A stretch of DNA of 64,000 bases, taken from assembly GCA_948567375.1 (NCBI GenBank), contig OX419755.1, forward strand, positions 79,874,218 through 79,938,217, in the 5' to 3' direction. Positions within the stretch are counted from its first letter, which is position 1; each line of letters opens with the position of its first letter. This document shows positions 1-64,000 of the stretch, in pieces. The notes beneath the pieces were generated by a model. That model made no database searches. It was not told the origin of the DNA and was given only the letters and a program-made list of their open reading frames with translations. The stretch comes from Lunularia cruciata. Its lineage: Eukaryota; Streptophyta; Marchantiopsida; Lunulariales; Lunulariaceae. The translations under genes were made by a program, and so were the position numbers.

Positions 1-592
1 TGTTATGTCCTTTCTTAAACACTGGCTAGCTGATAAGTGGTGTCACGTGTCCACAGGCCTTATAGGATACTAAGATCAGATCAGTGAAAGTTCTCGCTAG
101 TGTGAAAGCGATTGCGAGTTTCACAACGTAAAGTAAGGCGAAGATCCATTGCGGAGAACAATGAAGAGGACCTCCCGTACTCACGAAAGATGTGAACATG
201 TCCACATTTGCATCTTGCAGCGAACAGGTAACCCATCATTCTGTGACATATTGACGTGAGCTGCTATTCCAATGGCCGAACACAGTTGGTTCTAGCCCGT
301 GCAAAGCACAGCACTTGAGATCAATTTTCTCAAGTACATACAGTTCGATTCTCGAGAAGAAATTTTCTCAGGGAATACAAAGAGGACTTGCTTATGGACA
401 GAAAGTGTTTGGGAGCTTCCACCAACTAATTTAGTCACTATACAGGTATCACAAAATAGTTTGCTTCAAGAGTTTACTTCACTATATGCTGCCCAGGAGT
501 GGAGACAGGAGATATTAATATGATACCAATTCATTCTAAAAAATTAAAACATCCAGTATTTGGGACTTGATCTACCACCAAAACACCCCCAC
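1..592 (-). other. Partial intron 2 of the MYST gene (no exon seen)
   Basis: After exon 2 the minus strand has a GTGGGG donor at 592. I looked for the expected next exon (the stretch leading to the C2HC finger) in all minus frames down to position 1 and found nothing similar. The intron therefore seems to be at least 592 bp and to run off the window. A plus-strand open frame at 299-523 lies inside it and has no recognisable content. Composition is like the rest of the low-copy flank, with ordinary CpG frequency. Confidence 0.55.
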
Positions 593-1210
593 CTTTTCTT
601 CCACCTTCTCATCAGCGTCTGTCTCAACAGAATCAAGCTCCAATTGGTCCAGCCGCACCCATTCATCGAGTCTCCTATTGACTACACAAGAAAATTCCCA
701 TTAAATAGTAAAGCTTTTAGTTTATAACTTTCAGGATTGAAAACAATGAGAGCCAAGTGAAAACAGCTTTGCAAAGCACCAACCCAAGCAACCCAAGCGC
801 AAGCTGAGTTAAGGGTACAGATTCTCACACTCGGTATAATGGACATAGTACTGATAATCGTCGGGTCCAGTCGAAAGCTTGCGTCGCTCTATCACTTTGA
901 CAGGGTGCAACTTGTCATCTCTCCATCGACAAAGGACCCGGGTTCCGACTTCGAGAGGAAGGGGGGGCTTCCGTCTCTTGAGGTTATTGTCGTTCCCATT
1001 ATCTTGAGCAAACGCGGGAGCTGCTGGGGGAGCCATCAACCGACCATTAACTTTCGGCTCTTTGATGCTTGTTTTCACGAGCTCTTCTTCCTGAGCTTCC
1101 ATAAAAGTGTCCTTGAGAGCGGCATCGCCGTTCGACTCGCGCACGGACGCACCGTTCGTTTCAACGTTCGTAGGGATATCACTCAACAAATGCGCTTCTT
1201 CAGAAACCAT
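593..1210 (-). CDS. MYST-family histone acetyltransferase (plant HAM1/HAM2-like), exons 1-2 only
   Basis: Two coding exons read on the minus strand: exon 1 at 829-1210 (127 codons plus one base) and exon 2 at 593-681. Exon 1 starts at the only in-frame ATG near the 5' end, runs through a variable acidic N-terminus of about 85 residues, then reads LPLEVGTRVLCRWRDDK and HPVKVIERRK followed by YQYYVHYTE. That is the Tudor-knot/chromo-barrel signature of plant MYST acetyltransferases. The phase-1 junction regenerates the Phe of YTEFNRRLDEW, and exon 2 continues with the conserved block ending DEKVEEK. Known family role: acetylation of histone H4 (K5 in Arabidopsis HAM1/2) in a NuA4-type complex in the nucleus. 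The C2HC finger and acetyl-CoA-binding catalytic domain are not in the window and should lie beyond the left edge. The family call is strong; HAM1 versus HAM2 cannot be decided from this part. Confidence 0.9.
682..828 (-). other. Intron 1 of the MYST acetyltransferase gene
   Basis: This 147-bp intron is inferred from a minus-strand donor GTGAGA directly after GAGT (828 downward) and an acceptor ending TTGTGTAG at 682. Splicing keeps the frame and joins two halves of a motif conserved in plant MYST proteins, which supports both ends. Confidence 0.85.
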
Positions 1211-1527
1211 GATCGATCACACACTCTCCCTCTGTAATCAGTCTACTTCATGGTGGACTAGAACCAAACTGTACAAACAGCAAGCTCGCTTAGTCTTCAT
1301 CGTCCCCGCATCAAGAAACTGAAGCACGACAGCGACATACTCTACCATATTCTCCAGCCAGCTTCACAACTCCATTTTCCCGCACAAGGTAAGCTTTAAC
1401 AAAGCACTAACACACATAGCAAGCGTCCAGAACAAAGAAAAAATCACCGTAATGCCTAACTTGCTACAATCTGGCAAGATCTACAAATTCTCGAGGAAGA
1501 AATTGTGACAATCTACGCACTTTCTTC

Positions 1528-1536
1528 AAACCCTAA
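1528..1536. promoter_or_regulatory. Telo-box (AAACCCTAA)
   Basis: A perfect AAACCCTAA lies about 320 bp upstream of the MYST start codon. Telo-boxes are plant promoter elements of housekeeping and cell-cycle-linked genes and are bound by TRB-type proteins. Position and context fit, but function is inferred. Confidence 0.5.
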
Positions 1537-1618
1537 CTCGATAGAGGGAACCTCATCCTTGAAATCTTGAGCTTTGTCGTCGACCATACTAAACACAGTC
1601 TGCTTCTTCCGGAGTTCT

Positions 1619-1626
1619 AACCCTAA
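1619..1626. promoter_or_regulatory. Second telo-box-like motif (AACCCTAA)
   Basis: An AACCCTAA core lies about 90 bp beyond the first telo-box and about 410 bp upstream of the MYST start codon. It is one base short of the full telo-box. Confidence 0.4.
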
Positions 1627-1960
1627 CTACAGTTCGGGTCGAGTTCGCCTACGGTACTGTAGTCCTGCAATGGTGAACGAACTCAGTACTGTAATCCATT
1701 CCCCAGATTCCGAACCTCTGCACCGGTGTTCAATTTTGGGAATACATGTAGCCTTCTTTCTCTGGCATGGCCGTCGTTCCGTTGCAGTTCGATTGGCTCG
1801 TAGTCCCACATAAGCACACAACATAGAGATTACCGTAGTCGTGGTACTGCGGGGTCCATTGTTGATAATATGGCCAACTACAGTAACAAGAGCAGTAACA
1901 AAAGCGGAACCTTTTGACTTTGCATTCAACTCGTCAGGTAATGGTCATGTGAATGAATAA

Positions 1961-2818
1961 TGAGAAACATTAATGGATTAATTTTACTACCATTATCCAT
2001 CCATTTTATCCTTTCTATATGCCGTATTCACTCGGGCATGTAGTTTAGGACCATGATTTTGATTACAACTTCTGTAAATTTCATATAAACAATCGAGCCA
2101 AATAATGTATCCTAAATATACCCGGAATGAGGAAGAAAATGCACTACAATAGTGCACAAGAAAAGAATGAGCACAAGGTTCGTAGGAGGAGGTTTAAGCC
2201 CTAAACCAAGGGAAAAGTACAACGACGAATTAAAAGTGATAACCTACCTAAAGGTTATTGGACTTATTTATCTTCTAGGTGGTACCCTCGTATTACTTGG
2301 TGTGGTTTTCCCATCAAGTGGTATAGTATGCTTGTCGTTATTGTTGACTCTTAAAGACTGACTCTTGAGTTGCATGCTAAATATCTTCTAAATGTGTCTA
2401 GTAAAATGGATGAACGTGTCTTAAATGTGATAAAAGCTTCTATTATTGTTACATGCCTTTGTAGAGAGCACTATAGCCAAATAGAAATTCTTTGACTAGA
2501 ATAATGATTGAGCATAGTACTCCTCGTAATCTTTCTCTTCTACAAAGATCGTGTCTTTCAAAGAAGATCATCAAATGTACAAAATTTGCTAAAACTAAGT
2601 GCATAGAAGCATGTGCAGCTAGCCATAGTAGAAAATGATTATCTTTATGTTTGGTGTCAATGGTTACCAATGATCTCTCTTATATGGCTAATTATGCAAA
2701 AAACTTGTATTCACATCTCTTATCAGTAAAATCAATATATTTGCTCTCATTGTCCACTGAGATGGACCATATGTATCTCTAATAGCATTATAAACTCTAG
2801 TAGACTCTTCATCCATAA

Positions 2819-2854
<36 letters not shown>

Positions 2855-4102
2855 AATTATCAATCCAAAAGTACAATAGTCTAGTAGACCAAAAAGTGTT
2901 GGATGTGATAAACTCAACAAAGATAGAGTTTCATAATTAACAAATTAGAGGGAAGTATGAAACTAAGCTTCTTAGCCCTTCTCTCTGCAAGAAAGAATCT
3001 TTGCCTTATTAGTGAAGATGTTAGGGAGTATATGAGAATGCTTATGCTTATTGATGTTTGATTGAATCTCCATAGAGTCTAGGAATAAGAAGAATGCAAA
3101 GAAAGGTAGGATTCTTGTGCAAGCTAAGATTGGTAATAGACAACAAGCCATTCAAAGACATGACTAAACATCATACACGTATGATATTTGATCATATCTT
3201 TGAATACTTGAATTTGTTATTGAAATGTGTACCAATAGAAAAGAGTAACTATGTTAAAGGACTTCGTTAACTAACAAGGGGCTACTAAAGCATATGCTAC
3301 TAAAAGAGTTGATTTTATTGTAAATGTTCTTACTTGGTGAGACCACAACCTCTTATGATTATAAGAAGATCTATTCCTAACCTAAAACACTCACATGGAG
3401 AGAGTAGATAATATATGATACTGTTTAAATTACATAAATAAGGTAAGAGTATATTTGTGTGTAACTCTATGGTAAATAAGAGGCTATAAGCACATGGCAT
3501 CTTGTCAAAATAGAGTAAGCCAACTATATGTTTCCATAAGTAGGAGCTATGGGTCGGACAAAGGCATTAAAGATGAAAAGCTATATAAGTCCTCCAATCT
3601 TAGACAAGTGCAAAAACCTCAAGCCTCCTATTAGAAGTTGAAGTCTTAATAAAATAATCAAATAGGATAAGGATTGCTTATAGGTCCAAGTTTTTTTATT
3701 TGCAAGTCTAAAATAGTAAACTCAAGCTCTATAGGATAAGTATAAAAGTGAACAAATCTTTAACTAGATACTCCAAATGACCATATATATGGATATTATT
3801 TGGCTACGAGGGAAAATGATATAATTGAAATGCAACTACTTTCTCTCTCAAAGTTATAAAATTAGCAATAACAATCAAAGGCACACCTAAAGGATCTTCT
3901 TTGTATGTATAATCTAAAAATGTATAAAAAATGTGAAACCTTGCATGATGATATGATGGTTAAAGAATATAGTTGACTCAACCTAATAAAAACTATGCAC
4001 AAATGGTGATAAGGAAGAAATTTGATTGCTTGCAAACAAAGAGCAAAGTCAAACCAAAAAGAGATAATAGTGAAATTATTTAAACATCTAACCAAGACAA
4101 AG
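1961..4102. other. AT-rich decayed DNA, no gene recognised
   Basis: AT-rich, CpG-poor sequence with only short spurious open frames. One plus-strand frame of 69 codons (2152-2361) has a hydrophobic segment but no recognisable family. It contains an AT microsatellite at 2822-2851. It probably consists of old transposon debris, but I could not match it to any other part of the window. Confidence 0.4.
2822..2851. repeat. (AT)n microsatellite
   Basis: About fifteen uninterrupted AT dinucleotides. A minus-strand frame reading Tyr-Ile repeats through it is an artefact of the repeat. Confidence 0.9.
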
Positions 4103-4106
4103 GTCC

Positions 4107-4791
4107 TTTAACACCCATTTGTGCATGTGTATGGTATTGTGATATTTAGCTTGGTTTACAAGTACTTGAGAGATATTATTTATATAGAGATAAAGAATGG
4201 TTCTACATTAGTCATAATTAGCTAAAGTTAGTCATAGCTAAGATAGACCTTACTTTAGAAGGAGTGGAAAAGATGAGCACCACTATTTTGAATTCTAGTA
4301 TGTTGATGTGGTATTATTCCTAGGTGTTTGGCTTTGAGGAAAGAGTTGAGAACTCTTGGGCCCGCAAGCCTTTTTGTTTTGGATTCTTCTATAGTCCAAG
4401 GATAGCCCATGTGAAAGAATCCTTGACTTAGTGGTTGGGTCAGGATAAGATCACATGCTAGTGGAATATGCCCATGTGAATGAATATTCCTTTCTACTTT
4501 TTGACTTTACTTGACTTTTAGTCTAGTAACTTGAGTTACTATGATAATTAGTAACTTTGGTGCGTAACTATTTCACAAGTATATAAACAAGGGGTGAGGA
4601 TGTACTCATCATCCTTTCGTTTGCAACTATCTCTCTCTCATTGAGTTCTCTAGTGAGCAATGTCTTGAGTCTTGGAGTGTTAGCCTTGGAGGAGTATGAT
4701 GGAGTTGGGGTTCCTTGCCTTCTTAGTCCATGGTGCGCTACCATAATAGCCATTAGAGGTTCATCCTGAGTGAGAGATAGGCCGGCTCATA
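4107..4791 (+). mobile_element. Solo LTR, family J
   Basis: The sequence aligns over its full length with the LTRs of element J at 37878 and 45018, at roughly nine bases in ten. It begins in the AACACCC motif and ends in the GGCCGGCTCA motif of that family. The flanks carry GTCC at 4103-4106 and GTCC at 4792-4795, which fit a 4-bp target duplication, the same length seen for the full element. No internal region is attached, so this is a solo LTR left by LTR-LTR recombination. It is clearly older than element J. Confidence 0.88.
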
Positions 4792-4795
4792 GTCC

Positions 4796-6356
4796 AAGGA
4801 TACTCTAATGTGTATGACCATCTTAGTGCCTCCAAGGAAATCAATAGCAAAATTATTTAAGGATAAACATAATGAGAAAGATTGTTGAAATTATACAAAA
4901 ATTGTATATGAGATTGAACATAAGGTGAACCTTAGAGTGCTCACTTTAAGAAGGCAAGGAGATGAGAGGTGCAAAACAAAGAGTTTCATAGTGAATGGTA
5001 CAAGACCAAAGACACTATGTTGGCAAAAAGCAAACAAGAAGAAGAAACCTAAATGTATGATTTCTAGTGAGAGGTAATCATGTAGGTACTTAAAATCCAA
5101 GCCCCACATCCCATACACAAAGAAACTAGGAGAATGGAGTAACACACAAGCAAAGAAGGAATCTATTCACTTGCCTAAAGTCATGTGGAAAAGATAAAGG
5201 TAATAGTGGCATAAGGATGGAGATTTTGTAGTGCAAATAAAGTGCTTGTAGAAAAGAAGGCTAATTTGAAGGGTAGTGATACTTGAGTTTCATGTCTACA
5301 CACTCTTAATTAGATTATATACACAAGAAACTAAGATGTTGATGTGTGGTAGATGTACATATTACTTTGGGGAATCAACCACCAATATCTCTTGCTTGAC
5401 TAACATCAAAGAATAATGAAGATCTCAATGTTTTGGATGTATGAGTTAGGACTATGGACACTTAATAAAGTTTCCACTTGGTTTTTACAGTATACTCATC
5501 TTGTAAGGATTATCACCTCCCTCTCAAAAATCTATGAATCCTAAACATGATTTCTTCATATCTGAATGCACCTTTAAAGCTAGTAAGGGCAAAGTACATT
5601 GTGGAAAATTTTTAGTAAGGTTGTAACAAATAAATAACAATCAAAATGAATTTTTTTGATAAGAAAAAAGGTGATCCTAGAGGGATACAGTTCAGAAATG
5701 AATACATATATAGACAAAATTTTCCGTTTTGAGTTCTTGATTGTTTGTTGTTTAACCTCTTGTGCAAACAAAAGTTACTAAATAGTATTATTTTAGTAAG
5801 AAAGTAAATTATAGAGTTATACAAAATAAAATCATAATCATATAGTATTAATTTAGTGAATTGATAGTTACACACCCCTTTTGGATATTTCCATACTTTT
5901 TTTTAAGTTCAATGCCTTGGATTAGCTAGCATCCAATTAAGACTTTTGATATTCCATACAACCTCCTCCTAAAACAATATGGGGGTGCAGATTACCACGT
6001 GTCCAATTGAGCTTGGATTTTTTGAAGTCACACAATCCTAATCGGAGCTCCTTATTGCTTGGGCCACCATTGCAACTTTATGGGAGGGATAACACCATTG
6101 GTCAAATATCCTAAATGCAAGTGCAACAAGTTCAATTGATGGATCAAACATGGGTATCAAGGTGAAATCATCAAGGTGAAAGAATCTTTCACCAAAAACC
6201 AACCTTTGGGGTGAAATATACCTATGGGAAAGGACTTAGTCACCAAGGTGAAAGAGGATCTTCAAGAGGATAAGGCCTTTGTTGTGAAGTGTACAACCAC
6301 TATCAAGGGCTTGTTAGATTATATTTCTTATTTGAGTGGACATTAATTAATGGTTT
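4796..6356. other. AT-rich decayed DNA, no gene recognised
   Basis: No coding similarity seen. Long A/T runs occur around 5640-5900. From about 5930 the base composition changes (GGGGGTGCAG, then ACGTGTCC), which could be part of an LTR or leader, but I found no partner copy in the window. Confidence 0.3.
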
Positions 6357-6480
6357 TCTATAGGATGCCACTTTGGGTATCCCTACCCTTTGTTGGGAGT
6401 GGTTTCTACCCAAGAGGTTAAACAAGCAAGAATAGACAGCTAGTGATATTGTGACACTTGTTCTTTGTTTCTAGTCAATT
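6357..6480 (+). repeat. Family X repeat fragment, copy 1
   Basis: It contains GGGAGTGGTTTCTACC followed by CAAGAGGTTAAACAAG, then a TGTGACA motif. The same word order recurs at 19625-19790 (same strand) and about 9580-9770 (opposite strand). It is probably an LTR fragment of one decayed family. Confidence 0.45.
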
Positions 6481-6989
6481 CAACTTGTTTCCTTGTAGAG
6501 AACATGTTATTACCGTTTATATTGTTACTACATCAACAATAGGTTGTCAAAACATGGTTATATGGCAATTCTACAGTAGTACCAATTACAGTTTCTAACT
6601 CTAGTCAAAGAGAACTTTTTGGCTATGTTGTATATTTATGATCTAGGCACTGTGCAACAAATCCAACTTAGTTAAGAGAGACAAATAAGGAGGATAGGTG
6701 GATAAGAGAGAACATCATTTCTGCAATATGACATTATCAAATTCAAATAACATTTTAAAAGATGGATTTATCAATGTTTGTAAATGCTTTAGAAGCCAAA
6801 GGTCTAGCTAGTAGGCAAAGTCTAGGTATATTGCAAGCTAAAACTTATCAAATTGAGAGTTTTAAGCTTGCAGGCTTATTGTTTTGTTGGTTTGATAAGT
6901 ACATATGCATGCAAACCTTTTATATTTTAAAATAGCAGTTCTAATTGTGTGATTCTTCTTTATGGGATTCAAAGTGTGGTTTTATTTAA

Positions 6990-9570
6990 TATACAACTCC
7001 ATAAAAAATATGTTTTCTTAGAAGATCTACTAGGACAATGAGAAACATAATTGTGGTAAGTCATACACATCTTGAAGTTGCACATGTGATAGATCTACCA
7101 TAGTTGTAACATAGATTTGGTTCTCATAAAATCTAAGGCTATCCTTGAGTGAAAAGGTGTTATACTTGTTGCCATATGTTACAAAACTACTTTGCACAAT
7201 ATGAAAGGAAAGGTTCTATTTAAAGTAACATTGAACTCTATTTGGACCTTTAAGTCAGTCAACACCATGGTAATGGCTACTAATATGAGAGATTTGAAAG
7301 GAATATTCATTTCAAGTCATCATGATAGTGCATTGGGAGATGACATGGAACTTTCTTTGCTTATACTCAAGCTTGATATTAAAAGATTGTAGTTGTTCCT
7401 CCTATTGATGATGCAAATTCTCATGTGCTACAAACATAAGGTCTATAATCATTATTACATGATAATAATGTGATCAGTAATTATTATTATTTGTTTCACC
7501 AAGTGATAATCTCTTTATAACTTTGTTGCATATACCATTGCAAGTTGATTTAAGTCTTGAGTGAAATAATTATTTTTGGTTGTATTTAATCCTTAAAATA
7601 CAAAGCAATGAGATGCAACCCATATTGGAATTCTTATTTTAACAAAATTCCAATTGCAAAGTTAGAAATATCAAAATCAACCACACAAAGCAATTGAGGA
7701 TATGTTTGGAGAATAAATTATGAAGACATCATAAACTTGAGTTTCTTGAATTTTTCTTCTTGCTTGGTGGTCCATTTAAAGCTTGATGTATTCCTCAATA
7801 GATCCTTTGATGATATCACCACATGAGCATAATAATAGATGAACCTTTGAAAAAAACTTGCTAATTCATTGAATCTTTAAACTTCCATGGTATCCTTAGG
7901 AGTAGGTCAATTTGTAATGGCCTTGGTTTTATCCTATTCAATCTTGATCCCATCCGCTAAAACTTTATGCTCAAGAAGCATACTTCTTTTTGCCAATATG
8001 TACACTTGAACTTCATGGAATAGAAATTCCATTATCATAGTTATCTTAAGAATTTTTATACATGGTTGTTGTGTTTAGTCTATACCTTAATACAAATTAA
8101 AATATCATCCAAGAAAAATATCATATATTGATCTAATAGTTCCTTTAACACCCAATGCATTTTATTCATGAAATTTTTGGATCAAAATTTTTGGATCATT
8201 CATGAGCCTAAAAGATAAACTCTACATTCAAGATGCTCATACCTTATACAAAAGCCAATCTTTTGCACTTCTTCCCCATTAATTGGATATGCTAATTATC
8301 CCTTCAAAGGTTCAACTTTGAGGATGATCTTTCTACACTTAATTGATTCAACAAGTTACAAATTTTAGGTAAGGGGTATGTATTCTTCACATTTTTTTTA
8401 TTAGTACAGTAGTAGTCAATATAAAATTCAAGCCTTCCATCTTTCTTTGGTACAAAGAGTACCAATGCCTCCCAAGGAGATATATTATATTGGATGAAAT
8501 TTTTCTTTAACAAATTTGTAAATATTATTCAAAGTTGTTTTAGCTCCTTTTGGTGGGAGTCAATATATTGGTCTACTCATTGGACTACTACTTATAATAA
8601 CTCAGCTTGAAGTGAATACCTTCATTGCAAGGGAATCCATTCAAAATATCATCCAAACAAATATTTATAAACTTGTGAACTATTTGCTCAACCATTGCCT
8701 TTTGAGGCTTCTTGTGCTCATCAGATTCTCCTTGCACAATAAGCTTGATAGCAATAACAAGAATATCTTCCTCCAAAGCTTGTTCTATAGTTGTTATTCC
8801 AACAAACTTCTCATCTTGGGATTTATTACTCTTAATTGTCTTCTTCAAAAGTGCAAGATAATCTAATAAAAAATCCTTACTTGGTTTTATTCTTGAATTT
8901 GTTATTAGGCCAATCAAATTGAGCATTATGAAAATCAAGCCAAAGAAGACCAAAATTAATATTGTAGTGTAGTGAAGCTACTACAAATCTTGTACATTAT
9001 TAATACTCCTTCCCTATATTAAATGCAACAAGATGTGAGGTAAGGAATGTGAATTATTTTTTACTATTTGCTATCCATATTGGCTCAATAGGAATACATA
9101 ATTCATTTGCTAAATGCATTGATATGAAATTCTTAAAACTCACACAATCAATCAAATCTTACATCCATGGTAAAATATCATACAAGTGAATAAATCTTGC
9201 ATAAATCAAGCCTTCAATCTTGTTTGAACTGATCAAGTTCACAATAAACAACTTGATATCTCTTATTGGGACTATTTTTTTCCTAACATCATGTTCTAAG
9301 GACCCCATTGGGTGATTTTTCAAGGTTTTCCTTTCCTAATTGGACATTTAGCAATACAATGTCAAATTTGCAACAATAGAAACAACAATCACTTTCTTGT
9401 TGTTGGTCTACAATGTAAAGTAGTCTCCATTGAGTGACATCAATCTCCATCAATGCCAGCTCATCCATATGTGTGTGTAAATCCTAGGTTATGTCAAAGT
9501 TGTAGCAACCAAGGAATCAAAGTGCTCATGCACTTGCATGTTTTGCAACCTAATGTTATCCAATTCATAA
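6990..9570 (-). mobile_element. Fossil A: strongly decayed Ty3/gypsy element
   Basis: Minus-strand pol remnants: a reverse-transcriptase block near 8300-8510 with LFVPKKDGRLEFYIDY and TYPLPKI, preceded on its own strand by the protease-to-RT linker region (about 8590-8950), followed by RT/RNase H remnants (about 7740-8200) and connection-region remnants (about 7030-7400). A gag tail with a zinc-knuckle-like Cys cluster lies near 9340-9400. The order and wording parallel element B at 15.4-19.4 kb (compare 7770-8000 with 17790-17950), so A belongs to the same broad lineage. Its own LTRs are not recognisable. It is broken in very many places and is among the oldest elements here. Confidence 0.75.
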
Positions 9571-9579
9571 TATAATAGC

Positions 9580-9770
9580 AAGAGATAAGTCATTCCACAA
9601 AGATGTCAAATATAAATGGCTAAATTTGAAGAGAAGTATCACTATTGTAATATTTTATTATTACTTATTAACCTCTTGGATAGGAACCACTCCCTTAAGA
9701 TTATTTCCTATTTAAATTTTTTGGTAGAAACCACTTCCATAAGAGTGTAGTGTCACTAATTGGATGCACT
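9580..9770 (-). repeat. Family X repeat fragment, copy 2 (inverted)
   Basis: Reverse-complement match to the family X words GTGACACTACACTCTT, GGAAGTGGTTTCTACC and CCAAGAGGTTA found near 6400 and 19650. Confidence 0.45.
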
Positions 9771-10399
9771 ATAGCACAAGAAAAACTCCAAAATTATTTG
9801 TATGTATGATAAGTTCCAACTATTCCTTGATGATGATGATTCAATCACTCTTAAAAAGCTACTTCTACTACAAAGATGTTAATTCCAAAGACCACATGCC
9901 CCTATTTACACAAGGCACAGCTCTGAAGGCTCTTTTCATTGGCAATTAGTTTTCAATTTTTGTTTTTATGATACTTCCAACACTACATCTCACTTAAGAC
10001 TTGTCAAGGCATTGCTCTATTTCTTTAGGATAACCAAGGATCCCAAACCCTAACTTCAAGTGCTAGTGATCACACACACTCAACTACTTGTGTTCCTACT
10101 ATAGAGATTCATTGCCATTACTCATGGAAGACATTTAACCAATACTCAACATTAAACACAAGAAAAAAAAAGCTTTTGGCTCTTTCACTTTATTCAACTT
10201 ACATGGATTAAATGAATATTTATATGACTTTAGGCTTATTTTAAAATATTTTAATTAAAAAGAATATCTGATATTTGAAATAAAGCCTTTAATAGCTTCT
10301 ATTGCTCCTAACCAAAGAAATTTGATGGTTGAGGAAATGCATAGATCTATCAAGATTGCACTATTGTGTATCTGAATTGTATATGTAGGATTTTCTCAC
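9771..10399. other. AT-rich DNA, nothing recognised
   Basis: No coding or structural feature could be supported. The short open frame at 9764-9949 overlaps the family X repeat and has no family resemblance. Confidence 0.3.
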
Positions 10400-10650
10400 A
10401 ACATGTAGTATCTCGAGCATGTATTGTTGTAAAGTAGCAACAATCATAGCAATGACAACACTAGTGCAAATTATTTGATTAATTGAACATGATCTATATA
10501 TATTCATTAACCTAATATTAGACTAGGTGATAAGATCAATTAGCTAATTTTAATCACATAAAAGGCTAGTAAACTAGATAAAAACTACAAAGTACAAAAA
10601 AGATCACATAACAAATAAGAGCATAATTAAATCAAATTCTCATATGTTAA
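10400..10650 (+). repeat. Direct repeat pair, copy 1
   Basis: It starts ACATGTAGTATC and shares the ordered words GCAACAATCAT, ACACTAGTGCAA, ACATGATCT, GATCAAT and CAAATAAGAGCATA-type ends with 11024-11285. The spacing between the copies is about 620 bp. It is probably an old duplicated LTR or subterminal fragment. Confidence 0.65.
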
Positions 10651-11023
10651 ATCAAATTGAATAAAACTAAATTGAATGAAATTATCTAGATTGCAATATC
10701 CAACTTGAGCATCTAAAAATCACAATGCAAACTTAAAGTAATGTATGTAGGCTTCATAACTCTATGCAAAGTCTAAAAAATCTGCAAGAAAAGATTGTGT
10801 CATGCACCATTACTAGGGATGTATCTGTATCAAAGGTAATTTGCTATAAGAACCTATGGATATACCACACAACAATAATATACTATAATGTACATAAATT
10901 GGCCAAATAACAATAATTTTGGAAGCCAAAAACCACACAAATATGTTGGGAACACAATGCATAGGTGAGATATATGCATGATATGCAATGAGTACTATGT
11001 ATCTTAGCATGTCAACTATCTTG

Positions 11024-11285
11024 ACATGTAGTATCAAGAACACATAATGTTATAAATTAGCAACAATCATGGCAATGGAAACACTAGTGCAACCTATTGA
11101 GCTGATTAAACATGATCTCTACATATACAATTGCTGATTTGATATTGGACCAAGTGATAGGATCAATCAACCAATTGAAACCACACATAATTTTAGTAAA
11201 CTTGGTTACAACTAGTCAACTAGAGAGTGCATAAAAGAACACTTCACATACAAGAGCATACTAAGATAAAATTATCATATATTAC
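11024..11285 (+). repeat. Direct repeat pair, copy 2
   Basis: Diverged second copy of the 10400-10650 repeat in the same orientation. The differences are scattered substitutions and small indels, so the duplication is old. Confidence 0.65.
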
Positions 11286-12690
11286 CTCCCCAAAACTGAG
11301 TGTGTGAAACCTCAGATGTCTGAAAACTCGAGGCAATGATGGAAAAAAATGACCAATCAAAACCCGAGTGAGCTATGATATGGGGCAAAAAAAGGTACCC
11401 ACAATTGTACTTGTTGCATAGTAGCATTGATCAACATCATATGTCCTATGACATAGTTGGCATGGATAGTCAAGTGGAGGAATCCAAGTAGAGGTAAGAA
11501 TGTTGGGAACCAAATTAGGTAAGTGATATGGTGCACAAGTTTTCAAATGATCTTAGATTGTATGTCCATATGCTCCTTGCAATTCAAGCACACCTAAAGG
11601 TCTACAAGCCTTAATTTGCAAGGTAGTGCAGTTGGTAGAGGTATTCAAGTCGTAATTGGGTTACCTCTAAAGATAAACAAAACCTTCCACCTCAAATTTT
11701 CTCACCTTGGACTTGTAGCTTCCTCTCCTAGTGTGAGCATATCTCAAGGTATCACAATGTTGTGCAATAGCTAAGTTTTACTTAGTTATAGGCATGAACC
11801 TCTTGAACATGGTAACTATGGTTCTCCTACTTCTTCAAATTTTCTTTTGTTGATCAAATCATGCTTAAGTGCTAAGGAAAGACCATGGAGATCAATGGTT
11901 ATTAAGAGAATGACACTAAAAAGAGGAGGCACTTTTAATGGTGTCACAAGTAAGGATGAGTAGCACTCGGAGGGATGTAGGATAATCCCAAGTGCTTGCA
12001 AGAGGATAAGCACTCAAAGCGCTTACACGTTGAGTGCTTACATGCCCAAGTATTGAGTACCCAATTGGCATTCATAAACAAGTGTTCTCCCAATTTAAAT
12101 GCACCATTAACTTAGTTGGGAATTGCCACCAAAGGCCATTGCATAAAACATAACCTTCAGCACTTGGTGGGCAAGCTTGGGTGCATGAGAAGTGAGTGGT
12201 GGAGAATCTTTTGCATGTAGGTGATACTTAAAGAAACATGCCATGCAAATATCATCACATGTGCAGATGGATAAGTGCTCACATGCTCCTTAACTACCAA
12301 AGGGATAAGAATGATTAGGGGTTTGGACGATAAAATGAGGATTTTGGCCAACAATTGCACTTTTTGGAGATTCACTTCCTTGCATAGTTGATCAATTAGC
12401 ATCTACACTTTGCTAAGAACAAAAGGAGAGTCCTTTACATGTTTATTGTGGTAGCATTCAAAGTGATTCTTAATGCTCAAAGTGATACATAATACTCAAA
12501 GTAAAACCAACTACAATTTTCTCTTTCTTTCTACCATCAAGAATCATGGTGTTTGCACCTAAAGCAAATAGAAAGTTTCTAGAGGCCATATTTAGGTCTC
12601 CTTAAGTAAAAAAGTAGGCCGTTTACCATAGAATTATAGTGATCCAAAGCAAACACTTAGGGTTCTTGCTCTGGAGTTAGGAACTCACTA
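11286..12690. other. Unrecognised AT-rich DNA
   Basis: Contains repeated short words such as AAGTGCTCACATG and GAGTGCTTACATG around 12000-12300. Minus-strand open frames at 11816-12013 and 12157-12402 show no family resemblance. It is probably the leader side of the element holding the coiled-coil remnant at 12.7-14.6 kb, but that is a guess. Confidence 0.25.
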
Positions 12691-12699
12691 ACTTCACCA

Positions 12700-14640
12700 T
12701 GATACACAAGCTGAGGAAGAAGAGAAAGGAGACACCAATGAGAAGGAGAGGTAACCCATACAATTGGACCAAGGACCATTGGTGCATGGACTTGGCCCGG
12801 ATGCAAGAGTTACAAGAGCCATGACACTTGACTCTAAATTTGTTGACAAGGAGCTAATAGGCAAGATCAAAGCTACCTTCAATGATAAGAGGTCAAAGAA
12901 CAATGGGTGGAAGGTAGCCAATTAAAAATACACAAAGAGCCATATTATATTGGTTATGAAACTTTTCAAGCCCATACAAACCATCTACTAGACTAATAGC
13001 CAAGTTGAGTTTGTTGATTGTATGTACTCAAGCAAGCTAGCAGATTGAGCACACATGTTCTATTGACATGCCCCTACTCAAAGACTTTGAGGAGGAAAAA
13101 ATTACTACCTACCTTACTCCATTTTCTATACATGACTACATGGGGACAAATATCCTAACCCAAGAGGAGAGGAAGAGGTTCCTCACACACTTTCATTCTA
13201 CAAGTTATTTTTGTGACCAACATGAAGGACCAACCTTGATTGCTAAGTATAGAGGAGCTGATGCCAAGTTTTTCTAGGAGAAGTCTCTTTGTGCTTGAAG
13301 ATGAAGATTTGGTTGTACCAAATGCTACCAAGAGGAAGAATAATCCTTTGAAGAAGCAACCTCCCTCAACCATGGACCAACACTTAGGTAGTAGATGTAT
13401 CCTCATCAAAAGTAGAAGCCAAGGATACCAAAGATGATCAAGATAGGGAATAAGAACAAGGGTCTTTCACCTTATAAGCATCATGTTTTGCTTCAAACAA
13501 AGGAAAAGAAGAAGAGATTTGGGAGGATGCATAATTTGTTTCAAACTTGCAAGACCCAAAATGAAGGAATATTGTGTAGGACCTGAAGAGGACATGAGAG
13601 GAGAGGATGTTATGCTAGAAAAAATTCCATTGAGCCTCATCAAAGAGGAAGATGCCACTAAAGAATACCAAGATTTAGCCAAGTGCTCAAATGCACAAGA
13701 ACTTATGCCTAAAGTTCTAGATGAGGCCTAAGTCTTGCAACCAAAGGATGACCAAATCACCAAATCATGGCAAAGAATGGTATGTGAAAATTGATGTTGA
13801 TCTTCTAGATCTTGATCCAAGGGCATAGAAACAACTCAAAGAGGAATCAACATCTTCATTATTAGTGCAGATTTGAGGAGGAGCTAATTTTGTGATACAT
13901 TCAATAGGAGATGCACTACAACTAATGGAGGTGCTACCCCCAATACCAAACCAAATGTCCCAACATTATAGATTATACCACACTTCTCCAAAGTATACAC
14001 AAAGAAGTATGCACTTGAAAGGCCAAAGAACACCTAGTCAAAGGGGAAGTAGCAAAAGCTAGAGACTTGTATAAGGTTGAAGCAACAAAGGTAGGTGTCT
14101 TGCTATAGGAAAACAAAGAGCACAAGAGAAGGAGTGCCACCTTGGATAATGAGCATGACCACCAAGCCAAAGAAACCAGGAAAATGCAAGGTGAGTTGAA
14201 AACACTCCAAGTTGAGCATGAATAGTACAAGAAAGGATCAAAGGACCAATTTCAAAGCAAGTGCTAGGAGTGAATTAAAGAAGGCCATGATTGAGTTGTC
14301 ACCTTATAATTTCAATTTCAAGAATATTGAAAAGAGGTGATATTTCAACTAGATTGCTTGAGAAAGGAAATGGAGGAAGGAAAGGCCAAAAAAGTAGAGA
14401 ATATTTGCTTGTAGGACACAAAGTGCAAAGTAGGATACTTAGACTAAAGAGATAGAAGAAGATTGGCTCAAGACATTTCATCAATGGAGGAGGCCTAAAA
14501 TTTGTTTCTTGAGAAACTAAAGAAGGAGGAAAACTTTGAGCACTACAAACAAAACACCATGAGCTAAAGTTCAAGGTTCAAAGTTTAGAGAATCAAGCCT
14601 ATAAGGAGGAGAATATGAACTTGTTGTCCTTGTAGTTAAG
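12700..14640 (+). mobile_element. Unrecognised coiled-coil coding remnant (probable non-autonomous LTR element)
   Basis: Plus-strand coding-like stretches rich in Lys, Glu and Gln occur here: a segment near 12840-12920 (SKFVDKELIGKIKATF), one near 13068-13277 (FEEEKITTYLTPFSIHDYMG) and heptad-like helical stretches near 14000-14230. I recognise no enzyme domain. The layout (a long helical protein with no pol, followed by AT-rich non-coding DNA with a G/C run near 14755) resembles a non-autonomous LTR element. A similar type of remnant lies at 46.6-49.0 kb. It is broken in many places. Confidence 0.4.
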
Positions 14641-15373
14641 GAGCACATTGAAAGAAATTCACAAAAACCTACCAAACTTATCTATTAGAAATAGCTAAAT
14701 ATCAAGCTCAAACTAATCAATTAATTAGGTACATCAAGGGAAAATGTAGTTTTTTGCCCCCAACAATCTAATGCATTGTTCCAAAGGGAAACCCTTTGTA
14801 GATATTATCACTCTACCACATCTATAGCCATAAACTTGGAGTTTTATAGTAGTATTTGCACTTGGAATTGTATATACCTCATTTAGTGCACTTGGAATTG
14901 TACATGAATTTAGCATTTTAGTTTAAAATTAGATTAGGATGAAAGACTCAAGACCTTCCTTGATATGTGGTAGGCACGTAATCATTCTATTGGTGACTAG
15001 GATAGGATAAGATTATGATCCTTAATCAAGTGATGTACAATATAGATTAGGAATTTCAAGAGATATACTTGGGTTCCTTATTCCTTTGGCTTGAAGCCAA
15101 AAAAAACATAAGGTTGAGGACCAAAGGCACTTGTATTTTTTTCTTCATGCTTCAATTACAAGTAAATAGTACTCTAAATTCTTTGCAAGTTTTGTATCTT
15201 TCCATTATATGTTTCCAATGTATCTAGGCAAGAGTAAAGGTGAGGAATTTCACAATAAGGTCTCAAGCACTAAGTATTGAGCAGGTACTTGCCTTTGATT
15301 AGGGTGTGAGTTGAAGGATCCAAAGGAGTGAACTTGTGTAAGGAGTGGATTTGGAAGCTTACTGCATGTGTAG
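14641..15373. other. Non-coding tail left of element B
   Basis: AT-rich and without coding content. It includes a duplicated word, GCACTTGGAATTGTA, near 14860 and 14890. Element B appears to have inserted here, so sequence right of 19376 may be the continuation, although no convincing target duplication was found. Confidence 0.35.
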
Positions 15374-15848
15374 TGTAAAAGACCAAGACCAAGGAGAGAA
15401 ATAGGAGAATGTAAGCTCACATTGGGACACTTGGATGAGGGAAAACTCCAAATACCTAGCATGAGCTTTGTCTCTTGTATTTATAGAGAGCATACAAGGG
15501 CCTTGAGAAGCTTCTCAAGAAACTTCCTTGAGCCGCTTTCTTGGAGTGCAAGCCAAGTTAACTGGGAAGCTTCTCAAGAAGTTTCCTTCTAGAAGCTATT
15601 TACTTGGCGTGCAAGCTAAGCTAGTTGGAAGCTTCCTTCTAGAAGCCATTTACTTGGCATGCAAGTAAGCTAGTTGGAAGTTGCTAGAAACTTCCTTCTA
15701 GAAGTTACTTACTTGGGGTGCAAGCTAAGCTAACTTGAAAGCTTCCCAAGAAGCTTCTTAGATACTTCTAGAATATTCTAGGTTAATTTGTCTTATTTTC
15801 TACTTTGTTAGTCCTACTAACTTTGTCACTAAACTCCATATTGTTACA
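15374..15848 (-). repeat. 3' LTR of element B (HSE-rich family)
   Basis: Begins TGTAACAATATGGAG on the minus strand at 15848 and ends CTTTTACA at 15374. A TATA-box-like TATAAATA reads on the minus strand at 15485-15478. Upstream of it lie several degenerate tandem units of about 45-50 bp built around CTTCTAGAAGG and GAAGCTTC. It matches the LTRs at 18946, 21441, 60736 and 62798. Confidence 0.9.
15766..15778. promoter_or_regulatory. Perfect three-unit heat-shock element in LTR
   Basis: TTCtaGAAtaTTC, the consensus nTTCnnGAAnnTTCn, lies upstream of the TATA-like box in the 3' LTR of element B. The site is conserved in the partner LTR at 19294. Confidence 0.55.
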
Positions 15849-18800
15849 TATTCCCCCACCACTAGTTGGTGAGGTACTCATTGCTAGTGAAGCTTTGAAC
15901 TCTCGGATGGCCAGTTGTGCATTTTGGAGATTAGAAAGAGGTTCCCATGTGGCATCATGAAGGAGATACCCTTTCCAAAGGACCTTGTACTTGGTATGTT
16001 GTTGAAAACCTTGTTGAATATAGTGACATGCAAGGATATGATCAACTTCATACTCCTCATGATCATTGATAAGGATAGGAAGAAGGGGAGGTTGGACTCA
16101 AGAGGAAAAGAAGAGGGGTTAGGAACAAAGGATTTCAACTTGGAAACGTGAAAGATAGGATGGATGCGCATATGACAAGGCAAAGCAAGTCAATAAGCAA
16201 TAGGAGAGACAATTTGGGTGATATCAAAGGGTCCTATCCAATTAGATGTGAGTTTACAAACTTGGGTATCAAGTGGGAGAGAGAGGTTATGAGATGAGAG
16301 CATGATCTTATCACCAACTTGAAAGCTTAGATTGTGGCAATGGTGATCCATATATTGTTTCTATTAATTTTGAGCAACAAGGAGATGAGATTTGGCTTGT
16401 TGGAGGGATTGGGAGATGGTGGTCAAGAAGGTGGAAGTATGAGGGATATAAGACAAGGGAGGAGCAAGAAGGGAATTGGGAGCAAGTGGGTCTTGGCCAA
16501 AACTAAGAAAGAAAGGAAAGAATTTGGTGCTTTCTTGTTTAGAATTGTTGTATGCAAACTCCATAGTTACAAGACATTCATCCCAATTGGTATGGTGAAT
16601 GTTGATGAAGGCACAAAGCATATCTTCCAAGGTGCAAGTTTTCACATTCAATTTGTCCATCAGTTTGAGGATGATAAGTTGTGGACAAAGTAACCTTAGC
16701 GCCAAGTATCTAGAAGAGTGCTTGCCAAAAATTTCCAATGAAGCAAGGATCATGGTCGGAGATGAGTACACGCGGCATCCCATGATGCTTGAATACATTA
16801 TCAAAGTTGAGTTGCGCTTAGGTTGGAGTATCCACAATATCAATTTTTGGTGTCAAATGGATCTTTTTGCTAAGCTTATCCACAAACACCACAATTATTG
16901 TGTGACCTTGCTTTGTCTTGGGTAAGGAAGTGATGAGATCTAAGCTCATATGTTCCCAACAAGTAGTTGGAATGAGGAGTGGTTGAAGGAGTCCACTTGG
17001 CTTTTGGTTATTGGCCTTGTTGCATTGATAACTCTCACATGATTGGATAAACTCCTAAACATCTTGTGCCATGTTGGGCCACCACCATTGGCATTGGAGG
17101 GTACCTAAGGTCTTGTCCACATCCCATGTGACCAATTATTGGAAAATCATGGGCTTCTTGAAGGCGCACAAGTTGGAGATCACGTTTGGCTGGAACATAG
17201 ATCTGGTCCTCATGGATTATAAGGCTTCCCTTGAAGGAGAATGTGCTATACTCCTTATTGCATGCTGTTAGATAATCATGTACCATTTGGAAGAAAGGAT
17301 CTTGTTGTAGAGCTGATCAAAACTTGTTATGGACCTTGGAGTCAATTGACACCATTGTAATTGCCGTTGTGATGAGAGGAAGAGACTTCAAATCATATCA
17401 TTGTGATAGAGCATCAAAGATGACATGGAACCAACCTGGTTTATACTCAAGTTTGATGTCAAACAATTGTAGTTGCTCCTCCTATCAAGGATGTTGACTC
17501 TTCATGTGTTCCAAGTGTAAGGTCTGCAACAATGGTTTATGATTAGTTTGCATGATCACTTGTTTCCTCAAGAGATAATGCCTCCATACCTTGGTGGCAT
17601 ATACCATTGCAAGTTAGAAGTATCAAAATCAACCACACAAGGTAGTTGAGGATCATATGGTTGAAGAATGGGTCTTGAAGACACCATATGTTTCAACTTC
17701 TAAAATGCTTCTTCATGCTTGGTGGTCCATTGGAAACTTGAGTTCTTACCAGGAGGTCAATCGATGGTGTAGCCACATGAGCATAATAATGGATGAACCG
17801 TTGGTAAAGACTGGCCAATCCATTAAATGCCCATACTTTTGTAGTATCCTTTGGAGTAGGCTAATCAATAATGGCCTTGATTTTCTCCTCTTCCATCTTG
17901 ATCCCCTCTGATGAGATTTTGTGACCCAAGAAGGTAACCTCCTTTTGCCAAAAGGCACACTTTGCCTTCTTGCAGTAAAATTTCCATTGTTGTTGTCGTC
18001 TTAGGACTTCTCACACATGATTCACGTGTTCTACCTCTTTCTTGCTAAAGATTAAGATATCATCCAAGAACACCATCACGTACCAATCCAATAGTCCATC
18101 CAACACCCAATGCATCTAATCCATGATGACTGTTGGAGCATTAGTGAGCCCAAAAGGTAGAACTCTCCACTCAAAATGCCCATACCTTGTGAAAAAAGGT
18201 AGTCTTTTGCACATCCTCCCTATCAGTGAAGATTTGCCAATAGCTGTTAAAACTTGGAAAAGTATTGTGCTCCACTCAATTGATCAAGCGAGTCATTGAT
18301 CCAAGGCAAGGGATATGCATCTTTCACTATTTGCTTATTGAGCCCGCAATAATCAATATAGAAACAAAGTCCTCTATTCTTCTTTGGAACAAATAGTACC
18401 GATGCTTCACAAGGAGAGGTATTATGTTGTATGAAGTCCTTCTCCAACAACTCTATAAGTGTTGTTCACAACTCCTCCAACTCCTTTGGTGAGAGCTGAT
18501 AGATTGGTCTACTCATTAGGGTACTCCTTAGCAATAACTAAATCTTGTAGGGCATACCACGATCAGAAGGTAATCTATGTGTTCTTGTCGTTGCTGTGCT
18601 AGTTCATCCAACAATCAAATAAGGTGCTTGATTTTTTGTTGCATAGCAATGATAACACCCGATATTGCCGCCATGGCTACTACTCTATCCCATTACTCCC
18701 AATTTATCTAATTTATTCACACAAAGATGCAACACATCCATCGTTCTCCATAAGTTACAATCGGAAGTATCAAGGGTTCCTCAAACAAGATGATCATATG

Positions 18801-19209
18801 TAGAAAATCTTGCCTAAAGCCCAAGGTGATGAATTGTGTGAACCAATGCTTGGGTAGTACCTGGACACAAAAGTCCCAATGGTGAGGCAAAAGTGGATTT
18901 GGTGGTCCATAAATTCTATCCATCCCATTCCTACTTTGATACCAATATAAAAGACCGAGACCAAGGAGAGAAATAGGAGAATGGAAGCTCATATTGGGAC
19001 AATTGAATGAGGGAAAACCCCAAATACCTAGCATGAGCTTTGGCTCTTGTATTTATAGGGAGCATAAAAGGCCCTTGAAAAGCTTCTCAAGAAGCTTCCT
19101 TGAGCTGCTTTCTTGCAGGGCAAGCCAAGTTAACTGGGAAGCTTCTCAAGAAGTTTCCTTCTAGAAGTTGTTTACTTGGCGTGCAAGCTAAGCTAAGCTA
19201 ATTGGAGGC

Positions 19210-19222
19210 TTCTAGAAGCTTC
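19210..19222. promoter_or_regulatory. Perfect three-unit heat-shock element in LTR
   Basis: TTCtaGAAgcTTC in the 5' LTR of element B. More TTCnnGAA pairs flank it. Confidence 0.55.
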
Positions 19223-19293
19223 CTTCTAGAAGTTACCTTGTTGGGGTGTAAGCTAAACTAGCTAGGAAGCTTCATAAGAAGCTTCCTAAATAG

Positions 19294-19306
19294 TTCTAGA
19301 ATATTC
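19294..19306. promoter_or_regulatory. Perfect three-unit heat-shock element in LTR
   Basis: TTCtaGAAtaTTC in the 5' LTR of element B, at the same place in the LTR as 15766-15778. Confidence 0.55.
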
Positions 19307-19566
19307 TAGGCTAATTTGTCTTATTTGCTACTTCATTAGTCCTACTAACTTTGTCGCTAAACTCCATATTGTTACATGCAAGACCACAAATTAAAAGAAC
19401 CAAGGCATTTGGCCGACATGAAGAGTACCTTATAAATTGTGCCTTCTAAGAAGAGTAGAATGAACTTGTAGAAGTAATAACTATGGATTGGAGTGGCACT
19501 TGAAGTGAAGCAAGCCATCACCTCTAAGAGAAATCTCGGCTATCAAAAGTGATATCAATCTCGGCT

Positions 19567-19615
19567 AAAACAAAAGAATCACTATCACTTAAAGTGATAG
19601 TGATTCTTTTGTTTT
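19567..19615. repeat. Perfect 24-bp inverted repeat with a 1-nt centre
   Basis: Arms 19567-19590 and 19592-19615 are exact reverse complements around a single A. The arm runs from AAAACAAAAG to TATCACTT. It could extrude as a cruciform or fold as a hairpin. It sits between element B and the family X fragment, and no terminator or gene is associated with it. Confidence 0.9.
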
Positions 19616-19624
19616 ATTTTTGCT

Positions 19625-19790
19625 ATAGTGTACTATAGTGGGTGACACTACACTCTTTTGGGAATAACTCCTACTCAAGAGGTTAAATAAGAAATAATTA
19701 ACAAAATGTGACATTGCTTTCCACCTTGTTGTTGCTTTTAGATGGATAAACAATGACATAATTTTTGCCTTCCTCTCAAGTTGACCCAAA
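19625..19790 (+). repeat. Family X repeat fragment, copy 3
   Basis: Contains GTGACACTACACTCTT, CAAGAGGTTAAATAAG and AATGTGACATTG in the same order as the other family X fragments near 6400 and 9700. Confidence 0.45.
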
Positions 19791-21125
19791 ATTGCACCTA
19801 TAATACAAGCTATCCAATCTTTATGTACTAAGAAGACCTTGTTAAATCAAGTCTTTTAAGTATTGGGTATTTTTAGAGCTTCTCCTTGAGTGCTTGGAAG
19901 GCTAGTTGAGCATCTTGGCTCCATGTCCAAGAGACATCCTTCTCCATTAATGCATAGAGATGATGCACAATGAGACCAAAATCCTTGTCATAAATCTGAT
20001 AATAGTTACACAACCCAACAAAGCTTCTTAGTGTGCTCACATTGTTGGGATTGTGCATCTCCAAGATAACAACCACTTTGGCCCAATGAGCAATAACAAC
20101 ATCAGGAAGAATGTGATGCCCAAGTTAAACTATTGACATAATAGCAAACTCATATTCCTTGGGATGCATTTTTCATATCCACAACCATCAACCACTTGAA
20201 TAGCTCTTCTAGGTGAGTCAAGTGTTGCTCAAAAGCCTTGCTATGGACTAGAACATCATCTATATAGCAATTCAAGAAATCTCCACCTGCAAGTACTCAA
20301 TCCATGACTTGTTGAAAGAATATTGGGGCATTCTTAAAGCCAAAAAGCATCACCAACCACTCCTATAATCTATTGGTTCTGTGGATCATTGTTTTATTGT
20401 GGTCTTTTCTACAAATCAATATCTGGTTGAAGGCTTGCCACATATCCACAATTGTGAAGATATTAGAGTCTCCAATGCTATCAAATAACTCATATAGGAT
20501 AGGCATAAGGTACCTAGCTTGATTTGTAACTAGATTTCATGGTCTCTATCTCTTTTGGCTTGTGAAGCATTCACCGCTCAAAATCTCCTAATTGTTACAC
20601 CCTAAATTCTTCTCATGAGATTGGAGCAACAAATTTTCCTTGAGCTTGCTTTTCTTGGAATTGTCACCATACTTTTACCACTTTATCTAATTGGCTCAAA
20701 GTCAAGAGGATCTATCTCCATTCATCTAGAAAATTTGTAGCTTCAAAGTACCACAAACAATCAAACATAAAGTTCTCCACTACATCCAATAAATTCTCAC
20801 CTTCAAATAGTTCAAGCTTTGGTAATCTTACTTGATCTTGTTCTCTTATAAATTTTCTCTCTCCATTTCTATTGTAGTTGAAAATCATGATCTCTTTCTT
20901 CCAACAATAAGATGCTCTATTTTTTGTTGTGTATTAATGATAACTTTGAGCATTGTTACCATTGCTGCCATTGCTACCAAGGTACCTACTTGTGAATTTT
21001 TAGATTAACATATAAATGTAACAAGTCTATTTCTCTCCATAAGTTATAATTGGAAGGATTAATAGTTCTTCAGACAAGCTGATTTTGTTCAAAATATTAT
21101 AATAAAAGTGTCAAATTAGGAACTT

Positions 21126-21277
21126 CATGAAATTATACTTTGGTATTACATGAGGATAAAATCCAAATGATTTGGGGAAAATGGATTTGATGGTCCATGG
21201 ATTCTATCCATCTCATTCTTGCTTTGATATTAATTTAAAATACTAAGGAGAGAAATAAGAGAATAAATATCACATTG
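21126..21277. repeat. Local duplication next to the C LTR, copy 1
   Basis: About 150 bp starting CATGAAAT and ending ATATCACATTG, repeated at 21336-21487. The second copy spans the PBS/LTR junction of fossil C, so the junction itself has been duplicated. Confidence 0.7.
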
Positions 21278-21335
21278 AAACTCTCAAGATGATTGTGTTC
21301 ACAAAATTTGAACCAAAGTATGAAATTAAAAATTG

Positions 21336-21487
21336 CATGAAATGATATGTTGGTATTACTTGGACATAAAATCCCAATGGTTTGGAAAAAATAGAGTTGA
21401 TGGTCCATGGATCATATACATCTCTTTGCTTTGATATTATTGTAAAAGATTGAAGAGAGAAATAAGAGAATGGAATATCACATTGGA
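21336..21487. repeat. Local duplication next to the C LTR, copy 2
   Basis: Second copy of 21126-21277 in the same orientation. It includes GGTCCATGGAT and the GATATTATTGTAAAAG junction into the LTR. Confidence 0.7.
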
Positions 21488-21810
21488 TCTCTTAAATAAA
21501 TGAAACTCCACATAACTAGCCTTCACTTTGGTTTTGGCATTTATAAGTAACCTATGTATTCAATTCCAAGAAACTTCCAAGGAAGGTTCCTTCTAGAAGC
21601 TACCTTTCGTGAATTGCATGCTCAATTAGTTGTTTACTTGATGTACAAGTTACACAATCCTTGGAAAGCTCCTAAAATCTTCTAACCAATATGTATTTTG
21701 GCTAGCTCTATAATAATATATATTTATTTATTTATTTTTACTTTTTTATTTAATTTTTTATTTTACCTCCTTTTAGCTACAATTAACTTTTCAAACTCCA
21801 TATTATCATA
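21441..21810 (-). repeat. 5' LTR of fossil C (HSE-rich family)
   Basis: Diverged copy of the element B LTR. It keeps the end motifs and several two-unit heat-shock-like pairs near 21570-21600 (GAAacTTC, GAAggTTC, TTCtaGAA), but I saw no perfect three-unit site. A T/A-rich expansion lies near 21710-21770. Confidence 0.75.
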
Positions 21811-23402
21811 TACAAAAATATTGATCAGTATTTATTGGAGGTCAGCAGCAGCTATTGCTACACTTCATAAAATCTTGATATAGATATCAAGTAGATTAAG
21901 AATAATGAAATTTTATAGCATCAAATTTTTATTTGTAAGGTTTTAGGGAATAGTAATATTTTTTCCAAGAACTCAATGTAGCAACTATAAGATCATCTTG
22001 AAAAGCTAAAACCGTGGTTTGATAAAGAGCCCAAATGTTCTCATGAAAATGCTAGACTTATATTTTGAAGGAAAAGATTAGATTACTTTGTATACAGGTT
22101 GAAATTTTGTACAAATATGTAGATTAATATGAAAAAATAAAGAAAAACTATAAGAACCTATGTGTGTGGTTATGATTTTGATTCTCTTGTCTCTTTAACA
22201 CTTATAGAATAGAAGCATTATTGAAAATTATATTTGATTTCTTTTCTCTTCAATGTCTAGATCTTAGTAACTCATGTACTTTGTTGTACACAAGGAGATG
22301 AATCAATTCATAGAAAATTGATGCAATCTAATGCAAAATGCTTAAGACCTGAGAAAGTCACACAAGTCATTATACATAAGAGCATGAAGCAATTTTACTA
22401 GAATTTGATTAAATTAAATGAAAATGCTTCCATGTTGAAAGAAAATTTATACAAATATGAAAAATGCTTGAATTTTTTTATGATTTGAATGTTTTTTTAT
22501 AGGCCTTTGAATTAAACTCAACAAATTGTATAAGTTCAATTCATGGACTAGAACATTTATCAAAAAGATCAAAAGGTTTATTAAGACCACCTATGTAGGT
22601 TATGAGAACACCATTAGTTATAATATATGGATTATGAGAAGATCATTAATACATGGGTTATGAGAATATTATTTGTTCTGATATGATTTAGATCTCAATT
22701 CTCAAAAGATGTATTTCATCTTCATAGTATGAACTAAATCTATCTTGATAAGATCTTGATCATTTGAGTATCAATATAATGTGCAAAGAAGATAAGTGTG
22801 TTTGCTACTCTTTCAAGTGATGGATCTTTAACTCCATCACTTCATCCTTAAGATAGATAGCCGTAGAACATTCCAATTGTTAGACTCTTTATCCAATATA
22901 TCTCAAGATTAACAAATATTTTATATAGTTAATGAAATCATAGTTGCATCTTTTAATTGAAATATTATTCCATGAGTACTCTAGCTTGAATTTTTCATGC
23001 CCAAGTTGGTTATGTAAATTACCAAAATTAAGATTTGATAAAGCAAAGACTTCCATTTGGGATGTTTTGTGTTTTTTATTATAAAATTACCCATTATGAT
23101 GCAAAAGATAAATGCATTAGTGTTATTATTATTGCATAGACTAAAAGTAAAAGACTTGTAAAAGTACAAGTATTTTTAGCTAGTTAAAACTATTCATAAG
23201 AGTTGATCAAAAGAGGTAAAGAGAAAATAAATCATATTATGAAAAAACCTATGAATAAATTTCTAGATAAATGATCTTTTGATAAAAAAATGCCTTTTGG
23301 ATTAGATACATTTTGAACAATACACTTGTTGGTAGATTTAGCTAATGTTTATTTTGACAAGAATTGAAAGAACTTTATACTATTTGAACATATCTTTATT
23401 AC
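21811..23402. other. AT-rich DNA between fossil C and the copia element
   Basis: No supported gene. The right part (about 23200-23402) must include whatever follows the copia RNase H region on the minus strand, because the solo LTR at 23408 interrupts that region, but the sequence is too decayed to assign. Confidence 0.35.
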
Positions 23403-23407
23403 TCATG

Positions 23408-24157
23408 TGTAGTACTTCAAGGATATGAGACTTGAGAAGAATCACACCATTAGAAACACATGATTTCACACTCAAACCTCTAATGACCCAAAGGAGCACC
23501 TTCTCTTTATTATATAGACAAAGAGGATCTCCTCTAAGGAAGCTCCACCCTAGGATTAGGCACACAGATAGGTGACATGTCAGCAAGCTCCACCCTTGGA
23601 TTACTTACTTGGATGGGTGATATGTCGGTCTTGGTCCTATCTGGTTGGTCAAACAAGTTTTGACCAAAGAGAATCTTTTAAGGAATCTTCCTATATGAAA
23701 CTTAGAATCATGTGGGTGAGATACTGTTAGAAAGCTCTTGACGAGACAAAGCAAGAGGGAAGGAAGGCAAACCCTTCCTTTCTTGGGGGGAATCTGCAAA
23801 TTTTTGAGGCAAAATTCATCCATTTAGGCCTCCAAAATTGCCTTCAAAGATTTCAAGCATATTTTGGTTCCTACTCTATTAGTAGAAGTCCCCTTTTGGT
23901 AATACCTCTTTTTGATCTATTCAGTCCATCATGTATAACACTTCCAGATGTTATCAACCAATCCTCACCTTTAAATCACATGTCTAGCTATTGGTTCTAA
24001 GGTTTTCAAATATATTTTTGTTTTTGCCCTATTAGTAGAAGTACTCTTTTGGTGATACTTCTATCTGAAATATTTTGACCATCATGTATAACATTGTTCC
24101 AGATGTTACCAAACCAAATTTCACATCTTGATCATATGGTTAGCTCTTGGTATTACA
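23408..24157 (-). mobile_element. Solo LTR, family S, copy 1
   Basis: A 750-bp LTR with ends TGTAATA and TATTACA-type on the minus strand, flanked by perfect 5-bp target duplications TCATG (23403-23407 and 24158-24162). It interrupts the RNase H region of the copia fossil. It matches 25921-26663 (same orientation) and 28850-29588 (opposite orientation). Confidence 0.9.
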
Positions 24158-25920
24158 TCATGTTATCTATGTATAACACAATGGAAATAAACAATCCATA
24201 CCAATATCATGAAGGAAACTCCAAATCCAAACAACTCCACAAGCTGCATTGGCAGTCCCACAATACCCTACCTCAATGGAGGATAGAGCTATAGTTAGCT
24301 GCTTCTTAGAAGCCCTATTCATAATGGCACTCCCAAGTCCAAATGTACACCCTAAAGTATATCTTGTATCAAGGACACTCCTTGCACAATCTGCATCAGT
24401 GTAACCCTTTGGGCACCAATGATCTGCCAAATGTGTAGTGAAAGAAAAACTGCGAAGTGAACTTCACATATCAAAAAATGTGCTTGGTAGCCTCAAAGTG
24501 ACATTTGCATAGTGATTGCATGAATTTGCTAACAATCCTAACTGCATAACTAAGGTCAAGTCTAGTGAAAGTCAAATAGATAAGACTACCAAGCATCCAT
24601 CTATATCCATGGGGATCAATGAGCAACTCATTGTAATCAATACCCAAGTGATGGTTATGCTCCAGTGGTGTAGTCATAGGCTTACACTCTAGTAGGCCAA
24701 ATCACTTTAGCATATTAGTGGCATATTGATGCTATACAAGCTACATATCCTATCCATTCATAATAAACTCCACACCTAAGGAATATCTAAGGCTACCTAG
24801 ATATTGCATCTCAAATTGGGCCTTTAAGTACTACACTAGTTTCTCATACTACTAGTGATAATGACATCATCTACATGGATGATGACTATCAAATCTTGAT
24901 CTGCTACCCTTAAAACATACAAGGTAGGATTAGAGGGACAAATAGCAAACCCACAAGATACCAAGAAAGAAATAATCTTTGCATACCAAGCCCAAGGTGC
25001 TTGCTTTAAGCCAAAGTGATTTCTGCAACTTGCAAACTTGAGATGGAAATTGTTCATCCTTAAAACCAAGTGGCTACACCATGTAAACCTCCTCCATAAG
25101 ATTCTTTTCAAGAAATACATTCTTGAAGTCCATCTGGTGTAACTGCCATCCTTGTTGAATTGCAACCACAACCATTGTACAAATGGTTTCCATCTTGGCA
25201 AAAAGTCTAAATGTCTTGTCATAGTCCATGCCAAACTGTTGAGCATAACCTTTTTCCACCAAGTATGCCTTGTACTTGCTCATAGAGCCATTAGAATTAT
25301 GCTTGATTTGGAAGACCCATCTACGACCAATAGCCTTATGATCAAAAGGTAGATCCAACAGCTCCCATGTGCATTGGTGGTAGAGAGTATCAAGTTTTGC
25401 CTGCATGGAAACAACCCACTGTTTGTCTTGTGGAGCCTCTCCTAAGATGGATGATTGTGCTCTTGAAAAACAATAGTTATTTATGCATGATTTGTAATAA
25501 GAAAATGTTCATGGAAAAAATGCCTAACAAGCTATTTTGCTTGTTGAGACTATCTTGGACCAAGTACATGGTTGGTCAACTCCCCTTGCACTTATTTTTA
25601 TGTATTAGGCATATTCATAAAGATTACATCCTACTTACTAGTATCATGTGTAGGTGCAAGCATGCAATGGCGGATAAGTCTATCATCCTCATTGGTGACA
25701 ACTCTATCAAAAGGAGATATAATCATAAAGGCACAACGTCATGAACTATCTAACTGAGGCATAGGATGAACAACCTCTCTAGGTGCCCTACTAGATACAA
25801 AGGAACCAAAATAGAGGTAGTACTCATGGGGCTCTTAAAAGGTGGTATAGAAAACTAAACAATGGGAGCTAACACAAACCAAGAGTCTAGCTCATCAAAG
25901 ATAGCATCCTTACTATCATA

Positions 25921-26663
25921 TGTAATACTTTGAGAACAAGAGAAGAGGGAAAACACAAGTTTCACATTCAATCATCTGATGCACCAAAGGAGCACCTTCA
26001 CTTTATTATATAGACAAAGAGGATTTCCTCCAAGGAAGCTCCACCATAGGATTAGGTACACATATAGGTGACATGTCAGCAAACTCTACCCTTGGATTAC
26101 TTACTTGGATGGGTGACATGTTGGTCTTGGTCCTATCTGGTTGGTCAAACAAGCTTTGACTAGAGGGAATCTTTTAGGGAATCTTCTTGTAGGAATCTGA
26201 AAATCACATGGGTGAGGTACCATTAGAAAGCTCTCGACAAGAAAATCTAGGAGGGGGGAAGGCCAACATTTTCTTTACTGGGAGAGTGAGAGTAATCTGC
26301 ACATTTTTTAGGTCTAATTCATCCATTTAGGCCTTCAAAATTGCCTTCAAAGATTTCAAGCATATTTTGGTTCCATCTCTGTTAGTAGAAGTCCCTATTT
26401 GGTGATACCTATTTTTGATCTATTTAGTCAATCATGTGTAAAAGCCTTCCAGATGTTACTAAACCATTTCTCACCTATAAATCATATGTCTAGCTATTGG
26501 TTCTAAGGTTTTCAAGTCTATTTTGGTTTTTGCCCTATTAATAGAAGTACTCTTTTGGTGATACTTCTATCTGATCTATTTTGACCATCATGTATAACAT
26601 CATACAAGATGTTACCAAACCAAATTTCACATCTAGATCATATGGCTAGCTCTTGATATTACA
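25921..26663 (-). mobile_element. Solo LTR, family S, copy 2
   Basis: Ends TGTAATA and TATTACA. It inserted between the integrase and RT regions of the copia fossil, with a 4-bp CATA match at both flanks (left 25917-25920, right 26664-26667). Minus orientation. No internal region is attached. Confidence 0.88.
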
Positions 26664-26735
26664 CATATAACTTCTATGTTGTGGAACTATAACATCTATA
26701 CCCTTTGAAATATAGAGCATATCCAAGGAAAATTA

Positions 26736-26825
26736 ACTTCTCAACCTTTGAATCTATTTTCTTACACTTCTCAACCTTTGGATCTAACTTCTTGCACTTC
26801 TCAACCTTTGGATCTAACTTCTTAC
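26736..26825 (-). repeat. 30-bp tandem repeat, three units, in copia integrase region
   Basis: Three consecutive 30-bp units at 26736, 26766 and 26796 read in frame as KCKKLDPKVE-type decapeptides on the minus strand. Units 2 and 3 are nearly identical, and unit 1 differs at a few bases. It looks like an in-frame slippage or unequal-exchange expansion. Confidence 0.85.
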
Positions 26826-28849
26826 ACTTCTCATCAAGAATGTGTACATAAAAAATACAATCAAAGACCTTGAGGAAGGAATAGTTAGGCTTACTACTTA
26901 TAAATGACTCCAAAGGTTTATGTGAGGTAACTACAGCTGTTGGTGTATGATTCAACAAATATATTGCACATGAAACAAACTTCAGCCCAATAAACCTTGG
27001 CCATGTGCTTCTTGCTAAGCATGGCACATGTTGCCTTAACTATGTGATGTTTCTTTCACTTTGCAATTTCATTCTATTGTGGATTGTAGGTGAGTATCTT
27101 CTATCTCATGTTACCTTGATCTCTCAAGTATTGATCAAATTCAAGACAAAGGAACTCTCTTCTTGCATCATATCTCAATTGAAGGACACTAAAACCAAAC
27201 TGCTTCTCTACTAGTCTTTGGAAAGTCTGAAATGTTAAAAGGACTCCTATGGTAATCTTAATTTCTAGAAAGTAGACCCAAATTAGCAAGAGTGGTTGTC
27301 AATAAAAGACACAAAGTAATAACAACCACTTAAGCTTGGTTTAAAACTAGTCCACAAATCAATATAAACCAATTCAAGGAGTTTGCTAGCATGGCTACCT
27401 TGGCTTCTGTAGTGTTGTCTAGTATGCTTACCATATTGAAATGCTTCACATACAATAGAAGTATCAACCAAAACAAGTTTGGCAACCTAGTGACCAAAGC
27501 AAAGGAGCAAAAGACTCTTCAATCTCTAAAGGTGCATATGCCCAACTTGCTTGTGTTAGAGAGCAATATTAGGCACAACTAGACCACTTTGTCCATACAC
27601 AAAAAATCGCAAGGGAGATATAGAAGCATCAAGCTTAAACAATATACCTTTCTTACTACCTTGTGTTATAAAGTTACAATCAACATCTTCAAAGCATCCA
27701 TCTTTGTGAAACACACTTGCATACCTTGCTCGACCAATTGTCCTACAGATATCAAGTTTTTGGACATGAAGAACATTTTGCAATCCTTGGAATGAAGAAT
27801 ATGCAATAGAGAGCAAAATGTGACTCATATGTTGAATTTGTGCTAGGTGTCATTTCTACAAGCTAAAAGTTAGTGAACCACTCTTGATGTGGTGTCATGT
27901 GAGTAATGGCACCCAAATCAATCACCCAATCAACTTCAAGCTAGAACATTGTGCAACTTTGATGAGTGACAACTAACAATTGCTCTTGGTCTTTTGTGCA
28001 AGCCTAACCTTGTTACTTGCACTAGTTGTTCTTCTTTTTGAAGTAGAATTTGGCAATGTGTCCTTGCTTGTGAAAATAGTTACAGGTACCAAGAGCACAC
28101 TGTCTTTTTTTCCCCCAAGTATTTTGCTTCTATTATTGTGGCACTTCTTATCCACCACTAACTCAATTGCCAACATTTTGGTCATCATCTCTTGTCGCAT
28201 TTTTACCTCGACTCCTACTTCAAAATCCTCAAGTGCTTGCAAAATAAAAGCCTTTTGGGACATTGGATAAGGAGGAGCTAGCACTCTACAATAGACACAC
28301 CTCTTCACTGAGTAGCATTGCAACCAACTCATCTCATTTGGGAAGCGGCTCTTAGGTAGGAAATGATATCATAATTGTTTGTATTCTGTTGTATGACCTT
28401 ATAGCATACCTTAGGTTAGCATAGATGGATCAATGACAACCTTCATAGAGGCAAGTTGATCCACTAGGCTCTTCATATAGTTAATGTAATTGTTAATGCA
28501 CATTGAGCCTTTCTTAGCCATATTGAATGGCTACAACAATTCCTATCCCTTGTTCCGAATTGAAACAAATTGATTCTATCTTGGGAAAAGTGAGGTCTTG
28601 AGTGAGACTTATCATTGACAATGAAATACACAATGCAATGTATTGGAGTGCTTGAAATCATCTATGTGCCCATGCTACATGTATTGCTGTTGCTTCCAAT
28701 ATTGCATCATTGACCATCACAATTGGTTTTATCTCCTCCTTCATCATGAGATTCCATAGCCCTTGACATCATAATATCCATATGCAAAATTTCCAAACTA
28801 CCCAATTGAGCTTGTCAAGCTCCTCCAATGATCATACCCATAGACTTTG

Positions 28850-29588
28850 TGTAATATCAAGAGCTAGCCATATGATCTAGATGTGAAATTCGGTTTTGGT
28901 AACATCTAGAATGATGTTATACATGATGGTCAAAATAGATAATATAGAAGTATCACCAAAAGAGTACTTCTACTATTAGGGTGGAAACCAAAATAGACTT
29001 GAGAACCTTAGAACCAATAGCTAGACATATGATTTAAAGGTGAGAATTGGTTTAGTAACATTTGGAAGGATGTTACACATGATGGACTAAATAGATCAGA
29101 AAGAGGTATCACCAAAAGGGGACTTCTACTAATAGAGTATGAACCAAAATATGCCTGAAATCTTTGAAGGCAATTTTAGAGGCCTAAACGGATGAATTAG
29201 GCCTTGAAAATGTGCAGATTCCCCCCCAATGGAAGAAAGGCTAGCCTTCCCTTCCCCCTGCTTTGTCTCATAGAGAGCTTTCCAACGGTACCTTACTCAC
29301 GTGATTTTGAGATTCCTACAAGAAGATTCCCTAAAAGATTCCCTCCGGTCAAAGCTTGTTTGACCAACCAGATAGGACCTAGACCAGACATGTCACCCAT
29401 CCAAGTAAGTAATCCAAGGGTGGAGCTTGCTGACATGTCATCTATCTGTGTCCCTAATCCTATGGTGGAGCTTCCTTGGAGGAGATCCTCTTTGTCTATA
29501 TAATAAAGAGAAGGTGCTCCCTTGGGGCATCAATTTTTTGAGTGTGCAATCTATGTTTTCTCTCTTCTCTTGTCCTCGGAGTATTACA
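28850..29588 (+). mobile_element. Solo LTR, family S, copy 3
   Basis: Plus-strand copy with ends TGTAATA and TATTACA, flanked by CTTTG and CTCTG (4 of 5 matching, a probable target duplication). It lies near the 5' end of the copia fossil, in the opposite orientation to the other two copies. The left part carries two tandem units of about 155 bp (28863-29175), each with AAGTATCACC or AGGTATCACC, CAAAAG and ACTTCTACTA. Confidence 0.88.
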
Positions 29589-30256
29589 CTCTGCCATAGC
29601 TACAATCACCAAATTCTAGCACCCATACTCATGAGAACAATCAAGAAATGCATCATAAATCAAGTGTATTGACAATAAGGACCAGATGAATAATTCCTAT
29701 CTCCATGTGAAATTCAGAGCTTGAACCAGAGAGTCCAAAAAACATTGTTTCTCAAAAGTCACCTCATCTAATATTGTAGTGGAAAAGTTTGTGGTAGCTC
29801 CAATTGATATGCAAATTTTTAGAATGACAAAATAAACAATTGCAGATTATTTTGTGCCAAATTTTATCACTATGAAATTTTCACCAACGATACACTACCC
29901 CCCCAAAAAATGATAAATTGATAAATTTGATAAATTGGGCCAAATTGATAGTAGAAGTTTTTAGAAGGTGTTACCAATGGCAAAATGACCTCCAAATGCC
30001 ATGAAAATTGGGTTTCTACCAAATTTGATGCTTTGGAACAAGATGTGTTTGTGATCTTGGTGCATCAAATTTGGGTAAGAACTTCAATCTTGATCTTCAC
30101 AATTGCAATTTTAGGTAAAAAATGGAACAATTGGTGACTCCTACTGCATCAATGGAATTGCTAAACTCTCTAGCTACTCTCACCTATCTTTCTCTAGGTT
30201 CACACACCGAGAAAGGTTCACACACCCTTACTAGCCTCTCACCTAGTCTGCTATCA

Positions 30257-30740
30257 TGTCAAAAAATATAAGGACTAGAAAAGGAGAGGGTGAGAAAGTG
30301 CAAAAGGAAGATAAGAAAGAATGAATGGAGAGAGGGTTCTCCTCTCATGTATATATAGTATACATGTGTATCTTAAAACTTAATACAAGTGTACAATGAG
30401 AACTAAGTCACTATGAGCTTAGGATAGTTTCAACAACATCATCAACATTTTACAAAACTAATACATTTTCTTCTACCATGGGAAACCATAGTTGCATTGC
30501 GTTATCTTATGACTATATTTGCAATGCAAGCCTTTGGGAAATATTTGATTAGAGTCTTAGTAGAGCTACATATGATGCTTGAGGAGGGTCACATCCATAA
30601 TTATATGATAGGTTCTGTGCTCATACAATTGCTAGACTAAAAGATGCACTTGATAGAATAGGAGCCTCACAAGATTTAAAAATTGGTGTTTCTTAGTGAA
30701 CTCCACAGCAAACCTGAATCCTCTACCAAACCCCAAGAGA
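30257..30740 (-). repeat. Possible 5' LTR of the copia fossil
   Basis: The position upstream of the PBS-like motif, a TATA-like TATATATA read on the minus strand near 30350 and a pyrimidine-rich stretch near 30270-30340 fit an LTR. No partner LTR is in the window, so this is inference only. Confidence 0.3.
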
Positions 30741-31179
30741 ACCCTAACCAATACTTATCTCCCGTAGCAAGCAAACCCCATCACCCTTAGGGAGCACTTG
30801 GGCAAACCCAAAGGAAATACTAACAATTTTGGTTTGGTGTTCAAGGGAACTAGAGAATCAACATTCCACAACCAAACAAGGAAACCATTGAATTTCTCAT
30901 AGCTTGGTGGGAAGTTGATATTGAAATTCCTCACATATATTGGAGGGAATTCAAATCTTGTAAGGGTACTTCTTATTATACACATAAGATATTTTTGTTC
31001 CTTCTTGTGACATGTTGCACATTTTTGTTCACTCTTGCCTCTAACATACACTACACTAATTAGCATCAATCAAGGTTCTCCTCTAAATTAACCTATAAAC
31101 TTACCTTCCTCTCACCCCTTTTAGGATAAATGAAATGGCTAATAAATTCAATAAATATTTATAAAAGATTTAAAAAATG
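30741..31179. other. Unassigned sequence between copia and fossil L
   Basis: A minus-strand open frame at 30755-31069 has no recognisable family. It could be leader of the copia element or an end of L. Confidence 0.25.
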
Positions 31180-34100
31180 TTTCACTTTCGAGCACATTTT
31201 TTATGGGCACCTATAAAAAAACCTTTTATGAAATTGATAAATTTCCATAAAATTCCCATTAAATCTACATTTGAAACCCCTAAATGTGTTCTGGTATTTT
31301 TGATTGTCACTCGATTCACCGGTTGCATGTCTTGAATGAACCTCAATGCTCCATTCTTCTTAGGCACTATAAACTAGCAACTAGAATAAGGTGCAAATGA
31401 CGGCTCTAGGATCTTTGCATCAGTTTTCTCCTTCAAGAGATCCATCAGTCTTGGCATGTAGGCTCTAGGTACTGGAATGGTTCTCAAGTCCCAAGGTGCA
31501 TGTGGAACCATAAAAATGATCATTGGAGCCACCACACTTGGATCTACATACCCAATTTCAGAAAGCTCAAAGGAGAAAGCTTTCACACAACGACGCAACA
31601 TTTCTCAAAACCTTTTATCCTCTATTGGTAGAAGAAAATCTGATGAACCAATCGTCAACTCCTTGAGTGTAGCTTCAATGAACTTGTGACCTATTTGATT
31701 TGGATCCCTTAACCTCTTTTGCTTCTGAGAAAGTTGTACATGCTAATCAGAGTCACTTGGAAGAGGTTTAGCCACAGCCCTGACCTTTTTCTCCACACTT
31801 TTGTATGTGGTTTCCACCCTAGCCTCTAAACCAAAAAAAGACTCTATCATTGAATAAAACTCCCTTAAAAGTATTTCCACCACCTAATCCTTGTGCTTGC
31901 ACTCAAGCTCCATCCCCTTGAGCTCTCCTAGAGGATCCTCCATCCTTATCTCCATGTACATCCTTGATATGGTGTCATTTTCATCAATCAACCCCACTCT
32001 TTTTAGCTCTTTTTCTTGTTCTTGCACAACTTTCCGCTCCCCTTTGTGCAAATTGGCAAGTTGTGTGTACACACTAAACCCACTTCAAGAAAATCTCATC
32101 ACTCTTGTACATAAGGTACTTCCCCTCTGAAGCAAGATCACCTTCTCTGACATACCACCATATTCTTGCCCTATAGTGGTACTTGGAGAAAATTTTTGGA
32201 CTCCATCGTCACTTTAGGTAGAGAGTCGCTCCTCAAGTAATCCCGGTTGCGCTCATGGTTTGCAGGTATAGTGAGGAATTGCATCACTTTCTTGCTATCT
32301 TGGCTTCTAATCTTAGCATAGGCAGAATCTTCATCAAGGAATTTGGTCTCCATCCTCACCATTGTAATGAACGGTTGTCCAAGGATCACCGGGTATGACG
32401 TAGTCTCTTGAACAAAGAAATTTTGTTCAATAACTACATCCCCAACCTTCACTCTCACATCTGGGCAGGAACTGTAGAGCTCTCCCTTGGTGTTGTTTGT
32501 TGCCCTGATCACCCAACCATGTTCTGTATCAATTGGCCATTTCACTCGCTTGTAGAGCTCCTTGGAAACAATGTTGATTTCAGATCCGTGATCTATAAGA
32601 GCAACCATGAGATCTATCATGTTGCCAATCTTGACCAAGGTTTCAATGGTAGGCTTGGCCCAATGTCCTCTAGTATAGCGACTAGAGATCCCACCATCAT
32701 CACCCTCATCATCTACAAACCTGACTTACGGTTTTTGCAACATCGAGCAAGCACTAACTCTTCTTCTTCTGTTACCATAATATCAAGAGCATTTGATAGA
32801 GAAACTTCTCCTATGAACTGCCACTTTTGCTTGATGGTGTTTATGATGACATCATGAAACTTCTTCTTGGCAATCCTGAGGATCTCCCAAAGAGTAACAT
32901 TGAGTACTCCTTTTAGATTGGTCGCCGCTTCAATATTAGATTGAAGCTTATAAGTGGGTGGTTTACCCTTCTCCTTCCTCTTTCTCTTCACTAATTTTTT
33001 AGAATCAGAAGGTAAGGTATCCTCCATGACCTCCTCCCATGAAGGTACCACTCCTTGTCGTTGAGGAGCACTCTCTTGACGGAGTCTATCTCTTCTCACC
33101 TGTTGCTTTTGAGTTGATCTCTCATCCCCAAGCTCTACGTCTTCTCTCCTTCATTTCTCTTTGAGTAGAGCTTCATGTTGGTTTCTTGCCATTTAGGCAT
33201 GAACTGAAATGGTATCTGCTGGATCAGCCCATTGAGTGGCCTGCCTGATTTTAGTAGCAACCTGTAGTAGTTCTCTTCTTGCGGTGGTCCCCTTTTCCAA
33301 CGTGTGTAAAGCATTGCTCCACATGTTTCCCATATCTACATGCTTCACAAATGCTTCATCTCCATCCCCTACTACCTCCACTCCATAGGTAGTGGCTTCA
33401 ATTGATGTTTAGCTTGTTGCAACAAGCAATCATCCAACAACTTCCATGTTCCTCCCTTCCTGAAGTTGGTTTTTAGGATTTCCCCCTTGTCTTTCAACGC
33501 AAGCTTCCCATCCTTCTAGAAAACCACTCTTTGCTGAATAATATCAGAAAAATCACCACAATCCTTCTTGGTGTATTCAGTACCATCACTCCAAATACAC
33601 CTTTGTACATACCCTTGCTTTGTTCCCATTTTGGTTTCGGAACCGCTTCCTTTCTCCTCCAACCTCCCCAATTTGATTTGCAAATCTTGCATCCCTTTCA
33701 CCAAATCATTGATGGTGGTTTTCTATAATGGAGTGGTGAAAACTAGATTAGTGACAGCCAGTGCTATGGAAATAGGTATCATGGGCTGTCTTGGAGCCCT
33801 TGCAACCACCGGTGGTACTACTTCTAGTCTTACTACCACCTTTCTCCTATGGGATTCTCGCTTGGCAAGAATACTCATGGCCTCCACGAACTTCTTCCAG
33901 TTAGATGTCAGTCCACTATCCTCAAATCCATCCTCTATCAAGACCTCCAACTCCCTTTGTAGCTCACTGTTTGCTGATTGAAGGAACAACTCAACCTTAT
34001 CACTCTTGTGCGTGAGTTTCTCCATTTGAGACAATTGTGAATATTGTCACTCAAACTCCCAAAATAGCTGAGTTGCACTCAAGCCCTTGGTAGCCTTGTT

Positions 34101-34580
34101 CACCCACTCCATGAATGAATTCTTGGTTACCCTATTGCATCCTCCAAGCAGTATTCCTCTTTCAAATGAAGAGAAAATCTCTCCCAACTATCTCCATGAG
34201 CTCAAAATATCTCCTTTACGTGTACACAGAGCTCTAAGGTAACCGCAAGCTCAAATGTAGCTATCATCTCATGTTCATGAACCTTGTTGAGCTCAATCTC
34301 CCTAGAGTAATAATTTAGATACTTTGAAATGTTCCTCTCATCAAACTGATCTAACTTCCCAACAATCGATTGCAAGGCTTTAGAAGCCAATGCTTCCTTA
34401 TGTTAGGCAATTTGGTGTTGTTGCATATACAATGCAAATATTTGAAAATTTTGTGTTATAGCCGGATCAAGCTATAATGAGGATGCCTCTCCAGAGCTAC
34501 TAGCACCCAAATCTCCTATACTCTTGTCTGATCTCCTATCCATGTCCACCAACCACCTCCTTGCTAACTCTCCACCCCAG
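31180..34580 (-). mobile_element. Fossil L: Ty3/gypsy-like element, partial and broken
   Basis: Minus-strand order: gag start near 34200-34390 (FDERNISKYLNYYSREIELN), helical gag region near 33720-34030, zinc-knuckle-like block near 33520-33700, a basic linker (32710-33100; SWEEVMEDTLPSD), aspartic protease near 32170-32640 (ALIDHGSEINIVS, PVILGQPFITMV) and the first part of RT near 31180-31600 (WDLRTIPVPRAYMPRL, then LRFIQDMQPVNRVTIKN). The RT wording (IQDMQPVN) differs from the LCIDYRxLN type of elements A, B and J and recalls Ty3/gypsy groups better known from fungi and algae. No LTR pair is assigned. It is broken in many places. Confidence 0.75.
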
Positions 34581-34589
34581 AAGTTTCAC

Positions 34590-36150
34590 GTCGAGTTCAC
34601 CAACTATCATACTTTTCTTTTCTCTCTCTACAAATGCACAAGGTGCTTAGCTATGGATACTACAAATTAGAGGATGTATGTAAACCCATAACTACTTGTC
34701 TGAACACACATGGTACCTAACCGTTGGAACCCTCCTTTCTCGTAACTAGTATTTTTGCTATTGGGAAGGGTAGTGATGGGCAACCTAACCTGTCATCAAA
34801 ACATGCACTCTTGGTCTGCTGGTCATCACCTCCAACATTACCAAAGAGAAATAAACAACACTCCTAGAAGGAAATAACCTAAGCGCAATGCTCACACACC
34901 AATCCAAACCCACTTGGCGTACAAACATGCATACAAGCACAAAGAGGATCCAATCAGAAGAATATTGCAACAACTCTTTGTGATTTTTGTCAAAAAAGAG
35001 CTTCAAAGCCTTCTTGCTTTGTCATCAAGCTCATTTCAACCTTTACTCCAAGCCTCCAATCTGAACTTCAGATCTCAACAATTTTCTACTCCAAGTGGAG
35101 AATTCCTATGTATTCTTGATGGGGAAAACTTTGTGCAGCTCATACAACCATAAATTTTTCTATGTAGCTTGGATTCAAGAGTTCTAGAATACAATGGAAA
35201 GCCTGTGAGATAAGCTTTCCATTGAAATAATATAATCCTCAATCTGATAACTACAACTTCCTTGACAAGCTCTCAAAGTTGGCCAAATGTTTCACAACTT
35301 TCACCCTAATTTTGTAATCCCTATTTTAGGGGTTTTGCCCCTGGTTCTTACCAACTTTCCCCTGATTTCTAAATCAGATGTACACTTGATCCTCAAAAAA
35401 CACTCTGGAAATCTGAACTCTCAATCATAGTCACAAAAGTGAGAGAATTGACTTTCAATTATGATTGAAGAAAGAAGTGTTCCTCCGAGCTTACGATAGT
35501 CTTTTCACTTGTTGTTGTTGAAACTTGTTGCATCAGATCTCACTCTCTATGACTCCAGAGCCAACTTTATTTTCCATAGTTGTTTTTTGTGCTCTTTTAA
35601 AACCCTCTGCAAAGTTTTATGGCTTAATCCAACCCCAATTCCTAGATATAGATCAACTCCTAAGCCGGGCTAACTTGTGAGCTCTACAGACCCAGGTATA
35701 CTTGATCCAAGACGTTGATTTCTGTATTTGAAGAATTCACTTGAAACCCTTGCATAGAGGTGTAAAACCTACCCACCAACAACATTAGAATTTTTCATAA
35801 TGCAACTCAAACTACAACTTAGGGAGTGACCAAAACTCCAAACCTGATCATTAACTCTTCTCCAACACCTTACATCCCAAAAGCTTCAATTTCAACAAAT
35901 TGGATCTGTTTGAGATTGATCCAAAACTAAGACATCTCATGCTTGAATCCTTCCTCTGATGTTCTACCACTCGCATATTGCTCCAACTCTCACTCCCAAC
36001 ATTCTCTTCCTTGTCTTTCCACTCGCCCTCATCTATATTCATTAGAGCACTCAAACATGATGAGATTGTAACCCACATGGCCAATCCCATATGTGTACAT
36101 AGATTGCTCACATGGCAGCATCTCATCTGTCGGATCTAGCATACAACCTA
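34590..36150. other. Non-coding DNA upstream of fossil L
   Basis: No coding content recognised. As it lies just upstream of the L gag on the minus strand, it may be the L leader and 5' LTR, but no second copy is present to test this. Confidence 0.35.
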
Positions 36151-37877
36151 CCCCACTAATGTGGAGATAAACTATGGTAAGTCACTTTTTTACGGGCTAT
36201 GCAAACCACAACATGACAGCGTCTCTTGCACCAGCAATTGTAATTTGTATAAACACAATTCCTCTATTCTCACCTCAGCTTCCATGGTTAACTTCACCTT
36301 CAATTCCACAATCACTCCTTCAAGTGAATTCTCCAATTGCTTTCTTTGTCATTCTTCTTCTATCACAACTTTGTTGAGTTTCAACTCCTCCTCATACTCC
36401 AGTGTGTGATCCTCCAATTCTTTCATGTATTGGTCAATCTTTGCTTCTAACATTTGCACCAAATCTCTTTGCCTTCCCTCTTCTTGATCCTACTTAACAA
36501 ATTCCCGTTGCCATGTTGTTGTCTTCTCTTGTACCTTATGGAAAAATGAATCAAGCTCTTCTTCCTTAAGCTTCCACTATTTCCTTGCCCTTTTCTTGTT
36601 CCGCCTTCACTTTGGCTTGGAACTTCTCCACCCAAAGTCTTTTGTACGTAACTTCCTTCACTTTCATTGCCAACTCCCTCCACTGCTTCTCAAACTTCTC
36701 TTGCAGATTCTTGCTGATCTTCTTTTGCAATGTTGCATCTACTCGCAAGATTTCTTGTTCTTCTTCTCCTCTACTCAAGTTCTCCTACAACTTCTGATTC
36801 TCAGTCTCTAATCTCTCCAACACTTGCAACATTGTCTGTATGTTGGGATGTCTATTTTGCATCTCCTCCTCCTTCTTCTCCATCTGCAATAATAGCGGAC
36901 ATACCACATCCTGAAGGTACTCTACTCCCTTGCATCTTTCTTCTTCTACTACCTTCTCTTTAGTGATTGTTGCAATTTGGATGCCTTCCTTTGGAGCCTA
37001 AGGTCTTAATACAAAGTCAGGATCTTAGAATTGTTAGTGACCCCTCATCCTCCAAACTCTCTTCATCATCCAGATTGATGATTGACCAGGCCACCTTTGC
37101 ACCTTCTCCTTTTGGTGTGTACTGCCTTAGCTCCGCCACCACTCCTTTTGCCTCAATTGCTAACTCGGCCATAATTTCTTCTTCCGCATCCTGCCACTCA
37201 ATTTCTTCTTATAGAGACATTTCCTTCTCTTGATCTTGTTGCACCTTGGGTTCACCCTGGCTCTCTTCACTAGACTCTTCACTTCGTAGGGTTAACTCCA
37301 CCTCTTCTTCCTACAATCCCTTTGATGCAGACTCTGCTTCTTCTTTGGATTTGACTTCCTTTGCATGTGCAATCCGCTGAACTTTCTTCCCTTCTCTCTG
37401 CACAATTCTTCTTAAGTTTTGGGGCTGCATTGGCAAGCTCTCCACCTTGGGTCCACCTTGGTAAGAGCACAACCATCTTCCAATCATGTCCCGTTCTTGC
37501 AGAGTGATCATCATTACTTCTCAATTGCCAAATGTACTGTTGCTCCTTGTCATTGGCTTCTTGTCATAGATTGGGATGGAAATGCAAGACAATATTCTTC
37601 TTCTCCTCATTTCTTAATAGGTTCAACCCAAGGTAGACGTGTGTTACGAAAGGCACGAAGTAATGTGGTGGGATCATCGTCCTCCAATTTAGCACCATTT
37701 GCCTTGTTTGTTGATAAAAGCACTTTGCCCAATTGATTGGTTTTTCCTACAAACATCTTGTGGAAGAACACTACCTCTTGCTTTGTCATGTAGGTGGTGT
37801 GCTTGGATTTGAACAAGGCCATCATTTTTCTTACAATGCTTTTTTGTACCGGGTCTTGATACATCTCCACCTTGTAC
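36150..37877 (-). mobile_element. Fossil K, part left of element J: coiled-coil coding remnant
   Basis: Minus-strand open stretches are rich in Lys and Glu with helical, coiled-coil-like character (about 36450-36780; LQKKISKNLQEKFEKQWREL). A more globular stretch near 37600-37880 contains KVEMYQDPV and FHKMFVGKTNQLGK. The reading on the minus strand is cut by the insertion of J at 37878 and resumes at 45714. No enzyme domain was seen. It may be an upstream ORF of the same element as L or a separate non-autonomous element. It is broken in several places. Confidence 0.45.
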
Positions 37878-38570
37878 TGTAACACCCATATGTGCATGTG
37901 TGTGGTATTGTGATATTTAACTTGGTATTACAAGTACATAAGAGATATTATTTATATAGAGATAAATGATGGTTCTATATTATTCATGGTTAGCTAAAGT
38001 TAGTCATAGCTTAAGATAGAGGAGACCTTACTTTAGAGGAAGTAGAAAAGATAAGCACCACTATTTTGGATTTTAGTGTGTTGACTTGGTATTATTCCTA
38101 GGTGTTTGGCTTTGAGGAAAGAGTTGAGAACTCTTGGGCCCGCAAGCCTTTTTGTTTTGGATTCTTCTTTAGTCCAAGGATAGCCCATGTGAAGGAATCC
38201 TTGACTTAGTGGTTGGGTCAAGATAAGACCACACGCTTAGGGGAATATGCCCATGTGAATGGATATTCCTTTCTACTTTTTGACTTTACTTGACTTTTAG
38301 TCTAGTAACTTGAGTTACTACGGTAATAAGTAACTTTGGTACGTAACTATTTCACAAGTATATAAACAAGGGGTGAGGAGGTACTCATCATCCTTTCATT
38401 TGCAACTATCTCTCTCTCATTGAGTTCTCTAGTGAGCAATGTCTTGAGTCTTGGAGTGTTAGCCTTGGAGGAGTATGATGGAGTTCGGGTTCCTTGCCTT
38501 CTTAGTCCATGGTGCGCTACCATAATAGCCATCAGAGGTTCATCCTAAGTGAGAGACAAGCCGGCTCACA
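37878..38570 (+). repeat. 5' LTR of element J
   Basis: Starts TGTAACACCC and ends CCGGCTCACA. A TATA-like stretch, TATATAAACAAGGGG, lies near 38359-38373, with a CTCTCTCTCA pyrimidine stretch about 40 bp downstream. Confidence 0.95.
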
Positions 38571-39429
38571 TTTTTGGTTCCATTGTCGGGACCTCTCTAG
38601 AAGGCAAGATAATGTTCCGCGTTCAATTCTATATTAGGCAGAAGGAGGCTATGAGAGCTCACTTGGAGAGAACATTAGGAGAGGAGAGGGCTGAACTTAT
38701 GTTAGAGAACCAAGATCCATTTGTATACCCTGTAGTTCATTATGATGTCTTTGAGGTGATTTTGTACATCTTGTACACATGAGAGGAATTGGAGAGATTG
38801 TGAGAGGTGGATTGCAGATTTTGGGGATTAAGGTGATTTTGCGCAAAATATCAAGTTTGAGATCTGGACTTGAGATTTCTACACATGATAGCTTGGATTA
38901 TCTTTTAGTTAGCACACTTGAAATTATTGTGAGAGCTTCTATGCGCACTGGACTAGAATTTTTGAAAGTTGATAGGGTAAAGTGCTCCTACAACTGCATG
39001 CTCTCTGGAAAATTGTACAGAGTCTGCCATTTCTTCAATTTTTAGTGAATTGTCCTGAAAATTTCCAAGAAAATTCAGTGCATTGTATCCTACATGCTGC
39101 GACAAAAATTAGAGAGAGATCATTCTTGCGCAGGGAGTAATGAGTTTTTGAAGTGAAGGGGGTGGTTTTCAGACCAAATCTGAAATATGGGTGCTGAATA
39201 GAAAAATGGCTAGGCCAAATGGCTTGATGAAAAGATCTGAAATTTTGCAAGGAGGGATTCACTAGAGTTGTGATCAGGTGTGAAAAATTTCAGAGGACTA
39301 TGACATAGTGGTTGGGATATTTGAGTGACATTGTGAGGAAGGGTCAATTCTGCAGAGTGGAGATCTCATGCATGAGGAGTTTGAGATCAACAAAAAGCAT
39401 GTTTTAGTGTTTAGATTCATCTTGGGAAC

Positions 39430-39903
39430 ATGGAGGGTCATCAAGAGTGGAAATTGAGATTATGCAAGGTTCCCCAAGGGTTTGAGGTGATTGTAGGGGT
39501 GGATTTGAGGAAAAGAGAGTTTACAAAAGATTTTGAAGAGAGTGTTGAGAGGATTCAAAAACCTACACCACTTGGAGGAAAGAGTGAGTCTAAGTGTTTT
39601 CTATGTGGAGAGAAGGGACATAAGGCAAGTTCATGTCCATTGACCTTTGAGAGCAAGAGATTGAGGGAAAAGAGAGGCTTACTTGACTTGGGTTTGCATG
39701 TTGGACCTTCTTCACCAAGATTAGGAGGGAGGAGATCTAAGACCAAGGAGTTATGTGAGATTTGTGGAGTGGAAGGACTTCCAAAAGGACATGAGTGTAG
39801 TGGAGTAAAAGCACTTTTGGAGACTTTGGTGAAGGATCTTGGAGAGAGCCTTATTACAGCTACAGAAATACTACCACCTTCATTAGCTAGTTCTCAAGAT
39901 TAG
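39430..39903 (+). mobile_element. Extra ORF upstream of gag in element J, two Cys/His clusters
   Basis: An open frame of 157 codons lies between the 5' LTR and gag. It has a CCHC knuckle CFLCGEKGHKASSC around residues 57-70 and a second cluster CEICGVEGLPKGHEC around residues 106-120. The first half is basic. Gag, with its own CCHC knuckle, follows separately. Some plant Ty3/gypsy groups (Ogre/Tat) carry an ORF before gag, but I do not recognise this one as homologous to theirs. A nucleic-acid-binding role is inferred only from the Cys/His spacing. Confidence 0.7.
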
Positions 39904-40141
39904 TGATGGAGATAATCTTTCAACTTATGGATAAACTATCCATGAGAGTTAGATTAATATGCACTCTAGGATTTGATGTTGCTATAGAAATCTTGAAGCA
40001 ACCTGAACCTTTTGTGTTTGCTAGAGTGGATTATTCTCAGATGGTGTTAGTCATGTATATACTTTATTAGTAATAGAGTGAGAGAAAAGAAAAAAAAAGA
40101 AAAAAAAATTTGAGAGAAAAGAAAGATAGTGAGGGGTTAAG

Positions 40142-41100
40142 ATGGGGAAACTTCCGGTTTTCTTTGGCAAGGATGGAGAAGATGTGGAGGCCTTTGTGAG
40201 AGACTTCAAGAGACCTTGCATAGGAAACAATGAGAGGAGGAAGAATGAGTGGGCCTTATTATTACCAGATTTCTTTGAGGATGCAGCACTTACATGGTAT
40301 GAGTCAAAATACCAAAAGAGAGAGAGGAGAGATGGGGAAGAGGAGTCTTGGGAGACTTTGACTTCAGCACTCATTGAGAACTTTCTTCCTGATGAGAGTT
40401 ATGAGAGATTGATGAGCGAGGTTACATTTCTCAAGCAAGGAGATGGAGAGAAAGTGAGAGTCTATGTGGAAAGAGTGGAAAAGTTGGAGTCCAGATTTTG
40501 CATAGTGTTGAGGAAGGGTGGGGATGATGTGGAGACTACAATGATTGGCATAGGGGCCATGCTCACCAAGAATTTTTTGGGAGGGTTGAGACCACAAATT
40601 AGAAGCAAGGTGAGATATGAGAAACCTTCTTCCAAGGTTGAAGCTATCAAGATCGCAATTCGTATGGAGGAGAGTTTGGACGATGGAGAGTGATTTGGTG
40701 GTGAAGGAGGTTGTGCATCCTCCTCAAGGCTACAAGTATGGTGGAACTTTTGATACTTTGGTGACAAGGGTTGCACCACAAGTAGTAGTTGCTCCAATTC
40801 TTGCACCTCCACCAAAAGATCCACTCCAAACCATCACAGAACAACTTGCGGATCTCAAGATCAATGTGGTGCAACTATGGGAGAAGAGAGAGGTGGATAA
40901 GAATGTAGGGAGAGGGCCTAGGAGTTATGGAAACTATCCATATAGAGGAGGCCAACCAGCCAACAATTTCAATGATAGAAATTGTTTTGGTTGTGGAGGA
41001 AGAGGCCATATCCAAAGGAATTGCCCAAATTCCACTTACCATGGAGGAAGGGGTTATGAGGGAGCCAATAGAGGGAAAGAGAGAGGTAGTGAAACCCAAG
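40142..41100 (+). mobile_element. gag region of element J
   Basis: A retrotransposon gag domain (FFGKDGEDVEAFVRDF, WYESKYQKR, ENFLPDESYERLMSE) is followed by a basic, Gly-rich region with a CCHC knuckle CFGCGGRGHIQRNC near 40983-41024. Confidence 0.88.
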
Positions 41101-41559
41101 TGGCTCCTAATCCCAACAAAGGTAAGGAGATAGCATCCATAGATGTGGTTGAGAGCAAGTATGAGAAGGGAGAGTGCTCAAACCCCAAGGGTCTTAATTT
41201 GGAGCTTTTGGCACAAGAGAAGAAGAGAGCTTGTTTTGCAGAGGATGTTCACTCTTCTCAAGAATTTACTTCAAGCAAGGATACTCCTATGTCTACTAGG
41301 AGCACTTGCACCTCAACACCATCAACAACAAAGTCTCCAAGGAAGAAGTTGGGAATGGAGGATTTCTTGATTTCAAAGCAACAATGGAACTACAATGTGT
41401 TGGAGGATGTTGGTAGTCACAAAGCTAACATCACAGTATGCCAATTGATTGCTTTGAACCCTACCTTGAGAAAGGAGCTTAGAGGTGGTTTGAGTTCTAA
41501 AAGGAGCAAGAAGAAGAAGAAGGTAAAAGTTCCAATATCAATGGGGGTGGTGGATGCCA

Positions 41560-41890
41560 AGCCAGGACCATGGGAGGCTTGTGAATATGCCTCCAAGATT
41601 GATGTGAGAGTGAATGGTCACAACATCAAGGATGCATTGGTTGATGGAGGATCAGCAGTGAATGCCATATCAGAAAGGTTGATGAAGAAGTTGGGTATGA
41701 TACCCTCAAGACCTTCAACATTTGTGGTGAGCATGGCAAACAAGCAACAAGTTTGACCAGTAGGAGTGATGGATAAGGTGGTAGTTTCAGTTATGGGAGT
41801 TCAAAATCTCATGACTTTCCAAGTCTTGAAGGATTCAAGCTATGACTTACTTCTTGGGAGGCCATGGTTGAGAGCAACATGTACAACTGA
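41560..41890 (+). mobile_element. Protease region of element J
   Basis: An aspartic-protease-like block, DALVDGGSAVNAIS, near 41632-41673 is followed about 50 codons later by the typical DLLLGRPWL end motif near 41847. Confidence 0.85.
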
Positions 41891-42299
41891 TCAATGGCAC
41901 AAAGGGTACTTGAGGATTGGGCCATCAAACCATAGAGTCACAGTTCTTGTGACTAACACCACCAACACTTCACATTCAGATACACCATCTTCTGATTATT
42001 GGGAATCAGATTCTGAAGAAGGAGCTTCTGGTGTGGACACAAGCATGGAGGAAGAGACTTCCACAAAGGAGGATGAATCTGAATTTGATTCAGATGTGTA
42101 TCCCTTGTGTGCTATAGATTTTGCACCTAAGCCAGAGGTTTTGAAGGACCCAGACAAATCACCATTGACACTTGAGGAGGTAGAGAGAAGGTTAGCTACC
42201 CTCAAGTATGGCCCAAATGCTACCAAGGAGGAGAAGGTGAGATTTGAGGAGATTTTCCACAAGTTCATCCATGTGTTTGCTTTTAGTTACAAGGATTTG

Positions 42300-43090
42300 A
42301 AGGAAGTCACCTTGGAGGAGTACAAGATAGAGGTGGAGTCACATGCAAGACCAATCCGCCAAAAGCAACATCGCATTAGCCCACCAATATCTTTGGTTGT
42401 GAAGGAGGAGATTGATAAGCTCAAGGAGGCTGGATTTATCTTTGAGGTGGAGAATTCAGAATGGGTGTCTCCAATTGTCATTGTGAAGAAAAAGAATGGC
42501 AAGCTTCAGGTATGTGTGGATTACAAGAAGCTTAATGCTGTTACCAAGAAGGACTACTACCCATTGCCATTCATTGATGAGATCTTGGAGGAGGTTGCAA
42601 GTCATGAGAGGTATAGTTTTGGAGATGGTTATAGTGGATACAACCAAATCAAGATTGCATTAGAGCATCAACAACTCACCACATTCACCACACCTTGGGG
42701 AACTTACGCTTTCAAGGTCATGCCTTTTGGGCTTTGCAATGCTCCATCCACATTCCAACGGTTCATGAACAAGGTATTTGAACCTTTCATTGGGAAATTT
42801 GTGAGAGACTTCATTGATGACTTTTGTGTCTATGGGAGCAAGGAGGAGCACTTTGAGCACCTAATCAAAGTCTTGCAATGCTTGGATGAGGCAAATGCAT
42901 CACTCAACCCAGAGAAGTGCATTTTTGGATGTGAAGAAGGTCTACTTTTGGGGCACATCATCTCCAAGGATGGAATAGCAGTTGATCCTGAGAAGGTGAG
43001 GAAAATCTCAGACCTTCCATTCCCTTCAAGCTTGACAAAGTTATGCCAATTCTTGGGGATGGTTGGGTACTATAGGAGGTTCATCTTCTC
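42300..43090 (+). mobile_element. Reverse transcriptase region of element J
   Basis: Motifs in order: WVSPIVIVKKKNGKLQVCVD, YPLPFIDEILEEV, MPFGLCNAPSTFQRFMN, FIDDFCVYG (catalytic DD pair present), HIISKDGIAVDPEKV and FLGMVGYYRRFI. Confidence 0.93.
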
Positions 43091-43189
43091 ATTTTCCAAC
43101 AAGGCTTATGCATTGACCATCTACATGAAGAAGGGTGTAGATTACATGGTGATTTTGGAAGACAAGGAGGATCTCAAAGCTTTTGAGGA

Positions 43190-43620
43190 GCTCAAGCAAT
43201 CCCTTGTTGTAGCTCCAATTCTTGCTAAACCTGATTGGAGTAAGCCTTTCATCCTCTACACTGATGCTTCTAATGTAGCTATAGGATGCACTCTTAGTCA
43301 ATTAGACCAAGATGGGCATGATCATCCAATAGCTTATGCTAGTAGGCAGATGGTTTCAGCATAGAAGAACTACTTTGTCACGGAGAGAGAAGGGTTGGCA
43401 ATGATCTTTGATCTCAAGAAGTTTAGACACTACTTGATTGGAGGGAAAGCCACAATTGTAACGGATCACAAGGCTTTGAAGTACATCTTCAACAAGCCTA
43501 ATGTTGAAGGGAGACTAGCAAGGTGGATGATACTCTTGTTTGAGTATGACTACACAATTGAGGATAGGACAGGAAAGAAACATGCAAATGCTGATTTGTT
43601 ATCTAGAGCCTATGATCATG
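43190..43620 (+). mobile_element. RNase H region of element J
   Basis: PFILYTDASNVAIGCTLSQ, the EREGLAMIFDLKKFRHYLIG region, VTDHKALKYIF and HANADLLSRA follow in the usual order. No second (archaeal-type) RNase H was seen after it. Confidence 0.9.
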
Positions 43621-43849
43621 ATGGAGATGAGCTAGTGGATGATTCCTTCCCGGATGAGGAGCTCATGACAATCTCAGTCACTCAAGAGATTCCAATGGAG
43701 TACAAGGAGATTGTGGATTTTGTGACAAGAGGTAACTATCCAGAAGGGATGCATGCTAGGGAGAGGAAGGCCCTTGCAGCAAGATCTAGACCTTACACAA
43801 TGGTGGAGGATATTCTTTTTCACCAAGGAGCAGATGGTCTACTTCGAAG

Positions 43850-44970
43850 AGCAGTGGGTAAGGAAGAGTCTATCCTACTCATAAAGGAGTTTCATGAAGG
43901 TTTAGTATGTGGAGGACACTTTGCAGGAAAGGTGACTGACTGCTTTCAAGATTCTAGATGCAGGTTACCATTGGAGAGGGATTTTCAAGGATTGTCTTGA
44001 TGATTGCAAAACTTGTCATGTTTGTCAAGCTTTTGCTAGAAAGTCTACATCCACTCCACCACTTAGATCAATTCCATTGCTAGGACCTTTTGAGAAGTGG
44101 GGAATTGATTTTGTAGGACCTCTCAATAGAACCCCAAGGAACAATTGGTACATTATGGTAGTTACTGATTACCTTACCAAGTGGGTTGAGGCTAGACCAT
44201 TGAGAGACAAGAATGAAGATGAAATGGGTAGATTTCTTTATGAACGCATTATCACTAGGTTTGGATGCCCTTTGGAGTTGGTTTTTGATAGAGGAGGAGA
44301 GTTTACAAGAAGCATTACTACAACCATGCTACGACATTTCTCTATCACACATAGAGTAACTACATCCTATAAGCCAAATTCCAATGGCTTGGCAGAGAGA
44401 ACCAATCAGACCTTGTGCATGATGTTGGCCAAAGATGCAGAAATGGAGTGGGCTAAACATCATTGGGACAAGAGGATTCATGCAGTTTTATGGGAGTATA
44501 GGACAACCATGAAGACTTCCACCGGATATTCTCCATTTCAATTGGTATATGGTATTGAGTCTACCTCCTTATTCACTTTGATCTTCCTACCTTCCAAAGC
44601 ATTCATAGGAGATTGAAGAAAGCACAAGGAGGTGATGCAGAGAAGTCAAGGAAAGATCAACTCATGGAGTTGGAAGAGGCAAGAGCAGTTGTTATGGTTT
44701 GAGTGGAGCAAGCCCAAAGGAAACAAAAGGAGAGCAATGACAAGAGGCAAGGCAAGAAGAAGGTGGAGAATTTCAAAGAAGGTGATTGGGTAATGTTGTT
44801 TGATTCCATTCGATTCAAGAGAGTGCAAAAGAAGTTTTTGCCTAAGTACTTTGGACCTTTCATAGTGTAGAAGGTGTGGGGCAATTACACCTATGATCTC
44901 AAGGAGTTGGGAGGAAGACACTTTGATAGAATCAACCATGATAAGTTGAAGATGTACCATAGAAGGTAGA
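43850..44970 (+). mobile_element. Integrase region of element J
   Basis: The zinc-binding part lies near 43850-44040 (EFHEGLVCGGHFAGK, CKTCHVCQ). The core lies near 44080-44560 (WGIDFVGPLNR, VVTDYLTKWVEARPL, LAERTNQTL, TGYSPFQLVYG), and a C-terminal GDWVMLFDS-type stretch lies near 44780. No chromodomain was recognised. Confidence 0.88.
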
Positions 44971-45017
44971 GAGACCTTCACTTTGAGGACAAAGTGAAAA
45001 CTTAGTCCGGGGGTAAA

Positions 45018-45709
45018 TGTAACACCCATATGTGCATGTGTGTGGTATTGTGATATTTAACTTGGTATTACAAGTACTTAAGAGATATTATTTATATAGA
45101 GATAAAGGATGGTTCTATATTAGTCATGGTTAGCTAAATTTAGTCATAGCTAAGATAGAGGAGACCTTACTTTAGAGGAAGTAGAAAAGATGAGCACCAC
45201 TATTTTGGATTTTAGTGTGTTGACTTGGTATTATTCCTAGGTGTTTGGCTTTGAGGAAAGAGTTGAGAACTCTTGGGCCCGCAAGCCTTTTTGTTTTGGA
45301 TTCTTCTTTAGTCCAAGGATAGCCCATGTGAAGGAATCCTTGACTTAGTGGTTGGGTCAAGATAAGACCACACGCTTAGGGGAATATGCCCATGTGAATG
45401 GATATTCCTTTCTACTTTTTGACTTTACTTGACTTTTAGTCTAGTAACTTGAGTTACTACGGTAATTAGTAACTTTGGTACGTAACTATTTCACAAGTAT
45501 ATAAGCAAGGGGTGAGGAGGTACTCATCATCCTTTCATTTGCAACTATCTCTCTCTCATTGAGTTCTCTAGTGAGCAATGTCTTGAGTCTTGGAGTGTTA
45601 GCCTTGGAGGAGTATGATGGAGTTTGGGTTCCTTGCCTTCTTAGTCCATGGTGCGCTACCATAATAGCCATCAAAGGTTCATCCTAAGTGAGAGACAGGC
45701 CGGCTCACG
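45018..45709 (+). repeat. 3' LTR of element J
   Basis: Nearly identical to 37878-38570, with about 10 substitutions and one 1-bp indel. Preceded by the polypurine stretch. Confidence 0.95.
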
Positions 45710-45713
45710 GTAC

Positions 45714-46500
45714 CTATTCTTCATATGCTTCGAGGTGAAAAAATCTCTGATCTCTTGGGTTTCTTTTGCTACTTATCCCTTCCACAAGAACGTAGCCCCA
45801 TGCTCTTCTCCACTCTCTCTTCCTAACACCAACCTCAAATCTGGCTTTGTCCATTGAGCTGGATTGCCTCTCTTCCCCACTGTTACCGGTCCATCTATAG
45901 ATTTACTGGCCGTGATTTCTACCATGAAATTTGGAAAACTTAGGTTCCAATTTCATGCAAGGAAAGTAATGCAAAGTTTACTAAGAACTTTGATGCGAGC
46001 CATCACATCTAACCTCCTAATCACTGGGTTTCTCGTTGCAAGTGTAGGGTTCCTCATTCCTATCATTCTACTCTCCTTCATGATGTGCTTCTGCAAGACA
46101 ATTCTCTTGTCCTTTGGACGTGCAACTCTTAATTCCTTTGAATTCTTTGCAACTTCACTCACTACCACTCCTCTTCCATGGTCTCCCTTTGGATGACTCC
46201 GCAAAGGCAAAGGAAATTCACTTGTCATTTGTCTCATTCTTGGATTTGAAACCTAACTTTATAGTTTGATGTTTCTCAGTCATTCCTTGAAAGATTGTCC
46301 ACCGAGAAATCACACTTCTACATGCACTTCTCCTATCACTATCAATTTCTCCTGCTCGTGCCTTTGCCATTTTTTTGTGTGCAATACCATTCTTGAATTT
46401 CCAACCCAAAGGAAATCTATTACTTTGTCTTTGCATTGGGTTGATCACCTTGAGGTGAAGTCTCCTTACTTCGGATTAAAATCTAACAGATCCAATCCAA
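45714..46500 (-). mobile_element. Fossil K, part right of element J
   Basis: The minus-strand coding-like stretch near 45950-46450 (MRQMTSEFPLPLRSHPKGD, NPVIRRLDVMARIKVLSKL) runs toward the J insertion site, and the same strand resumes left of J. The product is not recognised. Confidence 0.4.
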
Positions 46501-46589
46501 GTACTTTGCATTTGACACAAATCACTTTTCTTTGGGTTACAAAGCAAAGATACACTTCTTCTCTTTCCAATACTATTTGGGTTCAATAT

Positions 46590-49000
46590 GACTTTGTCTA
46601 TATACATGTTCTTCAAAATAGAACAAAACTTAGAAAAAACAAAAAATGTGTGTACCACAACTCTCATCCAAAGTGTAATCTATGGGGAAGCATCAGATTA
46701 TGCTCTTGTAATATCAACAAAGATATGGGAATGTTGTGTGGGATTCAAGAAGACACTCTTGATAGATAAAATGAAGGGAGGAAAGCCTTTTCCTATGGGG
46801 CTTGTCTTAATGGCAGTTGTGGAATATTTAGCTCCAAGCGGCTTCCAATTGAAAGAGAATCTTGTCAAGCAGGTAGCACCAACATTGTAGATGCCAAGTT
46901 TGAAGAAGAACTACCAAAAATGACAAAATCCCATGTGATGGTCCTATTGGTCTCCTATTTTTACCAAATGGACCAACAAGGAGTAGAAGGATCTCTTGAA
47001 GTTGCAAATGACCACAACTTTGGGAGCGCAAGAAGCAAAACTATGGGAATTCCTCAATCATGTAGAAGTAGAGGCTATAAGTAGCACAATAAAGAAGATA
47101 ACTAGCCTAGAAAAAGGTGTAACAATGTTACCAACCCAAGCCAAAGAAAAGAAGAAACTGAGGGTTATGACAAGGAAACCTACCAATGATGCCAAGCTAG
47201 CAAAACAAGCTCTACCAAAGATGAGGAGCTCCATTAAGAAAGGAAAGAAAGAAGTAATAGAGGCTTTGAGAAAATCCACCAAGCACAAGCAAAAAGAGGC
47301 GGTAGACATTATCAACCTGGAGGATGATTCACCAAAACCTTGTAGAAATATGCTCAACCTATCAAAAGAAAGCAAAAGTGTTTTCTTAGAAGGAAGGAGG
47401 TGGCATCTCCAACTTGGTTCTATCATTGAACAATGATATGGATTTTCTTGTCCTAGGGACTACATTACCGCCAATAGAAAAGAAAAGGTTGTTCCCTATC
47501 TTGAAGACCATTCAGTCTTTTCAAATAATGGCAAAAGAGGGGCCAAGCAGTTCTTAGGACACCAATATAGTGACTGAGAGGTTGCAAGTGGCAGATACCG
47601 CACATCAAAATATGTTGGAGGTGTCTATGGAAATGATAGACACCCTTGTTGGTAAACTTATGAGCATGAAATTACACTCAATGGCTAGACAAACCTAGCT
47701 AAGCATGGAAGCTTGGTTTGGTCTCCATATTATCAGAGTTAAGATGTGGTCATTTTTCCCTTAGTGAAGTACAATAGCTTTTGGAGGAACATGAATATGT
47801 ATTATGCAAGAATTCCTATAAATCATAAGAGGTAAAGCTTGCCTAAGCAAAAAAGAAGACCACATGGTAGAAGAAATTTGTCATTTTTAGGAAAGAGTTA
47901 GGGGAGACATTAACTCAACTATCCAACAAAGCAACTATCAATCAACAATTGGAAACTGAAAAGTTGAAGACCCAACAACTAGAGGAAGAACTCTGCACAC
48001 TACAAGACCAACAATCCATGCAAAAGAGGACTCCAAGGTAGCTAAGGAGAAGATCCAAGCAGTATTTAGAACCATTGACTCTTCCCAAAAATAAGGAGAG
48101 AACTTGAAGTTATCATATTCTGCACTAGAAGGAGAGGTCACAACTTTAAAGAAAGAGAAAAGTAGCTAGAAAATGCTTAGAGAAGCATCAGAGAGAGAAC
48201 TAGCTTCTCACCAGCTAACAACAAACAAGGCCACTTTTAAGAAGGTGCAATACCAAAAGGACCTTCTTTATTACAAGGAGAAAAGGAGGGAGGAGCAAGT
48301 TGAGGTCAAGATTCAACAGAAATCCAAAAAAAACCTTACATTGCAAAAGCAAAAGTTGGAGCATAGAGTAACACAACTACACCAATTTATTAACCACAAT
48401 AATTTAACACCTCTCTTAGAAGAAGAAGACTCCAAAGTAGCAGATGAACTTGAGGAAAATCAGGGGGAAGATGAGCCTAAAGGGATCCATAGGGATGGAT
48501 CACCAAGAGAGTGGACCTAAGGACAACAATGCAGGCACATTTGAGATGAAGTCTAGAGGCATTGCTATAGGTGGTAGTTCACCTACATCCAATTCTTTGA
48601 GACCTACAACACTTGGTGATACCACTAGTGGCAAGAAGAGGTCAGAACCTAACTTGCCTAATAGAGGGAGTTTGAAGTCATCATAGAGCCCCAAAAGGAA
48701 AGTTAAAGGTAGTCTTGTAGGGATAGGAACTACAAGAAGAAGGTCCCCAACGAGGAGATAGTTAGGACTATGGGGAAAAGCAATCCCAAACTTGAAAGTA
48801 CTACGGGACAAGGGGCACAAGCTCAAGGAGAGATAGTGATTAACAAGTACCAAAATATGGGAAGCATTGTAGAGGCAACCCGTAAAATGGATCTTTTGGA
48901 GCCAATAATTGAAGAAGAGCCTCAGAGTTCTAATAGGGAAGAAATAATATGGGACATCCTAAAAGAGAGGATGAGCCAATTAAGTTTGTATGGAGATTGA
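46590..49000 (+). mobile_element. Second unrecognised coiled-coil coding remnant
   Basis: Plus-strand coding-like blocks: a globular-looking part near 46760-46890 (GKPFPMGLVLMAVVEYLAPS), a basic part near 47000-47440 (LRVMTRKPTNDAKLAKQ, DIINLEDDSPKPC), a strongly helical Gln/Glu/Lys-rich part near 48170-48430 and a Ser/Gly-rich tail near 48440-48990 ending LKERMSQLSLYGD. No pol domain follows. It resembles 12.7-14.6 kb in type, but I found no clear sequence identity. A non-autonomous LTR element is likely. It is broken in several places. Confidence 0.4.
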
Positions 49001-50734
49001 GAAGAAGCTACTACAGGACTAATAGTGGAACATCTTGGACTAATGGATGTTACATGATCATCTATAGGAAATACTACCCCCCTTGACTTGAACACAAGAT
49101 GAGGCTTAAGGAGAGATTGGATATGAAAGTACTCTAATCAAATCCAATCCAATATCAATAATGCAAGAAGTAACTTTCTTGGCCCCACATAGAAAGATGC
49201 CCAATTGGAGTTCAAGAAACCATGGAAATGCTAGAATATTGCTAGCAATAATTTTTTATGATCCCAAGATCCTATAATTTTATGAGTGGCTATCTATGAT
49301 AAGGTCCTTTCCCAAGTGTATCATCACAAATCTCAAGGTGATATCAAGGAGGAGAGTGCTTTCTATCCGTTTCACCAAGAAATCAAGTGCATCCTCTTCA
49401 TGTACCTCCTACAACTAGGTAGTATGTGGGGTTGTCATATGGAAAGGACTTTAGAGTTGGCTCATATAGATGGTTTCATAGAAGTATGAGACTCCATATT
49501 TAAAGACCACCAAAAAGAGACCGGACAAGAACCTACTATTTGATGCACAACAAATTCATTCTATATGCAATGATGGGCAAAAAGAAGAAATAGCTTTGGG
49601 AGGCTTGCTTAGAGTGCAAGGATTTAGAAGAGGACTATGTTGATGGGCAACAATGCCATGTTTAAGAGCTAGAAATGCCATATATGGGATTGTACAAAAG
49701 CAAGGTATGTGATAAAGATCTACGGAAAGAATAGCAAAAGTGAGATATGTGTGAGATAGATCTATTCCGGGATCAATGTTATGGGATGTGTGAGAAGAGT
49801 CACATGCGGGCTGACCAAGTTGGAGAGCGGGATGAGCCCTCAATGAGATGTAAAATAGTATAGGATGAATCCTTTGTGTGATAATACAATAACAAAGTAG
49901 ATAGGTAGGCAATTAGGAATAAGATGAGGCTCTAATTATGCCAAAATTGTGATTTAATAAAGAAAATGAAGGGTTAGAAGCCAATTGGCATTGATTGCAA
50001 TGGCATGAGAAGGAGATGGTGGCCTAGTAGAAGTGGATTGAGTTAAGGGTTTTTGAAATTTATTTTTAAGGTTAGGTTACTTAGTATGTAAGTAGGCTTA
50101 TGCCATTAAGTGGGGGTTCTTTCATCCTTGCCTTATAGTTCATCGTTCATTCATTAATCCTCTATATCAACAATCTTGTAAATCCAAGAGTAAAAGGCTG
50201 GGGTTACTAGTCTCTTCTTCAAGGAGAACCTTATTTGATTGAGGCAATTCTAGTAAGTAATTAAGGAGCTTTAGTAATCATCAGGTCCACAAACTGAAGT
50301 TTTTGCCAATTATGGTTGTAAGAGCTACTCTATGTGACTTCTTGTTAGATGAATCAAGCAGCTCTTATTATAAGGAAATCCATTCTATCTATTATGATGA
50401 TTAAGAGTTGAGTCTAGTCTTTAGATTATGAATGTGTAATGTGTGTAGTAGTGCTCCTTTTTGTGCTTGTTGCATTCATGTCTAAGCCATAAGGTATATT
50501 GTAGCACTACCCATAACATTGCACTATTTACGTGGAGAGTGATAACCAAGGAAGCTAAGGGCTTAAAAAGAGATAGACCTATGAGTCAATTCTTGGGTTA
50601 AGTGTCCAAGGGTGAAGCCTATCATGAAATCAAGCTTAGATCACTATGGGAACTCTACCTACAATTTTTCTTCGAGGATTATCCCGTAATTTGCTCGTCA
50701 TGTACTCTCAACTACAGGGTTGGTCTTTGAGTAT
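49001..50734. other. Tail of the coiled-coil element and flank
   Basis: Little coding content. The stretch 49980-50300 (GGCCTAGTAG, then TTAAGTGGGGGTTC and ATCAACAATCTTGTAA) has the look of an LTR or 3' untranslated end, but no partner copy was found. Confidence 0.3.
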
Positions 50735-51148
50735 GCCTATCTCTCACTCAAGATGAACCTCTAATTGCTATTAAAGTAGAGCACCATGGACTAAGAAAGC
50801 AAGGAACTCCAAATCCATCACACTTCTCCAAGGCTAAAACTCCAATGCACCTCCAAGACTCAAGACATTACTCACTAGAGAACTCAATGGAGATAGTTGA
50901 AAGAGATATGTTTATATACTCAATGGAAGAGATAGTTGAAAATGAAAGGATTGGGCCTACTTCCTCACCCATAGTTTATATACTTGTGAAATAGTTATAC
51001 ATCAATGCTATTGATTACCATAGTAATTCACGTTACTAGGCAAAAAGTCATATAAAGTTAAAAAAAATCAAAAGTGATATCCAAACTCATGAGAATAATC
51101 CTCTAAGCATCCAGTCTAATCTTGATTCAACTACTAAGTCAAGGATTT
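50735..51148 (-). mobile_element. Family J LTR fragment, inverted
   Basis: The reverse complement matches the right-hand part of the J LTR: the CATGGTGCGCTACC-type region near 50780-50800, the TATACTTGTGAAATAGTTA region near 50979 and the AATCCTTGACTTAGTAGTTG region at the far end. It is more diverged than the copy at 4107 and truncated. Confidence 0.8.
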
Positions 51149-51761
51149 CTTCCCGATCGGGCCATACCATCTCCTTCCCAAGAATTGACACAATGACCGT
51201 CATGACTTTCTTTGTGTAATTGATAGTTGAACTTGAGCTTATGCACCATAAACTAATGCCCTAGATACACACACTCCATTTCCATTGTGCCCAAACCAGT
51301 CAAGAGCTCTAGCAAGTTGTAACTAGACAAGTATTAAACACCTCTTGCTCTTTAATAGACTAGAGCAATTGGTGAAAGGATCACAAGTCAATTCAAACTA
51401 ATTGTTTAAGTGAAAAAGTGTCAAGACTTCCAAAGAAGCAATGTACAAATTTGGTATTATGTATAGCTACATTCTTTGTTACCAAATAACGTTGAGAGTA
51501 AAAGAAATCACACCATCTCATAAATATCTTGTTTTCATCTAGGCAAATTCATCATCGCTCCAACTTTTTGTCCAACTCCATTTATCCCATTCTAGGATAT
51601 TTTCCTCATTGTCCTCTTCAATCTCTAAAATCCTCCTCTCCGTACAATTTTTAATTTATTCACAGACGGTGGTGGGTGTGCATTGTATCATGGCATCAGT
51701 GCTCCTTACTTTGTAGGAATGCCAAAGAACTAACCAACAATTTAAATGTGAAATCCCATTG
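51149..51761. other. Transition zone, nothing recognised
   Basis: No open frame or repeat could be supported. The composition is intermediate between the transposon block and the low-copy block to the right. Confidence 0.3.
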
Positions 51762-51978
51762 AATTTACACTCCTTACTACAATAGAGAAAATTGTCCAAA
51801 CCAATTAAATTAAATCAAATCAAATGGAAAATCATGGAATCTATCTCCTTACTAGAGAAAATTATCCAAAACAATTAAATCAAATCAGATGGAAAATAAT
51901 CGAATCTATACTCCTTACTATAATAGACAATATTGTCCAAACCAATTAAACTAAATCAAATCAAAATGGAAAATCACG
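51762..51978. repeat. Three-unit tandem repeat, units of about 65-76 bp
   Basis: Units start near 51762, 51838 and 51903, each reading CTCCTTACTA, then TCCAAA, AATTAAA, AAATCAAATCA and ATGGAAAAT. Units 1 and 3 are more alike, and unit 2 is shorter. Confidence 0.88.
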
Positions 51979-54900
51979 CTGTCCGCTTGGCATCGATACT
52001 TCTTCGTTGCATTTCCACGGTACTTCTTCTTTGTTGCGTTGTATTCTCTCATTCTCGGAAAGAACTACTTTAATTTAAATTCATCTCAACCCAAATCTTG
52101 CCCTCGTGTACTTTCCCTTTGCACATGATGAGTGTACTACTTCAAATTCAAATTAGGCATTGTAAATTCTCATTAAACTCACAAAAATTATGACCCCGTA
52201 GCAATTTTACAAAAGTTCTGGATTCCCCGAAAAAAGTCTGTATACCCCTCCTGCTTGTAACATAAAATTCCTTACTGGATATTTACTGGAGGTGAACACC
52301 TTAAATTTGAAACGCTCTAAGCAACTCAAATCCTCCCCATGATATGGATAAAGATGAAAGAACATCCACTAAGAGATAAATGGAGGAAAAGTAAGCTCCA
52401 TGGACCAAGAGAAATATGAGCGGCCCCCACTCCCGTTGCTAGATGATGAGCACCTTTCACCTTTTACCTCTTTACCCTCATGGATCTCCTGCATAAAGAA
52501 TAGCTATTCGAAAAGTGTCAAATAAAGACAGTTCGTAGAAGGTAAAGGAGAGGGGCCGACTGCGTAAGATAACAAGAAGGATAGGAAGACCTACCGAGCT
52601 GGACAAGGGTAAAAACAGGGTAAAGAGGAAGGAGACCGCAGAGGGTAATAAGGACGGGAAGATTCCATCAAACCGTACAAGGATAAAATTCAATCAAAGC
52701 CGATAAGGATAAAAACACAAGGGGTTAATATGAGACTAAATCTCTTTTTCTCCTTGTAGGCTTTGATTTCCTATCCTTCTTGTTTTCACACGCGGTCGCT
52801 TTTTCTCTTAGGCTAAACGTTTGTAGTACTATTGGTACGAGGGTAAAGTAAAAATAAATTAAGGAGGACGAAAATGTGAGATTTTGGCTAGACTTCAGGC
52901 AGAACTGGGATCTGGACCTCTTCAGGATAGGAGGAGAAGGGAAAGGAGGACGACAATGTGGGATTTTGGCTGACTTCAAGCAGAACTGGGCCCCTAAACT
53001 TCGTCAGTGTAGGAAGTAGTTTAACTGTAGATACGCTACTATAGATAGGCGCTCTACGCCGTTTGTTGATTAGAGAGATAAGGAGCCCTTTGAATCTGGA
53101 GTAGTCTACCATGTAATACCGTTGCTTAACTGTACATTCTTCTATCCGTATGCTGAATAGTCTATCGCTCGTACATAAGGAGTTCCAAATGGAGAAATGA
53201 CGGTATTGTTCGGGGGATCGATCGATTTCATAAGGATTAACAAGACTCTCGATAATCTTATAGGAATGAATCAGCTCATCATAGAGACAAAAAAGACCCT
53301 AGATGAAAACAGTCTTATAGAAGTTTGAATGGATTTACTAATGTCTCTCAGTAAATTGAATAAAGTAATAGTAATAGTATACTTAAATTTTTATTAAGTT
53401 ACATAGTGCACATTCTCCACACACCCACAAATTCCCTAGATTTTTATATTATCATTCATAAAATAGACAATAGATGAATTGAAACCGCCGATTATTTTGC
53501 ACATTCCGAGTACGAGTCTATTTTAGTAATGCCCATTTAAGGTGACTCTATTGCTCGAGTTCCTTATACTGCAGTGCTGGTCAAGTTTGGTTTGGTAATA
53601 AGCAGACTATACAACTGCTCTAAATGAGGATTAGTTTGACATTTATTTTCAGTATATAAAATATTCTTTATCAGGAAGAAGTTTTTGTGATGTTTGGAAA
53701 ATTTTTTAGCAGTACCCCAAAATGATCACATCCAAATATAATTTGTATTAAAAAATCATAATAAAATAATTTTCATGTCATTCTATTTCTTTCCAAAATA
53801 TATTGAATGGAAAAAAAAATCTGCAATTAAAAGCAAAATTTTTTTCCTAAATGTAAAATAAGTCAGATATGTAATAAAAATATTTAAAACAAAATATTAA
53901 TGAAAACTATTGAGGTTTAGCTCCATTTTACTCTTTTTTTTTTCTCTCCCTTGTACGGCTTGATGGAGTTTTCCATCCTTCATTTTTCTACGCGGTTGTT
54001 TTCTTAGCGGAAAGGTGTTAGACATCCCTTGTTCGCCGCCGCAGCATGTCTAACTTGACAATCAGGGGTCCACCCATTCATGGAAAAGAAGACGATCGCG
54101 TAGGAAAAACGAAGGATGGGAAGAGATCCACCCATTCATGCAAAAGATTCCTCCATTATTACTGGAGATAAACTCGGTGGACCTGAAGAGGACCAAGTCT
54201 CTTGCATTCCTTGAGTACCTCAGCGACGATGCCAGATCGTAGTCGCGATCGTGATCTTTGTATGAGGGAATGATCGACGTTCTCCACCTTCGGATGCGAA
54301 CCAGTTGGCTGAGACGTGAGCAGTCACGATGAATGTGCGAGTTGTCACGCCGCCGCCGAGGTCCATGAGTCCCGCTCATGAATCTACAGTACATTACCAC
54401 AGTCGCGAGTTGCATATCCGGTCCGGTTCATTTCGTTCCAGCCGTCACAGTGAAAATGAAGTGACTTCTATCTTTGTTACCGGTTAGGGCCCACCATTCT
54501 GGAAAACTCTCAACCGATCAGAACTGACTCCTTTGGATATCACTGAACAAATGTTGTAGTTCGACAGTGGTGAAGAATGATAGTCTACCAACCCTACGTA
54601 CCACAACGTAATACTGTGGCTCTTCCAATATACCGTCTTGGTTAGAAAGCTCTTCTATACACACCAGAACCGAAACGTAATGTCGTCGTTGCAAGGTAAA
54701 TCTTACAAGTTATGAGCTCAACAGATGAGTATCCGTTCCTTGGACGCCCGTAGCGGAATCTTTATCGGTAGAAATGTGCATACTTTCAATGCGACGTTTC
54801 GAGGTTTGATTTTCATGTGGTAAAGCAGCCAAGGCAATGTACTTCCAGATCTCCACTAGAGCTCGTTTCCTTGACCGTTGAACAGGCTAGAATGCTGCGC

Positions 54901-56200
54901 TGTTTGAGACGGACAAGGCTATCGAGCAGAGGCAATTTGTGTAGCTCGGGACGTCTTGGGATGAAAATGGGGCATGTGAAAATCTGAAGTAGCTGCTCTG
55001 CACCGAACATGTGAGACCAAAATAGCTAGCACGATCGGAAGCTTTGCTCAGCATTTACCCAAATTAAGACGGCAAGTAGTTCTCGGCTTTTGTCTTGCTA
55101 CGATGAAAAGGCTATCAAGTCTATAAAAACGTCCAACTACAGTACTTGGCGGACCTGTACCGTATCCCTCACGATGTTAGCGTAACACCGAGTTTGTTAC
55201 TTGATCGAGCGAGTTGGATGAATGAAGAGTAAAAGATAAGATTTAAGAACTGAAGATAAATTCTCATGACGCAGTCTTTGGACTTCAATATCAGCCAGAA
55301 AGTGTCAGAAAGTCCTGGACCGGTTCTTGCGGATTCCCTATAGCTTCTAAATTGAGCCCAGGTTTTATATTCCTTCATGCGATCATCTTCCGAATCACAC
55401 CTCAGAATCCGTCCAAGTATCTTTATCGATCTAGTTGATAGAGTAGTGAGCATCGCTAGTGCGTTACCAATCCATCGTCCTAAAGTGCATGACTTTCTTT
55501 TACAGCTGCTGTAACTGTAGGTTTGGTTCTTTGTCATTGATCTGATTGTGATTGGTAAGCATGCGTGATCGTGAACGTACCGTTCAATCGATCAAAAGTT
55601 GGACCAGAACAAAGTTATAGCACGGGAAAAGAAAATAACCAAAAGGGTCTAAATCTGGACTACTATAAGATTGGGTAGTCAAAAAGACTCTGGTGGAACA
55701 GAATTACCAGGAAATGAGAAAACCAGAAAGTGAACAGCAGTGTATGTTTGAAAGATATGAGTCCATCCAGGGATAATGAATCTCTCTGGATATTCTACAC
55801 AAGTCGTCTGTTTTCGCCTCTTGAGCCTCAGGGCCTTCAACAATGGCGCGAATATTATCATCCACTCATTCATTCATAATAGTATGACAAGACTTGATCA
55901 ACCTTCTCCCGCAAGGAATTTGGTCCTCGTATCCTCAGGTACAGTCGAGTCCCTTTAAAAGTTAGTTTATTGATCGTTTGTCTCTCTTTATGTTGTAGAT
56001 TTCCAAATGGGACAAAGAGATCGTTAAGATATGATAACCATTTCGAAAGCTTTCACCTAGAGAAAAGTTCAAGTCTATAACATTTAGCATTTAAGACGAG
56101 GAAAAGAATGTGATTAAAGCTGTTTCATCTAGAAGGTGCTTAAGATAGGATATGGCCTTTCTAGTTCGAACACCGGTGGTGTTGTAGGTGCGATGGACAT
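51979..56200. other. Low-copy, CpG-containing DNA without a recognised gene
   Basis: CG dinucleotides are common (for example 54000-54400 and 54700-55500), unlike the transposon blocks. I found no transposon similarity. The longest open frames (minus 54062-54415 and 55169-55537) show no recognisable domain, and the first is Arg/Ser-rich in a way expected of antisense or non-coding CpG-rich DNA. The stretch may hold a promoter, non-coding exons or an unrecognised gene. An AT-rich patch (53640-53940) separates two related segments near 52740-52820 and 53930-54020, both with a TTTTCTACGCGGT/TTTTCACACGCGGT-type word. Confidence 0.45.
52861..52992. repeat. Tandem duplication, period about 82 bp
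   Basis: AAGGAGGACG at 52861 and at 52943 are each followed by AATGTG, GATTTTGGCT, GACTTCA and CAGAACTGG. The units differ at a few bases. Confidence 0.8.
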
Positions 56201-56996
56201 CCATTCACTTTTGAACTGGCGATGCATGATCTACTGTTAGTTAACCAAGCAATCAAACTTGGATATTTAGAAATCTTTCCTAAGATCCGCCAACCTATGG
56301 AAACTTTTTACGGTCAAGAATTCAATTTAAGATTTACTAATATTCACATCTTTGCTCTACTCAAAGTGACCAAATTTTTCTATTGTTTTATATTATTCAT
56401 ATTAAAGCATCGTGAGGTGGATGTGATATTGATACATCATAAATGTGATATTGTTATATAATGTTTTGTCTTGTGTGGAGTAAATTTTTGAATTGAACTA
56501 ATCGAGTTTTGAATGATTGAATCTAAACATGAAAATAAAATACATATCATCTTGCAACATGAATAAAGAATAAATAAATAAATAATACCCCAAAAGAAAA
56601 GGAAGGGAGTACAAGGCAATAAACAAAAGTGCTAAAGGAACAAAGAGTGCAAGGCCCATCAATCCCACATAACACAAAAATAGGGCTTGAATGTTGTATA
56701 AAAAGTGTGCATAGAACAAACACCTAAGAAGCTAAGGAAAGTGTAGTCTAGTCCTCAAGTGTGTGATAGAAGTACTTTAATTATATGTTTGGTGATTGGG
56801 GAGGGAGTACCCTAGTCATGTTGGGTGTGCCTACTACAATTACTTGTCAATAAAGACCAACGCTTGAGCACGTTGCAAAGTGATTGATACACATTGACAA
56901 TAATAGGATGTGAGCATGGTTGGAAAGATAGCCAATGCACCTCTCCTCTACAAAGAACCCCCTGTTGCATCTATGAGGAGACCGTCAAAATGGTGA
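56201..56996. other. AT-rich flank left of element F
   Basis: No recognised gene. The open frame 56222-56461 on the plus strand has no family resemblance. Confidence 0.3.
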
Positions 56997-57210
56997 TGTA
57001 AGCACCCAAAAATTGCAATCACTAGAGTGACAAAGCTATTAAAGGATAGCCAAGGTATGTAGTGGTCCTTCTTGCCCCTAAAGGCAATGATCATCATTGC
57101 TCTCGCTTGTATGCTTGATTGTGCCAGTGACTCTGCTCATAGAGGGTTTGCAACCACCATATCATGCAAGGTATGATGATCAACAATGAAAGGAATATAA
57201 TGGTGTTTGT

Positions 57211-57308
57211 CATGCGTATATACATCACTACACAACATAACTGTCAACATCATACACTGTAGAAACATAACTCACACATAAGTCATGCATAGACTCTAAA
57301 GTGCCACA
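57211..57308. repeat. Direct repeat inside the F LTR, copy 1
   Basis: Shares GCGTATATACAT, CTACACAACATA, GTCAACATCATACACT and AGACTCTAAAGT with 57771-57860, in the same order and strand. Confidence 0.85.
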
Positions 57309-57770
57309 ATAATCAGTTTGTTTACACCATTCAATTCAATTCAACTCAACTTAGATCAGTACTTGATCTATCACTCTATAAACTGCAAACAACTAGACAC
57401 TGATTATAGTCAAGCCACATTCACTCTAGCTAAGAGAATCCAAGTGATGCTCACTGGCCTCTGTCCACCATAGGCAGGAACTTGAAGGCTCAACATTAGA
57501 GAAGTGAGCTCTCAAGAGCTGCACTTAAAAGGTATACCCCTAGACTCAAGCTAGGTCTGAAACCCTAATGGTCCCACTGACAGCACATCCAACGGTACAA
57601 AAGGGTGCCAAGTGACGGTGAGCCCCACCATGAAGTCAATACCCCAAACAAAAAATCTGCCAGTCTGAAGTAGTCTATGGGTAATTGCTAAAATACCTCT
57701 AACTACTATCACTACAACTCTAATGTCCAAGCAATCTAGATGCGACACTACAAATGGCGTGACAACTATT

Positions 57771-57860
57771 GTGCGTATATACATTGCTACACAACATACA
57801 TCAATGTCAACATCATACACTATAGACACATAACTCATACATAGACTCTAAAGTACCACA
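57771..57860. repeat. Direct repeat inside the F LTR, copy 2
   Basis: Second copy of 57211-57308. This one forms the LTR edge next to the polypurine tract. Confidence 0.85.
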
Positions 57861-58029
57861 ATCGCCCCCCTAGCTGGTGGTTAGGTCCCTCTACCTCTAG
57901 ATAGCCATCTACTCCAAGTATATGGTATATCCTATGATGTGCAAAGATCAAGAGGCCGGGTGCTATCAAGCCTCATCGTTAGTTCCATGTTTGCAATCTA
58001 TACCATATAAAGGATGAACTAGCTATAGG

Positions 58030-58164
58030 TCAAGTACATCTAGGACATAACCATTGTCCTTGAGGAACCACTATGAGAGGAGGAGTCATACATGCCATAT
58101 GCCATCCTCTCAAATAGCTATCACACACTAACATAATAACAACTCCACCAAAAGAGCCACATAC
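58030..58164 (-). mobile_element. PHD-finger-like block at the end of the F pol region
   Basis: The minus strand reads a PHD-type pattern: MLVCDSYLRGWHMAC, then TPPL, VVPQGQWLCPRC, followed by a stop codon that fits the natural C-terminal end. The spacing of the CD, the WHM-C and the W-CP-C is that of PHD fingers (W two residues before the last Cys pair). It lies where chromoviruses carry a chromodomain, between the integrase and the 3' LTR. PHD fingers in known proteins read histone H3 tails; a role in target choice here is inference. Confidence 0.72.
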
Positions 58165-58519
58165 AAGCCTTCCCGTACAACTGCCAAGCTTGGGTCCATA
58201 GTACCATCAATGTTTAGGAGGTGGCATGGCACACAATTGCGCACATGATCCTTCCAAACAACTCCATCACATCCTTCCAACATAAGCACTCTAGATGGCA
58301 AAACCTTATGCACTTTCAAGATAGTGCGGCCTATAGAAACATCAAGTGTTTTCGGTGTTGTATGCTATAGATATATATATAGTCCCTTGGATGAAATCAA
58401 CAAATAGAGGGTCCATAACCTCTTCCTTGAATAGTAGCATAACGTAAGGTATCTCTATATGCTGAGCAATTGCCAAGTTCTCAAAGGCTATCAACATTAC
58501 CCTCTGAGAGATCACTGCC

Positions 58520-59300
58520 TGTTAAGAACATGCACTCATCCATACATCTAGGTCATCCAAGTCCAAAACTATAGTAGCATTTTGACAAACGGCTACAAGT
58601 AAATATAGATCTTGTCCATAGAGTAGAAAGTAAGGAGAGAAGGATGCTAAGGAGGCTTGCTGGCTGAACCAATAGCCCATGGCCAACCAAGGTAACAAGA
58701 GATCCCAATCTCCCAAGTGGCCTTTCTGCAAACCATACTTTTGCAATCCTCTCTTCACCGTCTGAATCACTCTCTCTACTAAGCCATCTGCCTTAGGGTG
58801 ATCTTGGGAGGTAGTATGATGATCAATCAAAGCCTTGTCACACAAGACTTGAAACTCTCCCAAGAACTTTGTACCTTGATTAGTCAAAACATCAACTGGT
58901 GCACCAAAATGACTTAGAACCTAATCAAGGAAAGAATAAGCTGTCCTTTCACTAGACTTATCAAGAAGTGCTACCAACTCAATCCACTTGGAGAAGTGCT
59001 CCACCATCACCAAAACATACCAATGATGTCTCACAGTCAACAATAAAGGTCAAGCAAAGTCCAAACTCCAATGGTATCCCAATCCCATGATAGGTAATAG
59101 GTGCAACTATGGTGTATGAGCATTAATGATGCCCTAACTTGATCACAAACTACAGATCTGGCAACAAACTACTATACATCAGTTTGCATACTATGCCACC
59201 AATAATGACTCTAGAGTAAGCTATATGTACACTTTACTCCAAAATGTCCTAGCTCCTCATGAGCATGACGGACCAACTGTAGTCTCTAAGATGGAAGTGG
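58520..59300 (-). mobile_element. Integrase region of element F
   Basis: Core motifs on the minus strand near 58522-58887 are TNQGTKFLGEFQVLC, DHPKADGLVERVIQTVKRGL and LPWLAMGYWFSQQASLASFS. Zinc-binding-domain remnants lie near 59150-59230. Confidence 0.85.
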
Positions 59301-59489
59301 TACTACTTTCACTCTACCATCCTCCCATACAAGCAAAAGGTGTTTGCCCTACAATCTAAACCGTTTGGCTTGCTGAAGAACCAGGTCTCTCTCCTTGGTC
59401 CCAACTATGCCACCCACAACACCAATATGAAGATAGTCCACCACTAAGACATCATCATGAATGTCTCACTGAACTGTACCAATATCTTC

Positions 59490-59990
59490 ACTCTATGGAT
59501 TTGTGACCTCAATAACTCGTCTTGTATGTGCTAAGAGAGATATCACCAAAGTCTCAAAAAACATACAAAGAAAGGTAGATGCATGCCAACCTAACACCAT
59601 CTCCTTAGTTGTCTTACCATGCCAATGTGCTTTGGCTTGATCTTGTTGGCTGGGATATGGATTTCTACTCAACCCATCTGCATCACAATTCACCACTCCA
59701 GGTCTATGAATAACCATGAAATCATATTCCTATAAAATCAGAGCCCATCGAGCAAGCTTTCTTGAAAGCTTGTCGGACTCCATCAAGCACTTTAATGGCT
59801 GATGATCAATGATGAGAGTAAAGGGGTTACCAAATAGGTAACATCAGAAATGTGCTATTGCCCAAACCATTGCCAAACACTCTCCCTCATATGAATTATA
59901 CTTTGCCTCTACTGAATTGTTGGAGCAACTAACATAGGCCACCACAAACTCCTTCCCCTCATCATCATGTTGGGTGAGCATTGCTCCAAA
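59490..59990 (-). mobile_element. RNase H and connection region of element F
   Basis: The minus strand reads VIHRPGVVN and DADGLSRNPYPS near 59660-59717, the end of RNase H and the LSR-type junction. Further RNase H remnants lie to about 59990. Confidence 0.75.
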
Positions 59991-60805
59991 CCCCAACATA
60001 CTCCAATCAGTGTGAACCTGAAATGGTCATCCTTTGATCAGTCTCCTCAAAATAAAAATAGATGTCAACCTCTCCTTGAGCTCTATAAAAGCTCTCTCTT
60101 GCTCATCTCCTCAACACCACTCCTGTGTAAGCTTGGTCAACTTGTCAAGGCATTGGCAATGACACTAAATCCTCTAACATAATTGCAATAGAAGTTTGCT
60201 AACCCAAGGAATGCTCGCACTCTACTCACATCCGTAGGTCAAGGAATACATGCAATAGCCTCCACCTTGTTCTATTGAACACCCAAGTCCTCCGGGGTAG
60301 ATAATGTGACCCAAATACTCAACCTTCTCATGGAAGAACCTACACTTCCCAAGATGTAATTTGAGTCCATGAGATCTCAAACTCTCAAACACCTCCAACA
60401 ACTATCTCTCATACTCCTCCACAATAGTCGTATAGACCAAAATGTCATCAATATAGCACCGAGCAAAATCCAATCCAACTAAGATTTTGTCCATGACCCT
60501 TTAAACTCAATTGGAGCATTCTTTAACCCAAATGGTAAGAACCTCCACTGATATAACACATCCTTACCGTGAGGATCAATAGCCCAAAATACTATCTTGG
60601 ACTTATCCTCCTTCTTGATCTGCAACTTATGATATCTTGCTCAAAGGTCCAAAGTATTGAAGATCTTTGCATGCCCAATTGCATCAAAGATCTCCTCCAA
60701 TGTAGGCATGACATACCAATCAGCCCTAGTCTATTTGTAACAATATGGAGTTTAGCGACGAAGTTAGTCGGGCTTACGAAGTAACACAGAAGACAAAGTA
60801 GCCTA

Positions 60806-60818
60806 GAATATTCCTGAA
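60806..60818. promoter_or_regulatory. Perfect three-unit heat-shock element in LTR
   Basis: GAAtaTTCctGAA, at the same LTR place as the sites at 15766 and 19294. Confidence 0.55.
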
Positions 60819-60880
60819 GTATCTAGGAAGCTTCTTGGGAAGCTTCCCGGCTAGCTTACCTTGCACTTCAAGTAAGTAGC

Positions 60881-60893
60881 TTCTAGAAGCTTC
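60881..60893. promoter_or_regulatory. Perfect three-unit heat-shock element in LTR
   Basis: TTCtaGAAgcTTC in the solo LTR inside element F. Confidence 0.55.
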
Positions 60894-61339
60894 CAACTAG
60901 CTTAGCTTGCACGCCAAGTAGGCGACTTCTAGAAGGAAGCTTCTTGAGAAGTTTCCTAATTAACTTGGCTTGCACTCTAAGAAAGAGGCTTGAGGAAGCT
61001 TCTTGAGAAGCTTCTCAAGGGCCTTGTATGCTACTTATAAATACCAAAGCCAAAGCTCATGCTAGGCATTTGGATTTTTCCCTCATTCAAGTGTCCCAAT
61101 GTGAGTTTCCATTCTCCTATTTCTCTCCTCGGATTTGGTCTTTTACATTATTGATTGATAGGACAATAATCTCCACACATCCGCCTATCTATGCAGTTGC
61201 CATGCATATCCTTCTTGGTTGGCATCATTGTAGTTGATGCATACTCTCCATGTAAAATCTCCACCAAACCAACCTCAAAAGGTCACTACTCCGACTCTAA
61301 ATCAATGTCCTCTCCATATCATTATATCAATAAGGATGT

Positions 61340-61859
61340 TAGAAAACTAGGGTATTTCTAGTCAGCTCAATCTATATACCAAGTCCCTTTGGAGCACCTA
61401 AATCCTTCATATTGAAGGCAAAACAACTCATGTAGCTCCTCAAGAACCTCCAAACTCTCTGTCTTTTCTCTTTATAAGGTTGGGTCTAAGATCTAGCTCC
61501 CAAGTATCCTTTGCAACTGTAGTAGGAGTGGAATACATGCTGATTGGCTGCTATACTGGGCGCTTGGGAGTAGTACTATCATGCTCCCAAGTACTAGAGG
61601 TCCCAACCTTAATGTGAAAAACTCCCTCCACTCTAGTTGCAAGCTCCACACGTCCTCTAGCAACATCCCAGGTAGACCAAGGGTGTAATCCAAGTAGCCC
61701 ACTCTCCCTAGTAGCTACTAGCTATGTCCCAAGAATACCATGTCCACTCGGTCCATCACTCCCAATATGTGCCTGAATCGTCTTGCTGGGCATAGGGCTC
61801 ACAAGTGTCCAAGTGGTGATGCATATCAAGTGCACCTATGCTGCTCTGCCAAGCTAAGG
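61340..61859 (-). mobile_element. Linker between methyltransferase-like and RT regions of element F
   Basis: Minus-strand coding-like sequence, including a stretch near 61490-61700 (MGYLDYTLGLPGMLLEDVW), that I cannot assign. It is where a protease would be expected, but no DTG/DSG-type motif was confirmed. Confidence 0.4.
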
Positions 61860-62640
61860 CTCACAATGTAGGTCAAACAATTTAGGTCCATAGCTTGACC
61901 TAACACCTAATGCTTGAATGCCTTTGACATTGCTGGAATAACGATAATATTGGTGCAAAAACCCATTGCCAACTCTCTTATTGGCATTGGGCTCCACCAA
62001 TTGTTGTAATTGTGAGTCCCAAACTAGTCCAAGACCTCTCTCTTGAAAAGCATGAGAGCTTGGGAAACTCATAAGTGTGGGAAAAGTAGCTCTAGACTAT
62101 CTAACTAGGTTCACCACTACCATAAGTGACCTATCAGCAACTACCACAGTTTGAGATTGACGCCCAACATCCAAGATGTCATCAACAATGATGTGGTCTA
62201 GTTGCTAAATCCTATCATAAGCACACTATAAAACCTCTCTAGGTAAGAGGTTTGTTCACCAAAGATGAAGACAATGAGCCCATGATCCTACTTAGGCTGC
62301 ATCTAACAATATAGTAGGTCCCATCCAAGAATGATCCTGATGTGTACTCACCACCACTTTGGTGTGAGAATCACCCATCAAAGGAACATTCTCTAAAAGG
62401 TAAGCTGGAGAAACAAATTGATGGACCTGGAGATGTCAAAGTATAGGTAACATCTCCCAAAACACACCAGAATGGGGATCTTGAAGACCCAAACCTTGGC
62501 CATATCCCTGGTATGGCCATCCAAAAATTAACAAATGAAAAGGCCTATGTATCTCCAAATCATACGCCCCCAATAAGGAAATATCTGCTAATAGTGCCTT
62601 TTGATAACCCTTGACTGCTGACATTAGTAATAACTCAAGA
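61860..62640 (-). mobile_element. Cytosine-C5 DNA methyltransferase-like region of element F
   Basis: Separate blocks on the minus strand follow the order of C5-methyltransferase motifs. Near 62450-62535, FGW followed by P and Q, then GLGLQDPHSGVFWEM, corresponds to motif IV (the PCQ region) and the conserved DxRSxLFxE stretch. Near 62382-62410, AYLLENVPLMGD corresponds to motif VI (ENV). Near 62245-62300 are LLDAA and, further on, TNL, in the place of motif VIII; in DNMT3-type enzymes this reads IDA, AHRARYFW, GNL. Near 61883-61906, VLGQAMDL lies in the place of motif X (LLGxxW in DNMT3). The target-recognition part is short, as in DNMT3-type enzymes. Motif I, the SAM-binding loop, would lie further upstream. 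RT of the same strand follows about 500 bp downstream. It is broken in several places. Confidence 0.75.
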
Positions 62641-62797
62641 TATCAATAGGCCAAGTGTGCCACATGATGGAGAGAGACTCATCTAGTCATCTCATCTCTC
62701 TCCACATACAAGTACCTCTATACTCGTATACCCTCCTATATACTACAACTAGTCTAGTGCTAATCTCACCAAACAACTCTTATAGACATACTCCCTT

Positions 62798-63208
62798 TGT
62801 AGAAGACCAAATCCGAGGAGAGAAATAAAAGAATGGAAACTCACATTGGGACATTTGAATGAGGGAAAACTCCAAATGCCTAGCATGAGCTTTGGCTTTG
62901 GTATTTATAGGTAGCATACAAGGCCCTTGAGAAGCTTCTCAAGAAGCTTCCTTGAGCCGCTTTCTTAGAGTGCAAGCCGAGTTAACTAGGAAGCTTCTCA
63001 AAAAGCTTCCTTCTAGAAGCCACCTATTTGGCGTGCAAGCTAAGCTAGTTAGAAGCTTCTAGAAGCTACCTGCTTGGAGTGCAAGTTAACTAGTTGGGAA
63101 GCTTCCCAAGAAGCTTTTTAGATGCTTTTGGAATATTCTAGGCTAATTTGGCTTATTCTCTACTTCATTAGCCTTACTAACTATGTCACTAAACTCCATA
63201 TTGTTACA
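62798..63208 (-). repeat. 3' LTR of element G (HSE-rich family)
   Basis: Ends TGTAACAATATGGAG (minus strand, from 63208) and CTTCTACA at 62798, with TATAAATACC on the minus strand near 62910. It matches 15374-15848, 18946-19376 and 60736-61147. Confidence 0.9.
63052..63064. promoter_or_regulatory. Perfect three-unit heat-shock element in LTR
   Basis: GAAgcTTCtaGAA in the element G LTR. A near-perfect site with one base off lies near 63127, at the conserved position of the family. Confidence 0.55.
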
Positions 63209-64000
63209 TATTCCCCCACCGCTAGTTGGTGACGTCCTCATTGCTATTGAAGCTTCAAACTCATGGATGGCCATTTGTGCATTGTGGAGGTGAGAAAGAG
63301 GTTCCCATGTAGCATCATGAAGGAGGTACCTTTTCCAAAGGACCTTGTACTCCGTATGGTGGAGGCGTCCTTGTTGGATGTAGCGACATGCAAGGATACA
63401 ATCAACTTCATACTCCTCATGATCATTGATAGGGATAGGGGGAGGAGGAGGTTGGACTCAAGAGGAGAAAGAAGAGGGGTTAGGAACAAAGGTTTCAACT
63501 TGGAAACATGAAAGACAGGATGGATGCGCATATGACAAGGCAAGGCAAGTCGATAAGCAACAAGAGAGACAATTTGGGTGACATCAAAAGGTCCTATCTA
63601 ATTAGAGGCAAGTTTATGAACTTGGGTATTAAGAGGGAAGGTTAGATTACTAGAGGATAACATAACTTTATCACCAACTTCAAAGATGAGATCACGACAA
63701 TGATAGTCCGCATATTGTTTTTGACGATTCTAAGCAACAAGGAGGTGAGATTTGGCATGTTGGAGAGATTCAGAGATGGTGGTCAAGGAGGTTGAATTAT
63801 GGAGGACTTGAGATGGAGGAGGAGCAAGAAGAGAATTTCGGACAAGTGGATCTTGGCCAAAATTGAGAAAGAAAGGAGAGAATCCAATGCTTGCCTGTTT
63901 AGAATTATTGTATGCAAACTCCGTAGCTGCAAGACATTGATCCCAATTGATATGGTGAATGTTGACAAAGGCACAAAGCATATCTTCCAAGGTGCGATTT

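What the first reader, a model, noticed from the sequence alone, without database searches (positions are those of the whole stretch)
61860..62640. Cytosine-C5 DNA methyltransferase domain inside a Ty3/gypsy retrotransposon of a land plant
Seen: on the minus strand, just upstream of a gypsy RT of the same strand, four blocks lie in the order and roughly the spacing of C5-methyltransferase motifs IV, VI, VIII and X (GLGLQDPHSGVFWEM; AYLLENVPLMGD; LLDAA followed by TNL; VLGQAMDL). Known: retrotransposon-encoded DNMTs have been reported in dinoflagellates and charophyte algae (de Mendoza and co-workers, 2018, from memory). Inference: this is a related gypsy lineage in a land plant, with a DNMT3-like rather than MET1/CMT-like layout, and now fossil. 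An element that can methylate its own DNA would be an unusual way of living with host silencing.
Basis: partly seen in the sequence, partly recalled or inferred. Interest (0 to 1): 0.92.

Follow-up and report, generated by a model that had tools for sequence, protein, structure and literature searches.

The report
Jumping gene carrying a DNA-methylating enzyme
This is a decayed copy of a plant retrotransposon that carries its own DNA-methylating enzyme, and the same genome (probably a liverwort's) holds many young copies with the enzyme's reading frame still open, so it is a real and little-known way for a jumping gene to meddle with the very mark its host uses for silencing.

Summary
Confirmed, and larger than claimed. 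A DNMT3-like C5-methyltransferase lies at 62796-61850 (minus); a profile of relatives matches at E 3e-105 and nowhere else in the window. It belongs to a gypsy element running to 57208 (UAG stop, RT, RNase H, integrase, PHD finger, repeats), split by a second gypsy element and a solo LTR. This copy is dead (stops, frameshifts, catalytic Cys to Tyr) and decayed by 5mC-type changes. The family is not: in the same genome (566 Mb, probably Lunularia cruciata) 122 scored copies are 96-100% identical, 74 without a stop in the enzyme; RT follows in 58 of 60 loci read. Enzyme relatives occur in four named liverworts and two Sphagnum species. The enzyme sits on the Gag-protease side of a UAG in a tobamovirus-type leaky context. 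Copies are permuted (A1-internal-B1-A2-B2; 613 B-A-B against 7 B-A-internal) with 4-bp target duplications, as if a closed cDNA circle were cut inside its repeat; the repeat order was reported for the closest known element, KnitGypsy-Dnmt3 of Klebsormidium. Self-methylation, readthrough and the circle step are inferred, not shown.

The parts
61850..62796 (-). DNMT3-like C5-methyltransferase domain, motifs I (62776-62756), IV (62522-62505, catalytic Cys replaced by Tyr), VI (62396-62382), VIII, X (61900-61883)
   Evidence: profile hit E 3.1e-105 and 2.1e-15; positions; 85% DNA identity to an open genomic copy over 62636-61689
61551..61553 (-). UAG that in open copies ends the Gag-protease-methyltransferase ORF, followed by CAG CCA (type I readthrough consensus UAG CARYYA)
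   Evidence: TAG in 57 of 58 aligned loci of 60; consensus from PMC3542737
61155..61550 (-). linker and first part of reverse transcriptase, before the solo LTR
   Evidence: within an 86.6% match to an open copy
60733..61154 (+). solo LTR of another element, inserted in the reverse transcriptase (not part of this element)
   Evidence: inverted pair with 62797-63211; gap in the element alignment
60027..60732 (-). rest of reverse transcriptase (RVT_1)
   Evidence: PF00078 E 0.00012 and 0.0025 in two pieces; 89-90% identity to an open copy
59493..60026 (-). RNase H
   Evidence: PF17919 E 1.3e-16, PF17917 E 2.1e-16 for 59844-60026; the piece 59493-59729 has no Pfam hit
58522..59049 (-). DDE integrase core
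   Evidence: rve E 0.015 and rve_3 E 0.2 in the broken copy; rve E 5e-13 and 2.8e-13 in two open copies
58030..58206 (-). C-terminal PHD finger of Pol
   Evidence: PF00628 E 3.9e-7; 2.7e-10 to 1.6e-11 in three open copies
57773..57862 (-). repeat B1
   Evidence: 84% to B of an open copy
57311..57764 (-). repeat A2
   Evidence: 83% to A of an open copy
57208..57310 (-). repeat B2, right end of the element
   Evidence: 89% to B of an open copy
62797..63999 (-). 3' LTR (62797-63211) and chromodomain end of a different gypsy element, inserted next to motif I; the left part of the element resumes outside the window at about 68358-71996 in window-equivalent coordinates (L036)
   Evidence: (Chromo E 6.9e-12)

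Best explanation
The segment is one dead copy of a Ty3/gypsy retrotransposon family that carries a DNMT3-like cytosine-5 methyltransferase. SHOWN: the layout of open copies is A1 - Gag side (two zinc knuckles) - protease motif - methyltransferase - UAG CAG CCA - RT - RNase H - DDE integrase - PHD finger - B1 - A2 - B2. Many copies are nearly identical and open in the enzyme. Copies are permuted and flanked by 4-bp target duplications. INFERRED: the UAG is leaky, so that most product is Gag-protease-methyltransferase and a small part is full Gag-Pol; the enzyme is thus packed into the particle in excess over RT and methylates the element's own cDNA there. Ordinary reverse transcription would make a linear BA-internal-BA cDNA (purine run just before B1); its ends are joined, and the integrase cuts the circle at the palindromic B|NN|A site inside one repeat, giving A-internal-B-A-B. 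The PHD finger on the integrase guides it to a chromatin state. Marked cDNA would arrive already looking like host heterochromatin, which may spare it a host check on bare DNA or place it where it does little harm.
Against: No activity was measured. dN/dS among young open copies is 0.35 for the enzyme and 0.38 for RT, but of two wrong-frame controls for the enzyme one gives nearly the in-frame value (0.375 against 0.332; the other 1.63), so it proves no selection; older against young loci give 0.47 for the enzyme and 0.39 for RT. The 9-mer at the UAG is less conserved than its neighbours (higher in 164 of 198 windows). KnitGypsy-Dnmt3 showed no activity in yeast (called inconclusive, PMC5890265 section 10). 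CHG is hit almost as hard as CG in the fossil, which looks like host work and not like a CG-only DNMT3. The seven B-A-internal cases and the extra T in two of 100 A|B joints are not explained. In the named mosses and liverworts only enzyme proteins were seen, not their flanks.
Confidence: 0.6

Rival explanations
1. The enzyme works outward: it methylates host genes or rival elements, or disturbs host silencing, and self-methylation is a by-product.
For: Many open copies could raise nuclear dose; de Mendoza 2018 discuss host-wide effects in Symbiodinium (section 11).
Against: Placement with Gag and protease points to the particle; the old window copy shows strong CG and CHG decay, so the family is itself methylated.
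Confidence: 0.15
2. The domain acts on RNA (packaged genome or primer tRNA) and not on DNA.
For: de Mendoza 2018 raise this for LINE DNMTs (section 11); DNMT2-type enzymes are distant relatives.
Against: DNMT3A far above DNMT2-type enzymes (2.5e-23 against 2.9e-4); DNMT3A/B also lead by fold.
Confidence: 0.1
3. A passenger: captured once, now without use to the element, carried by hitch-hiking.
For: The wrong-frame control takes away the dN/dS argument.
Against: Columns of motifs IV and VI stay invariant or nearly so among relatives 36-85% or 40-74% identical to the first row; two of 124 proteins, P0003 and P0007, were read with Tyr for the Cys.
Confidence: 0.12
4. The permuted repeats arise by template switching in reverse transcription, as proposed for DIRS/PAT elements (recalled), and not by cutting a closed circle.
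For: Same split direct repeats as DIRS elements; de Mendoza 2018 Fig. 4 legend says this of the K. nitens elements.
Against: A|B joints with extra bases matching the sequence beyond A1 or before B1 look like end joining; fixed 2-bp B|A spacer, DDE integrase and 4-bp duplications differ from tyrosine-recombinase DIRS.
Confidence: 0.3
5. Chance resemblance or unrelated insertion next to RT.
For: Broken pieces alone give no Pfam hit.
Against: E 3e-105 to a profile of relatives; same order in 58 of 60 loci.
Confidence: 0.003

Closest known systems
KnitGypsy-Dnmt3 of Klebsormidium nitens (de Mendoza et al. 2018, PMC5890265; sections 9, 10, 11 and passages read)
   Same: Gypsy domain set, un-rearranged Dnmt3-type DNMT, DIRS-like repeat arrangement.
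   Different: Charophyte alga, fewer copies than in Symbiodinium; the DNMT is described within the Pol polyprotein ORF; the main text holds none of the words PHD, Gag or readthrough (figures not seen). Here: land-plant relatives, hundreds of copies, DNMT on the Gag side of a UAG, PHD finger. No K. nitens sequence was compared.
SymbioDIRS-Dnmt3 of Symbiodinium (same paper)
   Same: Dnmt3-type enzyme in a retrotransposon with split repeats; shown active on CG in yeast.
   Different: DIRS class with tyrosine recombinase; here a DDE integrase with 4-bp target duplications.
Gammaretrovirus (MLV) UAG and tobamovirus/benyvirus UAG CARYYA readthrough (PMC3542737 section 14, passages)
   Same: In-frame UAG before the polymerase part; CARYYA context as in tobamoviruses.
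   Different: Readthrough not measured here; MLV uses a pseudoknot; an extra enzyme sits before the stop.
Ginger1 transposases with C-terminal PHD (PMC2836005, passages)
   Same: PHD finger behind a gypsy-type integrase.
   Different: DNA transposon of Hydra; no methyltransferase named in the passages seen.

Membership tests
C5-cytosine methyltransferase (PF00145) | Significant family profile match | tested here: met
   In relatives E 4.5e-9 to 4.6e-5 (6 of 6) and 1.5e-13 to 2.4e-6 (10 of 10); 5.1e-7 in open copy L032. Not in the window's own pieces.
C5-cytosine methyltransferase (PF00145) | Catalytic Pro-Cys of motif IV and ENV of motif VI | tested here: met
   Family: GWPCQG 30 of 30, LENVP 29 of 30 young loci; 18 of 30 and 23 of 30 older ones. 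Window copy: ENV kept, Cys is Tyr, so this copy is dead.
DNMT3 | Closest to DNMT3 among solved enzymes; motif order I-IV-VI-VIII-X not rearranged | tested here: met
DNMT3 | ADD and PWWP domains of animal DNMT3A/B (recalled) | tested here: not met
   Pfam scan of the 1432 aa ORF1 shows only PF00145 and a sub-threshold gag. Hence filed as DNMT3-like.
DNMT3 | Groups with cellular DNMT3s in a tree | not tested
   No protein named as a cellular DNMT3 was among the 120 listed of 333.
Ty3/gypsy (Metaviridae) | RT - RNase H - integrase order with H2C2 and DDE core | tested here: met
   pieces of L032, L033 and L035.
Ty3/gypsy (Metaviridae) | RT tree position | not tested
   No RT tree was built.
DIRS elements | Split direct repeats A1-B1A2B2 | tested here: met
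DIRS elements | Tyrosine recombinase and no target duplication (the latter recalled) | tested here: not met
   rve integrase, no recombinase family in the ORFs scanned; 4-bp duplications.
KnitGypsy-Dnmt3 | Gypsy domains plus un-rearranged Dnmt3-type enzyme plus DIRS-like repeats | tested here: met
   In form: against the description.
KnitGypsy-Dnmt3 | Direct sequence kinship with the K. nitens elements | not tested
   No K. nitens sequence available here.
Type I stop readthrough | UAG CARYYA | tested here: met
Type I stop readthrough | Measured readthrough | not testable with these tools
   Needs a reporter assay.

The most novel reading that the evidence does not exclude
A land-plant gypsy lineage delivers a de novo DNA methyltransferase as part of its Gag, marks its cDNA before integration, integrates from a closed circle cut inside its repeat by a PHD-tipped integrase, and by this way of living with host silencing supplied part of the gypsy bursts that doubled the Lunularia genome; its spread over liverworts and mosses, with a Klebsormidium counterpart, suggests an origin before land plants or repeated horizontal transfer.
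Probability: 0.3. Interest if true: 0.88.

Novelty: new variant of a known kind. Interest (0 to 1): 0.74.

Why it matters
[quoted passage not shown] Here they are numerous and young in a liverwort-like genome; if it is Lunularia, its size doubling has been put down to gypsy bursts (PMC9985172, passages). It gives a plant system in which to ask why a transposon would methylate DNA in a host that silences by methylation, and the Gag-side placement and permuted ends make two definite, cheap predictions (leaky UAG; circular cDNA with A|B joints).

Tried and rejected
Direct Pfam and PDB searches with the broken pieces found nothing useful. dN/dS as proof of selection was dropped after the wrong-frame control. 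Extra conservation of the readthrough 9-mer was looked for and not found. Protein search was wasted: I gave the wrong frame. Viral contigs gave one weak relative, a match inside a 377 aa ORF (34%, L001); its neighbours were not annotated. Rfam on L033: nothing at gathering score. Naming the host by sequence was not possible; Lunularia rests on assembly length (565.77 Mb, against 565.6 Mb quoted in PMC12885004), eight contigs of 60-85 Mb among those seen and liverwort-rich hits. Paper searches behind 'not found in print': (open PubMed Central only, no preprints; most hits seen as listings; supplements and figures not seen). The DIRS label was rejected (DDE integrase, target duplications).

Full report
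WHAT THE SEQUENCE SHOWS. On the minus strand from 62796 down to about 61850 the window reads as a broken C5-methyltransferase. Motifs IV, VI and VIII share one frame with several stops; motif I (LFGEIST) before it and motif X (VLGQAMDLNCLT) after it lie in a second frame. The X-masked frame finds 12 proteins (best E 2e-74, 58% identity, Sphagnum troendelagicum). A profile of those 12, run with filters off over all six frames of the 64 kb, hits this place at E 3.1e-105 and 2.1e-15; nothing else is better than E 0.66. The window's own pieces give no Pfam match; the relatives give PF00145, as does an open copy.

SURROUNDINGS. Two other elements confuse the view. An inverted repeat pair (60733-61147 and 62797-63211) is the solo LTR of one element (plus strand, inside the RT) and the 3' LTR of a chromodomain gypsy element (minus strand). 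When an open genomic copy is laid on the window, the host element runs from 62796 to 57208, broken only by the solo LTR, at 83-90% DNA identity, and its left part resumes beyond the window (L036, 68358-71996 in window-equivalent coordinates), with a 4-bp overlap at the junction as expected of a target duplication. So the methyltransferase belongs with the RT, RNase H (E 1.3e-16), integrase (weak in this copy) and PHD finger (E 3.9e-7) downstream, and not with the chromodomain end upstream.

THE FAMILY. The window lies in a 565.8 Mb assembly. Queried with the window's enzyme, 145 of 14,856 first-look candidates were scored, 146 matches; queried with the enzyme of one open copy, 122 of 13,467 were scored, at 96-100% identity, and by my count of that listing 74 of 122 have no stop and 12 an uninterrupted ORF of 1428-1448 aa. 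Both searches score only the best candidates, so these are lower bounds. In the 30 best loci from each search (L002-L031, which include the window copy itself, and L041-L070) the RT follows on the same strand in 29 and 29. GWPCQG is read in 30 of 30 young loci and 18 of 30 older ones (2 have GWPYQG, 10 gave no match to the motif string). A1 and A2 of four full copies differ by 1.1, 1.1, 3.0 and 1.3%.

ANATOMY OF OPEN COPIES. Four copies were read whole (L032-L035). ORF1 of L032 (1432 aa) holds a sub-threshold gag match (E 0.054), CCHC knuckles at 416 and 447, a protease motif LLDSGA at 766 and methyltransferase motifs at 1011-1307. P0046 and P0058 from other sources also join an aspartic protease to the enzyme, and P0018 does so below the curated cut-off. 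ORF1 ends in TAG CAG CCA in 4 of 4 copies, and the RT side follows in the same frame; its domains, pieced from L032, L033 and L035, are RVT_1, RNase H, H2C2, rve and PHD. Over 60 loci the stop could be aligned in 58: TAG in 57, TAA in one; in the window copy it is at 61553-61551 with the same next six bases. UAG CARYYA is the type I readthrough consensus (PMC3542737 section 14, passages); 8 of 2370 TAGs in the window carry it. Most changes in old copies are transitions at the R and Y positions, which stay inside the consensus by nature, and the 9-mer is less conserved than its neighbours, so selection on the context is not shown. Of 67 relatives in which motif X could be read, 15 end at one of three repeated distances past it (99 aa in 7, 106 in 4, 148 in 4), which fits a stop there too, though the search favoured proteins of that length and some may end with their contig.

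PERMUTED ENDS. Copies read A1 - internal - B1 - 2 bp - A2 - B2, with outer ends TGTCACG...CGACA. Of seven copies with both flanks read, six have an exact 4-bp duplication (GCTA, CACG, TTGG, CATA, AAGC, GAGT) and one AAGT/AAGC. Genome-wide exact patterns: B|A joint 656, with a 2-bp spacer in 100 of 100 listed; A|B joint 1671, of which the 100 listed are flush in 90, with one extra base in 8 (G 4, A 2, T 2) and ACATC in 2; ACATC is the sequence that follows A1, and G the base before B1; the T is unexplained. B-A-B occurs 613 times, B-A-internal 7 times; reversed-pattern controls are 0. On C1 up to 28.6 Mb, 27 of 39 B|A joints are followed by an exact A|B joint; of the other 12, read one by one, 9 show A then B with mutations, 3 are truncated or run into other sequence, none shows A then internal. 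Of the 100 listed A|B joints 73 have no exact B|A joint upstream, from decay or because A-B is left alone after recombination between A1 and A2. My reading: ordinary reverse transcription makes BA-internal-BA; its ends are joined (the variable A|B joint), and integrase opens the circle at the fixed palindromic B|NN|A site of one repeat. This is inference; template switching as in DIRS elements remains open. The repeat order itself was reported for KnitGypsy-Dnmt3.

DECAY. Where four young copies agree, the window copy has C>T at 91 of 240 CG, 127 of 391 CHG and 107 of 1521 CHH sites, against 41 of 2228 T>C at A/T sites: the mark of long CG and CHG methylation. Its catalytic codon now reads TAC (Tyr). 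Because mutation is so context-bound, dN/dS among young copies (0.35 enzyme, 0.38 RT) is not informative: the enzyme's two wrong frames give 0.375 and 1.63 against 0.332. Constraint is better seen in the invariant or nearly invariant catalytic columns among relatives 36-85% identical.

COMPARISON AND NOVELTY. DNMT-bearing retrotransposons are known from dinoflagellates and Klebsormidium (PMC5890265, sections 9-11 and passages read). A 2019 paper says methylase transposons are not present in land plants, such as tracheophytes (PMC6338049, passage); a 2025 survey refers to streptophytes and dinoflagellates (PMC12344493, passages). The Lunularia genome paper reports gypsy bursts, and its main text has no word beginning with methyltransferase (PMC9985172, passages). 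So the kind and the repeat order are known; the land-plant spread, the Gag-side leaky-stop arrangement, the PHD finger beside it and the joint and target-duplication evidence did not come up in my ten paper searches (open literature only, mostly seen as listings).

Noticed in passing
window 34775-34855 (minus): An 81-bp stretch 79% identical to the leader just before the Gag-side ORF of the same element family (E 2e-13): a second, tiny relic in the window.
   Followed up: no
G000:C8 about 52.3-52.7 Mb (L018, L020, L021): Three older enzyme copies with nearly the same score start at 52318138, 52520630 and 52723130, about 202.5 kb apart each: a large tandem duplication or an assembly artefact.
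   Followed up: no
L001:1421-2554: Viral-collection contig IMGVR_UViG_3300038520_000575 carries a 377 aa ORF part of which is 34% identical to this enzyme family; it may be an outgroup.
   Followed up: no
protein P0045: A protein labelled as from a Candidatus Obscuribacterales MAG falls inside the tree of this enzyme's relatives; perhaps a eukaryotic contig binned in a bacterial MAG.
   Followed up: partly
proteins P0003, P0007: Two metagenome proteins have GWPYQG, the same Cys-to-Tyr change at the catalytic site as the window copy.
   Followed up: no
G000:C2, C6, C12 (7 places): The seven B-A-internal exceptions may be tandem copies, recombinants or a minor integration route.
   Followed up: no
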